Origin: Sneathiellales bacterium
GTDB taxonomy: Bacteria; Pseudomonadota; Alphaproteobacteria; JANQFL01
Direction of reading: 5' to 3'
Assembly (NCBI GenBank): GCA_028277845.1
Contig: JANQFL010000031.1
Coordinates: 1 to 46,738, forward strand
Length of the DNA stretch: 46,738 bases
The notes under the pieces were generated by a model that did not search any database, was not told the DNA's origin, and worked only from the letters and a program-made list of their open reading frames with translations. Shown here one piece after another: positions 1 through 46,738 of this stretch (positions are counted from its first letter, which is position 1; each line of letters begins with the position of its first letter). Both the position numbers and the translations under genes were made by a program.

Positions 1-99
1 GCCCGGATCGGCGAGATTGACCTCAACACATGATTCAAACACTATCAATGTGTCAACTATGTCCCCGAACAGGTGTCAACCATCTCACCGGACTAAACA
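1..99. mobile_element. Insertion-sequence-like terminus (partial, runs off the left edge)
   Basis: This non-coding stretch abuts the abrupt end of a broken gene at about position 100. It carries two direct TGTCAAC motifs (51-57 and 74-80) separated by a segment reading TATGTCCCCGAACAG. From memory, this layout resembles the ends of IS481/IS3-type elements; no transposase is visible because the element would continue left of the window. The exact tip cannot be fixed without the other end, but the junction must lie near 80-100, where the homology of the neighbouring reading frame stops. IS family assignment is inference. Confidence 0.5.
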
Positions 100-165
100 C
101 ACGCCCCGGCGCTCCAGTTCCGTGCCTGTCCCGCCGTCCAGCAACACGACCCTGTCTTGCTCCAT
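100..165 (-). pseudogene. Homocysteine S-methyltransferase family, 5' fragment (truncated)
   Basis: The minus-strand frame starting at ATG 163-165 encodes MEQDRVVLLDGGTGTELERR followed by GV. This is the recognisable N-terminus of the homocysteine S-methyltransferase (MmuM/BHMT-like) family, whose first strand carries the LLDGG-GTEL motif. The frame then loses similarity and stops at 85, so only about 22 of the roughly 300 expected residues remain. The break coincides with the IS-like terminus to the left, so insertion is the likely cause. The fragment lacks the zinc-binding cysteines and cannot be functional. It diverges from the MDR gene at 295. Confidence 0.6.
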
Positions 166-294
166 GCGTTTGTTCAGGCTCATCACCGTTCCGCACCGAT
201 TTCCGTTGCAGGCAAGGGACAACTTTCCTTCAATACCATTATAGGCGTCCCCCCGCTGTCGGCAAAAACGGCGGAAATCAAGCCGAAATTCCTC

Positions 295-1305
295 ATGGAA
301 AGGATCGTCCCCGTGCAACGCGTACAGTTTTCCGCATTCGGCACTCCCGAAGAAGTCATCGAATCCGTCGAAATCGACACCCCGCCACCGCCCGGGGATG
401 GAGAGGCCGTATTCGACGTGGACGCCTTTCCCATCAATCCGGCGGATCTGCTGACCATCGAGGGCCGCTACGCGGTCAAACCGCCGTTACCCGCAACCTT
501 GGGCGCGGAATGCGTCGGGCGCGTGACGGCATTGGGACAAAACGTGTCCCATATCGGCGTCGGCGACCGGGTGATCAATCTAGGCCGGGAAAACTGGTGC
601 CAAAGCAAAAGCGTGCCGGCGGAGCAACTGGTTCGGGTGCCCGAAGGTATCGATCCGCTGCAACTGGCCATGCTCAAGGTCAATCCGCCGACCGCCTTGC
701 TCATGCTGCAGAAGTATGTCGATCTCGCACCTGGTGACTGGGTCATTCAGAACGCCGCCAATTCGAGCGTCGGTCAGTGTCTTATTCGTTTTGCGCGCGC
801 CGGGGGCATCCGCACCATTAACGTGGTGCGGCGGCAGGAACTGGTGGCGCCGCTGACGTCACTGGGTGCCGATGCGGTCATCGTCGACGGCGGCGATATC
901 GCCGATCAGGTCCGGACCATCACCGGCGGCGCCGGCGCCAAACTGGCGATCGACGCCGTTGGCGGCACCGCGATTACCCGCCTCGCCGACGGCTTGACGG
1001 ACGGCGGCACGGCCATCAACTACGGCCTGCTGAGCGGACGCAATTGCGAGATGACCTCGCATCAACTGGTGTTCCGGCAAATCAGCCTGCGCGGGTTCTG
1101 GCTCGTACCATGGCTGACCGGCATGACGGCGGAGGAAAAAGAAAGCCTGTACGCCGGCCTGGCGCAGCGGATCGCCGACGGACAGCTTCGCATCGATATC
1201 GAGGCGACCTATCCCATCGAGGACATCAAGGCGGCCGTTGCCCACGCCAGGCGGGAAGGACGCAAGGGCAAAATCCTGGTCACGCCGAACGGGCCCTTGA
1301 CTTAA
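295..1305 (+). CDS. MDR-family 2-enoyl thioester (enoyl-CoA/ACP) reductase-like protein
   Basis: A 336-residue medium-chain dehydrogenase/reductase. The order of motifs fits the MECR/ETR branch, NADPH-dependent trans-2-enoyl thioester reductases: an N-terminal GroES-like half, the KVNPPTA segment, the nucleotide-binding turn NAANSSVGQ in place of a classical GxGxxG, and a later LRGFW motif. There is no cysteine cluster for structural zinc, so it should be a zinc-free reductase and not an alcohol dehydrogenase. The start at 295 is chosen because family homology begins at MERIVPVQ; the open frame extends further upstream without similarity. The gene is monocistronic or leads into the thioredoxin-like gene 118 bp downstream. 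The substrate (fatty-acid synthesis intermediate or quinone) cannot be told from sequence. Confidence 0.85.
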   Translation: MERIVPVQRVQFSAFGTPEEVIESVEIDTPPPPGDGEAVFDVDAFPINPADLLTIEGRYAVKPPLPATLGAECVGRVTALGQNVSHIGVGDRVINLGRENWCQSKSVPAEQLVRVPEGIDPLQLAMLKVNPPTALLMLQKYVDLAPGDWVIQNAANSSVGQCLIRFARAGGIRTINVVRRQELVAPLTSLGADAVIVDGGDIADQVRTITGGAGAKLAIDAVGGTAITRLADGLTDGGTAINYGLLSGRNCEMTSHQLVFRQISLRGFWLVPWLTGMTAEEKESLYAGLAQRIADGQLRIDIEATYPIEDIKAAVAHARREGRKGKILVTPNGPLT

Positions 1306-1423
1306 TCCTTTGCGAGCGGGTTCACGGCCGCTCACGTTCACGCGAGATCGAGCGTCATGGCCTTGCCTGCGGTGCGCGAACGTCGGATGGTGTCGCCACC
1401 CGCCAATCAAGGATTTCAAGCCC

Positions 1424-2017
1424 ATGCGTATTGCGGTCGTGGTCATTCTCGTTGCCGGCCTGGCATCTCTTGCGGCCTATGCTGCGAACGAGTCATCGAC
1501 CGGCGATCACGGCATGCTGCCGGCGCCGGAACTGGATCAACACGGTCTCTATCAGCAGCCGTGGCTGGCAAAGAACACTCTGCGACTGCAGACGGCACCG
1601 CGCCGCGCCGCCAATGACGGCAAGACCTTGATGCTGTTGTGGGAACAGCGAGGCTGCCACTACTGCCAGGAACTGCACAACGTCAATTTCCGTATTCCCG
1701 TCATCGCCTCTTACATCGCTGACCGATTTGTCGTGCATCAGATGAACATGCGCTCCGACGAGCAAGTCGGCGACGTCACCGGGAACCGGATCAGCCAACG
1801 CCGGCTGGCCGGTCGCAACGGTGTCCGCGGCACGCCGACCATTCAGTTCATCGGCGCCGACGGGCAGGAAGTGTTCCGCCTGCCCGGATACGCCAAGCCG
1901 CCCATCTTCCTGGCGGCGCTCGAATATGTTGCCGTCAAAGGCTACGAAACCGCCGGCTTCCGCGACTGGGTTCAGGAAAAGATCGCCCGCATGCGCGCTA
2001 GGCAAAACGCGGAATAG
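1424..2017 (+). CDS. Exported thioredoxin-fold protein (SoxW/thioredoxin_2-like)
   Basis: A 197-residue protein with an N-terminal hydrophobic signal segment (IAVVVILVAGLASLAAYA) and a thioredoxin fold. The redox motif C-H-Y-C sits in EQRGCHYCQELH, and the cis-proline loop is RGTPTIQF. The family acts in the periplasm as a thiol reductant or in cytochrome or sulfur-oxidation protein maturation; no sox (thiosulfate) genes are nearby, so the partner is unknown. The ATG at 1424 is preferred because it begins the signal peptide and has AAGGAT about 9 bases upstream; the frame is open further upstream but without a plausible leader. The next gene, the CHASE2 cyclase, begins 100 bp downstream on the same strand. 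Confidence 0.8.
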   Translation: MRIAVVVILVAGLASLAAYAANESSTGDHGMLPAPELDQHGLYQQPWLAKNTLRLQTAPRRAANDGKTLMLLWEQRGCHYCQELHNVNFRIPVIASYIADRFVVHQMNMRSDEQVGDVTGNRISQRRLAGRNGVRGTPTIQFIGADGQEVFRLPGYAKPPIFLAALEYVAVKGYETAGFRDWVQEKIARMRARQNAE

Positions 2018-2117
2018 ACGGCCACGGGCACTCGACCACCGGAGACTGCCCTCTCGCCTTCAACGGTTTCGGTGATACACTCCGCCGCGCTACTGCGACG
2101 GGGATGGCGATTGGCGT

Positions 2118-4421
2118 ATGCCGGAGACGAGTACGGAAAACGACCATAAATGGCGGCGGCGCTTTGACCGATGGCGGTCCCGCCGCGCGGGCCGATGGGT
2201 GATGTTCTTCATTCTTATCGGCATGTGTTTCGTGCGCATGTGGGATCCGGCGGTGCTGGAAACCGTACGGCTGCGCATTTTCGACAGTTATCAGTCGATC
2301 AAGCCGCGGACTGTCGAGCAGCAACTGGTATCGGTCGTCGATCTGGACGAGGCCAGCCTGCAGGAGTTCGGACAGTGGCCATGGCCGCGTACCCTGGTAG
2401 CCAAGTTGATCGAACGCGTGACGCAAGCCGGCGGTATCGTTATCGGCTTCGATATCGTGTTCGCGGAGGAAGACCGCCTGTCGCCACAGAACATTGCTGT
2501 GAACACACCGGGCCTGGACGACTTCACCAAGTCCAAGCTCAATTCCCTGCCCAGCAACGACGAGGTCATGGCACAGGCCTTGCGCAACAGCCGCACGGTA
2601 CTCGGCCAAACCGCCACGGAATACGAAAGCGACCGTGGCGCGGTTTCCTTGCCCGACCCGCCCCCCGTCGCCGAACTGGGCGGCAATCCGCGGCAATTTT
2701 TGTGGACTTTCAATGATATCGTCACCAATACGAAGACGTTGCGTGAAGCCGCTGCCGGCCAAGGCGTGTTCTCGTTGGCACCCGGGCCGGACGGCATTGT
2801 GCGCCGTGTACCGGTGGTGGTCCGGGTCCGGAACGAGATCTACCCGACCCTGTCGTTCGAGATGTTGCGCACCACTTTCGGTGCCCAGCAGCAAGCCTAT
2901 GTGGTGCAAGTCAACGACACGGGTGTCCAACGCATTTTCTTTACCGGCAAGAACAACTTCCGTGCCGTGGTGCCGACCGACCACAACGGGCGGGTCTGGG
3001 TTTATTTCGCCAAGTACGATCCCGACCGCTACGTTTCCGCCCGTGGCATTCTGGCCGGCGATACCGTCAACCCGGCGATCGCCGCAAAGCTGAAGAACCG
3101 GTTGATCCTGGTCGGCACATCGGCGGCCGCATTGCGGGACATCGTTGCCACGCCGATCGAAGGCCGCGTGCCCGGCGTCGACGTGCATGCCAATTTGATC
3201 GAAACGATCATGACCGACAACTATCTGTCGCGGCCGGACCTGACGGTACCGTGGCTGGGCACCTTCTCGTTGACTGTGTGGGAAATCATCCTGACCTTCG
3301 CCGTCGGCGTGTTGATCATTCTGCTTTTACCGCTTGTCGGACCGACCTGGACGTTCCCGGTTTTTCTGGCCGTCGCAGTGGGCATGATCGGCACCTCGGC
3401 CTATTTGTTTGCCGAACTACGCATCCTGGCCGACGCCAGTTTTCCGGTTGCCGCCACATTCGTCACCTATGTCGGCTTGACCTACGCCAACTACCGCAAG
3501 GAGGCGATGGAGAAACTGCAGGTGCGATCGGCCTTCGGACAGTACCTCTCTCCTGCTCTCGTGGAGCGTCTCGCCGACCATCCGGAACAGTTGGTATTGG
3601 GTGGCGAAACCCGCGAGATGACGTTCCTGTTTTGCGACGTGCGCGGCTTCACCTCGATCTCGGAACAATACAAGGCCGATCCGCAGGGCCTGACCCAGTT
3701 GATCAACCGATTCCTGACGCCGATGACCGACGAGATCCTCAAGCGTGACGGCACCATCGACAAGTACATGGGCGATTGCATCATGGCGTTCTGGAACGCG
3801 CCGATGGACGACCCCGACCACGCCCGTCATGCCTGCAACTCGGCGCTGGCCATGTTGTCGTCCTTGCACGCGCTCAATGCCGCACTAAAGATGGAAGCCG
3901 AAGCGGAAGGACGCGAATTCTTGCCTATCCGCGTCGGAGTTGGCCTCAACACCGGCGACTGTGTCGTTGGCAATATGGGATCGGACCAACGCTTCGACTA
4001 TTCGGTGCTTGGCGACGCCGTCAATTTGTCTGCCCGCCTGGAAGGCCAGTCGAAGAACTACGGTGTGGATATCATCACGGGCCCCGATACCCGCGACCAG
4101 TGCAACGACTACGCTTTCCTTGAGCTCGATCTGATTGCCGTGAAGGGCAAGAGCGAAGCGGTCAAGGTCTACGCCTTGATGGGCGACAAGGATGTGGCCG
4201 AAAGCGACGGGTTCAAGGCCCTGTCGAACGCCCATCAGGCGCTGCTCACCCAGTACCGGGCGCGGAACTGGGACGCCGCCAAGGAAGCAATAGAAAAATG
4301 CGAAGGGTCGGACGGCGCGCCGCCGGGCCTTTACGATCTTTACCGTGAACGCATCGGCCACTACATGGAAACGCCGCCCCCGGCGGATTGGGACGGCGTT
4401 TTCGTGGCGACCGAAAAGTAG
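2118..4421 (+). CDS. CHASE2-domain class III adenylate cyclase
   Basis: A 767-residue membrane sensor cyclase. Residues about 25-45 form a first membrane segment, followed by a large extracytoplasmic CHASE2 domain (to about 370), a cluster of membrane segments (about 385-465) and a C-terminal class III cyclase domain (about 500-690). Both metal-binding aspartates are present (FCDVRGF near 505 and YMGD near 550), and the transition-state region DYSVLGDAVNLSARLEG lies near 626. Lys in IDKYMGD and Asp in RFDYSV are the adenine-specifying pair, so cAMP is the predicted product. The family converts an external signal sensed by CHASE2 into cAMP; the ligand is unknown. It ends 3 bp before the convergent IOR gene with no terminator visible between them. 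Confidence 0.92.
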   Translation: MPETSTENDHKWRRRFDRWRSRRAGRWVMFFILIGMCFVRMWDPAVLETVRLRIFDSYQSIKPRTVEQQLVSVVDLDEASLQEFGQWPWPRTLVAKLIERVTQAGGIVIGFDIVFAEEDRLSPQNIAVNTPGLDDFTKSKLNSLPSNDEVMAQALRNSRTVLGQTATEYESDRGAVSLPDPPPVAELGGNPRQFLWTFNDIVTNTKTLREAAAGQGVFSLAPGPDGIVRRVPVVVRVRNEIYPTLSFEMLRTTFGAQQQAYVVQVNDTGVQRIFFTGKNNFRAVVPTDHNGRVWVYFAKYDPDRYVSARGILAGDTVNPAIAAKLKNRLILVGTSAAALRDIVATPIEGRVPGVDVHANLIETIMTDNYLSRPDLTVPWLGTFSLTVWEIILTFAVGVLIILLLPLVGPTWTFPVFLAVAVGMIGTSAYLFAELRILADASFPVAATFVTYVGLTYANYRKEAMEKLQVRSAFGQYLSPALVERLADHPEQLVLGGETREMTFLFCDVRGFTSISEQYKADPQGLTQLINRFLTPMTDEILKRDGTIDKYMGDCIMAFWNAPMDDPDHARHACNSALAMLSSLHALNAALKMEAEAEGREFLPIRVGVGLNTGDCVVGNMGSDQRFDYSVLGDAVNLSARLEGQSKNYGVDIITGPDTRDQCNDYAFLELDLIAVKGKSEAVKVYALMGDKDVAESDGFKALSNAHQALLTQYRARNWDAAKEAIEKCEGSDGAPPGLYDLYRERIGHYMETPPPADWDGVFVATEK

Positions 4422-4424
4422 GCC

Positions 4425-7400
4425 TTATTCCGCCGCGACGGCGATTTGCTCTTCAGGCAACGCATACCGCTCCATCAGCGCCGCGTGCTCGGTTTCAAAC
4501 GCCGACAAGGCGTTCGCCTTCACCGGACCATATCCCCGGATCTTGAGCGGCAGAGCCGCGATCTGCACGGCCAGCGGATGCCGGGCCGCCGTCAGGGTTT
4601 CAAGCAACACCGCAACGGTTAGTTCGAAGTCCTTGATCAAGCGGCGCTCTTCGCGGCGCTCGGCCTGATAGCCGAAGAGATCGAGCGGCGTTCCGCGCAA
4701 GCCCTTGCCCAGCGCCAGCAGCCTGAGCACCGGTTTCATCCAGCCGCCCAGTTTGACTTTTTTCGGCCGCCCCGTCTTGGGATCGGGCCGGCTGAACAGC
4801 GGCGGCGCCATGTGGTAGGCAATGCGCACGTCGCCATCGAACTGCTGCTTCAGCTTGGCGGCGAAACGGCCATCCGAAAAGAGCCGCGCCACTTCGTATT
4901 CGTCTTTGTAGGCCAGCAGTTTGAAATAGGATTTGGCGACAACGGCCGCCAGTTCCGTTCCCCCCACCTTTGCCCGTTCGGTATCGGCGACGCGGCGGAC
5001 CAAGTCGCGGTAGCGGCCGGCCAGGGCGTCGTTCTGGTACTCGGCCAACTCCCACGAATTGGCGATGACCAGCTCGTCCAGATTCCGGGCCCGTTTGGCG
5101 GATCCGAAATCGTCATCCAGCAGGCCTGCCAGGATCGATTTATCGTGCGCCGCAACCCGGCCCCAGGTGAAGGCCCGCTTGTTGGCGTCCACCGCGACCC
5201 TGTTCAGCTCGATGGCCCGCATCATCGCGTTCAAGCTCAACGGCACCAGCCCATGCTGCCAAGCCGCGCCCAGCAGAAAGACGTTGGCGGCAACGCCGTC
5301 ACCGAAGAGTTTGCTGGCCAAATCAAAGGCATCCAATGCCCTAAACCGATCGTCGCCCACCGCGTGCCGCACGGCCCGGGTCATGGCGCCCGCATCGAAC
5401 GGCAGATCGGGATTGAGCGTAAAGGCCGCGGTCGGCATCTGATGGCTGTTGAGCACGGCGCGGGTATGGCCGGTGCGCATGGTCGCCAGCGCTTCCGTAC
5501 TGGCCGACACGACGAGGTCGCAACCGATCAACGCATCGGCCTCGCCACGGCCGATGCGGGCGGCGTGCAGGTCATCCGGCCGCGCGGCCAGCCGCACATG
5601 GCTGAGCACGGCGCCGCCCTTTTGGGCAAAGCCCGTAAAGTCCAGGACGGAGGCGCCCTTGCCTTCCAGGTGGGCGGCCATGGTGATCATCGCGCCGATG
5701 GTGACGACGCCGGTGCCGCCGACACCGGTCACCAGCACATTGTAGGGTTTGTCGAGCCCGGCAGACTGCGGTTGCGGTAACGCGGCAAAGATGTCCTTTT
5801 CCCTGCGGGCCGGGATGTCGGCGGCCGACTTGCGCAGCGTGCCGCCTTCCACCGTCACGAAGCTCGGACAGAAACCATCGACACAGGAATAGTCCTTGTT
5901 GCAGGACGTCTGTTCGACGGCCCGCTTGCGGCCCTGGTCGGTCTCCACCGGCACGATGGACACGCAGTTCGACTGCACCGAGCAATCCCCGCAGCCTTCG
6001 CACACCATGTCGTTGATGAACACCCGCCGCGCCGGATCGGGGAAAGTACCGCGTTTGCGCCGGCGGCGCTTTTCCGCGGCGCAGGTCTGGTCATAGATCA
6101 GCACCGAAACGCCTTCCACCTCGCGCAGTTCGCGCTGCACGTCGTCCAGGTCGTCACGGTGATGGAAACTGACGTCCGGAGCGAAATGGGCGCCGACCGG
6201 ATACTTGTCGGGCTCGTCGCTGACCACGGCGATACGCCGCACGCCCTCGCCGTGCACCAGGCGGGAGATCTGCGGCACCGTCAGCGTGCCGTCGACCGGC
6301 TGGCCGCCGGTCATGGCGACGGCGTCGTTGAACAGGATCTTGTAGGTGATGTTGACGCCGGCGGCGACCGCTTGGCGGATGGCGAGCAGACCGGAGTGGT
6401 AGAACGTGCCGTCGCCCAGGTTCTGGAAAACATGTTTTTCCCTGCTGAACGGCGCCTGGCCGATCCAGTTGACGCCCTCGCCGCCCATGGACACGACGCC
6501 GGCGGTGTTGCGGTTCATGTTGACGGCCATGAAGTGGCAACCGATGCCGGGCTGGGCGCGGCTGCCGTCCGGCACCTTGGTCGAGCGGTTGTGCGGGCAG
6601 CCCGAGCAGAAATACGGCGTGCGCTGCGGCAGGTCGCAACCGACCGACACACCCGAACCATCCAGCGCCTGCAATCGGTCGGCATAGGCCCGCATGCGCG
6701 GCGTCCACATGTCCTCGCCGATGCGCTCCAGCAGCACGCGGCCGATCATCTCGGGGCTCAGTTCGCCGATGGACGGCAGCAGGGTGGCGCCGGCCCCATC
6801 CGACTTGCCGACGACGCGCGGCCGGCGGCTGTCGGGCAGGTCGTAAAGCAGGTCGCGTAGCTGGTTCTCGATGACCGGACGCTTTTCCTCGACCACGAGG
6901 ATTTCCTCCAGGCCATCGGCGAAAGACGTGGCGCTTTGCGGTTCCAGCGGCCAGCTCAGGGCGATCTTGAACAGGCGGATGCCGAGGGCGGCGGCGCCCT
7001 CCTCGTCGATGCCCATGTCTTGCAGGGCCTGACGCAGGTCGGCATAGGCCTTGCCGGTCGCGGCGATGCCGAGACGCGGCGCCGGGCTGTCCATCACCAC
7101 CCGGTTCAGCTTGTTGGCCCGGGCGAACTCCAGCACCGCCGGCAGGCGCACGTCGTGCATGCGCCGTTCCATGTCCTTGAACGGTTCGGGCCAGCGGATA
7201 TGGCGGTTCATCGTCCCCTCTCCGACGCCGCCCGGAGTGACAATACGCGGCTTGGTCGGATCGACGTCGACCACCGCACCGCCCTCGACGGTCTCGGAGA
7301 TCGCCTTGAAGCCGACCCAGCAACCGGAATAGCGCGACAGGGCGATGCCCATCAGGCCCAGTTCGAGATATTCCTGGATGTTGGCCGGGTTGAGCACCGG

Positions 7401-7940
7401 CATCATCCAGCCGATCATGGCCTGTTCGCTTTGGTGGCCCATGCTCGACGACACAGCACCGTGGTCGTCTCCGGCCACCACCAGCACACCGCCCTGGGGG
7501 GAGGATCCCAGGGCATTGCCGTGCTTGAGAGCGTCGCCGGCCCGGTCGACGCCGGGGCCCTTGCCGTACCAGATGGCGAACACGCCGTCCTTGTCGGCCT
7601 CGCCGCTCAGACTGACTTGCTGGGTGCCGAGCACCGCCGTCGCCGCCAGTTCCTCGTTGATGGCGGGCACGAATTCGATGCCGTTTGATTTGAGAAAATC
7701 GGATGCCTGCCACAGGGCCTGGTCGTAGGCACCCAAGGGCGATCCGCGGTAACCCGAAACGAAGCCCGCCGTATTCAGGCCGGCCGCCTTGTCGCGCTGG
7801 GCCTGCAACATGGGCAGGCGCACGAGGGCCTGGATGCCGGTCAGGAAAACCGGTCCTTTTTCGCGGGCATACCGGTCATTCAGCCGGTATGTGAGGTCGA
7901 TTGCCTGGTCCCTTGTCTCAAGGGCCGCCGGAAGCGTCAT
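4425..7940 (-). CDS. Indolepyruvate:ferredoxin oxidoreductase, fused alpha-beta type
   Basis: A 1171-residue single-chain enzyme of the IorA-IorB fusion type common in proteobacteria. It oxidatively decarboxylates aryl or branched 2-oxo acids to acyl-CoA with ferredoxin as acceptor. Visible in order: a pyrimidine-binding half with GYRGSPLG near 63; CSGCPHN near 443; the TPP-binding region GEGVNWIGQ with NLGDGTFYHSG near 465-500; a cysteine cluster C-x2-C-x2-C-x5-C near 647-659 for an Fe-S centre; and a gamma-type domain from about 732 (LVTGVGGTGVVTIG). An extended C-terminal region follows. GGAGGAAACGGC just before the ATG is a strong ribosome site. It is divergent from an Lrp regulator, which is the likely controller. 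The exact 2-oxo acid is inferred from the family. Confidence 0.92.
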   Translation of the reverse strand: MTLPAALETRDQAIDLTYRLNDRYAREKGPVFLTGIQALVRLPMLQAQRDKAAGLNTAGFVSGYRGSPLGAYDQALWQASDFLKSNGIEFVPAINEELAATAVLGTQQVSLSGEADKDGVFAIWYGKGPGVDRAGDALKHGNALGSSPQGGVLVVAGDDHGAVSSSMGHQSEQAMIGWMMPVLNPANIQEYLELGLMGIALSRYSGCWVGFKAISETVEGGAVVDVDPTKPRIVTPGGVGEGTMNRHIRWPEPFKDMERRMHDVRLPAVLEFARANKLNRVVMDSPAPRLGIAATGKAYADLRQALQDMGIDEEGAAALGIRLFKIALSWPLEPQSATSFADGLEEILVVEEKRPVIENQLRDLLYDLPDSRRPRVVGKSDGAGATLLPSIGELSPEMIGRVLLERIGEDMWTPRMRAYADRLQALDGSGVSVGCDLPQRTPYFCSGCPHNRSTKVPDGSRAQPGIGCHFMAVNMNRNTAGVVSMGGEGVNWIGQAPFSREKHVFQNLGDGTFYHSGLLAIRQAVAAGVNITYKILFNDAVAMTGGQPVDGTLTVPQISRLVHGEGVRRIAVVSDEPDKYPVGAHFAPDVSFHHRDDLDDVQRELREVEGVSVLIYDQTCAAEKRRRRKRGTFPDPARRVFINDMVCEGCGDCSVQSNCVSIVPVETDQGRKRAVEQTSCNKDYSCVDGFCPSFVTVEGGTLRKSAADIPARREKDIFAALPQPQSAGLDKPYNVLVTGVGGTGVVTIGAMITMAAHLEGKGASVLDFTGFAQKGGAVLSHVRLAARPDDLHAARIGRGEADALIGCDLVVSASTEALATMRTGHTRAVLNSHQMPTAAFTLNPDLPFDAGAMTRAVRHAVGDDRFRALDAFDLASKLFGDGVAANVFLLGAAWQHGLVPLSLNAMMRAIELNRVAVDANKRAFTWGRVAAHDKSILAGLLDDDFGSAKRARNLDELVIANSWELAEYQNDALAGRYRDLVRRVADTERAKVGGTELAAVVAKSYFKLLAYKDEYEVARLFSDGRFAAKLKQQFDGDVRIAYHMAPPLFSRPDPKTGRPKKVKLGGWMKPVLRLLALGKGLRGTPLDLFGYQAERREERRLIKDFELTVAVLLETLTAARHPLAVQIAALPLKIRGYGPVKANALSAFETEHAALMERYALPEEQIAVAAE

Positions 7941-8125
7941 GCCGTTTCCTCCACGTCCCGGATCTGTTGCTCCCGGGTTCGGTTAACGGTTGATTGGTGC
8001 GCGCGCTCCCTGTAAGAACAATTCTATGCCGTTTTCGGCCGGTGTGTCTTTGCGATCCATGCCCGATTACGGACTCATTCGGCAATTTACACGCCTATTT
8101 CGATGATTTCGCGAAAGAGTCTTCC

Positions 8126-8605
8126 ATGATTGAGCTGGACGCCCTGGACCGCCGGATTTTGGCCGAAATGCAGGCCAACGCCCGCATCTCCAACACGGAC
8201 CTGGCCGAGAAGGTCGGCCTATCGGCGTCGCCATGCTGGCGCCGGGTGCGGCGGCTGGAGAAAGAGGGCGTCATCGACCGCTATGTGACGGTCCTGGATT
8301 CGGAGAAGCTGGGCCTGGGCGTCAGCGTCTTCGTCCGCGTCACGCTGGAAAAACACACGGCGACGCTGAAGAAGGATTTCGAGGTGGTGATCCTGGACCG
8401 GCCCGAGGTGATGGAGTGCTATTCCATGACCGGCAACCACGACTACCTGCTACGCATCGTCGTGCCCGACATCATGGCCTACGAGCGTTTCCTCGACGAA
8501 GTGCTGATGCACTTGAAGGGCGTCGCCAGCGTCAATTCGAGCTTTGCGCTGAAGCAGATCAAGTACTCCACCGCCCTGCCGGTGGAGGCGGACGCGGCGG
8601 AGTAG
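8126..8605 (+). CDS. Lrp/AsnC-family transcriptional regulator
   Basis: A 159-residue regulator with an N-terminal helix-turn-helix (LDRRILAEMQANARISNTDLAEKVGLS, ending in SPCWRRVRRLE) and a C-terminal RAM ligand-binding domain. ATG 8126 is chosen because the Lrp homology starts at MIELDALDRRIL and AAAGAG lies upstream. Family members sense amino acids or related acids and often control the divergent gene. The divergent neighbour is indolepyruvate:ferredoxin oxidoreductase across a 185 bp spacer, so control of that gene by an aromatic or branched-chain amino acid is the likely job. A perfect 10-bp palindrome TTTCGCGAAA lies at 8107-8116 but overlaps the leader and may be chance. Confidence 0.9.
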   Translation: MIELDALDRRILAEMQANARISNTDLAEKVGLSASPCWRRVRRLEKEGVIDRYVTVLDSEKLGLGVSVFVRVTLEKHTATLKKDFEVVILDRPEVMECYSMTGNHDYLLRIVVPDIMAYERFLDEVLMHLKGVASVNSSFALKQIKYSTALPVEADAAE

Positions 8606-8613
8606 TACCGGGG

Positions 8614-10179
8614 CTACCGCCAGACTTCTTCGTTACGGTCGTACGCCCCGGCCCTGAGATCAGTCTGCTCGTCCTTCAACTGCCCCTTGGCGATCTTTTC
8701 CGACGGCGTGCGCGGCAGGTCGTCGCGGAAGGCCCAGTAGCGCGGCACCTTGAAATAGGCCAACCGGTCGGAACAGTAGGCGATCAGGTCTTCGACCGCC
8801 GGCGCGTCCCGATCGTCCTCCGGCACGACATAGATCTTCACTTCCTCACCGCGCAGGTCATCGGGCACCGGAATGCAGGCGGCCATGCGCACGGCGGCGT
8901 GGGCGGACATCACTTCCTCCACCTCGCCGGCCGAGATATTCTCGCCGGAGCGGCGGATCATGTCCTTCTTGCGGCCGACATAGTAGATCAGTCCGGCTTC
9001 GTCCATGCGCACCAGGTCGCCGGTATGCAGCCAGCCATTGCGGAAAATTTCGGCCGTCGCCTCCGGGTTCTTGAAATACCCCTCCATCATATGCGGCCCG
9101 CGCTGGATCAGCTCGCCGACGGTACCGGCCGGCACGTCGTTGTCGTCGTCGTCCACCACCCGTGCCTCGCGGCCCGGCGCCGGGCGGCCGATGCAGCCGT
9201 TGCCGACCGTGACGTCGTGATCGTCCTTGGTGACGAAGATGTCGGCGCCGCTTTCGGTCATGCCGAAGGCTTCGTACCACGGCACGCCCCAGCGTTCCTC
9301 GATCTCGGCATGCTCGGCCAGCGGAATGCCCGAGCAGATGATGAAGCGCAGCGCGTGGTCGCGGTCCTTTTCGCTCGGCGGCTGATTCATCAACATGCGG
9401 GGCATGACGCCGATGCAGTAGAAGAACGTGGCGTCGTATTGCCGCGCCTTGTCCCAGAAGCTCGAGGGATGAAAGCGGTCGAGCTGCACCAGCGCCGCCC
9501 CGGTCAAAAGGGCTGTGGCGAAGTTCCACTGCGGATCCATGTAGTAGAACGGCTGGGCGTTGATGATGACGTCGCTTTCCGACAGGCCCTCGCACATCAC
9601 GGCAGCTTTTTCGGCGATGTGCACCCAGTAGGCGTTGGTCAGCATGCAGCCCTTGGGCCGGCCGGTGGTGCCAGACGTGTACTGCACGTTGGCCATTTGC
9701 CCGGGTGTCACGGTCGGCAGATCGGCATCGGGCGCCTGCGCCAACAGGCCGGCGAGTTCCAGCGCCTTGCCGCCGCCGTCGCCGTCGACCGAGATCAGCG
9801 TGATGTCCAGGCCGAGGCCGGAGAGCAGCGGCACGAATTCATCTTGCGTGATCACGGCCACCGCTTCCGAATGGGTCAGCAGATAGCCGGCGTCGTCCGA
9901 CTTGTAGAACACGTTGAGCGGCACCATGGCGCAGCCGGCCTTGCTGATGGCCAGCCAGGACAGCGGAAACTCCACCCGGTTGCGCATCATCACCGCCACC
10001 CGGTCGCCGGGCGCGACCCCCTGGGCCGCCAGGACAAGGGCGAGGTCGGTGGAGCGCCGGTCGATGTCGGCGAAGGTCAACTGCTCACCGGTTTCGTCGA
10101 AGGTCAGGCCGACCTTGCCGGGCCAGCGCGCGGCAGCGTGCGCGGTCAAGGCCGCCAGGTCGGCGGTATCCGTCGCCAT
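8614..10179 (-). CDS. AMP-binding acyl-CoA synthetase/ligase
   Basis: A 521-residue ANL-superfamily ligase. The ATP loop YTSGTTGRPKG is near residue 165, GMTESG near 305, HTGDL near 384 and the C-terminal catalytic lysine region PRTPSEKIAKG near 485. It activates a carboxylic acid to acyl-AMP and then acyl-CoA. The start at 10179 gives a TGATG overlap with the stop of the upstream MaoC gene, a sign of translational coupling; a start nine codons earlier would overlap further and lacks support. It is the third gene of the operon TPP enzyme, MaoC, ligase. The family resembles CaiC-type or medium-chain ligases, but the acid is not predictable from sequence. Confidence 0.9.
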   Translation of the reverse strand: MATDTADLAALTAHAAARWPGKVGLTFDETGEQLTFADIDRRSTDLALVLAAQGVAPGDRVAVMMRNRVEFPLSWLAISKAGCAMVPLNVFYKSDDAGYLLTHSEAVAVITQDEFVPLLSGLGLDITLISVDGDGGGKALELAGLLAQAPDADLPTVTPGQMANVQYTSGTTGRPKGCMLTNAYWVHIAEKAAVMCEGLSESDVIINAQPFYYMDPQWNFATALLTGAALVQLDRFHPSSFWDKARQYDATFFYCIGVMPRMLMNQPPSEKDRDHALRFIICSGIPLAEHAEIEERWGVPWYEAFGMTESGADIFVTKDDHDVTVGNGCIGRPAPGREARVVDDDDNDVPAGTVGELIQRGPHMMEGYFKNPEATAEIFRNGWLHTGDLVRMDEAGLIYYVGRKKDMIRRSGENISAGEVEEVMSAHAAVRMAACIPVPDDLRGEEVKIYVVPEDDRDAPAVEDLIAYCSDRLAYFKVPRYWAFRDDLPRTPSEKIAKGQLKDEQTDLRAGAYDRNEEVWR

Positions 10180-10634
10180 CACTTCACCGCGAACAGGCCG
10201 AGCCATTCGGCGATCAGGGCCGGCGTTTCGACGCCTTCGATTTCCACCCGGTGTTCGGTGGTCAGCACGTAGCGACCGGGGTCCTTCTCGCGCACGTCCT
10301 TGATGGTGACGTGGTCGCGGATACGCTTGCCTTCGGCCACCGGGTGCAGGAAGCGCACCTTGTTGAAGCCGTAGTTCAGGGCGTACGCCACATCTTCGGG
10401 GATCATGCCGATGTTCTCGGCCATCTGCGTCAGGTGCGAGAGCGACAGGAAGCCCTGGCCGATGGTCGTGCCGAAGGGGCCGTCCTTGGCCTTCTCCACG
10501 TCGTTGTGCAGCCAGTCCCTGTCGCCGGTGGTGGCGGCGAAGGTGTCGATCTTGTCCTGGTCGATGGTGACCCAGTCGGACACGCCCAGCGATTGCCCGG
10601 CCAGGGCATCGGGGTTCGAGAAATCCAAAGCCAT
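10179..10634 (-). CDS. MaoC/NodN-family hot-dog dehydratase
   Basis: A 151-residue single hot-dog domain. The hydratase motif is present: Asp and His in ATTGDRDWLHND, followed by GPFGTTIGQGFLSLSHLTQ. MaoC proteins hydrate 2-enoyl-CoA thioesters to 3-hydroxyacyl-CoA; the NodN branch is less well characterised. It sits 4 bp downstream of the TPP-enzyme gene, with AAGGAT before its ATG, and overlaps the acyl-CoA ligase start. The three genes therefore look like one translationally coupled unit acting on a CoA thioester. Whether it hydrates or dehydrates here is unknown. Confidence 0.88.
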   Translation of the reverse strand: MALDFSNPDALAGQSLGVSDWVTIDQDKIDTFAATTGDRDWLHNDVEKAKDGPFGTTIGQGFLSLSHLTQMAENIGMIPEDVAYALNYGFNKVRFLHPVAEGKRIRDHVTIKDVREKDPGRYVLTTEHRVEIEGVETPALIAEWLGLFAVK

Positions 10635-10638
10635 CGGC

Positions 10639-12327
10639 TTATCCTTTCTGCCGCGCCAGGGCGGCTTCGCGGATGTCGCTGAGCGACGCCCGTGTGGTGA
10701 TGGCTTCGGGATCGATACGCACTTCGATCAACGCCGCCGTGCCCGACGCCCGCGCCCGTTCGAACGCCGCCGGAAACTGTTCGGTTCCGGTCACCAGTTC
10801 GCCGTGGGCGCCGTAGGCCTCGGCCAGTTTGACGAAATCCGGGTTCTGTAGTTCGGTGCCGTAAATGCGGTTCGGATGCTCGCGCTCCTGATGCATGCGG
10901 ATGGTGCCGTACATGCCGTTGTTGAGCAGCACGATGATCGGTTTGAGGCCGTACTGTTTGGCCGTCGCCAGTTCCTGCCCGGTCATCAGGAAGTCGCCGT
11001 CGCCGGCCATGCAGACGGCCACCCGGTGCGGGTGCACCACCTGCGCCGCCAGCGCCGCCGGCACGCCGTAGCCCATGGTGCCGTTGGTCGGCGACAGTTG
11101 GGTCTTGAAGCTGCGGAAGCGGTGGAAGCGCTGCATCCAGCTTGCGAAGTTGCCGGCGCCGTTGGTGATGATCGCGCCGTCCGGCAGGGTGTCGCGCAGG
11201 TGCAGGGCGATGGCGGCGATGTCCACCGGTCCGACCGCCGGCGACGGTTCCGCCGTGGCCTCGAAGTCGGCCCGCGCCGCCGCCGTCCACGCGGCCCATC
11301 GGCTGCCGTCGACGGCGTTTATGCCGCGCGCCGCCTGCAGGAACTCGGCGCTGCCCGCGTTGATGGCCAGATCGGCCTGATAGACCCGGCCCAGTTCGTT
11401 GGCGTCGGGATGCACGTGCACCAGGGTCTGCTCGAGCACCGGCGGTTTGAGCAGGGCATAGCCCTGGGTGGTGATCTCGCCGAGCCGGGAGCCGATGACG
11501 ATCAGCAGGTCGGACTGCTTGACCCGCTCGAGCAGGGCCGGGTTCGAGCCGATGCCGACATCGCCCACATACTGCGGCAGGTCGTTGTCCATATAGTCCT
11601 GGCAGCGGAACGAGACGGTCACCGGCAGGTTGTGGGCTTCCGCGAACGCCGCCGCGTCGCGGCAGGCCTGGGCGTTCCAGCCGCCGCCGCCCAGCATGAC
11701 CAGCGGCCGTTCCGCCGCCGCCAACCGGTCGCGCAGGGCCATCAGATCGTCGGGACCGGGGTGGGGCCGCACCACCTGGTAGGGCTTGGTATCGGCCACC
11801 GAACACGGTTCGCCCAGCATGTCCTCGGGCAACGCCACCACCACCGGGCCTGGCCGGCCCGAAACCGCGGTCTGGAAGGCCCGGGCGACGATCTCGGGCG
11901 TCCGTGCCGGGTCGTCGATCTGGGTCACCCATTTGGCCAGGCCGCCGAACATCCGGCGGTAGTCCACTTCCTGGAACGCTTCCCGGTCCACCATCTCCCG
12001 CGCTACCTGGCCGATGAACAGGACCATGGGCGTCGAATCCTGCTGGGCGATATGCACGCCGATGCTGCCGTTGGTGGCGCCGGGCCCGCGGGTGACGAAA
12101 CACACGCCCGGCCGCCCGGTCAGCTTGCCGCAGGCCTCCGCCATGTACGCCGCCCCGCCTTCCTGGCGGCAAATGACGAAACGGATGCCGGCCGGATGAT
12201 CGTGCAGCACGTCCAGCACATCGAGGTAACTCTCCCCCGGCACACCGAAAATGTTGTCGACACCGTGAATGGCGAGCGCATCGACGAGCACCCGGGCGCC
12301 GGTCCGTATTGATACCTTCGTACTCAT
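10639..12327 (-). CDS. Thiamine-diphosphate-dependent enzyme, acetolactate synthase-like
   Basis: A 562-residue three-domain TPP enzyme. The catalytic glutamate lies in FGVPGES near residue 27, a central domain follows, and the cofactor motif runs from GDGDFLMTG near 440 to LLNN near 467. It is close to the IlvB-like group, which includes acetolactate synthase, benzoylformate decarboxylase, oxalyl-CoA decarboxylase and related enzymes. No regulatory small subunit is nearby, and the downstream genes are MaoC and acyl-CoA ligase, which argues against branched-chain biosynthesis and for a catabolic carboligase or decarboxylase. AGGGGAGTCC before the ATG is a good ribosome site. Substrate unknown. 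Confidence 0.85.
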   Translation of the reverse strand: MSTKVSIRTGARVLVDALAIHGVDNIFGVPGESYLDVLDVLHDHPAGIRFVICRQEGGAAYMAEACGKLTGRPGVCFVTRGPGATNGSIGVHIAQQDSTPMVLFIGQVAREMVDREAFQEVDYRRMFGGLAKWVTQIDDPARTPEIVARAFQTAVSGRPGPVVVALPEDMLGEPCSVADTKPYQVVRPHPGPDDLMALRDRLAAAERPLVMLGGGGWNAQACRDAAAFAEAHNLPVTVSFRCQDYMDNDLPQYVGDVGIGSNPALLERVKQSDLLIVIGSRLGEITTQGYALLKPPVLEQTLVHVHPDANELGRVYQADLAINAGSAEFLQAARGINAVDGSRWAAWTAAARADFEATAEPSPAVGPVDIAAIALHLRDTLPDGAIITNGAGNFASWMQRFHRFRSFKTQLSPTNGTMGYGVPAALAAQVVHPHRVAVCMAGDGDFLMTGQELATAKQYGLKPIIVLLNNGMYGTIRMHQEREHPNRIYGTELQNPDFVKLAEAYGAHGELVTGTEQFPAAFERARASGTAALIEVRIDPEAITTRASLSDIREAALARQKG

Positions 12328-12636
12328 GGACTCCCCTGTTGGACGGTCTAATTTGCCGGGAGAGTACTAGGAAGCGACCAAGAGTGCGAGAGGGAGCTGC
12401 GGAGAATACGGCGTTCACCGTCACGCACTGTATCGGGCATGTCGGAGCGTAACGGAAGCTGGGGCGTAGTGTATCGTTCGCGGGTATCAAAGACACGAAC
12501 CACTTCGAGTCCGCATCTTTTTCAACGACAACCCTTTTTGGTAGTATGTCATCCCATAATACAGCTTTAACATCGTATTGGCTGTCCTAACGAAAATGAC
12601 CATGACTGAACTTGGTAGTGCGATAAGGAGTGGGGG
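12328..12636. other. Intergenic region between divergent genes, no gene seen
   Basis: This 309 bp stretch is lower in GC towards its right end and separates the start of the TPP-enzyme operon (minus) from the start of a small membrane protein (plus). It should hold both promoters. AAGGAG at about 12625 serves the right-hand gene. I see no convincing RNA gene, inverted repeat or coding frame. Confidence 0.5.
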
Positions 12637-13140
12637 ATGATTCTCAAGAGAAGTCTTTTGACCATCGTTGCGTTGCTAACCGGCCCAATGGCGATTGTCC
12701 TCACCATGCCGTTTTATGACTGGAGCGCCAGAGGCGGCATCGTATTGATGATCATCCTATCAGTGACACTCGTATACACCGTTTGGCGCAAACCAAAGGA
12801 CGGCGAGGTACCGGACCGGTTGTGGATGTTTGTTCGTCGCTGCTGGACAGGCGAATTACAGCTCTGGCAAATGTTCTGGATCGTCAGCATAGGGCTGTCA
12901 CTGATAATTATGGCACTGTCTTATGCTGGTACGGCATTCCATGCGCCGATCATATGGTGGATTTTGGTGCTGGCCTTAATGATCCCAGTCGAAGTGTGGT
13001 GGGTCGTGTCCTTGTGGCGCTGTGCGCCGAACAGCAAATGGATGGTCTGGACCATTGCCGCGAGAGTCCTGGTTGTGATTGCTGCTGCTTACAGCTTTTA
13101 TACTTATTTCCTTGTGATCGCATATCCGTTCGGCATTTGA
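12637..13140 (+). CDS. Small integral membrane protein of unknown function
   Basis: A 167-residue protein with four to five hydrophobic segments: about residues 5-25, 32-50, 78-98, 102-128 and 138-163. Polar loops such as WRKPKDGEVPDRLW separate them. AAGGAG about 8 bases before the ATG supports the start. I do not recognise a family. Its base composition is somewhat lower in GC than its neighbours, and it stands alone between the TPP operon and the OYE gene, so it may be a recent acquisition. Tryptophan content is high (WRKP, LWQMFW, WWIL, WWVVSLW). No function is proposed. Confidence 0.75.
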   Translation: MILKRSLLTIVALLTGPMAIVLTMPFYDWSARGGIVLMIILSVTLVYTVWRKPKDGEVPDRLWMFVRRCWTGELQLWQMFWIVSIGLSLIIMALSYAGTAFHAPIIWWILVLALMIPVEVWWVVSLWRCAPNSKWMVWTIAARVLVVIAAAYSFYTYFLVIAYPFGI

Positions 13141-13498
13141 CCCGAGATAGAAAATGAAGGTTTCTCGGACAAGATCAACACCAATGCCGTCTCAGTCAAT
13201 TTCATGGGCGGTAATTGCTGCGGCAGTGGTCATTACGAACGACGTTGTATCGGATCAGATTGTCGCCAGACCATTTGCAACGTTACACCGATGACTTCGG
13301 CTTTTAACAGGCATGAAGGAACCATTGGAGTGATGCCTTCGCAGAGAAACTGTTCACCTACAGGTCGATAGCACCCGTGTATCGACCGTCCCCGATTGCC
13401 GCCGGGGGTCACCGTGCACCGTTTGTGACGGCAGCCGACACCTCCGACAAGGCGGATTGGCAGTCCTTGGTACTGACGCTCGCTGGCGATGTTCTGGC
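13141..13498. other. Intergenic region with a stem-loop, no gene seen
   Basis: This 358 bp gap lies between convergent genes. It holds two inverted repeats: CCGAGA (13142-13147) with TCTCGG (13163-13168), and GGTCGATA (13363-13370) with TATCGACC (13380-13387). The second has an inner CAC/GTG pair that would extend the stem. Neither is followed by a T-run. The minus-strand frame through this gap is only an extension of a shadow frame and shows no family resemblance. Confidence 0.45.
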
Positions 13499-14644
13499 CT
13501 ACCGCAGGCCCAGCTTGCGCGACAGGCGGTCGCGTTTTTGCAGCCACCAGCCCGATTCGATGGGCCACAGGCCGAAATCCCCGTTCAGGCCCAGTTCCGC
13601 CGCCGCGTGCTGCGGCCAGTTGGGGTTGTCGAGCAGTTCCCGCGCCAGGGCCACCATGTCGGCCTGGCCGGCGGCCAGCAGGTCCTCGCAGACCTTGGCG
13701 TCCCACAGGAAGCCGACGGCCATGGCGGCCATGTCCGCGCCGTCGCGCACCCGCGCCGCGAACGGCACCTGGAAGCCCTGCGCGAGCGTCATGCGCCGGG
13801 GCCGGTTCCTGTCGCCCTGGCCGCCGATGCCGCCGCTGGAGCAATCGATCATATCGACGCCCTCCGCCTTCAGGGCCGCCGCAACGTCAACCGTCTCCTC
13901 CACCTCGATGCCGCCGTCGACCCAGTCGGTCGCCGACAGACGGAACGCCAGCGGATAGCGTTCGGGCCAGTGCCGGCGGATCGACCGGGCGACCTCGACG
14001 GCGAAGCGCCGGCGGTTCTCCATACTGCCGCCCCAACGGTCTTCGCGGCGGTTGGCGATGGGCGAGAGGAACTGGTGCACCAGGAAGCCGTGGGCGGCGT
14101 AGACCTCGATGACCTTGAAACCGGCCTCCGCCGAACGCCGCGCCGCATCGCCGAAGGCCGCGACGACCCGCGCGATGTCGTCCTCCGTCATCTCGGCGGG
14201 CGTCGGCCAGCCGTCGGCGTAGGGTACGGCCGACGGCGCGATCGCCGTCCACGGCGCTTCGTCCCGTTCGGCCTCGTCTTCCGCGTCGACCGGCGTTTCC
14301 CCGTGCCAGGGCCGCCGCTCCGACGCCTTGCGCCCGGCATGGCCGAGCTGAATGCCGGGCACCGCCCCTTCCCGTTCGAGAAACGCGGTAATGGGTTGCA
14401 GCCCCGCCACCTGCGCATCGTCCCACAGGCCGAGATCGCCGTGGGTGCGCCGCCCGTCCGCCTCGACCGCCGTGGCCTCGGCGTAGACCAGCCCCGCGCC
14501 GCCCAGGGCGAACCGGCCGAGGTGCACCGTGTGCCAGTCGTTGGCGTGGCCACCGGCGGCCCGGTACTGGCTCATGGGCGAAACGGCGATGCGGTTCTTG
14601 AAGGTGACGTCACGCAGGGTGAACGGGGAAAACAGAACGGCCAT
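13499..14644 (-). CDS. Old yellow enzyme-family NADH:flavin oxidoreductase (YqjM-like)
   Basis: A 381-residue FMN TIM-barrel ene-reductase. The family motif YAAHGFLVHQFLSP near residue 185 supplies the two histidines that bind the substrate carbonyl, followed by NRREDRWGGSMENR. These enzymes reduce activated C=C bonds or nitro groups with NAD(P)H. The N-terminal segment reads SPMSQY, with Ser25 where the Bacillus YqjM type has the redox-tuning cysteine. There is an acidic insertion (VDAEDEAERDEAPW) in the loop after the first active-site region. The gene is monocistronic by spacing. Physiological substrate unknown. Confidence 0.9.
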   Translation of the reverse strand: MAVLFSPFTLRDVTFKNRIAVSPMSQYRAAGGHANDWHTVHLGRFALGGAGLVYAEATAVEADGRRTHGDLGLWDDAQVAGLQPITAFLEREGAVPGIQLGHAGRKASERRPWHGETPVDAEDEAERDEAPWTAIAPSAVPYADGWPTPAEMTEDDIARVVAAFGDAARRSAEAGFKVIEVYAAHGFLVHQFLSPIANRREDRWGGSMENRRRFAVEVARSIRRHWPERYPLAFRLSATDWVDGGIEVEETVDVAAALKAEGVDMIDCSSGGIGGQGDRNRPRRMTLAQGFQVPFAARVRDGADMAAMAVGFLWDAKVCEDLLAAGQADMVALARELLDNPNWPQHAAAELGLNGDFGLWPIESGWWLQKRDRLSRKLGLR

Positions 14645-14955
14645 GGGTCGCGGACCTCGTGTCGGACAAAGGTGGCCGCGTTATATCAGGACCGGGCACC
14701 GGGATACAGGCCAGCCCGGAATGCACGGGCGAAAGCGGCACTTGAACGATGCCCGGCGGCGTCGGGAGCGGCACGGGTCCCCGGTGTATGCGGGGCCGGC
14801 GGCGGCGAAAGTGATCGAGGATGGCGTTTCAACGGTGTCTATGGGCGAAACTTGCCGGTATGGTCGGCGTCGGAACCAACACGAGCGGACTGGCGCGATC
14901 ATGAGCCGAATGCCGAACATGCCCTGCCCCGACCGTACGCAAGGCCGGTAGCCCC

Positions 14956-16548
14956 ATGGATTTCGAGTGGATCGCCATCGCCCTCGGGGACGTCGTCTGG
15001 ATCGCCATCGCCTTCCTGCTGGGGCTGGCGTCGCGGGCGGTCGGACTGCCGCCGCTGGTGGGTTTTCTCGCCACGGGGTTTCTGCTCAACGCCTACGGCA
15101 TCGTCAGCGGCGAGGTGCTGGAGAAACTGTCCGACCTGGGCATCACGCTGCTGCTGTTCACCGTCGGCCTCAAGCTCAACCTGCGCACGCTGGCCCGGCC
15201 GCAGGTCTGGGCGGTCACCGGTCTGCACATGGCGATCGTGGTCGTGGTCTTCGGCACGGGGATCTACGCCCTGGCGTTGGCCGGCCTGCCGTTCCTCGCC
15301 GGCCTGGACCTGGGGCGCGCGGCGTTGATCGCCTTCGCGCTCAGCTTTTCCAGCACCGTGTTCGTCGTCAAGGCGCTGGAGGACAAGGGCGAGATGGCGT
15401 CGCTGCATGGCCGGATCGCCATCGGCATCCTGATCATGCAGGACATCGCCGCCGTATTGTTCCTCGCCTTCTCCACCGCCAAATGGCCCTCGGTCTGGTC
15501 GCTGCTGATCCTCCTGCTGATCCCCCTGCGGCCGGTGCTGCACCGCCTGTTGCAGATCGTCGGCCACGGCGAACTGCAGGTGCTCTACGGCCTGCTGCTC
15601 GCCCTGGGCGGCGCCGAACTGTTCGAACTGGTCGGCCTGAAAGGCGATCTCGGCGCACTGATCCTGGGCGTACTGATCGCCAGCCACCACAGGACCGACG
15701 AGCTGGCCAAGACCATGCTCGGCTTCAAGGACCTGTTCCTGCTCGGCTTCTTCCTGTCCATCGGGCTGGCGGGGCGGCCGACGCCGGAAACGCTGCTCGC
15801 CGGCGCCCTGATCGCGCCGCTGATCGTCCTCAAGTCGGGGCTGTTCTACGCCCTGCTGACCGGCTTCAAGTTGCGCGCGCGGACGTCTCTGCTGGCATCC
15901 GTCAACCTGACCAATTTCAGCGAATTCGGCCTTATCGTGGCCGCCATCGGCGTGCACAACGGCTGGATCGGCGAACAATGGCTGATTGTCATCGCCATCG
16001 CCCTGTCCCTGTCGTTCGCCGTGGCCGCGGCGCTCAACGCGGTGTCCCATCACCTCTACGACCGCTACCGCCCGATGTGGAAGCGGCTGCAGCGCACCGA
16101 CCTGTTCGCCGACGACCGGCTGATCGACATGGCCGGCGCGTCGATCGCCATCATCGGCATGGGCCGGATCGGCGCCGGCGCCTACGACACCATGCGGCAA
16201 ACCTTCGGCGATACCGTGATCGGCGTGGACATCGACCCGGACACCATCGAGGAGCAGCGCGCCGCCGGCCGCCGGGTGGTCCGCGGCGACCCGAGCGACA
16301 CGGATTTCTGGGACCGGCTGCAGGCCGGCCACGAACTCGACCTGATCATGCTGGCGCTGCCCAAGCTGTCGACCAGCCTGGCCGTGCTGGAACAGCTCGA
16401 AGCCATGCCGTTCGCCGGCCGCATCGCCGCGACGGCCAGGTTCCCCGACGAGGGCGACGCCCTGCTGGCCGCCGGGGCCGGCACCGTGTTCAACATCTAC
16501 ACCGAGGCCGGCGCCGGCTTCGCGGCGCACGTCAAGGCCGGGAAGTAA
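14956..16548 (+). CDS. Kef-type cation:proton antiporter with TrkA-N domain
   Basis: A 530-residue CPA2-family protein. About residues 1-380 form roughly a dozen membrane helices of the Na+/H+ exchanger fold. A cytoplasmic TrkA-N/RCK nucleotide-binding domain follows from about 395, with the Rossmann glycine motif IIGMGRIGAG and the acidic residue at VDID. It is closest in layout to KefB/YbaL proteins, which exchange K+ for H+ and are gated by nucleotide or glutathione. The upstream 311 bp holds no other gene. The start at 14956 is the first ATG in frame with the first helix. No KefF/KefG partner is visible nearby. Confidence 0.88.
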   Translation: MDFEWIAIALGDVVWIAIAFLLGLASRAVGLPPLVGFLATGFLLNAYGIVSGEVLEKLSDLGITLLLFTVGLKLNLRTLARPQVWAVTGLHMAIVVVVFGTGIYALALAGLPFLAGLDLGRAALIAFALSFSSTVFVVKALEDKGEMASLHGRIAIGILIMQDIAAVLFLAFSTAKWPSVWSLLILLLIPLRPVLHRLLQIVGHGELQVLYGLLLALGGAELFELVGLKGDLGALILGVLIASHHRTDELAKTMLGFKDLFLLGFFLSIGLAGRPTPETLLAGALIAPLIVLKSGLFYALLTGFKLRARTSLLASVNLTNFSEFGLIVAAIGVHNGWIGEQWLIVIAIALSLSFAVAAALNAVSHHLYDRYRPMWKRLQRTDLFADDRLIDMAGASIAIIGMGRIGAGAYDTMRQTFGDTVIGVDIDPDTIEEQRAAGRRVVRGDPSDTDFWDRLQAGHELDLIMLALPKLSTSLAVLEQLEAMPFAGRIAATARFPDEGDALLAAGAGTVFNIYTEAGAGFAAHVKAGK

Positions 16549-16558
16549 CGCCCCTCGC

Positions 16559-16622
16559 TACCCCGTCAGCACCGGCACGGTGCAGACGGCAGTGTGTCGC
16601 GGGACAGCACGACGGCCGCCGT
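16559..16622 (-). pseudogene. 3'-terminal scrap of an MBL-hydrolase gene (duplicate of the 17.5 kb gene)
   Basis: This 64-base segment aligns to 17513-17577, the last codons of the MBL hydrolase downstream, at about 55 of 65 positions by eye, with a single-base deletion. Read on the minus strand it gives AVVLSRDTLP, matching TVVLSRNTLP of the intact gene, and then shifts frame. The two copies lie in the same orientation on either side of the M23 gene. It looks like the remnant of a tandem duplicate that was mostly lost. No other part of the duplicate is visible because the M23 gene begins immediately to its right. Confidence 0.6.
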
Positions 16623-16631
16623 TCCGGACGG

Positions 16632-17351
16632 TCAGCCGCAGGCGATGGGATAGGTGAACCCCGCGAATCCGATGCCGGCGCCGCCGGCGCCGGACGGTAC
16701 TTCCTCGGCCAGCGCCATGGTCGGCTCGTCATGGCGTTTGCTTCGGATCATCAGGTCGTGCGGATTGACCGTGGAGTAGTAGTCGATGGCCACGGCTCTG
16801 CCTTCCTTGACGAAGAAGGAGCTTTGCGACACTTCGAGCAGTTGGGGGTTGTTGAGTACGAACGCCTGGAAGTGCAGATGAACGATCTGCATGGAGTGCG
16901 CGCCGGAATCACCCATGGTGCCGATCGGATCGCCCCGTTTCACCCACTGCCCGTCCTCGACGTGCTGTTCCTGCAGGTGGATGGAGGCCGAGAACACGTG
17001 GTGCCCTTGATCGTCTTCGCCGTGGTAGATGGTGATGGCCCGGCCGCCCTGGTGCGTCCTGCCGACGGCCACCACCTTGCCGGGCGCGGCGGCCAGGATG
17101 GGCGTGCCCCGCTTGGCGGTGTAATCGATGCCGTTGTGCGGCTTCGACCGCCGGCCGCCGCCGACGCCCAGGTCGGAGCGGTAGTTCGAGGCGATCTGCG
17201 GACAGGCCTTCGGCGGCGCCATGCGATAGCCGCTGTCCTCCGCCAGCCTGCCCGTCGCGTGGCCGGGAAACTTTTTCGGGATATGCGTGTTGCAGCCCGC
17301 GACCGCCAGTACGGCCGCAAAGGCGACTGCCGCCTTCGCCGGAAAGTGCAT
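16632..17351 (-). CDS. M23-family metallopeptidase lipoprotein
   Basis: A 239-residue protein with a lipobox (VAGC, lipidated Cys20) after a short hydrophobic leader, so it should be anchored in a membrane facing the periplasm. The M23 (LytM/lysostaphin-like) domain has zinc ligands His72 and Asp76 in HNGID and the HLH pair near residue 157, so it appears catalytically intact. Family members cut peptide cross-links in peptidoglycan. It lies between an MBL remnant and an intact MBL gene in the same direction. The C-terminal 60 residues have no recognisable domain. Confidence 0.85.
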   Translation of the reverse strand: MHFPAKAAVAFAAVLAVAGCNTHIPKKFPGHATGRLAEDSGYRMAPPKACPQIASNYRSDLGVGGGRRSKPHNGIDYTAKRGTPILAAAPGKVVAVGRTHQGGRAITIYHGEDDQGHHVFSASIHLQEQHVEDGQWVKRGDPIGTMGDSGAHSMQIVHLHFQAFVLNNPQLLEVSQSSFFVKEGRAVAIDYYSTVNPHDLMIRSKRHDEPTMALAEEVPSGAGGAGIGFAGFTYPIACG

Positions 17352-17508
17352 GATCCGCCCCTATCGGAAATCCATGTTGCGGCCCAAATTATGGATTCAA
17401 ATGTTTAATGGGCGATAAACCTAGGGGCCGGACAACCGGGGCGGGGCGCGGATTTCACATTATTGGTTCGGCGGGGTCACCCGGACTGCGTCACGATTGC
17501 GGCCGCCC

Positions 17509-18408
17509 TCAATACCCCGGCAGCACCAGCACCGTGCGGAACGGCAGGGTGTTGCGCGACAGCACGACGGTCGGCGTGTCGGCCCGGCGCACCCGGTATT
17601 TGTCCTCCAGGTAGCCGAGGAAGCGGGCCAGGCTGTAGGGGCCGAACATGTGCATGGGGATGACCAGGGAGGGATTGATCTGCTTGACCACCTCGGCCAT
17701 CAGGTCCTGGTCCAGGGTGAAGGTGCCGTCGACCGGCACCATCAGCACGTCGATGATGCCCAGCGCCGCGATGTGGGTCTTGGTGAGCGTATGGTGCAGG
17801 TGGCCGAGATGGGCGATGCACAATCCCGCCGTCTCGAAAATGAAGATGGAATTGCCGGCCATGATGGTGCTGCCGTAATCGCGGATGTTGGTCGGGATGT
17901 TGCGCACCAGCAGGTCGCCTTCCTGCAATTCGTGGATGGCCACCCCGTCGCCGTCCCCCTCGCCTTCCTCCTCCCAGCCCTTCAGCACGTGCTTGATCTT
18001 GGGGTCGGGGTAATAGCTGAAATGGGTCTCGTGGGCCTGGTTCATGGTTGCGATGGTCGGCGTGAACGGCGGCACGATCCCGTCATTGTAATCCGTCACC
18101 GCCGACACCCCGCCGGCCGTGCGGATGAGAAAGGTGGAGTGCCCGAGATAGGTGAGCTCCAAAGTGCCCGGCTTGGGCAAGGGCGTGGAGACGGCCTGCG
18201 CCGCCGGGCGGAACGGCGGCGTGCCGCCGGACCAGTTGGCCAGGGTGACAGCGGCGGCCGGCCCGCGCTGGGCGATGGGGGTGCAGATTGCGTGGGCGGT
18301 GGTTGAGGCGAGGAAGAGTGACAGTATCAAATTGAGAACGCAAAACGAGCGCAATGCGGATGCATGTAGCACCGGAGCAATAATACGGAAAACAAAACAT
18401 CTGGACAT
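17509..18408 (-). CDS. Exported MBL-fold metal-dependent hydrolase (UlaG-like)
   Basis: A 299-residue protein with a signal-like segment (VLNLILSLFLASTTAHA). The metallo-beta-lactamase fold is of the UlaG/YycJ-related sort: GHSTFLI in the first strand, a TDYND turn, NQAHETHFSY, AHLGHLHH and a late PMHMFGPYS. The canonical HxHxDH motif is modified, as in this branch. The ATG at 18408 is chosen because AAGGGAT lies upstream; a GTG two codons earlier is possible. Substrate unknown. Its 3' end is duplicated in part at 16559-16622. Confidence 0.75.
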   Translation of the reverse strand: MSRCFVFRIIAPVLHASALRSFCVLNLILSLFLASTTAHAICTPIAQRGPAAAVTLANWSGGTPPFRPAAQAVSTPLPKPGTLELTYLGHSTFLIRTAGGVSAVTDYNDGIVPPFTPTIATMNQAHETHFSYYPDPKIKHVLKGWEEEGEGDGDGVAIHELQEGDLLVRNIPTNIRDYGSTIMAGNSIFIFETAGLCIAHLGHLHHTLTKTHIAALGIIDVLMVPVDGTFTLDQDLMAEVVKQINPSLVIPMHMFGPYSLARFLGYLEDKYRVRRADTPTVVLSRNTLPFRTVLVLPGY

Positions 18409-18620
18409 GACCACAATCCCTTTGCGGATGTGATACAGCGGAAAAATTAGCTTAACACAGGACAGCCGCGATATTGATCACGACATGGCGAACTATTTCG
18501 CAGTGGCGACAAGCAGCACCACAACCAACCAATTGAGAGAAGCTCGAATCGAAACAACTATGCCTTATTGAATTCGACGGCTACATCTAAGAACTGACAA
18601 TAGCTCTGCAGATGCGTGAA

Positions 18621-20216
18621 CTAAGTTGGGTGTTCAGCAACTGTGGCCTTCAACATAGATGTTAAACGTTGTTTGTTCTTTGACGCCCACTTTAAGAACA
18701 GCCCACCCAGTGGCTTATTGAAATGCCGTTTTAACGTGTCGAGCCAGTTTACATACTCGTCGTCTGGAAGACATGATGCGCCCCAAACTAGGTAAGCAAG
18801 CTGAATATCTGGGAAACTGTTAATTGCTGTTTTTTGTTTTCGAAAAAAGTTCTTGTCCTCGCACCGACCACGAATCAATAGCAATTGCCTTTGATCAATC
18901 AGAGCTGGTAAATGCGCCAATCTCTTTAGCTCTCTTGTCGAAATCTCAACAGTTCCACGGACAAAAAGCTCCAACAACCACGTTCGAATTAACTGAACAC
19001 TAGATGCCGGAGGCTGCTCGATTGCTTCAATAATTTCGTCCAACATATCATCGAAACAGCCCGGATCATCATCGTCTAAAGCCTCCATCAATAGACAAAG
19101 CTCTTTGGTAAACACCACCAACTCCGAGAAGTTTTCTTCAATATATTCAACAACTTCTTCCGGTTTCGCAATTTTTAGAGCGCGAAAAATAACTTTGATC
19201 CGCCCCATGTCCCATGTTTCGGCTCCAATTTCATTCTCGAGCAGTTCAACTAAATCTATTCCTTTCAGCTTTTCCATATCTTCTTCATCAGGTTCACCAT
19301 CAGAATAGATGTCTGCTGTGAGTGCATCTAAAGCAATTCCCTCTGCCTCATCTTCAATGTCAGAGATCTGATTGGTTAGCTGCTCTAGATAACTCTCCCG
19401 ACTTGAAATCGAAGTCTTGGCGGCATTCAACGAAAGTCCTTCATTGATACCTAATTGCTCCGCAAGTAGTCCAAGTGAGTCATAAGGGTCATTGGCGCGT
19501 TTTAAAAACAATCGAAAATCATCTACATATCTGGATGCAAGAATCTTGTTGTCTTTCAAAGCCTCGTCAGTATCGATTAAAGCAAGTTCTGCAAGCAGCC
19601 TCGCAGCACTTCCACCAACAGGAAGACCAAACGATTGCTTCGCTCTAATTGTTTTAATGTTCTTCTTGATAAACCTCACTGCACCATGTTTTGGCGCAAC
19701 TTCATCAAGAAGGTTCTCTAAACGGTGAAAGTTTATTCGTGGATAGAAGTCAGATATATCGGTGCTTACCACCACTTTGATCGACGGGCTGTTTTCAATT
19801 ACCGACAATTGTCGGTTGAGCCAATCCTTATACGAACGATCAGCACGAAAAATTTGCCCAGTAAGTTTGTCAACAGAAAACCGGTACGAACAAGTTCTTG
19901 CTAACCTGACTGACTGTCGTTTCGCTTCTATCTTGTCCCCGATCTCTATGACGCAAGCTAATAGCAGCAGAGTATCGAGCGCCGGAAGTTGATGGACAAT
20001 ACGGAAGCCAAACCGACTCTTGGGTGCCAAGGCTTCGATAGCACTTGATGGCGAATAACTATCTAAGTCTAATTCAGATAGATCCGAAACAACCAACTCT
20101 TGTTCTTCGTAAAAGAAATTTATTTCAGGCAGATGTGGAAACACATCAGTATCGCCGTAGCGATAAAGATGTCTTATTGCTAATTCTAATGAACGAGAAG
20201 AAACACGATATGCCAT
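18621..20216 (-). CDS. Stand-alone reverse transcriptase, Abi/UG-like (candidate defence RT)
   Basis: A 531-residue RNA-directed DNA polymerase. The palm motifs are intact: VSTDISDFYP (Asp153), then FGLPVGGSAARLLAEL (197-211) in place of the PQG motif of group II introns, then RYVDDF (Asp232 and Asp233), and LNAAKT (263-268). Residues from about 280 to 531 are acidic and helical, with no endonuclease, maturase or retron VTG signature. This arrangement is that of the abortive-infection and unknown-group RTs, several of which (AbiA, AbiK and the DRT classes) are phage-defence proteins. I cannot place it in a named class. It lies alone in an AT-rich island unlike the GC-rich neighbours, consistent with horizontal acquisition. 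The ATG at 20216 has no clear Shine-Dalgarno site. Confidence 0.85.
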   Translation of the reverse strand: MAYRVSSRSLELAIRHLYRYGDTDVFPHLPEINFFYEEQELVVSDLSELDLDSYSPSSAIEALAPKSRFGFRIVHQLPALDTLLLLACVIEIGDKIEAKRQSVRLARTCSYRFSVDKLTGQIFRADRSYKDWLNRQLSVIENSPSIKVVVSTDISDFYPRINFHRLENLLDEVAPKHGAVRFIKKNIKTIRAKQSFGLPVGGSAARLLAELALIDTDEALKDNKILASRYVDDFRLFLKRANDPYDSLGLLAEQLGINEGLSLNAAKTSISSRESYLEQLTNQISDIEDEAEGIALDALTADIYSDGEPDEEDMEKLKGIDLVELLENEIGAETWDMGRIKVIFRALKIAKPEEVVEYIEENFSELVVFTKELCLLMEALDDDDPGCFDDMLDEIIEAIEQPPASSVQLIRTWLLELFVRGTVEISTRELKRLAHLPALIDQRQLLLIRGRCEDKNFFRKQKTAINSFPDIQLAYLVWGASCLPDDEYVNWLDTLKRHFNKPLGGLFLKWASKNKQRLTSMLKATVAEHPT

Positions 20217-20454
20217 ACACTATTTATGCAATAAAACTACATGATAATGCTAGTTTTAGATGAGCTAAAGGAGCAATAAAACAACAATTTATTGAATGCT
20301 TCGTGTGCTAAACGGCAAACACATTTCACAAAATTTGTTTCTTTGATAAGGCTCAATAATAAGCAACCTACTTAGGTTCACAGCTTTTCACATTCTTGCC
20401 GCACCCTCTACTCCACCCTATCCTCCTCATCCAAACAATCACAGGGAGGCAGGC
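20217..20454. other. AT-rich leader upstream of the reverse transcriptase with several inverted repeats
   Basis: No coding frame is supported here. Inverted repeats are TTTAT/ATAAA (20223-20235), CAATAAA with TTTATTG (20274-20294, 7-base loop) and AACCTA with TAGGTT (20365-20378, 2-base spacer). The region must hold the promoters of the reverse transcriptase (minus) and the cysteine dioxygenase-like gene (plus, whose GGGAGG lies just before 20455). Some defence RTs use an adjacent non-coding RNA, so this stretch is a candidate site for one. That is inference only. Confidence 0.4.
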
Positions 20455-21039
20455 ATGAGCATAGCGGAGCAACGCACGCAGGCCATCGCCGAAACACGCG
20501 AGGCGATCCGCGCCATCGAAGCGCGGGACGGCGTAACGCGGGAGAGCCTGGAGGCGATGCGGGCGGCGATGCTGGCGCTGGCCGAGCGGGCAGAGCTGTT
20601 TCCGCCCGATGACTTCCCGCAGAAGGACGACACGTCGGCGCAGGGCCTGCACGAACTTGGTGAGGATGACGACGGGCGCTTCGCCATGTACCTCGTACGC
20701 GGCGGCAATCATGTGGATACGCCGCCCCACAACCACACCACCTGGGCCATCGTGGTGTCGATCCGGGGCCGGGAACTGAACAAATTCTACGAGCGCACCG
20801 ACGACCGTTCGGTCGAGGGCAAGGCCGACGTGCGGCAGACCGGTGAACTGGCCGTGGTGCCCGGCACCGGCGTGTGCCTGATGCCCGACGACATCCACTC
20901 CATCCACATGCGCGGCGACGGCGTCAAGATGCACCTGCACATGTACGGCGTGGCCATCCCGCGGATGACCGGGCGTGTGCGCTACGACATGGCCGCCGGG
21001 ACCTACGAGCACTTCCTGCCCCACCCCGACCTCCGGTAA
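20455..21039 (+). CDS. Cysteine dioxygenase-family cupin
   Basis: A 194-residue cupin of the type I thiol dioxygenase family. The iron ligands are His92 and His94 in PHNHTTWAIV and a third His at 148 in DDIHSIHM. Family members oxidise cysteine (or 3-mercaptopropionate) to the sulfinic acid using O2 and Fe(II). GGGAGG just before the ATG is a strong ribosome site. The four-domain rhodanese gene begins 9 bp downstream, so the pair is probably one operon for sulfur-compound oxidation. Which thiol is used cannot be decided from these motifs alone. Confidence 0.88.
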   Translation: MSIAEQRTQAIAETREAIRAIEARDGVTRESLEAMRAAMLALAERAELFPPDDFPQKDDTSAQGLHELGEDDDGRFAMYLVRGGNHVDTPPHNHTTWAIVVSIRGRELNKFYERTDDRSVEGKADVRQTGELAVVPGTGVCLMPDDIHSIHMRGDGVKMHLHMYGVAIPRMTGRVRYDMAAGTYEHFLPHPDLR

Positions 21040-21048
21040 CGGCGCGTC

Positions 21049-22656
21049 ATGCCCTGGACCATTACCGCCGCGGCGCTGCACGCCGCCCTGACCGACGGCG
21101 GCGAGATCGCCCTGGTCGACGTACGCGAACAGGGCGCGTTTTCCAAGAGCCACATCCTGCTCGCCGCCAACATCCCGCTCAGCCGCCTGGACCTGGACGC
21201 CGCCTGGCTGGTGCCGCGCCGCGGCGTGCGGATGGTGCTGTGCGACGACGGCAGCGACTATGCGGCGCGGGCCGCCGGTGTATTGGAGTCCGCCGGCTAC
21301 AGCGACGTGTCGGTCCTAGAGGGCGGCATTTCGGCGTGGGCCGTGGCGGGCTACGAGCTGTTCTCGGGCGTCAACGTGCCGTCCAAGGCCTTCGGCGAAT
21401 TCGTCGAGCACGCCTACCACACCCCCAGCATCGATGCCGACGACCTGAAGTCCCTCATCGACCGCGAGGCCAACGTGGTGGTGCTGGACAGCCGGCCCAT
21501 GGACGAGTTCCGCCGCATGAGCATTCCCACGGGCACCGACGTGCCGGGCGGCGAACTGATCCACCGCGCCCGCGAGGTGGTGACCGACGAGAACGCCCTG
21601 GTGGTGGTCAACTGCGCCGGGCGCACGCGGTCCATCATCGGCGCGCAGAGCCTGCGCAACGCCGGCCTGCCCAACGAGGTGGTGGCCCTGCGCAACGGCA
21701 CCATGGGCTGGCACCTGGCCGGCCACGCCGTGGAGACGGGCCGGAGCCGCGAGGCCGGCTGCGGCCCGGTGTCGGCGGCCTCGGCGGACTGGGGCCGGGC
21801 GGCGGCGGCGCGTCTGGCCGAGCGCTTTCAGGTGCCCACGGTGGACACCGCCACGCTGGCCGCTTGGCAGGGGGACGAGAGCCGCACGCTGTATCTGCTG
21901 GACGTGCGCGACCCGCGCGAGTTCGCCGCCGGCCACCGGCCGGGCTCGCGCAACGCGCCGGGCGGGCAGTTGGTGCAAGCGACCGACGAATACATGGCCA
22001 CCCGCAACGCCCGCGTCGTGCTGCTGGACGACACGGGTGTGCGCGCCACCGCCGCCGCGAGCTGGCTGATCCAGATGGACTGGCCCGACGTGGCCGTGCT
22101 GGCGGGCGGATTGGACGGCGGCCCGCTGGAGACCGGCCCGGCGCCGCAGCCGGAACTGCCGGCGGCGCGGGAACCCGCGGCGATCACGGCGGAAGACCTC
22201 AAGGCGCGGCTCGGCGAGGACGGCGTGCTGGTCATCGACTTCGCCAACAGCCTCGACTACCGCGACGGCCACATCCCGGGCGCCTATTGGGCGGTGCGGG
22301 CCCGTATCGCCGAACTGACCGACCACCTGCCGGCGGCATCTACGGTCGTCGCCACCTGCCCCGACGGCCGCCTCGCCCGCCGCGCCGCCGCCGATATGGC
22401 CGAGCGCATGGGCATGGAGGTCCTGGTCCTGGACGGCGGCACGGCGGCCTGGCAGGCGGCGGGCGGCGCCATGGCGACGGGCCTCGAACGCATGACCGGC
22501 GAACCCGACGACGTCTTCTTCAAGCCCTACGACAACACGGACGGCATCGAGAAAGCCATGCAGGCCTACCTGGATTGGGAAGTGGCCCTGGTCGAACAGA
22601 TGGAACGCGACGGCACGCTGACCTTCGCCGTCTATCCGGAACTGCCGGAGGGGTGA
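21049..22656 (+). CDS. Four-domain rhodanese sulfurtransferase
   Basis: A 535-residue protein made of four tandem rhodanese domains, at about residues 7-105, 127-230, 265-360 and 378-478, plus a C-terminal tail (FFKPYDNTDGIEKAMQAYL). Active-site cysteines are present in domain 1 (Cys65, LCDDGSD), domain 2 (Cys189, NCAGRTRS) and domain 4 (Cys437, TCPDGRLA). Domain 3 has Asp327 in that place (LLDDTGVR) and should not carry a persulfide. The protein likely relays sulfane sulfur; its pairing with the cysteine dioxygenase-like gene suggests handling of sulfur from cysteine or a related thiol. Cytoplasmic: no signal peptide is seen. Confidence 0.88.
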   Translation: MPWTITAAALHAALTDGGEIALVDVREQGAFSKSHILLAANIPLSRLDLDAAWLVPRRGVRMVLCDDGSDYAARAAGVLESAGYSDVSVLEGGISAWAVAGYELFSGVNVPSKAFGEFVEHAYHTPSIDADDLKSLIDREANVVVLDSRPMDEFRRMSIPTGTDVPGGELIHRAREVVTDENALVVVNCAGRTRSIIGAQSLRNAGLPNEVVALRNGTMGWHLAGHAVETGRSREAGCGPVSAASADWGRAAAARLAERFQVPTVDTATLAAWQGDESRTLYLLDVRDPREFAAGHRPGSRNAPGGQLVQATDEYMATRNARVVLLDDTGVRATAAASWLIQMDWPDVAVLAGGLDGGPLETGPAPQPELPAAREPAAITAEDLKARLGEDGVLVIDFANSLDYRDGHIPGAYWAVRARIAELTDHLPAASTVVATCPDGRLARRAAADMAERMGMEVLVLDGGTAAWQAAGGAMATGLERMTGEPDDVFFKPYDNTDGIEKAMQAYLDWEVALVEQMERDGTLTFAVYPELPEG

Positions 22657-22679
22657 GTACGGTCTGCGCTTTCAACCAA

Positions 22680-22850
22680 CGTCCCCGTCATGCCCGCGCT
22701 TGACGCGGAGATTTTACCCGCCGAAGCCGGGCTCAAGCGCCGCGAAGGCTGGCGACGGCGTGCGGTACATCCAGCGGATGGAAGATGGAGACACCTTTGC
22801 AGTCATCGACGCCGTGGATGCCCGGATCAAGTCCGGGCAAGACGACAAAG
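22680..22850. repeat. Palindromic intergenic repeat element (alphaproteobacterial type)
   Basis: The two ends are inverted copies of one another. The left end contains CCGCG-CTTGA-CGCGG (22694-22708) within CGTCATGCCCG. The right end contains TGCCCGGA-TCAAG-TCCGGGCA (22819-22839) followed by AGACGAC. Elements of this sequence type are scattered between genes in many alphaproteobacteria. It lies in the 231 bp gap between the rhodanese gene and the VOC gene and could also act as a transcription terminator for the former. Confidence 0.6.
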
Positions 22851-22887
22851 GTTCCCGGTGCACATATTGGTAAGGAAGGATCATCCC

Positions 22888-23259
22888 ATGAACCTCGGCA
22901 ATTTCTCCGTCAGCCTGGCGGTCAAGGACCTGGCCGTGTCACAGGCGTTTTACGAAAAGCTTGGTTTCGCCGTGATCGGCGGCGACGCGGACCAGGGCTG
23001 GCTGATCCTGCAAAGCGCGAGTGCCACCATCGGCCTGTTCCAGGGCATGTTCGAGCGCAACATGTTGACCTTCAATCCCGGCTGGGACGCCAAGGGCCAA
23101 CCACTGGAGTGCTTCACCGACGTGCGTGACATCCAGAAGGCCCTCAAGGCCGCCGGTGTCACCATCGCCGACGCAGCCGACGAAACCACCACCGGCCCCG
23201 CCAGTTGCCTGGTCATCGACCCCGACGGCAACCCGATCCTGATCGACCAGCACGTTTAG
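22888..23259 (+). CDS. VOC-superfamily protein (glyoxalase-like)
   Basis: A 123-residue protein with the paired beta-alpha-beta-beta-beta layout of the vicinal oxygen chelate fold: SLAVKDLAVSQAFYEKLGF at the N-terminus and DPDGNPILIDQH at the C-terminus. It is a single short VOC unit, so a dimer is expected. The first metal-ligand position is not the usual His, so it may bind a ligand without catalysis. AAGGAAGGA upstream of the ATG at 22888 decides the start; the longer open frame upstream runs through the palindromic repeat and is not coding. Function unknown. Confidence 0.85.
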   Translation: MNLGNFSVSLAVKDLAVSQAFYEKLGFAVIGGDADQGWLILQSASATIGLFQGMFERNMLTFNPGWDAKGQPLECFTDVRDIQKALKAAGVTIADAADETTTGPASCLVIDPDGNPILIDQHV

Positions 23260-23283
23260 TAATCGTTGGAGAGCGACAATCCA

Positions 23284-23703
23284 CTAACGCATCTTCCGCG
23301 CCATCAAAACTTGACCTGATGGATTGACGAAGCGGTATTCCTTTTCCGTTTCCTCGTCGAATCCCAGGAAAACCTCAAAGCCCTCCCGTTTTCGCATCTT
23401 TTTCATGGCCTTCTGGTCGGCCCAGCGGAATATCAAGTCGTGTTCCAGGATACCCTTTTTCTGCGCCAGTTCCGGCATGTTGTCAGGCACACGCCGTTCG
23501 GGAACCAGGCGGCTTCGGGTCGCTCCAGTGAAGACAAAGAGGACGGCGTCGATAAGCCAGCCGAACAGCAAATTGAACAACGTGATCACGAATACAGCAG
23601 AATCGAAGAGTCCGTCTCCTTCTCTCGAATGGACTCCGGCGTAGAGGCGCCGAACCAAAACGGTGTCGCGCACTCTATCATGCGATCGTTGCACTTTCTG
23701 CAT
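23284..23703 (-). CDS. Small hypothetical protein with one hydrophobic segment
   Basis: A 139-residue frame with a hydrophobic stretch at about residues 36-60 (FVITLFNLLFGWLIDAVLFVF) and a charged C-terminal half rich in Lys, Arg and Glu (KKMRKREGFEVFLGFDEE). I do not recognise a family. The ribosome site is weak, and an overlapping plus-strand frame exists, but the membrane segment and the natural composition of the C-terminal half favour this strand. The true start may be internal. It is convergent with the VOC gene, 24 bp away. Confidence 0.5.
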   Translation of the reverse strand: MQKVQRSHDRVRDTVLVRRLYAGVHSREGDGLFDSAVFVITLFNLLFGWLIDAVLFVFTGATRSRLVPERRVPDNMPELAQKKGILEHDLIFRWADQKAMKKMRKREGFEVFLGFDEETEKEYRFVNPSGQVLMARKMR

Positions 23704-23887
23704 GTCGGATCTGTCTTCATTATCGTCAAGGTTCCAGGTATCTCGACGATCACTACGTCCGTTTCGGCAAAGTTTTTGTCGCGGAGAGCGGAATCGGGTT
23801 TGGTGATGGCGCTAGTCTCGGCAACCGGGGCGGGTTAGTCTCGCCCGTCCGTCCGTTCGTCCTTCCGCTGCACGAGTCGCTCCCGAC

Positions 23888-25144
23888 ATGCACCGTTATT
23901 CCGCCTTCAGCCTGTTGCGCCATGCCCTCACCGGGCATCGTGGCTGGGCGCCGGCGTGGCGGGACGCGGAGCCCAAGCCGCACTACGACGTGGTCATCGT
24001 CGGCGGCGGCGGGCATGGGCTGGCGACGGCTTATTACCTGGCCAAGCTGCACGGCATCAAAAACGTCGCCGTGCTGGAGAAAGGTTGGATCGGCGGCGGC
24101 AATACGGGGCGCAACACCACCATCGTGCGGTCGAACTACCTGCTGCCGGGCAACGCCCACTTCTACGAGCACTCCCTCAAGCTGTGGGAGGGCTTGAGCC
24201 AGGACCTCAACTTCAACGTCATGTTCAGCCAGCGCGGCGTGATAAACCTGATCCATAGCGACCGTGAGCGCGACGTGCTGGCCGGGCGCTACAACGCCAT
24301 GCGCCTCAACGGCATCGACGCCGAGGTGATCGACACCAAGACCCTGGCCAAGCTGGTGCCGTCGATCAACCTCTCGCCCGATATCCGCTTCCCGATCCAG
24401 GGCGCGGTGCTGCAGCCGCGCGGCGGCGTCGCCCGCCACGATGCCGTGGCCTGGGGCTACGCCCGCGCCGCCGACGCGTTGGGCGTCGACATCATCCAGG
24501 GCTGCGAGGTGACCGGCATCGTGCAGGACGGCAGCAAGGTGACCGGCGTCGAGACGACGCGCGGCACCATCGGCGCGGGATCGGTCGGCCTGGCCGTCGC
24601 CGGCCACACCAGCCACGTCGCCGCCATGGCCGGCCTGACCCTGCCCATCGAGACCCACCTGCTGCAGGCGACCGTGACCGAGCCGGTGAAACCCTTCTTC
24701 GACACCGTGGTCTCCTCGGCCCCGGCGCACGTCTATGTCAGCCAGACCGACAAGGGCGAGGTGCTGATCGGCGGCCATATCGACGGCTACAATTCCTATT
24801 CCCAGCGCGGCACCCTGCCCCGCATCGAGGACATCCTGGCCTCGGCGGTCGAGCTGTTCCCGCGCCTGAGCCGGCTGCGTCTGATGCGCCAGTGGGCCGG
24901 CGTCATGGACATGTCCATGGACGGCAGCCCGATCATCTCGAAGACGCCCGTCGAGAATTTCTTCATCAACGGCGGCTGGTGTTACGGCGGCTTCAAGGCG
25001 ACGCCGGGCTCGGGCTGGGTGTTCGCCCACACCATCGCCCACAACCGGCCCCACCCGCTCAACGAGGCCTTCCACCTCGACCGGTTCGAAACCGGCCATG
25101 TGCTCGACGAACGCGGCGCCGGGCCGAAGCCGCAGGCCCACTAG
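23888..25144 (+). CDS. soxB: Sarcosine oxidase, beta subunit
   Basis: A 418-residue flavoprotein subunit of heterotetrameric sarcosine oxidase, which oxidatively demethylates sarcosine to glycine in the cytoplasm and passes the one-carbon unit to tetrahydrofolate. The FAD-binding motif VVIVGGGGHGLATAYYL lies near residue 35, and the N-terminus (SAFSLLRHALTGHRGWAPAW) is characteristic of the family. It is first in the order B, D, A, G, which is the standard operon. The 184 bp upstream contains only a short GTCC-rich microrepeat and no glyA gene. Confidence 0.95.
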   Translation: MHRYSAFSLLRHALTGHRGWAPAWRDAEPKPHYDVVIVGGGGHGLATAYYLAKLHGIKNVAVLEKGWIGGGNTGRNTTIVRSNYLLPGNAHFYEHSLKLWEGLSQDLNFNVMFSQRGVINLIHSDRERDVLAGRYNAMRLNGIDAEVIDTKTLAKLVPSINLSPDIRFPIQGAVLQPRGGVARHDAVAWGYARAADALGVDIIQGCEVTGIVQDGSKVTGVETTRGTIGAGSVGLAVAGHTSHVAAMAGLTLPIETHLLQATVTEPVKPFFDTVVSSAPAHVYVSQTDKGEVLIGGHIDGYNSYSQRGTLPRIEDILASAVELFPRLSRLRLMRQWAGVMDMSMDGSPIISKTPVENFFINGGWCYGGFKATPGSGWVFAHTIAHNRPHPLNEAFHLDRFETGHVLDERGAGPKPQAH

Positions 25145-25156
25145 GGGGATGACGAG

Positions 25157-25417
25157 ATGCTGCTGATCCCCTGCCCCCATTGCGGCGAACGCCCGGAAAA
25201 CGAATTCAGCTACGGCGGCGACGGCACGGTGGAACGCCCCACCGATCCCGCCGCCGTCAGTGACGCGGACTGGCACGCCTACGTCTACCGGCGCGCCAAC
25301 CCCAAGGGGCCGCACGTGGAATACTGGTACCACCAGTTCGGCTGCCGCAGCTGGTTCAAGGTGCGGCGCGACACGCACACGCACGAAATCCTCCCGCTCG
25401 AGGATGAGACGTCATGA
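25157..25417 (+). CDS. soxD: Sarcosine oxidase, delta subunit
   Basis: An 86-residue zinc-binding subunit. The ligands are Cys6 and Cys9 in CPHCG and His59 with Cys63 in YHQFGC, the known Cys3His zinc site of this subunit. It is structural and has no catalytic centre. GGGGGATGACGAG before the ATG is a good ribosome site, and its stop overlaps the soxA start by ATGA, so the two are translationally coupled. Confidence 0.95.
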   Translation: MLLIPCPHCGERPENEFSYGGDGTVERPTDPAAVSDADWHAYVYRRANPKGPHVEYWYHQFGCRSWFKVRRDTHTHEILPLEDETS

Positions 25418-28377
25418 GCCAGGCGTTTCGGCTTTCCGAGGGCGGCGGGATCGACCGCGCGCAGTTGGTGACCTTTACCTTCGACGGCCGCCGCTATCAG
25501 GGCTATGCCGGCGACACGCTGGCCTCGGCGCTGCTGGCCAACGGCGTGCGGCTGGTCGGGCGCAGCTTCAAGTACCACCGGCCGCGCGGCGTGGTCGGCC
25601 TGGGCAGCGAGGAACCCAATGCCCTGGTGCGCGTCGGCCGGGGCGGCCGGGTGACGCCCAACCTGCGGGCCACCCAGGTGCCGATCGAGGACGGCCTGGT
25701 GGCGGAGAGCCAGAACCGCTGGCCGACGCTCGACTGGGACCTGGGCGCGATCAACAGCCGTTTCGCCCGTTTCCTGCCCGCCGGGTTTTACTACAAGACC
25801 TTCATGGCCCCGGCGGCGTGGTGGATGACCTACGAGAAGGTGATCCGCCGCATGGCCGGCCTGGGCAAGCCGCCCGAGCACGAAGACCCCGATGCTTACG
25901 AGAAGCGCCATGCCCATGTGGACATTCTGATCGCCGGCGGCGGTCCCGCCGGATTGGCGGCGGCGCTGGCGGCCGCCCGAAACGCCAAAGAGACCGGCAA
26001 GCGCATCCTCGTCGCCGACGAAAACCCGGCCTTCGGCGGCAGCCTGCTGAACGGCCCGGCCATGATCGACGGCCGGCCGGCGGCGGCGTGGGTCGAGGAG
26101 ACCGTCGCCGCCTTGCAGGCCCTGCCCAACGTGACGCTGCTGACCCGGGCGACGGTGTTCGGCTATTACGATCACGACTTCCTGACCATCGCCGAGCACG
26201 GCACGTTCGGCGCCGCCCGTCAGCGCCTGTGGAAGGTGCGGGCGAAGAAGGTCATCCTGGCCACCGGCGCCATCGAACGGCCGCTCGCCTTCGCCGACAA
26301 CGACCGGCCCGGCGTCATGCTGGCCGGCGCCGTGCGCGGCTATCTGCACCGCTACGGCGTGCGCTGCGGCGACACCATGGCCGTCCTCACCAACAACGAT
26401 GCCGCCTATGCCTGCGCCGCCGAGGCCAAGGCCGCCGGCATGGCCGTCGCCGCCATCGCCGACCTGCGGGCCGAACCGGGCGCGGACGCCCTGACCCTGG
26501 CGCGGGAGGCCGGCATCGCGGTGTTGCCCGGTCACGCCGTCGCCGGCGTCTCCGGCACCAAGGCCGTGCAGGGTGTGCGCCTGCGCAAGCTCAACGCCGC
26601 CGGCGACGGTTTCGACGGCCCGGCCATGCGCATCGCCTGCGACCTGGTGGCTGTCTCGGGCGGCTGGACCCCGGCGGTGCACCTGCACAGCCAGGCCAAG
26701 GGCAAGCTCGACTGGGACGAGGACCTGGCCGCCTTCAGGCCCGGCCGGCGTTTCGGCGCCAACGTCTCGGCCGGCGCCTGCAACGGCACCCTCGACCTGG
26801 CCGGTTGCCTGGCCGAAGGCGCGGCGGCGGCCGGCGGCGGTATCGATCTGCCCGCCACCGGGTCGGACCTTTCCGGCGCGCCGCACATGCTGTGGCGGAT
26901 CCCGGCCGGGCGCGGCGCCAAGCGCTTCGTCGACCTGCAGAACGACGTCACCACGTCGGATGTCGCCCTGGCGGCGCGGGAAGGCTACCGTTCGGTCGAG
27001 CACCTCAAGCGCTACACCACGCTGGGCATGGGCACCGACCAGGGCAAGACCAGCAACCATCACGGCTTGGCCCTGCTGGCCGGCGCGACGGACCGGGCCA
27101 TCCCCGACGTGGGCACCACCACCTTCCGGCCGCCCTACACGCCGGTCACCGTCGGCCTGTTCGCCGGGCGTGACAAGGACGCCTTCGCCCATCCGGTGCG
27201 GCGCACGGCCCTGCACGACTGGCACGTGGCCCAGGGCGCGCCGATGACCGACGCCGGCCTGTGGAAGCGGCCCCAGGCCTATCCCCGCCCCGGCGAATCG
27301 CTCAACGACGCCATCCGCCGCGAGGTCCTGGCGGTGCGCGACAATGTGGGCCTGGTCGACGTCACCACGCTGGGCAAGATCGACATCCAGGGCCCCGACG
27401 CCGCCGAGCTGCTCAACCGCATGTACATCAACGCCTGGAAGAAGCTGCCCGTCGGCAAGGGCCGGTATGGTCTGATGCTGCGCGAGGACGGCATGGTGTG
27501 GGACGACGGCGTGACCATGCGGCTGGCCGAGCACCACTTCCTGATGACCACCACCACGGCCAACGCCGCCGCCGTGCTGCAGCAAATGGAATTCCTGCTG
27601 CAGACCCAGTGGCCCGACCTCAAGGTCTTCGTCAACTCGGTCACCGAGCACTGGTTCGCCGCCGCCGTCTCCGGCCCCAACGCCCGGCAGCTCCTTAACA
27701 AACTGACGACCGACATCGATATGTCCAACGACGCCTTCCCGATGATGGCGATCCGCCAGGGCACGGTGGCGGGCCTGCCGGCCCGGGTGCTGCGCATCAG
27801 CTTCTCCGGCGAACTGTCCTACGAGGTCAACGTCGCCGCCGATGACGGCGTGGCCTTGTGGCAGGCCGTCCTCGACGCCGGCGAGGAATTGGATCTCACT
27901 GTCTACGGCACCGAGGCCATGGGCGTCCTGCGCATCGAAAAGGGCCACGTCGCCGGGCCGGAACTGGACGGCCGCACCACCGCCGACGATCTCGGCCTGG
28001 GCCGCATGGTCAACGCGAACAAGGATTGCATAGGCAAACGTTCCCTCGACCGGCCCGGCCTCAACGAGACCGGCCGGCTGCAGCTTGTCGGCCTGGAGTG
28101 CGACGACGCCGACGGCCGCATCCCGTTCGGCGCCCGCATCGTCGCCGAACACAAGGACGGCGCCCAGGATCAGCTCGGCCACGTCACCTCCATCGCGCAA
28201 AGCCCCGTGCTGGAACGCTCCATCGCCCTGGCGCTGGTGCGGGACGGCCGCAACCGCCACGGCGAACACGTCTACGCCGCCTCGCCCACCGCCGACGGCG
28301 GCAAGGGCGCCTGGGCCAGGGTCCGGGTCACCGGCCCGGTGTTCTTCGATCCCGAGGGGGAACGGTTGCATGGCTGA
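25414..28377 (+). CDS. soxA: Sarcosine oxidase, alpha subunit
   Basis: A 987-residue subunit. The N-terminal part (about 15-100) is the ferredoxin-like domain with FTFDGRRYQGYAGDTLASAL. A dinucleotide-binding domain follows with ILIAGGGPAGLAAALAAARN near residue 174, which binds NAD+. The C-terminal third, from about 610, is a GcvT-like aminomethyltransferase domain that binds tetrahydrofolate (KGHVAGPELDGRTTADDLGL near 850). The length is normal for the family. It overlaps soxD at its start and soxG at its end, so the four subunits are made from one transcript in fixed ratio. Confidence 0.95.
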   Translation: MSQAFRLSEGGGIDRAQLVTFTFDGRRYQGYAGDTLASALLANGVRLVGRSFKYHRPRGVVGLGSEEPNALVRVGRGGRVTPNLRATQVPIEDGLVAESQNRWPTLDWDLGAINSRFARFLPAGFYYKTFMAPAAWWMTYEKVIRRMAGLGKPPEHEDPDAYEKRHAHVDILIAGGGPAGLAAALAAARNAKETGKRILVADENPAFGGSLLNGPAMIDGRPAAAWVEETVAALQALPNVTLLTRATVFGYYDHDFLTIAEHGTFGAARQRLWKVRAKKVILATGAIERPLAFADNDRPGVMLAGAVRGYLHRYGVRCGDTMAVLTNNDAAYACAAEAKAAGMAVAAIADLRAEPGADALTLAREAGIAVLPGHAVAGVSGTKAVQGVRLRKLNAAGDGFDGPAMRIACDLVAVSGGWTPAVHLHSQAKGKLDWDEDLAAFRPGRRFGANVSAGACNGTLDLAGCLAEGAAAAGGGIDLPATGSDLSGAPHMLWRIPAGRGAKRFVDLQNDVTTSDVALAAREGYRSVEHLKRYTTLGMGTDQGKTSNHHGLALLAGATDRAIPDVGTTTFRPPYTPVTVGLFAGRDKDAFAHPVRRTALHDWHVAQGAPMTDAGLWKRPQAYPRPGESLNDAIRREVLAVRDNVGLVDVTTLGKIDIQGPDAAELLNRMYINAWKKLPVGKGRYGLMLREDGMVWDDGVTMRLAEHHFLMTTTTANAAAVLQQMEFLLQTQWPDLKVFVNSVTEHWFAAAVSGPNARQLLNKLTTDIDMSNDAFPMMAIRQGTVAGLPARVLRISFSGELSYEVNVAADDGVALWQAVLDAGEELDLTVYGTEAMGVLRIEKGHVAGPELDGRTTADDLGLGRMVNANKDCIGKRSLDRPGLNETGRLQLVGLECDDADGRIPFGARIVAEHKDGAQDQLGHVTSIAQSPVLERSIALALVRDGRNRHGEHVYAASPTADGGKGAWARVRVTGPVFFDPEGERLHG

Positions 28378-28939
28378 TCCGGCGACCAAACACAGCCCCC
28401 TGGCAACGCTTACCGTGCCCGACAGGCTGACCGGCGGCACGGCCGATGTGTCGCTGACCGAGCGGCCGTTTCTCGGCAAGCTGGTCCTGCGTGGCGGCGA
28501 CGGGATCCACGACGCCGTGCGGCCCGTTCTCGGCCTTGACCTGCCGGCGCCGCTGCGATCGGCGGCGAGCGGCCGGCTTCAGGTTCTCTGGCAGGGACCG
28601 GACAGTTGGCTGATCGTCGGCGAGCGGGAGACCGTGGGATATACCGAAGAGGCCCTGCGCGTGGCCGCAAGCGGCCTGCATGCCGCGGTCACCGATGTCT
28701 CCTCGGGCACCACGGTCCTGCGCCTCGCCGGACCGGCGGCACGGGACGTCCTGCTGAAAGGCTGCGGCATCGATCTGGAGCCGCCGGCCTTCGGTACCGG
28801 CTCCTGCACGCCCACCCGCGTGGCCGCCTTCGCGGTGACGCTGGTGCAGATCGACGACGCCCCCACCTACGACCTCTACATCGCCCGCAGCCTGGCCCGC
28901 ACGTTCGCCGAATGGCTGATCGACGCCTGCGGGGAATAG
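28370..28939 (+). CDS. soxG: Sarcosine oxidase, gamma subunit
   Basis: A 189-residue subunit that folds like part of the GcvT family and completes the heterotetramer. The start at 28370 (MADPATKHSPL) overlaps the last eight bases of soxA; the upstream open frame is a shadow inside soxA. Recognisable stretches include WQGPDSWLIVG and ARSLARTFAEWL near the end. The operon closes with a hairpin terminator just past its stop. Confidence 0.92.
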   Translation: MADPATKHSPLATLTVPDRLTGGTADVSLTERPFLGKLVLRGGDGIHDAVRPVLGLDLPAPLRSAASGRLQVLWQGPDSWLIVGERETVGYTEEALRVAASGLHAAVTDVSSGTTVLRLAGPAARDVLLKGCGIDLEPPAFGTGSCTPTRVAAFAVTLVQIDDAPTYDLYIARSLARTFAEWLIDACGE

Positions 28940-28965
28940 CGCGCTCGTCGTCACACGCGCTTTTT
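28938..28965 (+). terminator. Rho-independent terminator of the soxBDAG operon
   Basis: Inverted repeat AGCGCG (28938-28943) and CGCGCT (28956-28961) with a 12-base loop, followed by TTTT. It begins in the soxG stop codon. The stem is only six pairs but GC-rich, and its position is right. Confidence 0.55.
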
Positions 28966-29006
28966 GCCGCATCGGTGACTGTTTCTCCAACGCCAAGGAC
29001 GCAGCG

Positions 29007-29480
29007 TCATTCGGCGAACGCCAGCGGCACCCGGGTTTCGTTCTTTACGTGGGACAGGACGAACCAGCTTTCGTAGGACTTGATGTTCTTGTCGCTGGCA
29101 AACACCTCGTCCGCGAACTCGGCATAGGACTCGACGTCCTTGAGAACCGCCACGACGAAGAAATCGATGGACCCGGCGATCATGTAGCACTGCAGAATTT
29201 CGGCTCTCCCGTCCATCTTCCGCCGGAAGGCTTCCGTGGATGACTTGCGCCGCGTGGCCAGCGAAACGGCGACAACCACCTTGACCGACTTTCCAACCTG
29301 TTGCGGATCGACGATCGCCACGTCCCGAACGATGACCCCCGTTTCGCGCAGCCGGGCCACCCGCCGCGAACAGGCCGGCGGCGACAGCCCCACCCTGTCC
29401 GCCAGTTGGACGTTGGGAACCTGGTTGTCGGACTGAAGAATTTCGAGAATCCGATGATCGATACGATCGAGCATTGCCAC
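29007..29480 (-). CDS. Lrp/AsnC-family transcriptional regulator
   Basis: A 157-residue regulator with an N-terminal helix-turn-helix (IDHRILEILQSDNQVPNVQL, then ADRVGLSPPACSRRVARLRE) and a RAM ligand-binding domain (ILQCYMIAGSIDFFVVAVLKD). It is divergent from the 2,2-dialkylglycine decarboxylase-like gene across a 168 bp AT-rich spacer that contains a strong inverted repeat (29522-29547). This is the standard arrangement for an Lrp-type local regulator of an amino-acid catabolic gene. The inducer is probably the amino acid used by that enzyme (inference). Confidence 0.9.
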   Translation of the reverse strand: MAMLDRIDHRILEILQSDNQVPNVQLADRVGLSPPACSRRVARLRETGVIVRDVAIVDPQQVGKSVKVVVAVSLATRRKSSTEAFRRKMDGRAEILQCYMIAGSIDFFVVAVLKDVESYAEFADEVFASDKNIKSYESWFVLSHVKNETRVPLAFAE

Positions 29481-29521
29481 GTGAATATCCTAATCAAATC
29501 AACCTTAACGAAGATACTTAC

Positions 29522-29547
29522 TATTATTGCAATATAGCGCAATAATA
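29522..29547. promoter_or_regulatory. Inverted repeat, candidate Lrp-type operator
   Basis: TATTATTGC (29522-29530) is followed, after eight bases, by its perfect complement GCAATAATA (29539-29547). Inside it sits a 10-bp palindrome TATTGCAATA (29525-29534). A related copy, ATTATTTGCAAT, lies at 29574-29585, about 50 bp further towards the decarboxylase-like gene. The pair lies in the divergent spacer between an Lrp regulator and its likely target, so it is a candidate operator. Confidence 0.55.
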
Positions 29548-29648
29548 TGAAAGAAATATCTACAATTACGTACATTATTTGCAATCCCTCGATACCGGAT
29601 ATTGGCTAGCATCAAGACCGCAACCGAATGGACGAAGTGGAGGGAAAC

Positions 29649-30998
29649 ATGTCCGACCGAGCCGTTGCCAGCCACGCGGACGCGCCCGACATCGGCAGCG
29701 CCGATGCCTTCGGGCCACACCTGATCAACTACGGTTTCGAGTTCTTCCCCAACCTGATCGAATACGCCCGGGGCGCCACGTTGCGGGATGTGGATGGCCG
29801 CGAGATCCTCGATTTCACGTCGGGCCAAATGTGCGCCACCCTGGGCCACAACCATCCCGAAATCGTGGCCGCGATCGACGAGGCCTGCCGCAAGGCGCTC
29901 CACCTCTACAGCGGCATGATCAGCGTACCGGTCGTGAAACTTGCCGAGGAACTGGCCGCCATGCTGCCGGCCGGGCTGCAGAAGATGATGTTCCTGAACA
30001 CCGGCGGGGAAGCGAACGAGGCCGCCCTGAAGATGGCCAAGCTTCACACCGGCCGCTTCGAGGTCGTCGGTCTGGCCGGGTCCTGGCACGGCATGACGGC
30101 CGGCGTGTCGTCGGTTACCTACGCGGCCGGACATCAGGGCTACGGCCCTGCGACTCCCGGCACCATGGCGCTGCCCGCGCCCAACTGTTACCGCTGTCCG
30201 GTGGGGCATTGCCGCGACACATGCGACATGGCGTGCGTGGATATCGGCTTCGCGCTGGTCGATGCGCAATCGGTCGGCGCATTGGCGGCCGTCGTGGCCG
30301 AACCGGTGCTGAGCGTGGCGGGCATCATCGTTCCGCCGCCCGGCTATTTCCAGCGCCTGAAAGCCGAATGCGAAAAACGCGGCATGCTGTTGATCCTGGA
30401 CGAAGCCCAGACCGCCTTGGGGCGCCTCGGATCCGACTTCGCGTTCGCGCTGTTCGATGTCGAACCCGATATCCTGACCCTCTCGAAAACACTCGGCGGC
30501 GGCCTGCCGATGGCGGCCACGATCACCAGCGGCGAGATCGCCGATAACTGCGCCGCCAAAGGCTTCGTCCACGTGACATCGCACGTTTCGGACCCCCTGC
30601 CGGCCCAGGTCGGACTGGCCGTCCTGAAAGTGCTCGCCGCCGAAAACATCAATCAGCGGTCCCTGAAGATGGGGGCGCGTCTGAAAGCCGGTCTCGAAGA
30701 CCTGCAGTCCCGTCACGAAGCCATCGGAGACATCCGAGGCATGGGAATGATGTGGGGAGTCGATCTGGTCAAGGACCGGGAAAGCCGCGAACCGGATCCG
30801 GAATTCGGCGCCGCCGTGACCCGCCGCTGCATGGAACTGGGTTTAAGTATGAACATTGTTTCGCTGAGCGGACTGGCCGCGGTCTGGCGCATCGCACCAC
30901 CCCTGACCATTGAGGAATCAGAGATCGACCGCGGCCTTGAAATCATCGATCAGGCGCTCAGCGAAACGCGGGCGAATTCGGTCTCACGGTCGTCCTGA
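29649..30998 (+). CDS. 2,2-Dialkylglycine decarboxylase-like class III PLP enzyme
   Basis: A 449-residue class III aminotransferase-fold enzyme. It matches remembered features of Burkholderia cepacia dialkylglycine decarboxylase along its length: LDFTSGQM (the Gln that helps decarboxylation), SWHGMT (the Trp stacked on PLP), LDEAQT, SKTLGGGLP (the PLP lysine), HVSDPLPA, LGLSMNIV and WRIAPPL (the substrate Arg). The expected reaction is decarboxylation-dependent transamination of dialkyl amino acids such as 2-aminoisobutyrate or isovaline, with pyruvate as acceptor. Two differences stand out: a cysteine-rich loop NCYRCPVGHCRDTCDMAC after residue 170, and Val in the LSVAG stretch where I recall a second Ser. 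GGAGGGAAAC before ATG 29649 fixes the start. Confidence 0.82.
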   Translation: MSDRAVASHADAPDIGSADAFGPHLINYGFEFFPNLIEYARGATLRDVDGREILDFTSGQMCATLGHNHPEIVAAIDEACRKALHLYSGMISVPVVKLAEELAAMLPAGLQKMMFLNTGGEANEAALKMAKLHTGRFEVVGLAGSWHGMTAGVSSVTYAAGHQGYGPATPGTMALPAPNCYRCPVGHCRDTCDMACVDIGFALVDAQSVGALAAVVAEPVLSVAGIIVPPPGYFQRLKAECEKRGMLLILDEAQTALGRLGSDFAFALFDVEPDILTLSKTLGGGLPMAATITSGEIADNCAAKGFVHVTSHVSDPLPAQVGLAVLKVLAAENINQRSLKMGARLKAGLEDLQSRHEAIGDIRGMGMMWGVDLVKDRESREPDPEFGAAVTRRCMELGLSMNIVSLSGLAAVWRIAPPLTIEESEIDRGLEIIDQALSETRANSVSRSS

Positions 30999-31003
30999 CA
31001 ATG

Positions 31004-31031
31004 AAAAAGGGCCGGAGTTCCGCTCCGGCCC
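31004..31031 (-). terminator. Rho-independent terminator of the repeat-protein gene
   Basis: A perfect nine-pair stem: GGGCCGGAG (31009-31017) and CTCCGGCCC (31023-31031) with a five-base loop. On the minus strand it is followed by TTTTT (complement of 31004-31008), so it terminates the gene that ends at 31039. It may also stop read-through from the decarboxylase-like gene on the other strand. Confidence 0.88.
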
Positions 31032-31038
31032 GTTCCCG

Positions 31039-32949
31039 TTACGCCTGGTAGTCGACGAACGGCCGCTCTATCCCGTGGCCATGATGGTGATATTGGTGGT
31101 ATCGCGCACCGGCTCGGAAAGCGAAGTCCATCAGCATGGCGAAGCGGTCGCGGGATATATAGAACCCGCCCCGGTCGTCATCGCCGTCGCCGCCGAAGCG
31201 TTCGTCGAGGCGCTCCTCGAGGCGTTCCACCTTGCGCTCGACAATGAGATCCTTGATGGCGTCGTAGTCGACGGTGCCGTCGATGCCGACGATGCCCTTG
31301 GCGTCGTCGCCGAACTTGTCGGTCAGCCGTTCCTGCAACGTCTCCAGATCGACCCGGCCCGCTTCGACCCGGCGTTCCAGCCGCTCGACGCGGCGTTCGG
31401 CCTGGGCCTCGAAGCGCTTGGTGCGGTGGGCGACGATCATGTCGCGCAGCAGGTCCTTCTCGACGGAGCCGTCGTCCTCGAAACGGGTGTCGATGCGGTT
31501 CTCCAGCCGCTCGACCATGCTATCGACGATCAGCGACTTGATGCGGTCGGTGTCGATGGTACCGTCGATGCCGACAATACCCTTGGCGTCGTCGCCGAAG
31601 CGTTTGGTCAGCCGCTCCTGCAAATCGGCCAGACCGGCCTTGCCCTCGTCGACCCGCTTTTCGATGCGTTCGACGACGCGGTCGGCGAAGGCCTCGTAAC
31701 GTTCCTTGTGATGGGCGACGATCATGTCGCGCAGCTCGCCACGGCCGACAATATCGTCGTCGGTCCTCGGGGCATCGAGGCGCTCGTTCAGCCGCTCGAT
31801 CATACGGTCGACGATCAGGCCCTTGATGGCGTCGTAATCGACGGTGCCGTCGATACCGACAATCCCGGCGGCATCTTCGCCGAAACGCTTGGTCAGCCGC
31901 TCCTGCAGGTTCTCAAGATCGACCCTGCCGGCCTCGACCCGTTTCTCCAAACGGTCGACGATGCGGTCGGCGATGGCCTCGAACCGCTTGGTGCGATGGC
32001 TGACGATCATGTCGCGCAGCATGTCCATGTCGATGGCGCCGCTATCGTCGAAGCGGGCGTCGAGCCGTTCGTTCAGGCGATCGACGCGGCTTTCCACATA
32101 GAGCGATTTGATGGCGTCATAGTCGATGGTACCGTCGATGCCGACGATGCCGGCGGCATCCTCGCCGAACCGGTCTGTCAGCCGCTCCTGCAGCTTGGCC
32201 AGGTCGATATCGCCGTCCGCGACCCGTTCCTTCAGCCGCTCGATCAGCCGGTCGGCGGTGCTCTCGTATTGCGCGGTTTTTCGCGCGACGATGAAATCGC
32301 GCAACATGTCCAGGTCGATGACGTCGTCGTCCTCGAAATACCTGTCGAGCCGGTTTTCCAGCCGTTCGGTCCGTTGCTCCACCATCAGGGATTTGATGGC
32401 GTCGTAATCGATGGTGCCGTCGATGCCGACGATACCCTTGGCGTCGTCGCCGAATTTGGCGGTCAGGCGTTCCTGCAACTTGGCCAGGTCCACTTGGCCC
32501 GCGTCCACCCGTTCGCGCAACCGGGCGATGCGGCGGTCGGCCATGTCCTCGAACCGTTCGGTGCGTTTGGCGACGATCAGGTCGCGCAGCGCGTCCGTGT
32601 CGATGGTGCCGTCCTCGTCGAGAAGACCCTCGGCGTCGTCGCCGAAACGGGCGACCAGGCGTTCGTGCAGCGAGGCGATACGATCGGTGGTGATGACTTC
32701 GACCAGCTTGTCGAAGTCGACCTTGCCGTCGTCGCCGACAATACCTTCGGCGGCATCGCCGAACCGTTCGATCAATCTCTTTTGCAGATCCGCCACATCG
32801 ACGCGGCCCGATTCCACATCGGATTTCAGATGATCGACCCGGCCTTCGACCAGGTCGCGAATATCCGGCTGTCCCCCCAGCAGACCGCCCAGGCCATGGC
32901 CACCCAATCCCATGGCGTGGCCCGGCATCATTCCAATTCCACCCATCAT
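31039..32949 (-). CDS. Tandem-repeat protein, 95-residue period, EF-hand-like loops
   Basis: A 636-residue acidic, helix-rich protein of no family I know. A Gly/Met/His-rich N-terminus (1-27) precedes a repeat array. The anchor LQERLT..FG(D/E)DA.GIVGIDGT recurs at residues 158, 253, 348, 443 and 538, exactly 95 apart, with weaker forms at 55 and 94. Each unit has two similar halves. One half carries GIDGT(I/V)D, and the other DDGxIDxDxLRDMIVAHRTKRFEA or similar. The DG-x-(I/V)-D cores resemble EF-hand loops that have lost first or last calcium ligands. Charged helices between them should form coiled coils. The C-terminus is His-rich (HQYHHHGHG). No signal peptide or membrane segment is seen. 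GGAGAG upstream and a strong terminator downstream support this strand over the long antisense frame. Confidence 0.82.
   Translation of the reverse strand: MMGGIGMMPGHAMGLGGHGLGGLLGGQPDIRDLVEGRVDHLKSDVESGRVDVADLQKRLIERFGDAAEGIVGDDGKVDFDKLVEVITTDRIASLHERLVARFGDDAEGLLDEDGTIDTDALRDLIVAKRTERFEDMADRRIARLRERVDAGQVDLAKLQERLTAKFGDDAKGIVGIDGTIDYDAIKSLMVEQRTERLENRLDRYFEDDDVIDLDMLRDFIVARKTAQYESTADRLIERLKERVADGDIDLAKLQERLTDRFGEDAAGIVGIDGTIDYDAIKSLYVESRVDRLNERLDARFDDSGAIDMDMLRDMIVSHRTKRFEAIADRIVDRLEKRVEAGRVDLENLQERLTKRFGEDAAGIVGIDGTVDYDAIKGLIVDRMIERLNERLDAPRTDDDIVGRGELRDMIVAHHKERYEAFADRVVERIEKRVDEGKAGLADLQERLTKRFGDDAKGIVGIDGTIDTDRIKSLIVDSMVERLENRIDTRFEDDGSVEKDLLRDMIVAHRTKRFEAQAERRVERLERRVEAGRVDLETLQERLTDKFGDDAKGIVGIDGTVDYDAIKDLIVERKVERLEERLDERFGGDGDDDRGGFYISRDRFAMLMDFAFRAGARYHQYHHHGHGIERPFVDYQA
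31182..32502 (-). repeat. In-frame tandem DNA repeats, about 285 bp period
   Basis: Five successive units inside the repeat-protein gene, set by the residue-158, 253, 348, 443 and 538 anchors. The segment GTCGATG-CCGAC-A, which encodes the GIVGIDGT core, recurs with each unit on the complementary strand. The units differ by scattered substitutions, so the expansion is not brand new, but the period has stayed exact. Recombination between units could change copy number. Confidence 0.75.
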
Positions 32950-33271
32950 GTTTCACTCTCCGTTGGCGCGACCGGGCGGTTCCCGCATGACCGCCCGTCT
33001 TCCCCCTGCAAGCGGCACGCCATTACGGGGCCGAAACTTGCTTAAAGGAATCAATCACTTGCGTTGAGCGGTCGTCGAACCGGCTACGGCACGATCCGCT
33101 CAGGCGGCAAAAAGTACCCGAGGCAAGGTTAATAAGCCGTTTGGGTTAATCCTTGTTCAGCAAGAATCCGGCGGTCTTGATCGAATGTCCGATGTCCGCT
33201 CTCATATCCAGGTTGCCGGGGTTCGATGCCGGATCCCCGGTTGTTGGACGAAGACAGGGAGCATGCGGGAC
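32950..33271. other. Intergenic region, no gene seen
   Basis: This 322 bp stretch contains the upstream region of the repeat protein (minus) and of a basic protein (plus). A short GTTAATAAGCC...GGGTTAATCC stretch near 33130-33155 is AT-richer than its surroundings and is a reasonable place for a promoter. A plus-strand frame is open from 33185 but has no convincing start or composition before 33263. Nothing else is recognisable. Confidence 0.4.
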
Positions 33272-33802
33272 ATGGGACAAACCGGAAAAGGGCGGCTGGA
33301 CCTGGACGGCGCGGTGCGGATCGCCGTCAAGTCCGAGTTGAAAAAGGTCAAGAAACTGAACAAGGCGCGAAGCTCGGTTCCCATCACCGCGTCTTCGCGC
33401 AGGACGTCGCAGATGAACACGCCGGACGCTCCCGTGGCTCTGCCCGACCGGTCTCCGGCGGCGCGCAGCCTGAAGCGTTCGGGCAAGCGTCTCGAGAAAG
33501 TCCGCCGGAAGGCGGCCAGGTCTTCCGTGCCATCCGTCGCCTACAGCCCGGGATCCAAAGTGACCGCCGTGGCAAAACGAAGAACCAAGCCGTCTCCCTG
33601 GATCCGGTCCGTCAAGAAAACCGCACCGGCCAAATCCGCGGCCGGTCCGGCGGCAAACAACGAACGCCCGTCATCCGATCCGTCTGCATCCGGCACACAC
33701 CAAAATACGGCGACCTCCGATCCGGGGTCCGACCTCAAGGACAGGCTGAAGAAGCAATACCTGAAAAGCCGGCGCGATTCATGGAAGAGATACGTGCGCT
33801 AA
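33272..33802 (+). CDS. Basic low-complexity hypothetical protein
   Basis: A 176-residue, strongly basic protein rich in Lys, Arg, Ser, Pro and Ala (for example KSELKKVKKLNKARSS and RSLKRSGKRLEKVRRKAARS). It ends in a helical basic tail (DLKDRLKKQYLKSRRDSWKR). Codon third positions are GC-rich as in the neighbouring genes, which supports coding. AGGGAG lies about 10 bases before ATG 33272 and too close to an alternative ATG at 33263. It recalls nucleoid-associated or histone H1-like tails, but that is resemblance of composition only. No family recognised. Confidence 0.5.
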   Translation: MGQTGKGRLDLDGAVRIAVKSELKKVKKLNKARSSVPITASSRRTSQMNTPDAPVALPDRSPAARSLKRSGKRLEKVRRKAARSSVPSVAYSPGSKVTAVAKRRTKPSPWIRSVKKTAPAKSAAGPAANNERPSSDPSASGTHQNTATSDPGSDLKDRLKKQYLKSRRDSWKRYVR

Positions 33803-33878
33803 CGCCTCGACCCCTATCGCCCTGTTCCGGCAGCCCTGATACACTTGGCGTGCACCCGCACATCGTGGGAGGACAACC

Positions 33879-34115
33879 ATGTCCGGATCGCGTACCGAAG
33901 GTCGTCGCAGGTTGAAGGTGCTTTTGAGCCTGACCGGCGGGCTCACCTGCGCGTTTCTTATGGCCATCGTGCTTCTGTCATACGGCCCGCCGTTCGAGAC
34001 ATACTGGTGGTATGTCATGGCGGCGATCCTGATCGCCGCCTTTCTCGGTCCGATGATCTACTCCCGCGCCATCGAATGGGTCATCGACGGATACAAGGGT
34101 TCGGAATCAAGTTAA
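33879..34115 (+). CDS. Small two-helix membrane protein
   Basis: A 78-residue protein with two membrane segments (about 13-34 and 42-64) after a basic N-terminus (RTEGRRRLK). GGGAGGACAACC just before the ATG is a strong ribosome site and the main reason to accept it as a gene. No family recognised. It converges on the CDF transporter gene, 10 bp away. Confidence 0.7.
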   Translation: MSGSRTEGRRRLKVLLSLTGGLTCAFLMAIVLLSYGPPFETYWWYVMAAILIAAFLGPMIYSRAIEWVIDGYKGSESS

Positions 34116-34125
34116 CCGCCTGACG

Positions 34126-35070
34126 TCAAGTCACGTCGTCGGCGGCCACGCTGTCCCGGTGACCACGCCAGCTCTGTGCCTCGATGAAGACGCGTGTGAC
34201 TTCCGGGTGTGCGCCTTTGATGCCCGCCTCCAGTTCGCTGATGGCGGCCTCGACATCGGATGACGACAGCGAATCGGAGAAATCCACGCTGAGATTGACC
34301 AGCACGTCCTGCGGGCCGAAATGCAGCGTCAGAAGCTCGTTGGTCAGAATGATCCCGGGGCGGTCGTCCATCAGCTTGCGGATACCGGCGACGACTTCGG
34401 GCGACGCCGCCTCGCCGATCAGCAGTCCCTTGGTTTCGTAGGCCAGCAACGCCGCCGTCAACGCCAGGATGACGCCGATGACGATGGAAGCCAGCCCGTC
34501 GAATTCCGGAATGCCCCAATACTGCCCGGCGGCGATGCCGGCAAAGGCAACGATCAGGCCGAGCATGGCGGCGCTGTCCTCGAACAGGACCGTAAAGACC
34601 GTGGGGTCCTTGCTGCGCCGCACCTCCTCCATGAAACCGCGCTTACCCTTGATGCGGCCGAATTCCTTGAAGGCGATCCACCAGGCCACGCCCTCGAAGA
34701 TCATGGCCGCACCCAGCACCACATAGTTGATGATCGGGTTGGTCACGGGATGGGGATGCTGCAACTTGGAGATGCCTTCATAGATGGCAATACCGCCGCC
34801 ACCGGCGAAGATCAGGATGGCGACGATGAACGACCAGAAGTAGAGCTCGCGGCCATGGCCGAAGGGGTGCACGGCGTCGGCCGGTTTCTTGGCCTGGCGA
34901 ATACCGTACAGGATCAATCCCTGATTGCCCGTATCGACCACCGAGTGGATGGCCTCGCTGAGCATGGCCGAACTGCCGGTATAGGCGGCGGCGAAGAACT
35001 TGGTGATGGCGATTAATCCGTTGCCGGCGAGCGCGGCATAGATCACCTTCTTGGAAGAGGCACTGGCCAT
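34126..35070 (-). CDS. Cation diffusion facilitator transporter
   Basis: A 314-residue CDF-family metal exporter with six membrane helices and a C-terminal cytoplasmic domain. The first metal site lies in SEAIHSVVDTGNQ and the second helix pair carries LFEDSAAMLGL; both Asp residues needed for divalent cation transport are present. The GFGHGRELYFWS-like loop (HPFGHGRELYFWS) is typical of the group near eukaryotic SLC30A9. The metal (Zn, Mn, Fe or Co) cannot be told. It follows the YihY-family gene by 27 bp, so the two are probably co-transcribed. Confidence 0.9.
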   Translation of the reverse strand: MASASSKKVIYAALAGNGLIAITKFFAAAYTGSSAMLSEAIHSVVDTGNQGLILYGIRQAKKPADAVHPFGHGRELYFWSFIVAILIFAGGGGIAIYEGISKLQHPHPVTNPIINYVVLGAAMIFEGVAWWIAFKEFGRIKGKRGFMEEVRRSKDPTVFTVLFEDSAAMLGLIVAFAGIAAGQYWGIPEFDGLASIVIGVILALTAALLAYETKGLLIGEAASPEVVAGIRKLMDDRPGIILTNELLTLHFGPQDVLVNLSVDFSDSLSSSDVEAAISELEAGIKGAHPEVTRVFIEAQSWRGHRDSVAADDVT

Positions 35071-35097
35071 AGGTATCCCGGATGATGTTGGCTTTGG

Positions 35098-36483
35098 TTA
35101 CGATTGGACGGCGGATTCGTGCTTCGGCGTCAACGGTGTGACCGTCCCGGATTCGGACAAGGACAGATCCTTGAGGGTGGTGGAGCCGACGACCCGGTCG
35201 GCGGCGTCCTCGGCCGCCTCCATCAACGACGCCACGGCATTGTCCTCGGGCAGATGTTCGACGTGAACGCCATCTTGCTCCCCGGCGGTCCGCACGGCGG
35301 CGAGCACGTCGGAGACGGTGGTGGTGTCCAGCGGTTTGGCCGGCAGATAGCCGCTGCGTTCCACGCGCATGGGCGCCACCAATCCGGCCTGCTCGAGCGC
35401 CAGCATGACTTCATGCACCGGCTCGGCCGGCACGCGCAGCCGTTCGGCCAGGGCATCGGGTGTCCATCCCGGCCGGTTTTCGTACATGTGGCGGCCGATC
35501 AGCACGGCGATCTGCAGTGCCAGATGTTCCTTGACCCGGCCGCTGAGCTGGATGTTGCGCCGCTCCGCCGTTCGATAGGCCGGATTCTGGTGATAGAAGG
35601 CGATGGACGAGCCAACCAGCAGGATGACCCAGCCGACATAGAGCCAGATCATGAACAGCACCAGGGTGGCGAAAGCGGAATAGATCGCCGTGTACTGGGC
35701 CGACCCGACGATGAAGGACGCGAATGCCCAGCCCACAACCTGCCACAACACGCCGGCGACGGTGCCGCCGATCAGCGCCGAAGTCAGCCGCACCTTGGTG
35801 TTGGGAATGAAGATATAGATGAAGGTGAAGGCCAGGATGATCATCAGGAACGGCACCGATTTGCCGGCGAACGAGACCATCACACCGACGGTTTCGAACT
35901 CGGTCAGTTTGGCGACGACCCAGTTGGAGCGCACCGAGGCACCGACGCCAATGGCCGAAAACATCAAGACCGGACCGATCAGGATGACAGAGAGATAATC
36001 GCTAAAGCGCTGCATGAACGGCCGCGGCCGCTCGATGCGCCAGGTGTAGTTGAAGGCCCGTTCAATCTTCAGGATCAGCGTCACCACGGTGTAGATGAGG
36101 AAGACCAGGCCGATCGATCCGAGCACGCCCACCTTCATATTGTCGACGAAGCCGATAACCTGTTCGGTGATCTCGATGCCCTTCTCGCCCAGGGGCTCGA
36201 GGATTTGCAGCATGAAGGGTTCGATCTGGTTGTGCACGCCGAAGGCCTTGAGCACCGAGAAGCTGATGGCCAGAAGCGGCACCATGGACAGCAGCGTGGT
36301 ATAGACCAGGCTCATGGCCCGTAGATTCAACTGCCCGCCCCAAATGTCGCGGACGAGGATATAGACAAAGCGGATGCCGTGCACGAAACCCGCCTGCCAT
36401 TTCGGCATAGAGGCCGGATCCGCACGCCATAGGAACGCATAGGCCGCGTCCCAGTAGTGTCTCCAGTCCTTGGTCATGGTCAT
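35098..36483 (-). CDS. YihY/BrkB-family membrane protein with C-terminal winged helix
   Basis: A 461-residue protein. Residues about 45-310 form the six-helix YihY (formerly RNase BN) membrane domain, with the family stretches SLVYTTLLSMVPLLAISFSV and RIERPRPFMQRFSDYLSVIL. A cytoplasmic region from about 325 resembles a winged helix-turn-helix (GWTPDALAERLRVPAEPVHEVMLALEQAGLV), seen in a subset of the family. A flexible tail follows. Function in the family is unsettled; transport or a sensing role has been suggested. It is the first gene of the pair with the CDF transporter and is divergent from the DUF4336 gene. Confidence 0.88.
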   Translation of the reverse strand: MTMTKDWRHYWDAAYAFLWRADPASMPKWQAGFVHGIRFVYILVRDIWGGQLNLRAMSLVYTTLLSMVPLLAISFSVLKAFGVHNQIEPFMLQILEPLGEKGIEITEQVIGFVDNMKVGVLGSIGLVFLIYTVVTLILKIERAFNYTWRIERPRPFMQRFSDYLSVILIGPVLMFSAIGVGASVRSNWVVAKLTEFETVGVMVSFAGKSVPFLMIILAFTFIYIFIPNTKVRLTSALIGGTVAGVLWQVVGWAFASFIVGSAQYTAIYSAFATLVLFMIWLYVGWVILLVGSSIAFYHQNPAYRTAERRNIQLSGRVKEHLALQIAVLIGRHMYENRPGWTPDALAERLRVPAEPVHEVMLALEQAGLVAPMRVERSGYLPAKPLDTTTVSDVLAAVRTAGEQDGVHVEHLPEDNAVASLMEAAEDAADRVVGSTTLKDLSLSESGTVTPLTPKHESAVQS

Positions 36484-36513
36484 TGTTCGAAACCTTCGCG
36501 CGTGTCATACGTT

Positions 36514-36543
36514 ACTCGAACCGAGTTAGTTCGTGAACCGGTT
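36514..36543. promoter_or_regulatory. Cluster of short palindromes in a divergent promoter
   Basis: Within the 83 bp between the YihY and DUF4336 genes lie ACTCG-AAC-CGAGT (36514-36526), GTTC-GT-GAAC (36529-36538) and AACCGGTT (36536-36543), almost end to end. They are good candidates for a shared operator, but which regulator would bind is unknown. Confidence 0.35.
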
Positions 36544-36566
36544 GTATGGCACCAGAGGGAAGCTTT

Positions 36567-37292
36567 ATGCAGGCCATCGAACCTGCGCAATCGGTGATCT
36601 GGCCGCCGGGCGCCGAGGCCGCACCGGCCACCAAGCGGTTGTGGATATTCCGCGCACCTTTGCGCTTCTATGGCCTGGCCTTCGGCACACGCATGACCGT
36701 AGCCAAATTGAGCGACGGATCACTGTGGATGCACTCGCCGATCAATCTGACGCCCGAGATCAAGCAGCAACTGGACTCCCTGGGACCGGTGGCCCACGTC
36801 GTGTCGCCCAACAAACTGCATCATCTGTATCTGGGACCGTTCCAGCAGGCCTATCCGCGGGCGACGCTGTACGCGCCGCCGGGATTGGCGACGAAACGCC
36901 CGGACCTTGCATTCGACGAGGCACTCGACGACAAGTCCCTTCCTATCTGGGATGACGAAATCGGCCTTGTCATCGTGCGCGGCAGCGCGGTGATGGAAGA
37001 AGCGGTGTTTTTTCACCGCGCCGGCCGCACTCTGATCCTCGGCGATCTGCTGGAAAATTTCTCGGAAGACGACCCGTTGATGACCCGGATCGCGGCCCGC
37101 ATCGGCGGCATGTACGGCAAACCGGGCATGCCGCGCGACTGGCGCTTTACGTTCCGCGACAGGGCGGCGGCCCGTCAAAGTATCGAACGCATTCTGGATT
37201 GGCCCTTCGAAAGCATCATCCTCGCCCACGGCCGTCTCGTATCGCGCGACGCACGACAGGCTTTCGAAAAAGCCTTTTCATGGTTGCTATGA
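36567..37292 (+). CDS. DUF4336 protein (MBL-related fold)
   Basis: A 241-residue protein of the DUF4336 family, which has a metallo-beta-lactamase-like fold. Visible signatures are PNKLHHLYLGPFQQAYPRA, the FFHRAGRTLILGDLLENF strand and a late ILAHGRL. Its function is not established. ATG 36567 is chosen over the ATG seven codons earlier because AGAGGGA lies six bases before it. It is divergent from the YihY gene. Confidence 0.85.
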   Translation: MQAIEPAQSVIWPPGAEAAPATKRLWIFRAPLRFYGLAFGTRMTVAKLSDGSLWMHSPINLTPEIKQQLDSLGPVAHVVSPNKLHHLYLGPFQQAYPRATLYAPPGLATKRPDLAFDEALDDKSLPIWDDEIGLVIVRGSAVMEEAVFFHRAGRTLILGDLLENFSEDDPLMTRIAARIGGMYGKPGMPRDWRFTFRDRAAARQSIERILDWPFESIILAHGRLVSRDARQAFEKAFSWLL

Positions 37293-37443
37293 TTCTCCTC
37301 ATGGTTGTTCTGATTCAATGCTTATCACGCATGGATCGGCAAACCGTGGACCAATTATCGTTAACGGGACGTCAGACTAAGGGCTTGTTAAGGAACGGTG
37401 TTTATTCATTTCAGTCCCTGAATTCTTGCGGGACGCACGAACA

Positions 37444-38250
37444 ATGTCTGAAGCAACAGCCGGATTGGCAGAAGTCTTTTCTGCGGCACAATACAGTGAC
37501 AGCCGCGACCGACTCACCAGAGAGTTTGTCGACTCGGCCCGTGACAATATCGACGAACTCGAGCTGCTGCTGACCAAGACCAAGGCCGGCCAGGAAACGA
37601 TCGAGCATACCTTCTCGGCGGTGATGCGCTCGGCGCACAATATGAAGGGGTCGTCGAAAAGCTTCGGCTATGCCGCCATCAGTGTGATCGCCTACCGCCT
37701 GGAAGATTACTTGCTCGGATTCGAACAGCCGGATCCGCGCGCGCTGGAAGATATCCAGACCTATCTGGATCGCATTACCGACGTACTGGACGGCAAGATC
37801 GACAAGGATGGTTCTGAAATCCCGACAATGGTGCGTACTTTGCCGCACTCCTCGTCATTCGATCCCAGCGAAATCACCGTCAACGACATCGAGATCATGC
37901 TGGTGATGCCGTCGGGCGCCGCAACGAAGTTTATCGAGCGCGAACTGCGCGAATGCGGCTACCGCATCGTCAAGATGGACGACACGTTCGCGGCCCTGGA
38001 AATGATCATGCGCACCAAGCCCGACATGGTGATCTGTTCGGCCATCACGGACGGCCTTTCCGGCGTCGATCTGGCGTGCGCCCTGAAATCCATGCCCGCG
38101 TCCCAGGATATACCCGTGTCGCTGATGACCAGCCTGTCCAACGACACCGACATGCTGGACGCCATCCCCGACGTGGTACCGGTCATCCGCAAAGGCGGCA
38201 ACTTCGCCGACGATCTGGCGGAGGCCCTGCAGAAGCTGGGTATAACCTGA
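37444..38250 (+). CDS. HPt domain fused to a degenerate receiver
   Basis: A 268-residue signalling protein. The N-terminal half is a histidine phosphotransfer domain with the phospho-acceptor His65 in RSAHNMKGSSKSFG. The C-terminal half (about 146-268) folds like a response-regulator receiver, but the acceptor position in KPDMVICSAITDGLSG is Ser199 and not Asp, and the acidic pair at the first strand is missing (IEIMLVMPSG). The conserved Lys250 and Thr229 remain. It should therefore accept phosphate on the HPt half only and use the pseudo-receiver for protein contact. No histidine kinase is adjacent, so its kinase must be elsewhere. The ATG at 37444 is preferred over an upstream TTG. Confidence 0.78.
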   Translation: MSEATAGLAEVFSAAQYSDSRDRLTREFVDSARDNIDELELLLTKTKAGQETIEHTFSAVMRSAHNMKGSSKSFGYAAISVIAYRLEDYLLGFEQPDPRALEDIQTYLDRITDVLDGKIDKDGSEIPTMVRTLPHSSSFDPSEITVNDIEIMLVMPSGAATKFIERELRECGYRIVKMDDTFAALEMIMRTKPDMVICSAITDGLSGVDLACALKSMPASQDIPVSLMTSLSNDTDMLDAIPDVVPVIRKGGNFADDLAEALQKLGIT

Positions 38251-38579
38251 GTTGACTGAATCAGGTATTAACAAAGAGAGCATCGCCAACGCCAATGCGG
38301 TTCTGTTGACTAGTCCTTCGTACAAGGACGCCACAATCTTGTGCAAGTTGGTGCCAACTTCGTTCAGCATCACTTCGCGAAATTGTCGATAAATGAATTG
38401 ATATCGTAAAGTCAGATGTCCGACACATTGCAGTTGCGCAATAATTTGGGACCGCAATTCTGAACCAGCGAAAAAGCGATCAAACTGCTAATCTGTTATC
38501 GATATTCCGGTAACAAGTTGAGTTAGTTTTGAGCTAGTTAATTTCTTTAATTTCGACCGCCCATAACCATATTTGTCGT
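38251..38579. other. AT-rich intergenic region with a run of inverted repeats
   Basis: No gene is supported. Five short perfect inverted repeats fall within 160 bases: ACCTGA/TCAGGT (38245-38266), GTCCTT/AAGGAC (38313-38329), CACAA/TTGTG (38332-38343), AAGTTGG/CCAACTT (38345-38360) and CGATA/TATCG (38387-38406). The three middle ones abut. The last 120 bases before the SEC-C gene are AT-rich and should contain its promoter. The repeats may belong to a structured RNA, a terminator region or nuclease-binding sites. Confidence 0.4.
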
Positions 38580-40208
38580 ATGGGAAAGGTTGGCAGAAAC
38601 GCTCCTTGTCCTTGTAGGAGTGGCAAGAAATATAAGAAGTGTTGTGGCGATCCGCTTAAACCTTCTCCATCGTCTGCACGCGAGAATTTTCAAAAACAAT
38701 ATGATTCACTACATCGCAAGCTGGAATCTGACGAGAAGATTCGTGAGCTGCAACAAGGGCGCGGACGTCCAATCATTTCCACAAATTTCCGCGACTACAC
38801 TGTCGTCGCCAGCGGAAATACAGTCTATTTCTCGAAAAACTGGAAAACCTTCTCCGACTTTTTGATGGACTACATCAAAATCACTCTCGGTGAAGATTGG
38901 GGAAATTCCGAAATTGCCAAGCCGTGGGAAGAAAGGCATCCAATACTACATTGGTATGACGCTCATTGCCGATATTTAGTGACCAATCAGAAAACGAAAG
39001 GAGAAGTATTTTCAGCAACGGCAACTGGAGCTGTAAATTGTTATTTAGGGCTCGCTTACAGTCTTTATCTCGTCAAACATAATGTTGAACTTCAGGAGCG
39101 TTTGGTTGCACGCCTAAAAGACATCCAACAGTTTCAAGGTGCCTACTACGAACTAATGGTAGCCAACTGCCTGATAAGGTCTGGATTTGAACTCGAACTA
39201 GAGGATGAAACCGACTTAGAATCGAAGCATTGCGAGTTTTCTGCGCGTTCAAAACAAACCCGAAAACGCTATTGGATAGAAGCAAAGATGCGCAGTGAAG
39301 TGAATATCTTAGGTAAGACCAAGGAAGACGGATCAACTTCAAAAGACGTAACTTCACAACTTACCAAACATCTTCGCGAAGCATTAAGAAAGCCCGCAAA
39401 AGACGAACGAATGATTTTCATAGATCTCAACGCTGAGCCTAATAACCAAAGCGATTCACCCAAATGGCTAGATAAAGCCGTTAGACGTCTTGATGCTCGC
39501 GAAAGAGATCTTGTGGATGGCGAACAGGCATACGTTTTCGTAACAAATATGGCTTTTCACCGTGAACTGGAGAACACCGAGCAACGTCGAGAAGTTTTGG
39601 CCTACGGCCTAGGCATTCCAGACTTCAGCAAACCGGGCAATATCAGATTCTCGGACTGGTATAGGAACAAACAGAAACACATCGATGCTTATGATGTTAT
39701 GGACGGGCTACGGTCATATCCACAGATACCGGATACTTTTGACGGCCAACCATCATCAGAAGCATACGGTGATTCGCAAAATAAGCGTTTGATTGTGGGG
39801 AAGACCTATTTCTTCGAAGACATCGGTGATGGAGGTGTCACAGGTATGATCTCATCGGTGGGTGTCGATCCCCCTGAAAAACTCGCATATGTTGGTGTAT
39901 CTACGACGGACGGAAAAAATATTATTATTACAAGCCAGCTCTCGGATATTGAACTCGAAGACTACAAGAAATATGGAGATGCATATTTTGGGGAGCCAGA
40001 ACCTGTTAGCAGTAAGGCAAAAGATGATACTGAGCTTTACGAATGGCTAGTTGACATACATATGAAGTATCCAAGAGAGAACTTGTTAAAACAAGCAAGA
40101 AACCATCCAGATTTGGAACGACTACGGCAATTGAATCATGAGGATTTTGTACTGGAATTTTGCGAAACAATGCTAGGTTCAATTCAGTCTAGTCGGAGTA
40201 AAAAGTAG
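38580..40208 (+). CDS. SEC-C motif protein with PD-(D/E)XK nuclease-like core
   Basis: A 542-residue protein from an AT-rich island. Residues 6-23 form a SEC-C zinc motif (CPCRSGKKYKKCCG). A central segment resembles a PD-(D/E)XK nuclease: Glu191 in the helix GAYYELMVANCLIRSGF, an acidic residue Glu219 in KHCEFSAR, and the catalytic-type Glu234-Ala-Lys236 in YWIEAKMR. The C-terminal third (LIVGKTYFFEDIGDGGVTG and YEWLVDIHMKYPRENLLKQ) has no recognised domain. Fold assignment is by motif spacing only. SEC-C modules occur on several stress and defence proteins. The gene stands alone, and no ribosome site is obvious before the ATG. Confidence 0.75.
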   Translation: MGKVGRNAPCPCRSGKKYKKCCGDPLKPSPSSARENFQKQYDSLHRKLESDEKIRELQQGRGRPIISTNFRDYTVVASGNTVYFSKNWKTFSDFLMDYIKITLGEDWGNSEIAKPWEERHPILHWYDAHCRYLVTNQKTKGEVFSATATGAVNCYLGLAYSLYLVKHNVELQERLVARLKDIQQFQGAYYELMVANCLIRSGFELELEDETDLESKHCEFSARSKQTRKRYWIEAKMRSEVNILGKTKEDGSTSKDVTSQLTKHLREALRKPAKDERMIFIDLNAEPNNQSDSPKWLDKAVRRLDARERDLVDGEQAYVFVTNMAFHRELENTEQRREVLAYGLGIPDFSKPGNIRFSDWYRNKQKHIDAYDVMDGLRSYPQIPDTFDGQPSSEAYGDSQNKRLIVGKTYFFEDIGDGGVTGMISSVGVDPPEKLAYVGVSTTDGKNIIITSQLSDIELEDYKKYGDAYFGEPEPVSSKAKDDTELYEWLVDIHMKYPRENLLKQARNHPDLERLRQLNHEDFVLEFCETMLGSIQSSRSKK

Positions 40209-40422
40209 GAATTATCGTTCAATCTGAACCCAACTTGCCGAATGAGAATTGGCTGATAGCTGGCCAATGGACGCGAACAATAATCGGCGGACATGTATTA
40301 AGAGGCGGCTGTATAAGTAGGTGCACCAGTTAGAATTTGGGTCAATCTGAAACTTTACGACGCGCAATTGCCAGTATTTGGTATAGGCGACAAATCGAAT
40401 TTCACAGATCCGAGTTTGTTCA

Positions 40423-41613
40423 TCAACTCAAATCCAGTACTTGGCTCGCGGCCAGGCGGTCGACGATTTCCGGCATCCGTTCCGTTTCCATATTGGCGAA
40501 CGCAAGGCGCAGATAGCGTTCCTGACCGGAGCCGAACATGGTGCCCGGCAGGCACAGCAAATTGTGTTCCGCGGCCAGCCATTGGGCGACGTCCCAGTCG
40601 GTCCGGGATTCGAACGGGTGTTCCACATAGGCGAAATACGCGCCACTTGAAATCAAGCGATAGGTCAGCCGGTTGTCCCCTTGAAACGCCGCACGCAACG
40701 CGTCGACCCGCCCGACCATCTGTGACCGTTTTTCCCGCCGCCACGCCGCAAGATTGTCCAGGCCGTACAGGGCGGCGTCCTGACCGATGCGGGCGGCACA
40801 GATCGACACCGTATCCATAACCTTGGTGATGCCGTTCAGCGCCCTGTCGCCGGCAACGATCGATCCGACGCGGTAGCCGGCCAGGGCATAGGATTTTGAG
40901 AAACTGAACAGCTGAATCAGGGTTTCCTCCCAGCCGTCGCGGGAGAACAGGACATGGGGCGGGTCCTCGCCGGCAATGAAATCCTTGTAGGTTTCGTCGA
41001 GAATCAACGCGATGCCGTGACGCCGCGCCAATTCGTAGAAAGCGGCGATGATTTCAGGCGGATAGATCGCACCCGTCGGGTTGTTGGGTGAAACCAGAAC
41101 CAGCGCCCGGGTCCTGGGCGTTATCAATCCCTCGGCGTCGGCCGGGTCGGGCACGCCGTCGCGGTCGGGCCGGAACGGCAACGGCACCGCCGAGATGCCG
41201 GTCATGTCCAGCCACATACGGTGATTGAAATAATATGGAACCGGCAGAATGACCTCGTCTCCCGCCTGGGCCAGGCCCATGACGGCCAGACAAAAGGCCT
41301 GATTGCACCCGGCCGTGATGAAGCACCGGTTCGCCGTAATCCGTGCGCCGTAATGATCCGACAGATGACGGGCCAGCGCATCACGCAGTTCCGGCGTACC
41401 GCCGATCTCCGTATAAACCGCGGTGACCCCGTCCATCACCCGCGCCGCCAGGTGTTCGCGCAAGGACAGCGCCGGCGGATAGCTCGGGACCGCCTGCGAC
41501 AGATCCAGCAGAGGTTTGTCGGCCGGAAACTCCCGGCCGGCGATCCAGGCGCGCACGGCGGCGATTGGCGCGTCGGCCACATGATCGAGGTGCGGATTGA
41601 GGGAAAAGGTCAC
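40423..41613 (-). CDS. Class I/II pyridoxal-phosphate aminotransferase
   Basis: An aminotransferase of fold type I, 396 residues from GTG 41613 (the frame is open to an upstream GTG at 41661). Motifs are NNPTGAIYPPE, LDETYKDF and the PLP lysine in LFSFSKSYALAGYRVG. These enzymes transfer amino groups between amino acids and 2-oxo acids. It lies before a LysR gene on the same strand and opposite a PhyH dioxygenase and a TRAP transporter, which suggests a role in using an amino or keto acid brought in by that transporter. The start codon is uncertain because no clear ribosome site precedes either GTG. Confidence 0.85.
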   Translation of the reverse strand: MTFSLNPHLDHVADAPIAAVRAWIAGREFPADKPLLDLSQAVPSYPPALSLREHLAARVMDGVTAVYTEIGGTPELRDALARHLSDHYGARITANRCFITAGCNQAFCLAVMGLAQAGDEVILPVPYYFNHRMWLDMTGISAVPLPFRPDRDGVPDPADAEGLITPRTRALVLVSPNNPTGAIYPPEIIAAFYELARRHGIALILDETYKDFIAGEDPPHVLFSRDGWEETLIQLFSFSKSYALAGYRVGSIVAGDRALNGITKVMDTVSICAARIGQDAALYGLDNLAAWRREKRSQMVGRVDALRAAFQGDNRLTYRLISSGAYFAYVEHPFESRTDWDVAQWLAAEHNLLCLPGTMFGSGQERYLRLAFANMETERMPEIVDRLAASQVLDLS

Positions 41614-41751
41614 GGCGTTCGGTCCACGGGGCTTGGCCGGACGGTCAATCCGGCGCCGCACCCATCAATGAAAAGAAGAGCGCCGGATATTAGCGGGAAT
41701 TTTCCGCAGTGCATCAATAAAAGCATCCAATTCCGGTACATGTCCGTCTCT

Positions 41752-42681
41752 CTACTCGGCCGCGGTCTTCCGGGAGTTGGACAACTCGGATTTGGCCACG
41801 TCCGCGATCGCTTTCCGGATCCAGCGGTGATGCGGCGAGTTATGGGTTCTGGAATTCCAGAACTGATGAATTTCGATCCGGGTATCGAACGGGCTCCGTA
41901 GCACTTCGAAATTGCCCCGGTAACTGGCCGCCAACAGGGACGGCACGGTGAGCACGAGTTCCGTGCCTTCGATGGTACGCAACAGGTCTCCCGATCCGGG
42001 CATGGCCACCGCGACATCGAGCGTCAAACCCTTCGCCTCGATGGAATCGAAATAGAGCGGCCGCCAATCGCCCTCGTACGTAACCGCCACATGTTTGTAT
42101 TTGGCGTAGCGGGCCAGGGTGAACCGTTTCCCGATCAACGGGTGGCGCGGATCGACGACGCAGACATAGCGGTCTTCGAGCAGTCTTTGACGATAGAGGT
42201 TTTCGAAGTTGGCCTGGACCGGCGACAACAGAATGTCGCACTGGCCGCGGTGCAGTTGATGATGCCCCTGAACCATCGACTGCACGATCTGCAGCTTGAG
42301 GCCGGGCGCTTCGGCCTGTATGCGGCGGACCAATGGCGGCAGGAACACCGCCCGCTCCATGTGATTGCAGGAAATGGTGACGGTCGCCTCCGAGGTCGCC
42401 GGGTCGAACTCGGACGGACTGGCGATATCCTCCATCCGGTCCAGCAGTTCTTCGACCCCGAGAATGATCTGCTTGCATCGCTCGGTCGGATCGACCCCGC
42501 GACCGGCCCTGACAAACAGCGGATCGCCGAAGGCTGCCCTGAGCCGATCGACCGTATAACTGACCGTGGACTGGTTCTGCCCGAGCCTGTCCGCGGCGGC
42601 GGAGAGCGAGCCATAGTCATAAACCGATTTCAGAACGCGCAGCGCCTTGAAATCGATCGACGAATAATCAGTTTTTTCCAT
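41752..42681 (-). CDS. LysR-family transcriptional regulator
   Basis: A 309-residue regulator with an N-terminal winged helix-turn-helix (FKALRVLKSVYDYGSLSAAA, then DRLGQNQSTVSYTVDRL) and a C-terminal periplasmic-binding-like effector domain. It is divergent from the PhyH dioxygenase gene with only about 80 bp between them, and an ATTG-N7-CAAT box lies in that gap. This is the classical set-up for a LysR regulator that controls the divergent gene and its own expression. The effector is probably a metabolite of the PhyH/TRAP pathway (inference). Confidence 0.9.
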   Translation of the reverse strand: MEKTDYSSIDFKALRVLKSVYDYGSLSAAADRLGQNQSTVSYTVDRLRAAFGDPLFVRAGRGVDPTERCKQIILGVEELLDRMEDIASPSEFDPATSEATVTISCNHMERAVFLPPLVRRIQAEAPGLKLQIVQSMVQGHHQLHRGQCDILLSPVQANFENLYRQRLLEDRYVCVVDPRHPLIGKRFTLARYAKYKHVAVTYEGDWRPLYFDSIEAKGLTLDVAVAMPGSGDLLRTIEGTELVLTVPSLLAASYRGNFEVLRSPFDTRIEIHQFWNSRTHNSPHHRWIRKAIADVAKSELSNSRKTAAE

Positions 42682-42702
42682 ATATCAAATTAAATACATC
42701 TA

Positions 42703-42717
42703 ATTGCTCGATTCAAT
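42703..42717. promoter_or_regulatory. LysR-type box (T-N11-A) between LysR and PhyH genes
   Basis: ATTG-CTCGATT-CAAT is a perfect 4+7+4 inverted repeat that fits the T-N11-A core of LysR-type operators. It sits 22 bp upstream of the LysR start and 46 bp upstream of the PhyH start. Confidence 0.5.
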
Positions 42718-42762
42718 CGTCTTGTGCATCCTGACCCCGTATCGGCATGCGGAGGCAGGACA

Positions 42763-43590
42763 TTGGAACGCGCACTGACTGAGCAGGAAATACAGTTTTT
42801 TAAATCAGACGGGGTCGCCGTTTTGCGGCAGGCCGTCGACGGCACCTGGGTCGACCGGATGAACACGGTGGTGGACCGGCAGATGGCCGCGCCCAGCAAA
42901 TGGGCCAACGACGCCAATCCCGGCGGCGCCACCAACCGGCACTTCTCGGACCGGTATCTGTGGAAACAGAACAGCGAAATCGACGCCTTTGTCCGGCACT
43001 CGGGGTGCGCCCGCCTCGCGGCACAGGCCATGGAAAGCGCAAGCGCGCGGTTCTATTTCGATCATCTGCTGGTCAAGGAAGCGGGCACCGCCAACCCGAC
43101 GCCCTGGCACCAGGACATTCCCTACTGGCCGTTTCTCGGGAAACAGATCTGCTCGATCTGGCTGGCCCTGACGCCCTGCGACATCGAAACCAGTTCGCTC
43201 GAGTTTGTCAGGGGGTCGCACCTGGACGACAAATACTACCTGGCCGAGGCGTTCACCGGCGACAACGATGCCAACAAATCCTGGATTTCCCAGGGCGACG
43301 GCGAACCCTGCCCCGACATCGAGGCACACCGGCAGGATTTCGACATTGTCGGCTACGACATGGAACCGGGCGACGCCTTGATATTTTCGGCATGGACGCT
43401 GCACGGCGCGCGCGGCAACGGATCCGCCGACCAACGCCGGGCGGCGATCTCGACCCGTTGGCTGGGCGATGACGCGATCTGGAATCCGCACCCGGGCGCC
43501 GATCCGACGGTCGGCCGGGACGATGTTTCCATTGAGCCGGGACAGCCTCCGCACGACGACGCCGTTTTTCCCGAAATCTGGCGGTCTTGA
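42763..43590 (+). CDS. Phytanoyl-CoA dioxygenase-family (PhyH) 2-oxoglutarate/Fe(II) oxygenase
   Basis: A 275-residue non-haem iron dioxygenase with the facial triad His116-x-Asp118 (PWHQDIPYW) and His214 (LHGARGN), and a 2-oxoglutarate-binding Arg in the following strand (RRAAISTRW). Family members hydroxylate amino acids, CoA thioesters, ectoine and phosphonates. The start is unusual: TTG 42763 is chosen because GGAGG (42751-42755) lies seven bases upstream and homology begins at once; a GTG 13 codons earlier has no ribosome site. The TRAP transporter follows on the same strand. Substrate unknown. Confidence 0.85.
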   Translation: MERALTEQEIQFFKSDGVAVLRQAVDGTWVDRMNTVVDRQMAAPSKWANDANPGGATNRHFSDRYLWKQNSEIDAFVRHSGCARLAAQAMESASARFYFDHLLVKEAGTANPTPWHQDIPYWPFLGKQICSIWLALTPCDIETSSLEFVRGSHLDDKYYLAEAFTGDNDANKSWISQGDGEPCPDIEAHRQDFDIVGYDMEPGDALIFSAWTLHGARGNGSADQRRAAISTRWLGDDAIWNPHPGADPTVGRDDVSIEPGQPPHDDAVFPEIWRS

Positions 43591-43693
43591 GCCGGTTCGG
43601 CGCGGTTATGGTTAACAGTCGTTAAGGACAAACCCGTTGCCGAAGAGGCAAATATCTGAATTATGGTTGTTCAATACGAATAGGGAGGACTTA

Positions 43694-44716
43694 ATGAAAA
43701 TCACAAAATCGATCGTTTCACTGGCGGCGGGCGTCACCGTTGCCGGCGTCACCGCGTTTTCGGCCGCGGCCGCGGACGTCACCCTGACGATCTCCAGCTG
43801 GGCCCCGCCGAGCCATGGCATGAACTCGGTCATGTGGCCCAATCTGATCAAGATGATGGAAGACGCGACCGAAGGCCGGGTCAGTGCCAAGATCAAATAC
43901 AAATTGGGTTCGCCGCCGGCCCAGTTCGACCTGATCCAGGACGGCGCCGCCGATCTGAGCTGGATTTTCCATGGCTACAATCCCGGCCGCTACACCGCGA
44001 CCAAGGTCATCGAACTGCCGGGTTACGAGGGCAGCGCCAAGGCCGCGTCGATCGCCTATTGGAAGGCACACGAGAAGTTCTTCCACAAAGCCAACGAGCA
44101 CAAGGGCGTCAAACTGGTCGCCTTGATGACTCACGGCCCGGGCCTGCTGCATTCCGACAAGAAGGTCACCAGCCTGTCACAGATCAAGGGCATGAAGCTG
44201 CGCATCGGCGGCGGCGTGTCCGGTGATGTCGGCGCGGCCCTCGGCGCAACGGGCATCCGCGTGCCCGCCCCCAAGGTCTACGAAACCCTGGCATCGAAGG
44301 CCGCCGACGGCGTAATGATGCCGTTCGAATCCAAGAAGGGCTTCAAACTGACCGAGGTCGCCAAGAACACGTTCGTCATGCCGGGCGGTTTCTATCGCGG
44401 CTCCTTCGCCATCATCATGAACCAGGAGAAGTTCGACAGCCTGTCGGCCAAGGACCAGGCCGCCCTGAACAAGGTCTTCGGCCTCGCCGCCTCGACCATG
44501 GCCGGTCAGGTGTGGGACGACATCGATGCCGCCGGACGGGCCGTGACGGAATCGGCCGCCGGTAATTCCATCAACGTCGCCTCGGACGCGGATCAAAAGG
44601 TGTTCGCCACCATGGCGGAGCCGATTACCGCCAAGGTTCTGGCCGAAGTCGGCGCCAAGGGCATCGACGGCAAAGCGGCGCAGGCCTTCATCGCCAAGGA
44701 AATGGCGGGCAACTAA
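43694..44716 (+). CDS. dctP: TRAP transporter solute-binding protein (DctP-type)
   Basis: A 340-residue periplasmic binding protein. A signal peptide (SIVSLAAGVTVAGVTAFSAAAA) precedes the mature part, which begins ADVTLTISSWAPPSHGM. DctP motifs include GLLHSDKKVTSLSQIKGMKLRIGG and MMPFESKKGF. The protein binds a carboxylate-containing solute and delivers it to the DctQM membrane complex. GGGAGGACTTA before ATG 43694 fixes the start. The specific ligand is not predictable from these motifs. Confidence 0.92.
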   Translation: MKITKSIVSLAAGVTVAGVTAFSAAAADVTLTISSWAPPSHGMNSVMWPNLIKMMEDATEGRVSAKIKYKLGSPPAQFDLIQDGAADLSWIFHGYNPGRYTATKVIELPGYEGSAKAASIAYWKAHEKFFHKANEHKGVKLVALMTHGPGLLHSDKKVTSLSQIKGMKLRIGGGVSGDVGAALGATGIRVPAPKVYETLASKAADGVMMPFESKKGFKLTEVAKNTFVMPGGFYRGSFAIIMNQEKFDSLSAKDQAALNKVFGLAASTMAGQVWDDIDAAGRAVTESAAGNSINVASDADQKVFATMAEPITAKVLAEVGAKGIDGKAAQAFIAKEMAGN

Positions 44717-44753
44717 TCCGGCGTTCGCAGGCGAAATGGACTGAAAGGGATCG

Positions 44754-45272
44754 ATGACGGATCCCAACGATAAGGGCACCACACCATGGGCCAGCTATGT
44801 GCTGGCCCATGGGCCGTCCTATTTGGCGGCGGTTGCCCTGTTTTTCCTCATGACGATGACGTTTTTCGACGTCGTTCTGCGCAGCACGGTAAACGATCCC
44901 ATCGAATCGGCCACGGAGCTGACCCGCCTGCTGATGGCGATCATCGTATTCTCGTCGTTGCCCATCGTGACCTGGCGCGGCCAGCACATCGTCGTCGATT
45001 TGCTGGACAGGTTTTTCGTCCGCGGTTTCGCCCGAATCAGAAACATCCTGATCGACGGCTTTTGCGGATTGGTGCTGTTCTGGCCGGGATACCGGGTCTG
45101 GGAACTGGCCGCCCGCGCCCGCGCCTACGGCGATACGACGGAATATCTGCAGATCCCGCAATTTTACGTCGCCTATTTCATCGCGGTGGCCACGCTTCTG
45201 ACCGCCCTGGTCCTCGTGATCCGGGCGCTGATATCGGTATTCGCGCCCGCCCGCCTGCGGGACCAACATTGA
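44754..45272 (+). CDS. dctQ: TRAP transporter small permease (DctQ-type)
   Basis: A 172-residue four-helix membrane protein typical of DctQ. Signatures are FFDVVLRSTVNDPIESATEL and TWRGQHIVVDLL. It forms the small subunit of the Na+-dependent TRAP permease with DctM. GAAAGGGATCG before the ATG is the ribosome site. Confidence 0.9.
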   Translation: MTDPNDKGTTPWASYVLAHGPSYLAAVALFFLMTMTFFDVVLRSTVNDPIESATELTRLLMAIIVFSSLPIVTWRGQHIVVDLLDRFFVRGFARIRNILIDGFCGLVLFWPGYRVWELAARARAYGDTTEYLQIPQFYVAYFIAVATLLTALVLVIRALISVFAPARLRDQH

Positions 45273-45303
45273 CCGTGCGGTTCCGGGAAGGCACAGACCC
45301 TCA

Positions 45304-46620
45304 ATGATCGAAGCAATCATCGGTTTCTTTGCAGTGTTGCTGTTGGTGTTGCTGCGCATGCCGATCGCGTTCGCCATGGGCATCGCCGGTATCGTCGGCT
45401 ATTCCCAGGCGACCTCGCTCAAGGCGGCCATCTCCATGTCGGGCCGCCTGATTATCGACACGGCGCAGGACTACGGCCTGTCGGTCGTACCGTTGTTCAT
45501 CCTGATGGGTCTGTTCGTCAACAAGGGCGGGCTGTCGCGCGAGCTCTACCGCGTGTCGTACGTCTTCCTCGGCCACTTCAAGGGCGGCCTGGCGATGGCG
45601 ACCATCGTCGCGTGCGGCGGATTCTCGGCGATCTGCGGCTCGTCGCTCGCCACCGCGGCGACCATGTCGAAGGTCGCCATGCCGGAGATGCGCAAATACG
45701 GCTACGCCGATTCGCTGTCCACGGCCTCCATCGCCGCCGGCGGCACGCTGGGCATTCTCATCCCGCCCAGCGTCATTCTGGTGATCTATGGCCTGCTGAC
45801 GGAAACCTCCATCGGCAAGCTGTTCATCGCCGGCATCGTGCCCGGCATGATCGGCATTCTGTTTTACCTGGCCGCCGTACGGTTCTCCGTCCTGCGCAAT
45901 GCCGACGCCGGACCGGCGGGGGAGAAGTCCTCGTGGGCCGACCGGCTCAGGGCCTTCAAGGACGTCTGGGCGGTCATGGCGCTGTTCATCCTGGTCATCG
46001 GCGGTCTCTACGGCCTATTCGATTTCTGGCCGTTGAACCTGACCTTCTCGCCGACCGAGGCCGCCGGCATGGGCGCCACCGGGGCATTTATCATTGCCCT
46101 GAGCCGCGGCACCCTGTCCTTCGCCGCCGTCCGCGAGGTTCTGTTCGAAACCGCCCACACGACGGCGACGCTGTTCACCGTGCTGATCGGCGCCTGGATC
46201 TTCGCCAATTTCGTCAACATCGCCGGTCTGCCGGAAGGCTTGCTCGGCCTGGTGCAACAGACGGGCCTCGGCCCCATGGCGGTGATGATGATGATCCTGG
46301 CGATCTATATCGTCCTGGGCTGCGTCTTCGAGAGCCTGTCGATGCTGCTGCTGACCGTGCCGATCTTCTTCCCGCTGGTTACCAGCCTTGGCTTCGACCC
46401 GGTATGGTTCGGCATCGTGGTCGTCGTGGTCACCGAAATCTCTTTGATCACGCCGCCGGTCGGCCTCAACGTATTCGTTCTCAAAGGTGTGGTCGGCGAC
46501 GTTTCCACCGGCACCATCTTCAAGGGTGTCACACCGTTCTGGTCCGCCGACATCGTGCGCCTGGCCTTGATCGTCCTGGTACCCTGGCTGGTCCTGTTCC
46601 TGCCCAATTCGATGCGCTAG
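45304..46620 (+). CDS. dctM: TRAP transporter large permease (DctM-type)
   Basis: A 438-residue membrane protein with about 12 helices. Family stretches are PLFILMGLFVNKGGLSRELY, GGFSAICGSSLATAATM, GGTLGILIPPSVILVIYG and ITPPVGLNVFVLKG. It forms the translocation channel driven by the sodium gradient. It is the last gene of the PhyH, dctP, dctQ, dctM unit. Confidence 0.93.
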   Translation: MIEAIIGFFAVLLLVLLRMPIAFAMGIAGIVGYSQATSLKAAISMSGRLIIDTAQDYGLSVVPLFILMGLFVNKGGLSRELYRVSYVFLGHFKGGLAMATIVACGGFSAICGSSLATAATMSKVAMPEMRKYGYADSLSTASIAAGGTLGILIPPSVILVIYGLLTETSIGKLFIAGIVPGMIGILFYLAAVRFSVLRNADAGPAGEKSSWADRLRAFKDVWAVMALFILVIGGLYGLFDFWPLNLTFSPTEAAGMGATGAFIIALSRGTLSFAAVREVLFETAHTTATLFTVLIGAWIFANFVNIAGLPEGLLGLVQQTGLGPMAVMMMILAIYIVLGCVFESLSMLLLTVPIFFPLVTSLGFDPVWFGIVVVVVTEISLITPPVGLNVFVLKGVVGDVSTGTIFKGVTPFWSADIVRLALIVLVPWLVLFLPNSMR

Positions 46621-46738
46621 AGTCAGGATAGAGACTTATAGAGCAATTCCTCTTTAGATGGAATCCATTCTGTTTCTCGAGCGGCCTGCCCATCCACCAG
46701 GAAGACGGGGCCGCGCGATGCCGGGCATCGCGCAAGCC
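46621..46738. repeat. Intergenic segment with hairpin, repeat-like, at the right edge
   Basis: The segment begins with an AGAGCAATTCC motif, known to me from alphaproteobacterial intergenic repeats, and contains a near-perfect hairpin GCGCGATGCC/GGCATCGCGC (46713-46733) with a one-base loop. It may be a mobile palindromic unit or the terminator of the TRAP operon, but no T-run follows. The window ends here. Confidence 0.35.

Follow-up and report, generated by a model that had tools for sequence, protein, structure and literature searches.

A minus-strand gene of a Sneathiellales bacterium encodes a predicted all-helical repeat protein whose sequence unit is absent from the family libraries searched

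The open reading frame at 31039-32949 on the minus strand of the window (the whole 46,738-nucleotide stretch analysed here) is a real gene, whose repeats are maintained as protein under purifying selection. Proteins built from tandem helical repeats are well known as a kind; the sequence unit repeated here is absent from every library tested. We tentatively describe the product as a soluble, cytoplasmic scaffold, an acidic rod of helices whose ends are flexible, an assignment to which we give close to an even chance. Its helices and turns are predicted; its location, rod shape and scaffold role we infer. The gene and its flanking signals are:

31039-32949, minus strand: repeat-protein gene, 636 aa, about 72 kDa, pI 4.8, without Cys or Trp
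32956-32961, minus strand: Shine-Dalgarno-like GGAGAG, 6 nt 5' of the ATG, read from the sequence
31009-31031, minus strand: intrinsic terminator, a 9-bp stem followed by TTTTTCATT, beginning 8 bases past the stop codon

As both strands are open, the coding strand was put to the test; the plus strand over the gene carries an antisense ORF of 711 aa. Comparison of unit with unit gave dN/dS values of 0.24-0.68 in the minus frame versus 1.07-1.55 in the open antisense frame, and differences between units are concentrated at the third codon positions of the minus frame (235 versus 143 and 132). Codon log-odds, trained on eight confident neighbour genes, were highest of the six frames in the minus frame (0.48 versus 0.23). 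The minus strand is assigned as coding because of this codon score and substitution pattern. It is highly improbable that the frame is open through GC-rich codon structure, with the 711-aa antisense ORF as the real gene or neither, since openness of both strands along the entire length fits such a reading but dN/dS, codon score, ribosome-binding site and terminator favour the minus strand and largely refute it.

The anchor LQ[EK]RL..[KR]FG[DE] is found at residues 55, 158, 253, 348, 443 and 538. A sequence-only reading of this DNA had reported five anchors at unchanged spacing; those from 158 to 538 are indeed exactly spaced, but a sixth lies at residue 55, unit 1 spans 103 aa, and the 95-residue period holds from residue 158 only. 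Self-identity at a lag of 95 residues is 46.6%, compared to a maximum of 12.4% in 2000 whole-protein shuffles. Independently, Tandem Repeats Finder reported an array at 31252-32621 with a period of 285 bp and 4.8 copies. Units 2-5 are mutually 56-72% identical as protein and 65-76% as DNA. On the minus strand, the parts of the protein are:

32863-32949 (residues 1-29): head, Gly/Met/His-rich, predicted disordered (pLDDT <50), 28 residues containing 12 Gly, five Met and two His
32479-32787 (residues 55-157): unit 1, 103 aa, both halves complete
32194-32478 (residues 158-252): unit 2, 95 aa
31909-32193 (residues 253-347): unit 3, 95 aa
31624-31908 (residues 348-442): unit 4, 95 aa, second half most diverged
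31339-31623 (residues 443-537): unit 5, 95 aa
31195-31338 (residues 538-585): unit 6, first half only
31042-31194 (residues 586-636): tail, low-confidence, a weakly predicted helix and YHQYHHHGHG, with five His among the final 20 residues

Each unit had been described as two related halves. This is clear for unit 1, whose second half (residues 94-132) scored 57 bits against the first-half profile, ungapped and with 17 of 39 residues identical; in units 2-5 the second halves are eight residues shorter and rise little or not at all above shuffle level. Unit 1, which keeps the eight residues absent elsewhere, would thus reveal the ancestral module, about 45 residues long. The simplest history, as judged from these alignments, is that the module was duplicated to a double module, which was then repeated. 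The alternative, that only unit 1 gained eight residues by insertion, leaves unexplained how these come to restore the motif of the module. With its eight residues lost later in the other units, unit 1 would provide a clear record of helical repeat growth from a small duplicated module.

Structure prediction with AF2 from the whole single sequence gave pLDDT values mostly of 80-88 in the repeats, with residues 1-28 and 586-636 disordered; a two-unit model, for which shifted copies served as alignment, reached a mean pLDDT of 85. The arrangement of the units, and hence the rod, is not established, because pTM is 0.31 for the whole protein and 0.57 for two units. Helices are predicted throughout the repeats, in line with the regular all-helical repeat protein expected from the letters. 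Both models place three helices of about 16, 24 and 32 aa in each unit, their boundaries agreeing within a few residues, and the helical pairs suggested earlier are not supported. A G/D-x-(I/V)-D turn (AGRVD, GIVGIDGTID or DDxxID) precedes nearly every modelled helix, so that three such helix caps take the place of the two DG-x-(I/V)-D cores formerly counted per unit. In the two-unit model a V17-I23 bridge (unit numbering) lies inside one long loop. All three helix classes are amphipathic beyond the 99% shuffle level. Their hydrophobic periodicity peaks at 93, 87 and 92 degrees, with a resolution restricted by the short helices, versus about 103 degrees for a heptad, which speaks against a canonical left-handed coiled-coil rod; coiled-coil rod geometry had been proposed as a check. 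In a fold search against PDB and viral folds, the best Z values were 6.5 and 6.1 for the two models and Foldseek E values were at least 0.11; these fall within the tool's background range and are generic helical matches.

Taken together, we propose that duplication of the module LxxRLxxRFGDDAxGIVxxDGTIDxDxIKxLIVxxR (about 45 residues) was followed by sixfold repetition of the resulting double module of 95-103 residues, which would give an all-helical rod of solenoid-like build, stiff and acidic. Each unit would consist of three helices (about 16, 24 and 32 aa), every one begun by a G/D-x-(I/V)-D turn. Rather than binding calcium, the DG-x-(I/V)-D motifs would cap helices and form turns, and the long loop would contain a local V-I bridge. 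Such a rod would most likely be a spacer or scaffold, with its charged faces, its flexible Gly/Met/His head and its His-rich tail used for presenting or docking something. By composition count the protein has no Cys, four Pro and a net charge of about -42, and a soluble cytoplasmic rod fits because of these values. No homologous scaffold or solved fold backing the rod was found in the fold searches.

The His-containing, floppy ends might also bind metal, and the main rival to the scaffold rod is a metal-buffering or metal-responsive protein, in which copper, nickel or zinc would be bound by the Met/His head and the YHQYHHHGHG tail, the acidic repeats would act as carrier or additional weak sites and a cation diffusion facilitator (CDF) transporter would be a partner. 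The Met and His residues of the head and the His residues of the tail favour this reading, as does, suggestively only, a same-strand neighbour:

34126-35070, minus strand: CDF transporter gene, lying upstream at a distance of about 1.2 kb from the repeat gene

At that distance nothing points to a shared operon, however, and no repeat ORF was found in the flanks of the 14 closest CDF homologues retrieved; a search of the two small orders to which the nearest of these homologues belong gave nothing either. The protein moreover lacks Cys and matches no known metal-protein family, and we regard a metal function of this kind as unlikely. For the scaffold rod, the neighbours (sarcosine oxidase genes, a class III aminotransferase, the CDF transporter and a BrkB-like gene) provide no functional link. 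The BrkB/YihY membrane protein at 35098-36483 (minus strand) has a C-terminal stretch that is Rrf2-like above the Pfam cutoff, an apparent fusion. Upstream, a 205-aa Lys/Arg-rich ORF at 33185-33802 (plus strand) was considered as a basic partner and set aside; with a non-coding codon score and no family match, it is probably not a gene. Elsewhere in the window, 18621-20216 (minus strand) encodes a 531-aa reverse transcriptase that matches PADLOC Drt8 nearly end to end (E 4.1e-140). Because it lies in a low-GC island (GC 0.475, GC3 0.39), it is probably a horizontally acquired DRT8-type phage-defence gene. A second low-GC island (GC 0.46) at 38580-40208 (plus strand) encodes a 542-aa protein with an N-terminal SEC-C motif as its only match; defence models did not match it.

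Whole-protein scans of genome contigs, viral contigs, plasmids and phages, as well as scans of genome and viral contigs with a two-unit alignment, revealed no relative; both depend on short peptide patterns that match almost exactly, so that distant relatives escape them. A unit profile run over 385 genomes of the same class found the protein's own genome only. With a module profile, strong matches in 385 class and 398 phylum genomes sampled were restricted to the own genome and to one genome (G049) of another order of the same class, each being the sole sampled genome of its order. Homologues restricted to one clade had been named in the sequence-only reading as support for its proposal; in the genomes sampled, the strong module matches fall within a single class, in two genomes that each stand alone for an order. 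Seven other module-profile matches (E 0.002-0.008) are chance-like and were discarded; one examined sits on a phasin-like ORF. A first weak match in G049 (E 8.6e-4) led to four Ser/Thr/Pro-rich module proteins on three contigs, with one or two module copies each:

contig L002, 1168-1830 and 2009-2524: two module proteins
contig L025, 201-1007: one module protein
contig L027, 1291-1779: one module protein

None of the four has a convincing family match. A profile of the six G049 modules matched the repeat protein with E 2.9e-32 over seven domains (best domain 23 bits), and 4000 shuffled proteins reached at most 12.7 bits. The reverse search recovered three of the four. As the scores far exceed those of the shuffles, the similarity is statistically real; common descent is likely, although so short a module does not prove it. 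Both sides share xxDxxxLxxFxxxFGxDA-xxIxxxDGxIDxxxxK, with a one-residue gap after FGxDA, and two of the four G049 proteins contain it twice. Unlike the repeat protein, they are short, have disordered linkers and lack the 95-residue unit and the long second helix.

By analogy with these Ser/Pro-rich small proteins, the repeat protein could be secreted or surface-exposed. The G049 proteins have low-complexity Ser/Thr/Pro segments like those of exported proteins, and one of them is weakly XopAW-like, far below cutoff (NF041410, 25.3 bits versus 120); XopAW is not among the NCBIfam matches of the repeat protein itself. As the latter shares the module with the G049 proteins but not their Ser/Pro segments, and as inspection by eye shows neither a signal peptide nor a membrane segment in it, we consider export distinctly improbable.

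About as improbable is a calcium-binding repeat protein, in which degenerate EF-hands would bind calcium via the acidic clusters of DG-x-(I/V)-D and switch the stiffness of the rod. The 12-residue loop of an EF-hand carries oxygen ligands at positions 1, 3 and 5 and Glu or Asp at position 12. With Gly placed at position 6, position 1 of the seven module loops is I or L, positions 5 and 9 are D and position 12 is A, K or R; position 3 is G except in the loop at residue 109, where it is Asp and thus acidic. The repeat protein contains no canonical EF-hand loop pattern and matches no EF-hand Pfam model at E up to 10, and isolated modules match none either. The doubt about calcium binding voiced in the earlier reading is upheld, and EF-hand calcium binding by the module loops is not supported by their sequence. 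What favours the calcium reading is that the module profile matches troponin C site IV over profile positions 27-41 (E 0.003-0.06), that most loops of the G049 relatives have Asp or Asn at position 3, and that some rows of the two-unit-model fold search are EF-hand proteins (3hzt, Z 5.5, rmsd 4.5, 87 residues aligned); however, these rows, obtained with a model of pTM 0.57, have Z values of at most 5.5, within the tool's stated background range. Because the troponin C resemblance is restricted to the latter half of the loop together with the helix that leaves it, it may be either a remnant or the outcome of convergent evolution towards a good helix cap. The repeat protein also cautions that DG-x-I-D motifs need not imply calcium.

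Turning to known systems, no convincing match to the repeat protein was obtained in Pfam, NCBIfam, PHROG, PADLOC, PDB sequences or PDB folds, and it matched no enzyme family in the family libraries searched. Scattered matches of 20-27 bits in PADLOC, PHROG and NCBIfam fall on unrelated families and are attributed to charged-helical composition. No description of a 95-residue repeat like this one was found in a literature search, and the view that the protein stands outside known families is upheld for every library searched. Because no library model covers the protein and the module recurs in unrelated-looking proteins of another order, we regard it as a candidate new Pfam-type family that merits a family entry, its mechanism not yet being surprising. 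It is possible, albeit doubtful, that this unnamed repeat family is founded on a module, about 45 residues long, that has half an EF-hand as its relative or ancestor, lost calcium binding and became a purely structural, duplicable block, single or paired in the small Ser/Pro-rich proteins of one lineage and built into a six-unit rod in another.

Among the systems compared, SHOCT (PF09851) is a short, mostly C-terminal domain and not a tandem unit (PMC3581485), and the repeat protein scores 13.6 bits against its cutoff of 27. Spectrin-like and other helical-repeat rods resemble the repeat protein in stringing together units of about 100 residues, each with three helices (predicted here), but neither PF24915 (E 0.42) nor the fold 3kbu (Z 4.6, rmsd 18.6) is beyond background. 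With the EF-hand (PF00036 and relatives) the module has in common the latter part of the loop, DG-x-I-D-Y-D, and the hydrophobic helix that comes after it; it differs in lacking the ligands at positions 1 and 12, and at position 3 in all but one loop, and in a bridge that is predicted within the single loop of a unit instead of between two loops. For DUF1707 (PF08044) the best match of the repeat protein, 22.8 bits, is below the gathering score of 27.6; the helix-Gly-x-hydrophobic-Asp-helix hairpin RLxERVxAGRVDLxxLQERL aligns in the same register in three of three hairpins tested (14.4-18.8 bits, likewise below that score).
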